This document shows positions 1-13,931 of a stretch of DNA of 13,931 nt, one piece after another. Within the stretch, counting starts at the first letter, position 1. Every line of letters starts with the position of its first letter. This DNA comes from Eggerthellaceae bacterium UBA5906 (lineage in GTDB: Bacteria > Actinomycetota > Coriobacteriia > Coriobacteriales > Eggerthellaceae). The stretch lies in assembly GCA_002431805.1 (NCBI GenBank), contig DJEE01000052.1, forward strand, positions 1-13,931. The letters are read 5' to 3'. The position numbers and the translations under genes were made by a program. Below the pieces are notes generated by a model. That model ran no database searches and was not told the DNA's origin. It saw only the letters and a program-made list of their open reading frames with translations.

Positions 1-1
1 C

Positions 2-799
2 GAAGCGCTGCGCCATGCCACGGCATCCGCGCTGCGCGAGCGCTTCCCGAAGGCGAAGGTCGTGAACACGTATGGTCCCACCGAATCGACCGTCGCGGTG
101 ACGTATTGCGAAATAGGCGATGGCCAGCTGGCGAGCGATGCGCCCTTGCCGGCCGGCCGGCCGCGCCCTGGAACCGAAATCCATATCTGCGACCCCGAGA
201 ACGGAGCAGAACTCGCACAAGGCAAAACAGGCGAAATCGTAATAGTAGGCGATACCGTCGCGAAGGGCTACTATCGCAACCCATCGAAGACCGCGAAGGC
301 CTTCTTTGAAGCAGAAATGTCCGACGGAACCCGCCAGCGCGCATATCGGACGGGCGATGCCGGCCATATCGATGAGCAGGGCATCGTCCACTGCGAAGGG
401 CGCTTCGATTCCCTTGTGAAGCTGCACGGATTCCGCATCGAGCTTGAAGACGTCGAGGAAAATATCCGCGCGCTTAACGGAGTGAAGCAGGCCTGCGTGG
501 TGCCCATAGAGCACCAGGGCAGAATTGCGTATTTGAAGGCGTTTGTAGTGTTGGAAAAGCATCCCGACGGCACGCCGGCATACGAAGAGGTGGAAGGGCA
601 GGGCGGCCCATCGAGCGACGACGGCACGAGCGTCGAAGTTCCCACGAAGCTCGAACTCGAGCGCGCATTGAAGGGCGCGCTGACGGCACGCATCCCCGAA
701 TACATGGTGCCGCGCCGTTTCGCAGTGAAAGATGCCCTGCCGCTTACGCCGAACGGCAAAATCGACCGCAAAGCCCTTGCTGGCACGCGTAAAGCATAA
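2..799 (+). CDS. dltA: D-alanine--carrier protein ligase DltA, C-terminal part (5' end outside window)
   Basis: The reading frame is open from base 2, so the N-terminal half of the enzyme lies upstream; 265 residues are visible. Seen: the adenylation motif NTYGPTE (bases 65-85), the YRTGD motif near 347-361 whose Asp contacts the AMP ribose in this superfamily, the hinge region with GRFDSLVKLHGFRIEL, and the C-terminal NGK motif with the catalytic lysine at 758-760. NTYGPTE followed by TVAVT is characteristic of DltA. Family knowledge: DltA activates D-alanine with ATP and loads it onto the carrier DltC for D-alanylation of teichoic acids in the cytoplasm. The dltB-type gene starts 11 bases after the stop, which supports this assignment over a stray NRPS adenylation domain. 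A Gly/Glu/Ser-rich insertion of about 30 residues (560-649) interrupts the C-terminal subdomain and looks longer than in typical DltA. Confidence 0.85.
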   Translation, partial: EALRHATASALRERFPKAKVVNTYGPTESTVAVTYCEIGDGQLASDAPLPAGRPRPGTEIHICDPENGAELAQGKTGEIVIVGDTVAKGYYRNPSKTAKAFFEAEMSDGTRQRAYRTGDAGHIDEQGIVHCEGRFDSLVKLHGFRIELEDVEENIRALNGVKQACVVPIEHQGRIAYLKAFVVLEKHPDGTPAYEEVEGQGGPSSDDGTSVEVPTKLELERALKGALTARIPEYMVPRRFAVKDALPLTPNGKIDRKALAGTRKA

Positions 800-810
800 G
801 GAAGCGTCCC

Positions 811-1968
811 ATGTCGTTTTACGCCGACCCCAGCTTTTTTATAACGCTCGCCATCGCCATCACCGGCGCAGCCATCCTAGGCCTGCTCGAGAAGTCGCTG
901 AAATGGTACGGCCTTGCTGCGTCGGTCGCCTTTATCGCGATGCTGTTCATGAACGACCCAGCGCAGCTGGCATGCTGCGTGCTGTTCGTCGCGTCGGCAG
1001 GCGTGGCCTGCGCATTGCTGTCGCGCGCGCCGAAAGCCCGCTGGCGTTTCCGCATAGCGCTCGTGCTCACGCTGTATCCGCTGGTGGTATGCAAGGTAAG
1101 TGGAGCGTTCGACGCAAGCATTTTAGGGTTCGCGGGCATCTCGTACCTCACGTTCAAGGCGACGCAGGTCATCATCGAGATGCACGACGGCATCATCGAG
1201 AAAATCACCCCCAGCGACTGGGCGTGCTTCATTCTGTTCTTCCCGGTGTTCACCTCGGGCCCCATCGATCGAAGCAGGCGTTTTCTGGAAGACCTCCATG
1301 CCACGCCGAGCCGCGATGAATACGCGGGCATGCTTGCGCGCGGCATCCTGCTTATCACGGCGGGCATGGTGTACAAAATGGTCATCGCCGCGTTCATCTT
1401 TCGTTTTTACGACCCGCATGGGTGGGGAAGCGGACCATTCGCCGCTGAGCTTTGGCAGCAAATCGTCGTCGCTTACGAATACGGCCTGTATCTGTTCTTC
1501 GACTTCGCCGGGTACAGCCTCATGGCCATGGGAGCCAGCTATTGCTTCGGCATCCGCACTCCGCGCAATTTCCGCGCGCCGTTCTTGGCGGTCGACATTA
1601 AAGATTTTTGGAACCGTTGGCACATCACGCTGTCGTTCTGGTTGCGCGATTTCGTGTTCATGCGCTTCTCCCGCTTCGCCCTGAAGCATAAGCTGTTCAA
1701 GAAACGCCTGCATACCGCGCAATGCGGCTTCATGGTGAACATGGTGCTGATGGGCGCGTGGCATGGGCTTACGGCCGATTATCTGCTCTACGGCCTGTTC
1801 CACGGCGTACTGCTTGCCGCCACCGAGAGCTTCCAAAAAACGAAGTTCTACAAGGCGCACAAGAAGCAACTGGCATTCCGCGCCGTTTCGTGGTTCATCA
1901 CCATGCAAGCGGTGTTTTTCGGGTTCGCGTTGTTTTCGGGACAGATTACACGGCTCATAGCGGGATAG
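811..1968 (+). CDS. dltB: DltB-type membrane-bound O-acyltransferase (MBOAT)
   Basis: A 385-residue polytopic membrane protein of normal DltB length. Hydrophobic segments run from residue 8 to the C-terminus. MBOAT signatures are visible: FPVFTSGPIDR (144-154), WNRWHITLSFWLRD (267-280) and GAWHG with the presumed catalytic His318. Family knowledge: DltB accepts D-alanine from DltC and passes it across the membrane toward teichoic acid through DltD. The ATG is preceded by GGAAG directly after the dltA stop (gap 11 bases), so the two are probably co-transcribed and translationally coupled. No dltC or dltD follows; the next gene is convergent. The family also contains alginate and peptidoglycan O-acetyltransferases such as AlgI and PatA, but the dltA neighbour and the motif context favour DltB. 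Confidence 0.88.
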   Translation: MSFYADPSFFITLAIAITGAAILGLLEKSLKWYGLAASVAFIAMLFMNDPAQLACCVLFVASAGVACALLSRAPKARWRFRIALVLTLYPLVVCKVSGAFDASILGFAGISYLTFKATQVIIEMHDGIIEKITPSDWACFILFFPVFTSGPIDRSRRFLEDLHATPSRDEYAGMLARGILLITAGMVYKMVIAAFIFRFYDPHGWGSGPFAAELWQQIVVAYEYGLYLFFDFAGYSLMAMGASYCFGIRTPRNFRAPFLAVDIKDFWNRWHITLSFWLRDFVFMRFSRFALKHKLFKKRLHTAQCGFMVNMVLMGAWHGLTADYLLYGLFHGVLLAATESFQKTKFYKAHKKQLAFRAVSWFITMQAVFFGFALFSGQITRLIAG

Positions 1969-2015
1969 GATGCAACGAGAATTGACCTAGCGCGATTTTT
2001 CCGCATACCGCCTCC

Positions 2016-2037
2016 GGGACAACGTTCCAGGCGTCCC
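2016..2037 (-). repeat. Short hairpin with inverted copy of the shared tip sequence (copy A)
   Basis: GGGAC (2016-2020) pairs with GTCCC (2033-2037). Between and partly within these arms, the - strand reads ACGCCTGGAACGTTGT (2034 to 2019), identical over 16 bases to the tips of the long hairpins at 2131-2216 and 3333-3406 but in opposite orientation. The stem is only 5 bp, so this may be a truncated member of the same repeat family. Confidence 0.65.
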
Positions 2038-2130
2038 TGCGAGAGCATCAAGGCATTTTCTTGGTCGGCTTCAATCGCAACGAATCGAGCGAAGCTACCG
2101 CAATCTTTGCAATACGCAACGAGTTTCCTT

Positions 2131-2216
2131 TCGTTCGCCTTGGCTTGGGCGATGCCCTGACTCGAACGCCTGGAACGTTGTGAGAGGCAGGGCACCGCCC
2201 AAGCCAAGGCGAACGA
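2131..2216 (+). repeat. Long near-perfect inverted repeat with conserved tip (copy B)
   Basis: Arms 2131-2159 and 2188-2216 are complementary at 28 of 29 positions, with the single exception at 2152. The 28-base interior can extend the stem through CTC/GAG (2161-2163 with 2182-2184 or nearby) and AACG/CGTT (2165-2168 with 2176-2179), leaving a 7-base loop CCTGGAA. The interior contains GAACGCCTGGAACGTTGTGA (2164-2183), repeated exactly at 3360-3379 in a hairpin with a different stem. The outer arm begins two bases after the gluQRS stop codon. No T-run follows on either strand, so a classical terminator is unlikely, though the hairpin could protect both convergent mRNA 3' ends. Confidence 0.85.
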
Positions 2217-2218
2217 GA

Positions 2219-3154
2219 TTAATGCCACTGGATTTGGACTAAATCGGGAAACAACGTCGTTAGGCTTCTGATATCGAATGTGCCCAGCAATTCTTCTGGC
2301 GTAGTAGGGTCGCACGTTGGCGCAAGGCCGGTAATTCCAGCGATATGGCCAATGATGGCCTCGGGCGTTTTGAACCGCTCGAGCAACACGTCGAGCGCGG
2401 CATCGTGGTCGCGCTTCGACAGGCGGCGGTCTTTCTCTCCCACCATCAGCGGCACATGCGCGTACTGAGCGTGCTGAATGCCCAACAAATCTTGCAGATA
2501 CATCTGCTGTGGCGTGGAGCACAGCAAGTCCATGCCGCGCACGATGGAATTCACGCCCTGCTCGCCATCATCTACCACTACAGCAAGCTGATAGGCAAAC
2601 GCCTGGTCGCTGCGACGAATAAGGAAGTCACCGCAATCCTCTTCCAAATTCTGCGAATAATGCCCTTGAATCAAATCGTCGAACGAGATTGTTTCATCGG
2701 GCACGCGAAGACGCATCGCGGGCTTGCGCGAGACTGCCCTTTCCATGCGCTGCTGCGGCGTAAGATTGCGGCACGTCCCTGGGTACACAAGCTTTTCGCC
2801 ATGATGCGGCGCCGATGCAGCATGCAGATCGGCACGCGTGCAGAAACAAGGGTACACCAGACCTTTGTCAACAAGCGTATCGAACGCCGCCTGGTACGCA
2901 TCGTCCCGATCGTGCTGGAAATACGGCCCCTCGTCCCACGTAAGGCCCAATGTTTCGAAGTCACGTTGCACCGCATCGATGAACCGCGGTTTCGAGCGTT
3001 CCCGGTCGAGGTCTTCGATGCGCAGCACCATGGTACCGCCCTGGGATTTGGCCACCAGCCACGCCATCAAAGCAGAGAAAATATTGCCGGCATGCATGCG
3101 ACCCGTAGGCGAAGGAGCAAAACGTCCCTTAATATGAGTTCCTTGAGTTTCCAT
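2219..3154 (-). CDS. gluQRS: Glutamyl-Q tRNA(Asp) synthetase
   Basis: A 311-residue class I synthetase-like protein without an anticodon-binding domain, matching the short GluQRS (YadB) family of about 300 residues. Seen: GRFAPSPTG (10-18) followed by the HIGH-equivalent MHAGN (20-24), LRIEDLD (44-50), a zinc site CFC (103, 105) with Tyr124 and Cys128 in YPGTC, and the KMSKS-equivalent LSKR (245-248). Family knowledge: the enzyme activates glutamate with ATP and attaches it to the queuosine at position 34 of tRNA-Asp in the cytoplasm. The frame is open to 3247, but homology starts at the ATG at 3154 (METQGT), which is chosen. No good ribosome binding site precedes it; the nearest GGAG is about 16 bases upstream, and TATTCT lies a few bases before the ATG, so translation may be leaderless (inference). 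The gene stands alone, convergent to dltB. Confidence 0.9.
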   Translation of the reverse strand: METQGTHIKGRFAPSPTGRMHAGNIFSALMAWLVAKSQGGTMVLRIEDLDRERSKPRFIDAVQRDFETLGLTWDEGPYFQHDRDDAYQAAFDTLVDKGLVYPCFCTRADLHAASAPHHGEKLVYPGTCRNLTPQQRMERAVSRKPAMRLRVPDETISFDDLIQGHYSQNLEEDCGDFLIRRSDQAFAYQLAVVVDDGEQGVNSIVRGMDLLCSTPQQMYLQDLLGIQHAQYAHVPLMVGEKDRRLSKRDHDAALDVLLERFKTPEAIIGHIAGITGLAPTCDPTTPEELLGTFDIRSLTTLFPDLVQIQWH

Positions 3155-3332
3155 GCACGGTAGAATACCACTCCAGCAAAGGCAACCGCTTCCAAAGAAG
3201 AGGCCACGCCCCATAGACTCGCATAGTTTCATCCGCCATCGCGTCATATCAAGATTCCGAAAAGCTCATGAAGGCATGGAAAACTCGGCAGAATGATGGT
3301 CACGCGCAGGGGACGCCAACCTCAATATGGCA

Positions 3333-3406
3333 GCGCCAAGGCGGACTGGCTGGATTTCTGAACGCCTGGAACGTTGTGAAGAAATCTGGCCAGTCCGCTT
3401 TGGCGC
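3333..3406 (+). repeat. Long inverted repeat with conserved tip (copy C)
   Basis: Arms 3333-3358 and 3381-3406 pair at 23 of 26 positions by Watson-Crick rules. The other three positions are all G-U pairs if the + strand is read as RNA, whereas on the - strand they would be A-C mismatches. The 22-base interior contains GAACGCCTGGAACGTTGTGA (3360-3379), identical to the interior of copy B although the arms differ. The tip can fold as AACG/CGTT around the 7-base loop CCTGGAA. It lies just beyond the intrinsic terminator of the paaK-like 1 gene. Confidence 0.85.
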
Positions 3407-3410
3407 GATG

Positions 3411-3444
3411 GGATAAAACAAGCGGCGAGCCAAAACCCGCCGCT
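3411..3444 (-). terminator. Intrinsic terminator of the - strand operon
   Basis: On the - strand AGCGGCG (3444-3438) pairs perfectly with CGCCGCT (3427-3421) around a 10-base loop and is followed at once by TGTTTTATCC (3420-3411). It lies 11 bases beyond the stop codon of the paaK-like ligase ending at 3456, so it is well placed to end the ten-gene - strand run. Confidence 0.8.
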
Positions 3445-3455
3445 CCAAAAACTGC

Positions 3456-4844
3456 TTATTTTCGCAAATCCTCAACATGCTTGGTTTTGCCCGTGGAACG
3501 CTCGATTCCGCCAGGCTCAACCAGTTTCACCTTCGAGGCAACCAGCATCACACTCTTCAGCTTCTCTTCAATTTTGCGACGGAAGTTGTCCATTTCTTCG
3601 AAGGAATCGCTGAATGCCTCGGGCTTCAGCTCAACATGCACAACCATGCGGTCGAGACCCGTTTCGTTGTCTACGACGATACGATAGTGCGGCGTGACGC
3701 CTTCGATGGTCGACAACACGTCTTCCACCTGCGACGGGAAGACATTCGTGCCGCGAATGATAAGCATATCGTCGCAGCGTGCGCGCACCTTCTGCATTCG
3801 GGCCGTCGTGCGGCCGCATGCGCACTTGTCTTTGATGACGCGCGTCAAATCGTGCGTGCGGTAGCGCAGCACGGGAATGGCATGCTTGCCAAGCGGAGTG
3901 AGCACCAACTCTCCCATCTGGCCGTCGGGCACAGGCTCGCCCGTTTCAGGGTCGACGACTTCCCACAGGAAATGATCCTCGGCAATATGCTGCATGTCAC
4001 GGCTCGCCAGGCACTCGCCCGAAACGCCCGGGCCCGTGACCTCGGTCAGGCCGTAGTTGTCAGTGCATACGATATGCATGCGGCTCTCGATTTCCGCCTT
4101 CAAGGCGGGCGTGCACGGCTCGCCGCCAAACAGACCGACGCGCAGGGTGCTCTTCTCCCAGTCGTAGCCCATCTTCTCGCCCACCTCGCACACATGCAAC
4201 GCATACGATGGCGTAGCCACGAACACCGTTGAACCGTAATCCTGAATCATCTGGATTTGACGCTCGGTGTTGCCTGATCCCGCGGGAATCATCATGCATC
4301 CCAAGCGCTGCAGGCCGTAGTGCAAGCCAAAGCCGCCCGTGAACATGCCATAGCCAAACGCCATCTGCACGCGGTCGGTGGGAACCACACCCGCCATCTG
4401 AACCAAACGCATGATGCAATCGTTCCATACGTCCATGTCGTGACGGTTATAGCCAACCACAATAGGCTTGCCCGTGGTGCCCGACGAGGCATGCAACTCC
4501 ACAACCTCATCAAGCGGCACGGCGAACATACCGTACGGGAAGGTTTTACGAAGGGCGTTTTTGTCCGTAAACGGCAGCTTGCGCACATCTTCAAGACACT
4601 TGATGTCCGAGGGCTTCACGCCCATCTCGTCCATTTGATTGCGGTACCACTCCACGCGCTCGTAGGTCCACTCAACCTGCGCAATGAGCTTTTCAAGCTG
4701 GATAGCACGAATGCGCTCGCGCGAGCAACATTCCACATCGGAGTTATGAATAGGCAGCTCGTCAAACTTACCCTCCGCAGCCGCTTGCAAAGCCGCCCCT
4801 TTTTTCGTGATATCAATCATCGTCAAACTCATTTCTCGCTGCAT
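3456..4844 (-). CDS. Aryl/phenylacetate-CoA ligase (PaaK-like 1)
   Basis: A 462-residue AMP-forming CoA ligase of the PaaK family, cytoplasmic. Seen: the P-loop HASSGTTGKP (118-127), YGLTEVTGPG (264-273), YRTHD (328-332), a CACG zinc pair (Cys341, Cys343) that with Cys278 and His286 resembles the PaaK zinc site, DDMLIIRGTNVFPSQVE (358-374) opening the C-terminal domain, and the terminal TGKTKH with the likely catalytic lysine. It carries about 30 extra N-terminal residues compared with the second ligase at 9988-11292. Family knowledge: it converts an aryl acid plus ATP and CoA to aryl-CoA, AMP and PPi. Its place at the end of the iorA-iorB-ACT genes points to arylacetates as substrates (inference). 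The start is uncertain: ATGs at 4844, 4832 and 4820 are all close, and none has a strong ribosome binding site. It follows the ACT gene by 19 bases. Confidence 0.85.
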   Translation of the reverse strand: MQREMSLTMIDITKKGAALQAAAEGKFDELPIHNSDVECCSRERIRAIQLEKLIAQVEWTYERVEWYRNQMDEMGVKPSDIKCLEDVRKLPFTDKNALRKTFPYGMFAVPLDEVVELHASSGTTGKPIVVGYNRHDMDVWNDCIMRLVQMAGVVPTDRVQMAFGYGMFTGGFGLHYGLQRLGCMMIPAGSGNTERQIQMIQDYGSTVFVATPSYALHVCEVGEKMGYDWEKSTLRVGLFGGEPCTPALKAEIESRMHIVCTDNYGLTEVTGPGVSGECLASRDMQHIAEDHFLWEVVDPETGEPVPDGQMGELVLTPLGKHAIPVLRYRTHDLTRVIKDKCACGRTTARMQKVRARCDDMLIIRGTNVFPSQVEDVLSTIEGVTPHYRIVVDNETGLDRMVVHVELKPEAFSDSFEEMDNFRRKIEEKLKSVMLVASKVKLVEPGGIERSTGKTKHVEDLRK

Positions 4845-4863
4845 AAAAGCAACGTTAGCGTGC

Positions 4864-5274
4864 TTATTTCAAATCTTCCTGCGAAAGCAGCTCAACGGGC
4901 TGGTTGGCCAACAGCTGCTCGGCCTGCGCTAAATCCTTCACGTACAGGCAGATATAGGTGGAAATAAGCGAATAGCTATATTTGACGTTGATGTTACATT
5001 CAGACAGCACGCCCATCACGCGCGCAAGTTCGCCGGGCTTGTCATCGAGACGAAGGCACAGCACGGGCGTTTTCGTTGCCGCGCAGTTCATGTCGTGCAG
5101 CACGCTCAGCGCGGCTTCGGGCTTGTCGACCACGAAGCGCACGATACCGTAATCTCCCGTATCAGAAGCGCTATAGCCGCGAACGCTCACGTTTGCCTTG
5201 GTAAAGCCATCGACGATACGAGCCAAATGACCCGGCTTGCTTTCAACGAACACGCTGATTTGTTCGACGCTCAT
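4864..5274 (-). CDS. Tandem ACT-domain protein (1), iorB/paaK-associated
   Basis: A 136-residue protein made of two ACT modules. The first spans about 4-70 (starts QISVFVESKPGHLARI, the Gly of the ligand-binding turn visible in PGHL). The second spans about 71-133 (CLRLDDKPGELARV). There is no catalytic or DNA-binding domain. Family knowledge: ACT modules bind amino acids or similar small ligands and pair as dimers; stand-alone tandem ACT proteins commonly accompany iorA/paaK genes. Inference: it senses an aromatic amino acid or aryl acid and modulates the ligase next to it. The ATG at 5274 is chosen because AGGAGG lies 12 bases upstream inside the end of iorB; the frame is open to 5340 but the upstream extension is not ACT-like. 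Gap to iorB is 7 bases. Confidence 0.85.
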   Translation of the reverse strand: MSVEQISVFVESKPGHLARIVDGFTKANVSVRGYSASDTGDYGIVRFVVDKPEAALSVLHDMNCAATKTPVLCLRLDDKPGELARVMGVLSECNINVKYSYSLISTYICLYVKDLAQAEQLLANQPVELLSQEDLK

Positions 5275-5281
5275 AGGTGTT

Positions 5282-5869
5282 TTATGCCTCCTCGCTTGCA
5301 AATTCAAAGCCTGCACGGAATGCGCGCATGTTTGCCTCAATGGTTTTCGGTGGCACGCGCTTGGAAATTACCTCTTCCCACGCCTGCTCGGAGAAGTCCA
5401 GACGCGTTGCAAGGGCGCCAAGCAGCACCACGTTCACGGATTTCACCGTGGCAACTTCTTCGGCAATGGGACCAGCCGGGATTAACGTGGCACCAGCGGC
5501 TTCCAGCTTCTCGCGCGCGTTTTCGGGCATGGTGGCCTTGCCGGTAAGAACAGGCAGAGGCTTGATGGCTTCGTCGGCCACCAACAAAAAGCCGCCTTCG
5601 CGCACAAACGGCAGGTTGCGCAGCGCCTCGGTGGTTTCAAATGAAACCACGCAGTCGGCGCAGCCCTCATCCGCAACCATAGTGGCAACGGGTTGTTTAC
5701 CGAAGCGCACCGACGTGGTTACGGCGCCGCCGCGCTGCGACATGCCGTGGATCTCGGATACCTTGACGTCATAGCCCGAGGCTAAAGCGGTGCGGGCAAG
5801 CAGGTCGGCTGCAAGGACGGTGCCCTGGCCGCCAACGCCGCACAATAAAACGGTGGTAGCGTTTGACAT
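5282..5869 (-). CDS. iorB: Indolepyruvate:ferredoxin oxidoreductase, beta subunit
   Basis: A 195-residue protein of the usual IorB length, belonging to the gamma-domain family of 2-oxoacid:ferredoxin oxidoreductases. Seen: VLLCGVGGQGTVLAADLLA near the N-terminus with the GxGGQG loop (11-16), EIHGMSQRGGAV (39-50), typical of this subunit, and a C-terminal VNVVLLGAL segment. It pairs with IorA in the cytoplasm to oxidise arylpyruvates to arylacetyl-CoA. The ATG at 5869 is chosen because GGGGAG lies 7 bases upstream, within the last codons of iorA; the frame is open to 6010, but that extension is antisense-like. The gap to iorA is 4 bases, indicating tight coupling. Confidence 0.93.
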   Translation of the reverse strand: MSNATTVLLCGVGGQGTVLAADLLARTALASGYDVKVSEIHGMSQRGGAVTTSVRFGKQPVATMVADEGCADCVVSFETTEALRNLPFVREGGFLLVADEAIKPLPVLTGKATMPENAREKLEAAGATLIPAGPIAEEVATVKSVNVVLLGALATRLDFSEQAWEEVISKRVPPKTIEANMRAFRAGFEFASEEA

Positions 5870-5873
5870 GAGG

Positions 5874-7616
5874 CTACTCCCCTTCCTTCGCCGTAGAAAC
5901 AATGCTCTTGAACGCACAATATTGAGCGCACTGACCGCAACCGATGCATTGGGTCGCGTCGATGACAGCATGACCGTCGGACTCGCGCGTGGCGATGGCC
6001 GGGCAGCCAAGCGTTGAGCATACGCCGCACGCGGTGCAGGTTTCGGCGACGGTGTACACCGGCTTATGGATGCGGTCGATTAGCACACACGGGCTGCGGA
6101 ACACGATGACCGACAGCGCATCGTTACGCGTAGCCTCGCGCAGCGCCAAGCGCACGGCCTTCATATCGTTCGGGTCGACGGTGCGCACATCTTCCACGCC
6201 AATCGCGCGCAACACACCTTCCATGTCGAGCTCGCGCGAGGGACGATGCTGCAGCGTTTCGCCGTTGAAGGGGTTGCCCTGGCGACCCGTCATGGCCGTT
6301 GTGCGGTTATCGAGCACGCAAATGGTGCCCACGCCTTTGTTGTACACGGTACTAATAAGCGCCGAAAGCCCTGAGTGTGCAAACGTGGAGTCGCCGATAA
6401 CGCCGACTACGGGACGGTGCTCCGTACCTGCCCACGCAAGCTCGAAACCGTGCGACATGGAAACAGACGCACCCATGTCGATGGTGGTATCGATTGCCGA
6501 CAGCGGCGGCAAGCCACCCAACGTGTAGCATCCGATATCGCCCGTAACCACGGCTTTCATACGCGAAAGCTCCTTGAACACCAAGCGGTGCGGGCAGCCT
6601 GCGCACAGCGCGGGCGGACGACCCGGCAAATCATCGGGAGCAGCCAGGTGCGCTGGAGCCTCAACACCGAATGCAGCACGAATGCGGCCCGGGGTAAGCT
6701 CGCCGTCGCGCGGCAAGCCGCACGGGAAGTTCGAAACGTCGATGCCAAGCGCGCGCACGGCATCGGTAAGGTACGTGGAAGCTTCTTCAACCACGTACAC
6801 CGCATCCACTTCGTCGGCGAAGTTGCGCAACGCCTGTTTAGGCAACGGGTAGCTAACGCCCAACTTGAACACCGACGCCTCAGGCAGCGCTTCAACCACA
6901 TGCTGGTAGCACGCGCCGGCACAGATGACGCCGATCGATGTACCTTTGTACTCGGCTTTGTTGTAAGGACACGTTTCCACCCATTGCTCAAGCTTGTCTA
7001 AGCGCGCCAGCTGCACCTTACGGCGCGGCTTTGCAAATGCGGGCATCATGACCCACTTCGCGGGATCGGTTTTATAGGGCACCAATTCGTGTTCGGTGCG
7101 CGGGCCGCACTCAACAGGCGTGCGGGTATGGGACACGCGAACGGAAGAGCGAATGAAAAACGGGGTATCGAACTGCTCGGACAGGTCAAACGCATCGCGC
7201 GTGAAGGCCAAAGCCTCAGCGGAGTCGGACGGGTCCATCATGGGCAGGTGCGCCGCAAGCGCGTAATAATGCGAGTCTTGCTCGTCCTGGGAAGAATACA
7301 TGCCCGGGTCGTCGGCCGCCAAAATGACGAAACCGCCGCCAACGCCGGTATACGACGTGGTGAACAGCGGGTCGGCCGCAACGTTCACGCCGACGTGCTT
7401 CATGGTAGCAAGCACGCGCGCGCCGGCAGCTGAAGCGCCCACGCCAACCTCTACGGCCACTTTCTCGTTGATGCACCATTCCGCATATACGCCTTCTTTT
7501 TTGCCGAAGGTTTCAAGCGTTTCGGTGGAAGGCGTACCGGGGTAAGCTACGCCAATGCGGCAGCCTGCTTCCCACGCACCTTGTGCGATCGCCTCGTTTC
7601 CAGATAACAGTTCCAT
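5874..7616 (-). CDS. iorA: Indolepyruvate:ferredoxin oxidoreductase, alpha subunit
   Basis: A 580-residue subunit of normal length. Domains in order: an N-terminal pyrimidine-binding domain (MELLSGNEAIAQG, GTPSTE at 28-33), a central domain, a TPP pyrophosphate-binding domain with GDS (408-410) and Asn437 in LDNRTT, and a C-terminal 2x[4Fe-4S] ferredoxin domain. First cluster: Cys527, 530, 533 and 538. Second cluster: Cys557, 560, 563 and 567. CAGCPHR (338-344) is also conserved in IorA. Reaction: arylpyruvate + CoA + 2 oxidised ferredoxin to arylacetyl-CoA + CO2 + 2 reduced ferredoxin. With IorB and the aryl-CoA ligases it serves either fermentative aromatic amino acid breakdown or, run in reverse, synthesis from aryl acids. 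The ATG at 7616 has GGGAG four bases upstream. A hairpin lies just upstream of the start (7631-7655). Confidence 0.95.
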   Translation of the reverse strand: MELLSGNEAIAQGAWEAGCRIGVAYPGTPSTETLETFGKKEGVYAEWCINEKVAVEVGVGASAAGARVLATMKHVGVNVAADPLFTTSYTGVGGGFVILAADDPGMYSSQDEQDSHYYALAAHLPMMDPSDSAEALAFTRDAFDLSEQFDTPFFIRSSVRVSHTRTPVECGPRTEHELVPYKTDPAKWVMMPAFAKPRRKVQLARLDKLEQWVETCPYNKAEYKGTSIGVICAGACYQHVVEALPEASVFKLGVSYPLPKQALRNFADEVDAVYVVEEASTYLTDAVRALGIDVSNFPCGLPRDGELTPGRIRAAFGVEAPAHLAAPDDLPGRPPALCAGCPHRLVFKELSRMKAVVTGDIGCYTLGGLPPLSAIDTTIDMGASVSMSHGFELAWAGTEHRPVVGVIGDSTFAHSGLSALISTVYNKGVGTICVLDNRTTAMTGRQGNPFNGETLQHRPSRELDMEGVLRAIGVEDVRTVDPNDMKAVRLALREATRNDALSVIVFRSPCVLIDRIHKPVYTVAETCTACGVCSTLGCPAIATRESDGHAVIDATQCIGCGQCAQYCAFKSIVSTAKEGE

Positions 7617-7630
7617 AGTGCTCCCGTCTT

Positions 7631-7655
7631 GCCGCAAAAGCGCTGCATTTGCGGC
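7631..7655 (-). promoter_or_regulatory. Leader hairpin just upstream of iorA
   Basis: GCCGCAAA (7631-7638) and TTTGCGGC (7648-7655) form a perfect 8-bp stem around a 9-base loop on either strand. It lies in the 69-base gap between the FHA gene and iorA, ending 14 bases upstream of the iorA ATG. It is not followed by T residues on the - strand, so it is not a terminator. It could mark mRNA processing or differential stability between the upstream genes and iorAB (inference). Confidence 0.45.
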
Positions 7656-7685
7656 CCATTAACTCCTAAAGCCCCTAAAAGCTTG

Positions 7686-8126
7686 CTACTCCTCTTTGTA
7701 GACCAGGCAAAACGCGCCAATCTGCACCACATCGCCATCGGCAAGCAGGTACGTGTCGATGCTGTTGTTGTTCACCCAAACGCCGTTAAACGACGCCTCA
7801 TCGGAAATCTCATAGCCCGCATCGCACGGATACACCGATGCATGCATGCGGGAAACGGTCATATCGTTAAGGAAAATGTCGCACTGCGGACTGCGGCCGA
7901 TAGTAAGGCGCTTGTCACCTAATTTAAACGACACGCCGGTTTGCGGCCCACGCACTACGTGCAGCACCGCTGACGGCTTCGTTTTGGCAGCGGCAACCAG
8001 CTGGTCATCGCCAAACGAAAGCGGCGCAAAGCGCTGCGTTGCCCCCTGCAGCTTAAAACCGCACTGCGGACACGCCGCATCTTCGGGGCTGATAGGGTTA
8101 TTGCAGACTGGACAAACATTTGCCAT
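7686..8126 (-). CDS. Zinc-ribbon plus FHA-domain protein
   Basis: A 146-residue protein with no signal peptide or membrane segment. Residues 1-25 form a zinc ribbon (Cys5, Cys8, Cys19, Cys22 as CPVC and CPQCG). About 53-144 form a forkhead-associated domain with the phosphothreonine-binding signature GRS (77-79), SRMH (92-95) and NGVWVN (114-119). Family knowledge: FHA domains bind phosphothreonine peptides made by Ser/Thr kinases; short FHA regulators such as GarA/OdhI control 2-oxoacid metabolism in Actinobacteria, while others act in wall synthesis. The partner is not visible here: no kinase lies in the window. The ATG at 8126 follows AAGGAG by 7 bases. It starts 24 bases after the carboxypeptidase stop and precedes iorA. 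Confidence 0.88.
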   Translation of the reverse strand: MANVCPVCNNPISPEDAACPQCGFKLQGATQRFAPLSFGDDQLVAAAKTKPSAVLHVVRGPQTGVSFKLGDKRLTIGRSPQCDIFLNDMTVSRMHASVYPCDAGYEISDEASFNGVWVNNNSIDTYLLADGDVVQIGAFCLVYKEE

Positions 8127-8150
8127 GGTTTTGCTCCTTCCAAAGCCGCG

Positions 8151-9566
8151 CTACACGGCCGATGTTTTGTCAACGATAAGCGGAGTGGTGTTCAGCAGCT
8201 GCGAGGTAGCCACCGTTTGACCACCCGAGAAGCCACGCATAAAGCGGTCAAACCAAATGCCGATGCGCTCGAACACACTTGGAGCGGCAACGTCTTTGCA
8301 TGCAACCAAATCCTGCGTGGCAATCACTTGATTACGCTGCTTGAACACAACCGTGCCCACCTTGTCGCCCGCATGCACATCGCCGGTCACTTCGTCGAAC
8401 TGAACGCTTTGGCTTACGTTACCGTTCAGGTCGAACACTTCTACGGCAGCTGCAGGGTCGGCGAACGTTGCCGGAATGGTGCGATCGATCCAATCCTGGT
8501 GAGCCACCTGCGCCACCAGCGGCACCGATGTGCCGTTCATTTGCGCCACCTGATCGGAGTTTGCCAGCTGGTAGGAACGCTTGTGGTCAAACACCCACGT
8601 GGCAAGCTCGTCGGCGTCAACAAAGCGCTGGCTGTCCGAAGACGAACCCAACACGATGATGTACAGTTCTTCGCCGTCTTTGTTCACAGCACCCGCAAAC
8701 GATGAACCGGCCTTCTCGGTATATCCAGTTTTCACGCCGATAGCGTAATCGTTGATGTCGAAAAAGCCATCGGTGGTTTCCAAGTACACATCGGTTGCCA
8801 CGCCATCGCGCGTAACCGAAATGGTGGTTGAGCCGCCGCCTACGATAGAACGGAACGTTTGGTTCTTCATGGCATATGCAACAATCTTCGCCTGATCGGC
8901 GGCGGTGCTGTGCAGGTTGCCCTCGTATTGGTCGAAGTCAAGGCCGTGAGGGTTTTCGTACACCGTGTTCGTGCAGCCAACCTTTGCGGCCGTGGCGTTC
9001 ATCTGCGCCACAAAGGCATCCTGGGCTGACGACCCGCTGGCCTGGCCCGATGACTGCAACGCGGCACCCACCGTTTCAGACAGCGCGATAGCCGCATCGT
9101 TACCGGACGGCACAAGCAACGCCTTAAGCGCGGTTTCCAGTGACATGACGTCGCCTTCTTGCAAACCAGCCGACGACTCGCCAACCTTTGCAGCGGCCGC
9201 AGAAACGGTAACCTTCGTATCAAGCGAGACCAACCCGGAATCCACCGCATCAAGCGTTACCACCGCTGTCATGATCTTCGTGACCGAAGCGATGTTGGCA
9301 GCTTCATCGGCGTTGCGCTCGAAATACACCGTGCCATCGGCGTCCACAACATACGCGCGCTCAGCGTCGATGTTGGGGCATTGTGCAACCGACAAGCCGC
9401 GCGTGTCAACGGTTTCGCCATACACGATATCGGCTTTGCGCACGTCTGCATGCGCAGAAGCGGGCGCAACAAGCGCTGGCGAGCAAGCGAGCACGAACAC
9501 AAGCACGCACGCTAGAAAGCGTGCGCGCTTGGATGCTTGCCTATGGAAGGAAAAGCTAGTCGACAA
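8151..9566 (-). CDS. Secreted D-alanyl-D-alanine carboxypeptidase (peptidase family S11)
   Basis: A 471-residue low-molecular-weight penicillin-binding protein. Seen: an N-terminal signal peptide with basic KRAR (13-16), a hydrophobic core (17-35) and a likely cleavage site after ASAHA (36-40); the catalytic SxxK motif SVTK (94-97); SGN (154-156); KTG (279-281); and a C-terminal beta-rich domain. Family knowledge: it removes the terminal D-Ala from peptidoglycan stem peptides outside the membrane. The C-terminus ends in a weakly amphipathic stretch, possibly a membrane attachment. The start is read as TTG at 9566: GGAGG lies exactly 9 bases upstream and the signal peptide begins right after it. 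ATG candidates further upstream (to 9641) lie inside the ACT gene and give an atypically long leader. The gene overlaps the ACT gene by 11 bases. Confidence 0.93.
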   Translation of the reverse strand: MSTSFSFHRQASKRARFLACVLVFVLACSPALVAPASAHADVRKADIVYGETVDTRGLSVAQCPNIDAERAYVVDADGTVYFERNADEAANIASVTKIMTAVVTLDAVDSGLVSLDTKVTVSAAAAKVGESSAGLQEGDVMSLETALKALLVPSGNDAAIALSETVGAALQSSGQASGSSAQDAFVAQMNATAAKVGCTNTVYENPHGLDFDQYEGNLHSTAADQAKIVAYAMKNQTFRSIVGGGSTTISVTRDGVATDVYLETTDGFFDINDYAIGVKTGYTEKAGSSFAGAVNKDGEELYIIVLGSSSDSQRFVDADELATWVFDHKRSYQLANSDQVAQMNGTSVPLVAQVAHQDWIDRTIPATFADPAAAVEVFDLNGNVSQSVQFDEVTGDVHAGDKVGTVVFKQRNQVIATQDLVACKDVAAPSVFERIGIWFDRFMRGFSGGQTVATSQLLNTTPLIVDKTSAV

Positions 9567-9984
9567 CGTAGAGATCCTCCGGGGAAACCGGTGCAAAGCC
9601 CGCGTTGGCAAGCTTGCTTTCCAGTTCATCGTCGCCAGCAACTTTCAGCACGTCAACCGCATTCCCGCCTTCAACAGACATGCAGTAGCCGTACTCAACG
9701 TTCACGTTTTGCTCATCCAAAAACTCCAGCAACTTGGCCAAGCCGCCCGGAACATCGGGCACGCGAACGCCCAAAACCGGCGTCACCGCTGCACGCCAGC
9801 CATTGGCACGCAGCGCTTCGGCAGTAGCCTCGGGCTTGTCGCACAGCATGCGGGCAACGCCGAAGTCCTCGGTATCGGCCAGATACAGCGCATGCATGTT
9901 GCTGCCTGCATCGGAAACGGCACGCGTTGCCGCGGCCAGGCGCCCTTTTTCGTTCTCAAGGAAAACAGTGAGCTGGGAAATCAT
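9556..9984 (-). CDS. Tandem ACT-domain protein (2), paaK-associated
   Basis: A 142-residue protein of two ACT modules: about 2-68 (QLTVFLENEKGRLAAA) and about 70-138 (VLGVRVPDVPGGLAKLLEFL). It resembles the first tandem-ACT protein (4864-5274) in length and layout, but the sequences have clearly diverged (for example VPGG in place of KPGE). No other domain is present. Inference: a ligand sensor for the adjacent ligase. The ATG at 9984 follows the stop of the second paaK-like gene by 3 bases, with GGAGAG overlapping that stop, so the two are translationally coupled. Its end overlaps the start of the carboxypeptidase gene. Confidence 0.85.
   Translation of the reverse strand: MISQLTVFLENEKGRLAAATRAVSDAGSNMHALYLADTEDFGVARMLCDKPEATAEALRANGWRAAVTPVLGVRVPDVPGGLAKLLEFLDEQNVNVEYGYCMSVEGGNAVDVLKVAGDDELESKLANAGFAPVSPEDLYVVD
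9564..9580 (-). promoter_or_regulatory. Ribosome binding site and TTG start of the carboxypeptidase gene
   Basis: On the - strand GGAGG (9580-9576) is followed by 9 bases and then TTG (9566-9564). The site lies inside the end of the ACT gene, whose TAG is at 9558-9556. This spacing decides the TTG start over upstream ATGs in the same frame. Confidence 0.75.
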
Positions 9985-9987
9985 GGC

Positions 9988-11292
9988 TTAGCTCTCCTTT
10001 CGCAGGTCGATGATGCGCTTTGCCTTGCCCTCGCTGCGTTCGATGGACTTCGGCTCAACCAGCTTGATGTCCACGGCAATCTGCAGGTTGCTCTTCAGCT
10101 CGGCAGCCAAGCGCTTTTTCAGGTCCTCAAGCTTGCGAATCTCGTCGAACGGGAACTCGGGAACGGTTTCAACGCGCAGCTCAACATGGTCAAGCGGACC
10201 ACGCGTGGTCAGGATGATCTGATACTGCGTGGCAATCTCCGGGAATTCGGTGATGACCTGCTCGATCTGCGAGGGGAACACGTTCACGCCGCGCAGGATG
10301 AGCATGTCGTCGGAACGGCCGATGATGCGGTCGATCTTACGATGGGTGCGTCCGCAAGCGCACGGCTCGGAGATGATGCGCGTGATGTCGCGCGTGCGGT
10401 AACGCACAAGCGGGCAGCACTCACGGGTAAGCGTGGTGAACACCAGCTCGCCGTACTGACCGTCAGGCACGGGCTCAAGCGTGTTCGGGTCGATGATCTC
10501 GGCAAAGAAGTGATCCTCGGCGAGGTGCAAACCGCTCATTTCCTTGCATTCGAAGGCAACGCCCGGGCCCATAACCTCAGACAGGCCGTACACGTCGCAG
10601 TACTGGATGCCCAGCTTCTGAGCGATTTCCTCGCGCATGCCCTGACTGCACGGCTCGGCGCCGAAGATGCCGGCATGCAGCTTCAGGTCAGTGGCAGGGT
10701 TGATGCCCATCTCAATGGCGGTATCGGCAATGTGCAGCGCGTAGGACGGCGTGCAAGCAAGCACGTCGACGTCCATGTCTTTAAGCATTTGGATTTGGCG
10801 CTTGGTGTTGCCCGAAGACGTGGGGATAACGGCACAGCCAGCGGTTTCGCCGCCCACATGCGCACCCAAGCCGCCCGTGAACAGGCCGTAGCCGTAGGAT
10901 ACCTGCATGGTGGAGTTCTCGTCGCAGTCGCACATGGCAAGACCGCGTGCGAAGCACTCGCCCCAGTGCTTCAGATCGTTTTTGGTGGAACCGACAACCG
11001 TTGCCTGGCCGGTGGTGCCGGAAGAGGCATGCAGGCGCGCAACCTTGCTGCGCGGCACCGCAAACAGGCCGTCGGGGTAGTTGTCTCGCATATCCTGCTT
11101 CAGGATAAAGGGGAACTTCGTAATGTCCTCGAGCGTTTTCAGGTCGCCCGGCTCAACACCGGCTTCCTTAAACGACTTCTGGTAGAAAGGGACGTTGTCG
11201 TATGCGTATTGCACGCACCATTTCATGCGCTCAAGCTGCAGATCACGCAGCTCCTCACGTGACATCGTTTCGATTTCCGGCTGGAAGTACAC
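9988..11292 (-). CDS. Aryl/phenylacetate-CoA ligase (PaaK-like 2)
   Basis: A 434-residue PaaK-family ligase of standard length. Seen: the opening QPEIETMSREEL typical of the family, P-loop HASSGTTGQA (88-97), YGLSEVMGPG (235-244), the zinc set Cys249, His256, Cys311 and Cys313 (CACGR), YRTRD (298-302), DDMLILRGVNVFPSQIE (328-344) and a C-terminal SEGKAKR carrying the likely catalytic lysine. It makes aryl-CoA from an aryl acid, ATP and CoA. The start is GTG at 11292: it keeps the conserved N-terminus and has AAAGG about 10 bases upstream; an internal ATG nine codons later would remove conserved residues. It is clearly related to PaaK-like 1 but not a recent duplicate, since substitutions are spread throughout. 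The ACT gene follows after 3 bases. Confidence 0.9.
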   Translation of the reverse strand: MYFQPEIETMSREELRDLQLERMKWCVQYAYDNVPFYQKSFKEAGVEPGDLKTLEDITKFPFILKQDMRDNYPDGLFAVPRSKVARLHASSGTTGQATVVGSTKNDLKHWGECFARGLAMCDCDENSTMQVSYGYGLFTGGLGAHVGGETAGCAVIPTSSGNTKRQIQMLKDMDVDVLACTPSYALHIADTAIEMGINPATDLKLHAGIFGAEPCSQGMREEIAQKLGIQYCDVYGLSEVMGPGVAFECKEMSGLHLAEDHFFAEIIDPNTLEPVPDGQYGELVFTTLTRECCPLVRYRTRDITRIISEPCACGRTHRKIDRIIGRSDDMLILRGVNVFPSQIEQVITEFPEIATQYQIILTTRGPLDHVELRVETVPEFPFDEIRKLEDLKKRLAAELKSNLQIAVDIKLVEPKSIERSEGKAKRIIDLRKES

Positions 11293-11361
11293 CTTTCTCT
11301 TACCTTTCTTTGTGCGCGGCGCCTGGCATGCGGAGGTGCGTATCGCCGCTTAAATATGAAG

Positions 11362-13617
11362 TTAACCCGCTGTCGTTTCCGGCCCCTTGACCACCACTTC
11401 GTTCACGGGGTCGTACACGGATGCGAACAGGTCTTGGCGCACGATGTTGCCGTCCACGTCCTTGACCGTACGCGTCACCTCGATGGTCGAACCGTCGGTG
11501 CCGCGCGTTTTCACATAGCTGGTGCCCGGAGCTAAAGAGGTATCCACTTTGGTTGTGGTGGAATACTTCTTACCTGCTTCCCACTGACCGGTTTCAGTGG
11601 AAACCACATATCCGGAATCGACACCGTATAGTGTAGCGGTTACCGAGCCTTCTGCGGTCGAGACCTTTACCAAAACATCGTTTGCGGTGTCGTTTTGCCA
11701 CACAAGGTCAAGTTCGGGATAACTGACGGCGGCGTCGCGACCTTGCGGGTAGCTGGCAATGTAGAGCGAATGGTTGTGCCGTTCGGTAATGGGAAGGCCT
11801 GAGTTGTACACCGCATTGAACACGGTGGTGGCAACCTGACAGATGCCGCCACCTACCGAATCGGTGTATTCGCCGTCGATGATGGCGCCGGCGCCCAAAA
11901 ATCCCTTTTCCTCGTTGCAATCACCTGTGGTGGTGTTGTACGACCAAGAATCGCCAGCCGAGCACACGGAGTTGTCAAGCAACGTGGACACCAGCTTGAT
12001 GTTGTGGTTGCGGTTTTCCGTACCCTGCCCGGTGGTGTATTGCGTAGTACACGTGCCGATGGGGCCTACCAGGCCATAGGCAACCGCATCATCGAACGAA
12101 AGCTCCGCCGGCATAGAAGTTGAGCTAACCTGCACATGCGGCGTGCTTTGCGCAGGCTCGATGGTCTGTCCCGAGCCGAACAGCGCCGAGGAAAGCGAAG
12201 ATGCGGCGTCGGCCACCAACGGAAGCGCGCCTTGCCCGTCGGTAAGCACGCGCACCGTGCCGTTGTCCACCGAGAACTTCACGCCGGAAAGCGCATTGCC
12301 ATCGGCTTGACGAATGCCTGAGAGCATGGAAGATTTCGCAAGCTCGTTGTCGATATACGGTTGCAGGTACCATGAGCCATCATCTGCCTGCTGCGCCGAG
12401 GTTGCCACCCAAGCGCCCACCTCGCTGGCAGACGCCTGCCACTCCTTGCCGTCGTATTCGAACGTAGCGCCTTGCGAAAGCGCGCTGGTAACAGCGCTCG
12501 CCGCAGCCGTTGCCATGTCCTCGGTGATGCGCACAGGCGTGTATTCGGTGTGAGCGACAAGCTGCCCGTCATCGGAAAGCATGACCTGCGCAAGCTGTTC
12601 GCCGAGTTGTTGGCGATTCACTTCCCAGCCATCGTGACCAGGCTTGACGTAAGCCGCGCCCGAGGAAACGGCTATATCGTAATCTACGCGTGCATCGCCG
12701 ATTGCAGAGTCTATCTCGGATGCGAAATCGTCAAGCGCCCTCTCGTCAAACGAAACATCAACGGCCACAAACGTGCCGAACAGCTGTGATTTCAAACGGG
12801 AAAGCACCCCGCCATCCTGGCGCCCAACGGCAAGCGCAGACGCTGCAAGAGATTGGCCATCAACGCGCGCACCTAAGGAAGCACCGTCGGCGCTCCACGC
12901 TTGCTTCGAGGCTTTCGCCTCGTCAACGGCCATTTGCTCGGCTAAGGCAGCGTCTTGCTGGTTTTGCTCCTGAGCAGCCTCAGCGGTTTGCGCCGCAGCA
13001 TCATCCGACGCGAACACGGTTGCGCTTGCGGCCTGCAACGGCTGGGTATACTGCTCGTCAAGCGCCTGAGCAATTTCTTGCGCGTTCATACCCGAAACAT
13101 CAACCGTGCCAACGTGAACGCCCTGGTACGCACGACCATTGGTGGCAAAACCGTCAATCGCAAGCCCCACCACAACCACACAGGCAACCACTACCGCAAC
13201 AAATGCAACGCGGCTTTTTCGCATAAGGGCCGCGATCAAGCCGAGCACCTTCAACAAGAACGACCCAATACAGCGCAGAACCACCGCAACAACAGACAGC
13301 ACTGTTTGAAGAACGTCTGCGGCACGCGAACCGCGACGAGCGGGCTGCTGATACGAACGCGCAGCACGCCCCCGTGAAGAGGACGCGCTGCGACGCGGCT
13401 GTTCTTCTTTTGTCCAAAGCGCCGGTTGGCGAAAACCCGGTGCGCTTGCTTGCTCCGGGCGCCTATGAGTAGCACGCTGAGCGTGCTGCGGACGCGAGGC
13501 ACTCGGGCGCGATGCGCTTCGTCGAGCGTTTACGTGTGCAGGTGCGTTCCTTGAAACGTTTCTGCGCGCTTGGGTGCGCGGTTGTTGCGCAGGGTTGCGC
13601 CGAGGGCTGCTTGTCAC
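11362..13617 (-). CDS. VanW-family, peptidoglycan-binding-like membrane protein with Arg-rich N-terminal tail
   Basis: A 751-residue single polypeptide. Residues 1-100 are a low-complexity, strongly basic cytoplasmic tail (22 Arg, only 3 acidic residues). Two hydrophobic stretches follow (about 101-132 and 137-157). The outside part has two PG-binding-4-like repeats (about 165-350 and 360-480), the first carrying an Ala/Gln-rich insertion (about 205-240). Next is a VanW domain (about 515-640) with NRNHNIKL, GDSWSYN, GGGICQVATTVFNA, ERHNHS and GRDAAV, and a G5-like C-terminal segment (about 675-745). Family knowledge: such proteins are exported wall-associated factors; VanW's exact activity is unknown and it does not by itself give vancomycin resistance. 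The start is GTG at 13617, forming a 4-base GTGA overlap with the upstream stop, with AAGGGG 8 bases before it. Confidence 0.9.
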   Translation of the reverse strand: MTSSPRRNPAQQPRTQARRNVSRNAPAHVNARRSASRPSASRPQHAQRATHRRPEQASAPGFRQPALWTKEEQPRRSASSSRGRAARSYQQPARRGSRAADVLQTVLSVVAVVLRCIGSFLLKVLGLIAALMRKSRVAFVAVVVACVVVVGLAIDGFATNGRAYQGVHVGTVDVSGMNAQEIAQALDEQYTQPLQAASATVFASDDAAAQTAEAAQEQNQQDAALAEQMAVDEAKASKQAWSADGASLGARVDGQSLAASALAVGRQDGGVLSRLKSQLFGTFVAVDVSFDERALDDFASEIDSAIGDARVDYDIAVSSGAAYVKPGHDGWEVNRQQLGEQLAQVMLSDDGQLVAHTEYTPVRITEDMATAAASAVTSALSQGATFEYDGKEWQASASEVGAWVATSAQQADDGSWYLQPYIDNELAKSSMLSGIRQADGNALSGVKFSVDNGTVRVLTDGQGALPLVADAASSLSSALFGSGQTIEPAQSTPHVQVSSTSMPAELSFDDAVAYGLVGPIGTCTTQYTTGQGTENRNHNIKLVSTLLDNSVCSAGDSWSYNTTTGDCNEEKGFLGAGAIIDGEYTDSVGGGICQVATTVFNAVYNSGLPITERHNHSLYIASYPQGRDAAVSYPELDLVWQNDTANDVLVKVSTAEGSVTATLYGVDSGYVVSTETGQWEAGKKYSTTTKVDTSLAPGTSYVKTRGTDGSTIEVTRTVKDVDGNIVRQDLFASVYDPVNEVVVKGPETTAG

Positions 13618-13931
13618 TTAAGACGCCCCTTCGCCTCCAAGCGCTTTGCCTTCTGCATTTTGCGATATCCCATGAGCACGTAATACGTGGTGGTTGCCAA
13701 GCCCAGCAGCAGGCCGGCGTACACAAACCAGATGCCCCATGAACACGCATTCGCGTTGAAACCGGGCAACCATGCAACGTCAACCCAACCAAGGCCACCG
13801 ATGAGCGGCATGTTCAGCAGCAGGCCCGCAAAGCCCACGAACAAAAACGTGGTTGCAACCTTGCCCGGGTAGATAACGGCCACGCGTTGCTTATAACGTT
13901 TCAGCAGATATGCACCGCCGATGAGCAGCAA
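13614..13931 (-). CDS. CDP-alcohol phosphatidyltransferase-like membrane protein, C-terminal part (5' end outside window)
   Basis: The frame enters from beyond the right edge; the last 105 residues are visible. It has hydrophobic segments (about 1-9, 24-43 and 64-88) separated by a KRYKQRVAVIYPGKVATT loop, which resembles the basic RV-GK-AT region near the C-terminus of PgsA and related CDP-alcohol phosphatidyltransferases, and ends in a Lys/Arg-rich cytoplasmic tail. If so, it makes an anionic phospholipid precursor such as phosphatidylglycerol phosphate. The catalytic DG-x2-AR motif would lie outside the window, so the family call rests on the C-terminus only. Its TGA overlaps the vanW GTG by 4 bases, implying co-translation. 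Confidence 0.65.
   Translation of the reverse strand: MLLIGGAYLLKRYKQRVAVIYPGKVATTFLFVGFAGLLLNMPLIGGLGWVDVAWLPGFNANACSWGIWFVYAGLLLGLATTTYYVLMGYRKMQKAKRLEAKGRLK

Follow-up and report, generated by a model that had tools for sequence, protein, structure and literature searches.

What kind of hairpin keeps its tip and changes its stem? The question is raised by two long inverted repeats that lie on the two sides of a gluQRS gene in a stretch of 13,931 nucleotides from Eggerthellaceae bacterium UBA5906 (contig DJEE01000052.1; we refer to the whole stretch as the window). Repeated hairpins of bacterial genomes normally conserve their stems or their ends. Conservation of the tip only, with every stem different yet paired, would mean that something reads the tip and that the helix is a mere handle.

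Hairpins in the window and their surroundings

Both inverted repeats that a sequence-only reading of the window had reported were recovered (h1 and h2 in Table 1), and the identical 20-base interior described for them, GAACGCCTGGAACGTTGTGA, was confirmed in each. The arms of h1 are 94% complementary, with two mismatches, and those of h2 89% complementary; the mismatched positions of h2 are three wobble pairs on the P strand, as we call the strand that reads the 16-base core ACGCCTGGAACGTTGT (the M strand is the opposite strand). The sequence-only reading was right about the two long hairpins and overlooked a third copy of the 16-mer, c0, whose stem is limited to five base pairs. When the flanks of the core were scored for inverted arms, h1 reached 28.0 and h2 19.5, and c0 only 3. 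Folded as RNA with a few flanking bases added, h1 and h2 have predicted energies of -68.4 and -55.6 kcal/mol; the corresponding z-scores are -10.05 and -8.51, and none of 200 shuffles was equally good.

Table 1. Positions in the window of the hairpins, the third core copy and the neighbouring genes
Feature	Position	Strand	Remarks
MBOAT (membrane-bound O-acyltransferase) gene	811..1968	+	upstream of c0
c0, 16-mer core	2019..2034	-	GGGAC/GTCCC stem; about 50 nt past the MBOAT gene
h1 hairpin	2131..2216	+	33-nt arms (2131-2163 and 2184-2216) around a 20-nt interior; P strand is +
Tip of h1, GAACGCCTGGAACGTTGTGA	2164..2183	+	16-mer core 2166-2181
gluQRS (class I tRNA synthetase, E and Q catalytic domain)	2219..3154	-	ORF 2219-3247; start at 3154 chosen by us
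h2 hairpin	3333..3406	+	27-nt arms (3333-3359 and 3380-3406) around a 20-nt interior; between gluQRS and the paaK-type gene
Tip of h2, identical 20-mer	3360..3379	+	16-mer core 3362-3377
Terminator-like hairpin of the paaK-type gene	3420..3445	-	T-rich tail; adjoins h2
AMP-binding gene, paaK-type	3456..4844	-	ORF and Pfam

The first hairpin ends 2 nt before the stop codon of gluQRS, that is, it starts 2 nt past the stop in the direction of the gene. The T tract of an ordinary terminator is absent at both h1 and h2, and neither is in the list of terminator-like hairpins of the window, for which the scan took loops of 3-8 only. An Rfam search of the window gave no match at the curated gathering score. 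Between positions 1960 and 3470 there were eight matches below threshold, six of which were microRNA-precursor models fitting the long hairpins, the best with 42.9 bits where 95 are needed. These models reward any long hairpin, and they match h1 (window 2128-2219) on both strands with 42.8-42.9 bits against the cut-off of 95. Elsewhere in the window, a second gene similar to the paaK-type AMP-binding gene of Table 1 (the one put to Pfam) is located at 9988-11292; each of the two adjoins a short protein that we read as ACT-domain-like, and by the same kind of reading the ORFs between them look like indolepyruvate oxidoreductase subunits.

The length of the stem sets the hairpins of the window apart to different degrees. 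In 264 kb of the own genome the arms and scores of other hairpins reach at most 18, one conserved-stem repeat family being left out. With penalties for mismatches h1 scores 27 and h2 18 (three wobble positions; its arms are still 27 nt long); h1 is a clear outlier, and h2 is an outlier in length only. The family left out consists of about 11 long inverted repeats in these 264 kb, which have a conserved stem, CGTGAACA..GGGGACGGAG..GTGTTCACG, and a variable interior of 26-34 nt (L228 13582-13670, L216 7513-7601, L230 141-230 and others); it is a separate family of ordinary appearance.

Copies in other genomes

Within the own genome, a draft of 2.36 Mb in 182 contigs that is 84% complete, a 13-mer of the core occurs three times, as does the 20-mer with up to three mismatches, and all of these copies fall within 1.4 kb of the window. 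By the terms of the sequence-only reading, a 16-mer confined to its sites in the genome, or a majority of genomic copies without flanking inverted repeats, would refute the family. Taken literally, the own genome gives the first of these outcomes: the 16-mer is confined to this region, and one of the three copies (c0) is without long arms. This result is outweighed by copies with arms in other genomes.

An exact scan for the 16-mer in one genome per species, covering 84,980 species (from which records close to the genome of the window may be missing), returned 81 stretches, all of which were tested for flanking inverted arms. Three of them have long arms, each with its own stem: L055 and L061 in Slackia isoflavoniconvertens DSM 22006, an isolate genome from the Eggerthellaceae, and L062 in a metagenome-assembled genome (MAG) from the Lachnospiraceae. 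Their arm scores are 13.5-17.5, and the next best among the 81 stretches are 8.5 and 6.5. Random flank pairs of even composition gave a maximum of 11.5 in 20,000 trials, and random flanks at 50, 60 and 70% GC gave maxima of 9.5-11.5 (20,000 trials each). When up to three mismatches to the 20-mer were allowed, there were two copies in the S. isoflavoniconvertens genome and one in the Lachnospiraceae MAG. We thus have six copies, five long hairpins and c0, in three genomes from two phyla, and the core of the sequence-only reading, a conserved tip on unrelated stems, holds and extends to S. isoflavoniconvertens and the MAG. Besides an XRE regulator, the contig with L062 has an ABC-transporter operon and other ordinary genes, and relatives of the XRE protein with 90 and 85% identity are present in two other genomes of the MAG's genus; this contig therefore does not look like contamination from Slackia.

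The copy L061 is located between prfA and prmC, L055 between an AEC-like permease (so named by reading; Pfam gave no match) and sufU, and L062 between an ABC ATPase and an XRE gene. The placement on both sides of gluQRS, which the sequence-only reading had named, therefore looks incidental. All long hairpins are at gene ends. Read in the direction of the M strand (the ACAACG direction), five of the six copies come 2-50 nt beyond a gene that runs in the same direction (MBOAT, gluQRS, the paaK-type gene, sufU and prfA); the Lachnospiraceae copy has the opposite orientation. T-rich DNA comes next on the ACAACG side of three of the five long hairpins (L055, TTGGTTTTTATC; L061, ACTTCTTTATTT; L062, ATTTTCTGT). 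No recombinase, transposase or RNA-binding gene was recognised next to the copies (eight neighbours by Pfam, of which seven matched; the rest by eye), and no intron, maturase or reverse transcriptase gene was noticed by eye among the neighbouring ORFs.

Searches of related genomes yielded no further members with long arms. A covariance model (R1) built from four of the long hairpins and applied with strict filters gave four matches in two of 138 Eggerthellaceae genomes, no match in two congeners of the window genome or in 11 of S. isoflavoniconvertens, and one match in one of 397 genomes drawn from the family of the MAG, a set that is not shown to contain every congener of the MAG; in these searches no more than 39 or 13 first-look candidates were scored in each genome, and weak members could escape. 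The model that the sequence-only reading had called for thus recovers the known hairpins and no others in the two sets. With up to one mismatch, the core was found at 18 places in 14 of the 138 Eggerthellaceae genomes, and long arms were present only at h1, h2 and the two copies of S. isoflavoniconvertens. The search proposed for the whole genome and related Coriobacteriia has brought to light copies with arms in other genomes, and no family spread genome-wide or, judged by these 138 Eggerthellaceae, across the Coriobacteriia. The 13-mer has four places outside the window in 41 genomes, none of them with arms by eye, and no hairpin with an intermediate tip was seen in 1.02 Mb from the three carrier genomes. 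In IMG/VR eight stretches contain the 16-mer and none has arms; variant tips gave 0 and 2 matches in viral contigs, the two being without arms by eye. A 60-base query from h2 found six and five records in plasmid and phage collections, all of them chance partial matches. As far as searched, the hairpin site appears to be rare and patchy and to cross phyla. We found no description of a hairpin family that shares its tip in the literature searched, which is not proof of absence.

Orthologous sites were also read in relatives. The spacer between the paaK-type gene and gluQRS is about 300 bases long in the window genome and about 50 bases in two congeners, whose gluQRS orthologues are 75 and 73% identical. 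Between prfA and prmC, S. isoflavoniconvertens has a spacer of about 145 bases; among the five congeners read, stop and start overlap in two (G119 and G130), and three more distant ones have other spacers. At the end of sufU, six other species of the genus have other sequences, and in five of the six these include an ordinary terminator-like hairpin with a different stem (judged by eye). For the Lachnospiraceae locus, the regions upstream of the XRE gene are rearranged in three relatives, and for the ABC permease, 15 genomes of the MAG's genus contain no relative with more than 50% identity and, over the full length, none with more than 45%. No stem of ours was found with another loop in the orthologous regions, where the longest match to an arm is 7-11 bases.

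We also considered the stem as a guide or antisense sequence. Four of the five stems (L061 was left out) gave 1, 3, 1 and 0 matches to viral contigs; all five matches are in open frames of more than 120 codons, one of them at the end of its frame, they have nothing in common, and their number is about that expected by chance by our estimate. A 16-nt match to an arm of h1 elsewhere in the own genome falls within a long open reading frame, where we saw no hairpin. We rejected these candidates.

The free stem and the fixed tip

The long hairpins were aligned without L061, because of its bulge, and in the resulting alignment of four 95.5% of the stem cells form standard pairs, versus 58.8% after shuffling, and none of 500 shuffles was as high; six slid versions of the alignment reached at most 45.5%. 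Twenty of the 22 stem pairs change on both sides, and the other two are the invariant AC/GT. Beyond the tip, h1 and L062 agree over three inner base pairs and h2 and L055 over five, one double change included; no longer stretches are shared. The flanks of the six copies agree at p<0.05 in two of 30 comparisons, the number expected by chance, which bears out the earlier claim that the stems are unrelated. Since the flanks of copies within one genome are unrelated too, whole hairpins were not simply copied. These observations support a stem for which pairing is enough, and it is the tip, not the stem, that seems to do the work.

The core itself has no change in 96 bases, against 11 non-Watson-Crick pairs among the 123 arm pairs counted. 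For arms that were perfect at the outset, a core without any change would have a nominal probability of about 0.01; the figure overstates the constancy and is too favourable, because an exact search supplied the three outside copies, the inner bulge of L061 was not counted and the arms were perhaps never perfect. Mismatches in the core were permitted in the own genome, in S. isoflavoniconvertens, in the MAG and in the 138 Eggerthellaceae genomes only, and there no hairpin with an intermediate tip was found. Subject to this manner of ascertainment, the data support a tip that is read by a putative recogniser. The exact matching slightly weakens our best reading, that of a recognised tip, and slightly strengthens the rival in which the tip is the scar of an insertion.

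The bases next to the core suggest which strand folds. This step is GA on both sides in four hairpins, GC/GC in L061 and GG/CC in c0, so that on the P strand it would form either a tandem G.A or two Watson-Crick pairs; a step of the GA type turns into a T.C/C.T mismatch when it is the M strand that folds. The P strand, ACGCCTGGAACGTTGT, is therefore suggested as the folding strand. Tandem sheared G.A pairs favour a pyrimidine before and a purine after them, and all four GA hairpins have three pyrimidines ahead of GA, each paired to a purine (12 of 12 bases; this was noticed afterwards). The simplest model suggested by these sequences is a helix that runs through AC/GT to a 12-nt loop, GCCTGGAACGTT. 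The inner fold proposed earlier, AACG-CCTGGAA-CGTT, is not borne out by the comparison: the first A of AACG is C or G in L061 and c0, and in these copies the pairing is made by the two bases that border the 16-mer on either side. In the GA hairpins, three or four of the AACG/CGTT pairs do appear in the structures from energy programs. Other measures are indecisive as to the strand, whether taken from wobble pairs or from RNA or DNA energies; the P strand has seven G.U pairs versus three on the M strand, and predicted RNA stability favours the P strand in three of the five long hairpins and the M strand in two.

Readings of the hairpin site

We lean, short of an even chance, towards a rare hairpin site that spread horizontally and has a recognised tip, the stem being captured or made anew at each gene end. 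This reading is preferred for the patchiness of the site together with its unrelated stems within one genome, which argue against a regulon inherited vertically and against hairpins copied as a whole. The P strand would fold, with a helix running through the tandem G.A or Watson-Crick step to the loop GCCTGGAACGTT, and a sequence-specific factor, probably on a mobile element, would read the loop of the folded strand. The tip would spread horizontally between genomes, and a copy would land at the centre of an existing palindrome (at gene ends, terminators are the commonest); alternatively, the second arm would be copied from the first. Either step would explain that no two stems are alike. The preferred reading has to contend with c0, which is almost without a stem, with the T-rich tract beyond the stem on the opposite strand in three of the five hairpins, which suits a terminator and not a folded P strand, and with the finding of no copy with arms in plasmids, phages or IMG/VR. 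We consider it unlikely that the hairpins amount to a new minimal mobile or recombination site, with a tip of 16-20 bases that would act through the folded strand and an element-encoded enzyme, cross phyla, and capture or generate its stem; if true, such a site would be the reverse of the repeat families that move by copying their stems or ends. Movement between phyla would point to an undescribed loop-reading enzyme or RNA-binding factor.

Given the terminator-like setting, a 3'-end RNA element is nearly as likely as the preferred reading, and somewhat below it in our estimate. The M strand, ACAACGTTCCAGGCGT, would then be transcribed as a terminator or as a hairpin in the 3'-UTR of an mRNA; the loop, bound by a protein or small RNA, would be fixed, and the stem would need only to pair. 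The location of five of the six copies shortly downstream of co-directional genes and the T-rich DNA after three of the five long hairpins favour this explanation, as do the ordinary terminator-like hairpins at the end of sufU in five of six other species. The 723 kb of S. isoflavoniconvertens analysed contain many hairpins with stems of 14-18 bp and T-rich tails (stems of this length are common, and a few have 20-25 bp), and the copies in this genome could be stretched terminators. However, the window hairpins have no T tract, h2 comes after a separate terminator, and the Lachnospiraceae copy is oriented oppositely; moreover, the M strand would have to accommodate the T.C/C.T mismatch and has the smaller number of G.U wobbles (three versus seven), and absence from congeners is odd for a regulon of the host. 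If the hairpin is a variant of the terminator, it points to a loop-binding regulator at transcript ends. Alternatively, a larger mobile element may have left the tip as a remnant of 16-20 bases in the loop of ordinary terminators that were already present, or the tip may be all that was inserted there; in either case its identity would reflect recent insertion and not selection. The gene-end position of all long hairpins is in keeping with this, the stem of L061, GAGCCCC...GGGGCTC, resembles other hairpins of S. isoflavoniconvertens (e.g., AACGAGCCCTGCGG/CCGCAGGGCTCGTT), and GA...GA and GC...GC can be read as target duplications of 2 bp; however, c0 is without a duplication, no relative has the same stem with another loop (arm matches in orthologous regions end at 7-11 bases), and the arms of 33 and 27 nt in the window exceed the at most 18 of own-genome hairpins (264 kb, one repeat family aside), although with penalties only h1 stands out. 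We regard such a scar as improbable. That the family is due to chance or artefact, be it a coincidence of loops among unrelated hairpins, adapter sequence or misassembly, might be considered because there are only three carriers, two of them known from draft genomes of uncultured bacteria. However, the two copies in the isolate genome DSM 22006, the several substitutions in the arms, and arm scores beyond all random trials largely refute this explanation and make it very improbable.

The hairpin site differs from each of the known systems with which we compared it. Intrinsic (rho-independent) terminators, GC-rich hairpins with a T-rich tract directly after them, are likewise stem-loops found at the ends of genes, with a stem that changes from one gene to the next, and T-rich DNA comes after three of our five long hairpins; here, in contrast, the tip is identical across two phyla, and the hairpins of the window have longer arms and no T tract. 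The loop of intrinsic terminators is not known to be conserved. Stems and flanks that are unrelated beyond the tip and a few inner bases differ from what a repeat of the REP or MITE type would have. DNA uptake sequences are present in very many copies, hundreds per genome. In Neisseria and Haemophilus they occur as inverted repeats of terminators, a short repeated word in hairpins at gene ends, according to PMC2267715. There the repeated word is the stem, whereas here it is the loop, with three, two and one copies in the three genomes. The hairpin of an integron attC site is a folded single strand whose stem varies in length and sequence and whose tip varies, whereas the outer core sites GTTRRRY/RYYYAAC at its base are conserved; the variable stem is shared with our hairpins, the conserved tip is the reverse of attC, and the bases of our hairpins have no sequence in common. 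Iron-responsive elements are RNA hairpins recognised by their loop, which is conserved on a stem of free sequence; in our case the stem is far longer, the spread is patchy and the reader of the tip is putative. The targets of group IIC introns are terminators, and they resemble our hairpins, for which a mobile reader is proposed, as folded DNA read by a mobile element; here the loop sequence is the conserved part. According to PMC10190682, the stem of the target is capped by two non-canonical G-A pairs, and the intron also reads bases after the stem.

In S. isoflavoniconvertens, a perfect hairpin of 25 bp with a 15-nt loop is located between two ORFs at C1 24763-24827 (L196 4763-4827), without the tip and without a T tract. 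The same genome has at least seven similar palindromes, AACCTGTTAAATGCT-cgt-AGCATTTAACAGGTT (C1, C3, C5 and C6; e.g., L146 18163-18195), which are possibly operator sites of a regulator.
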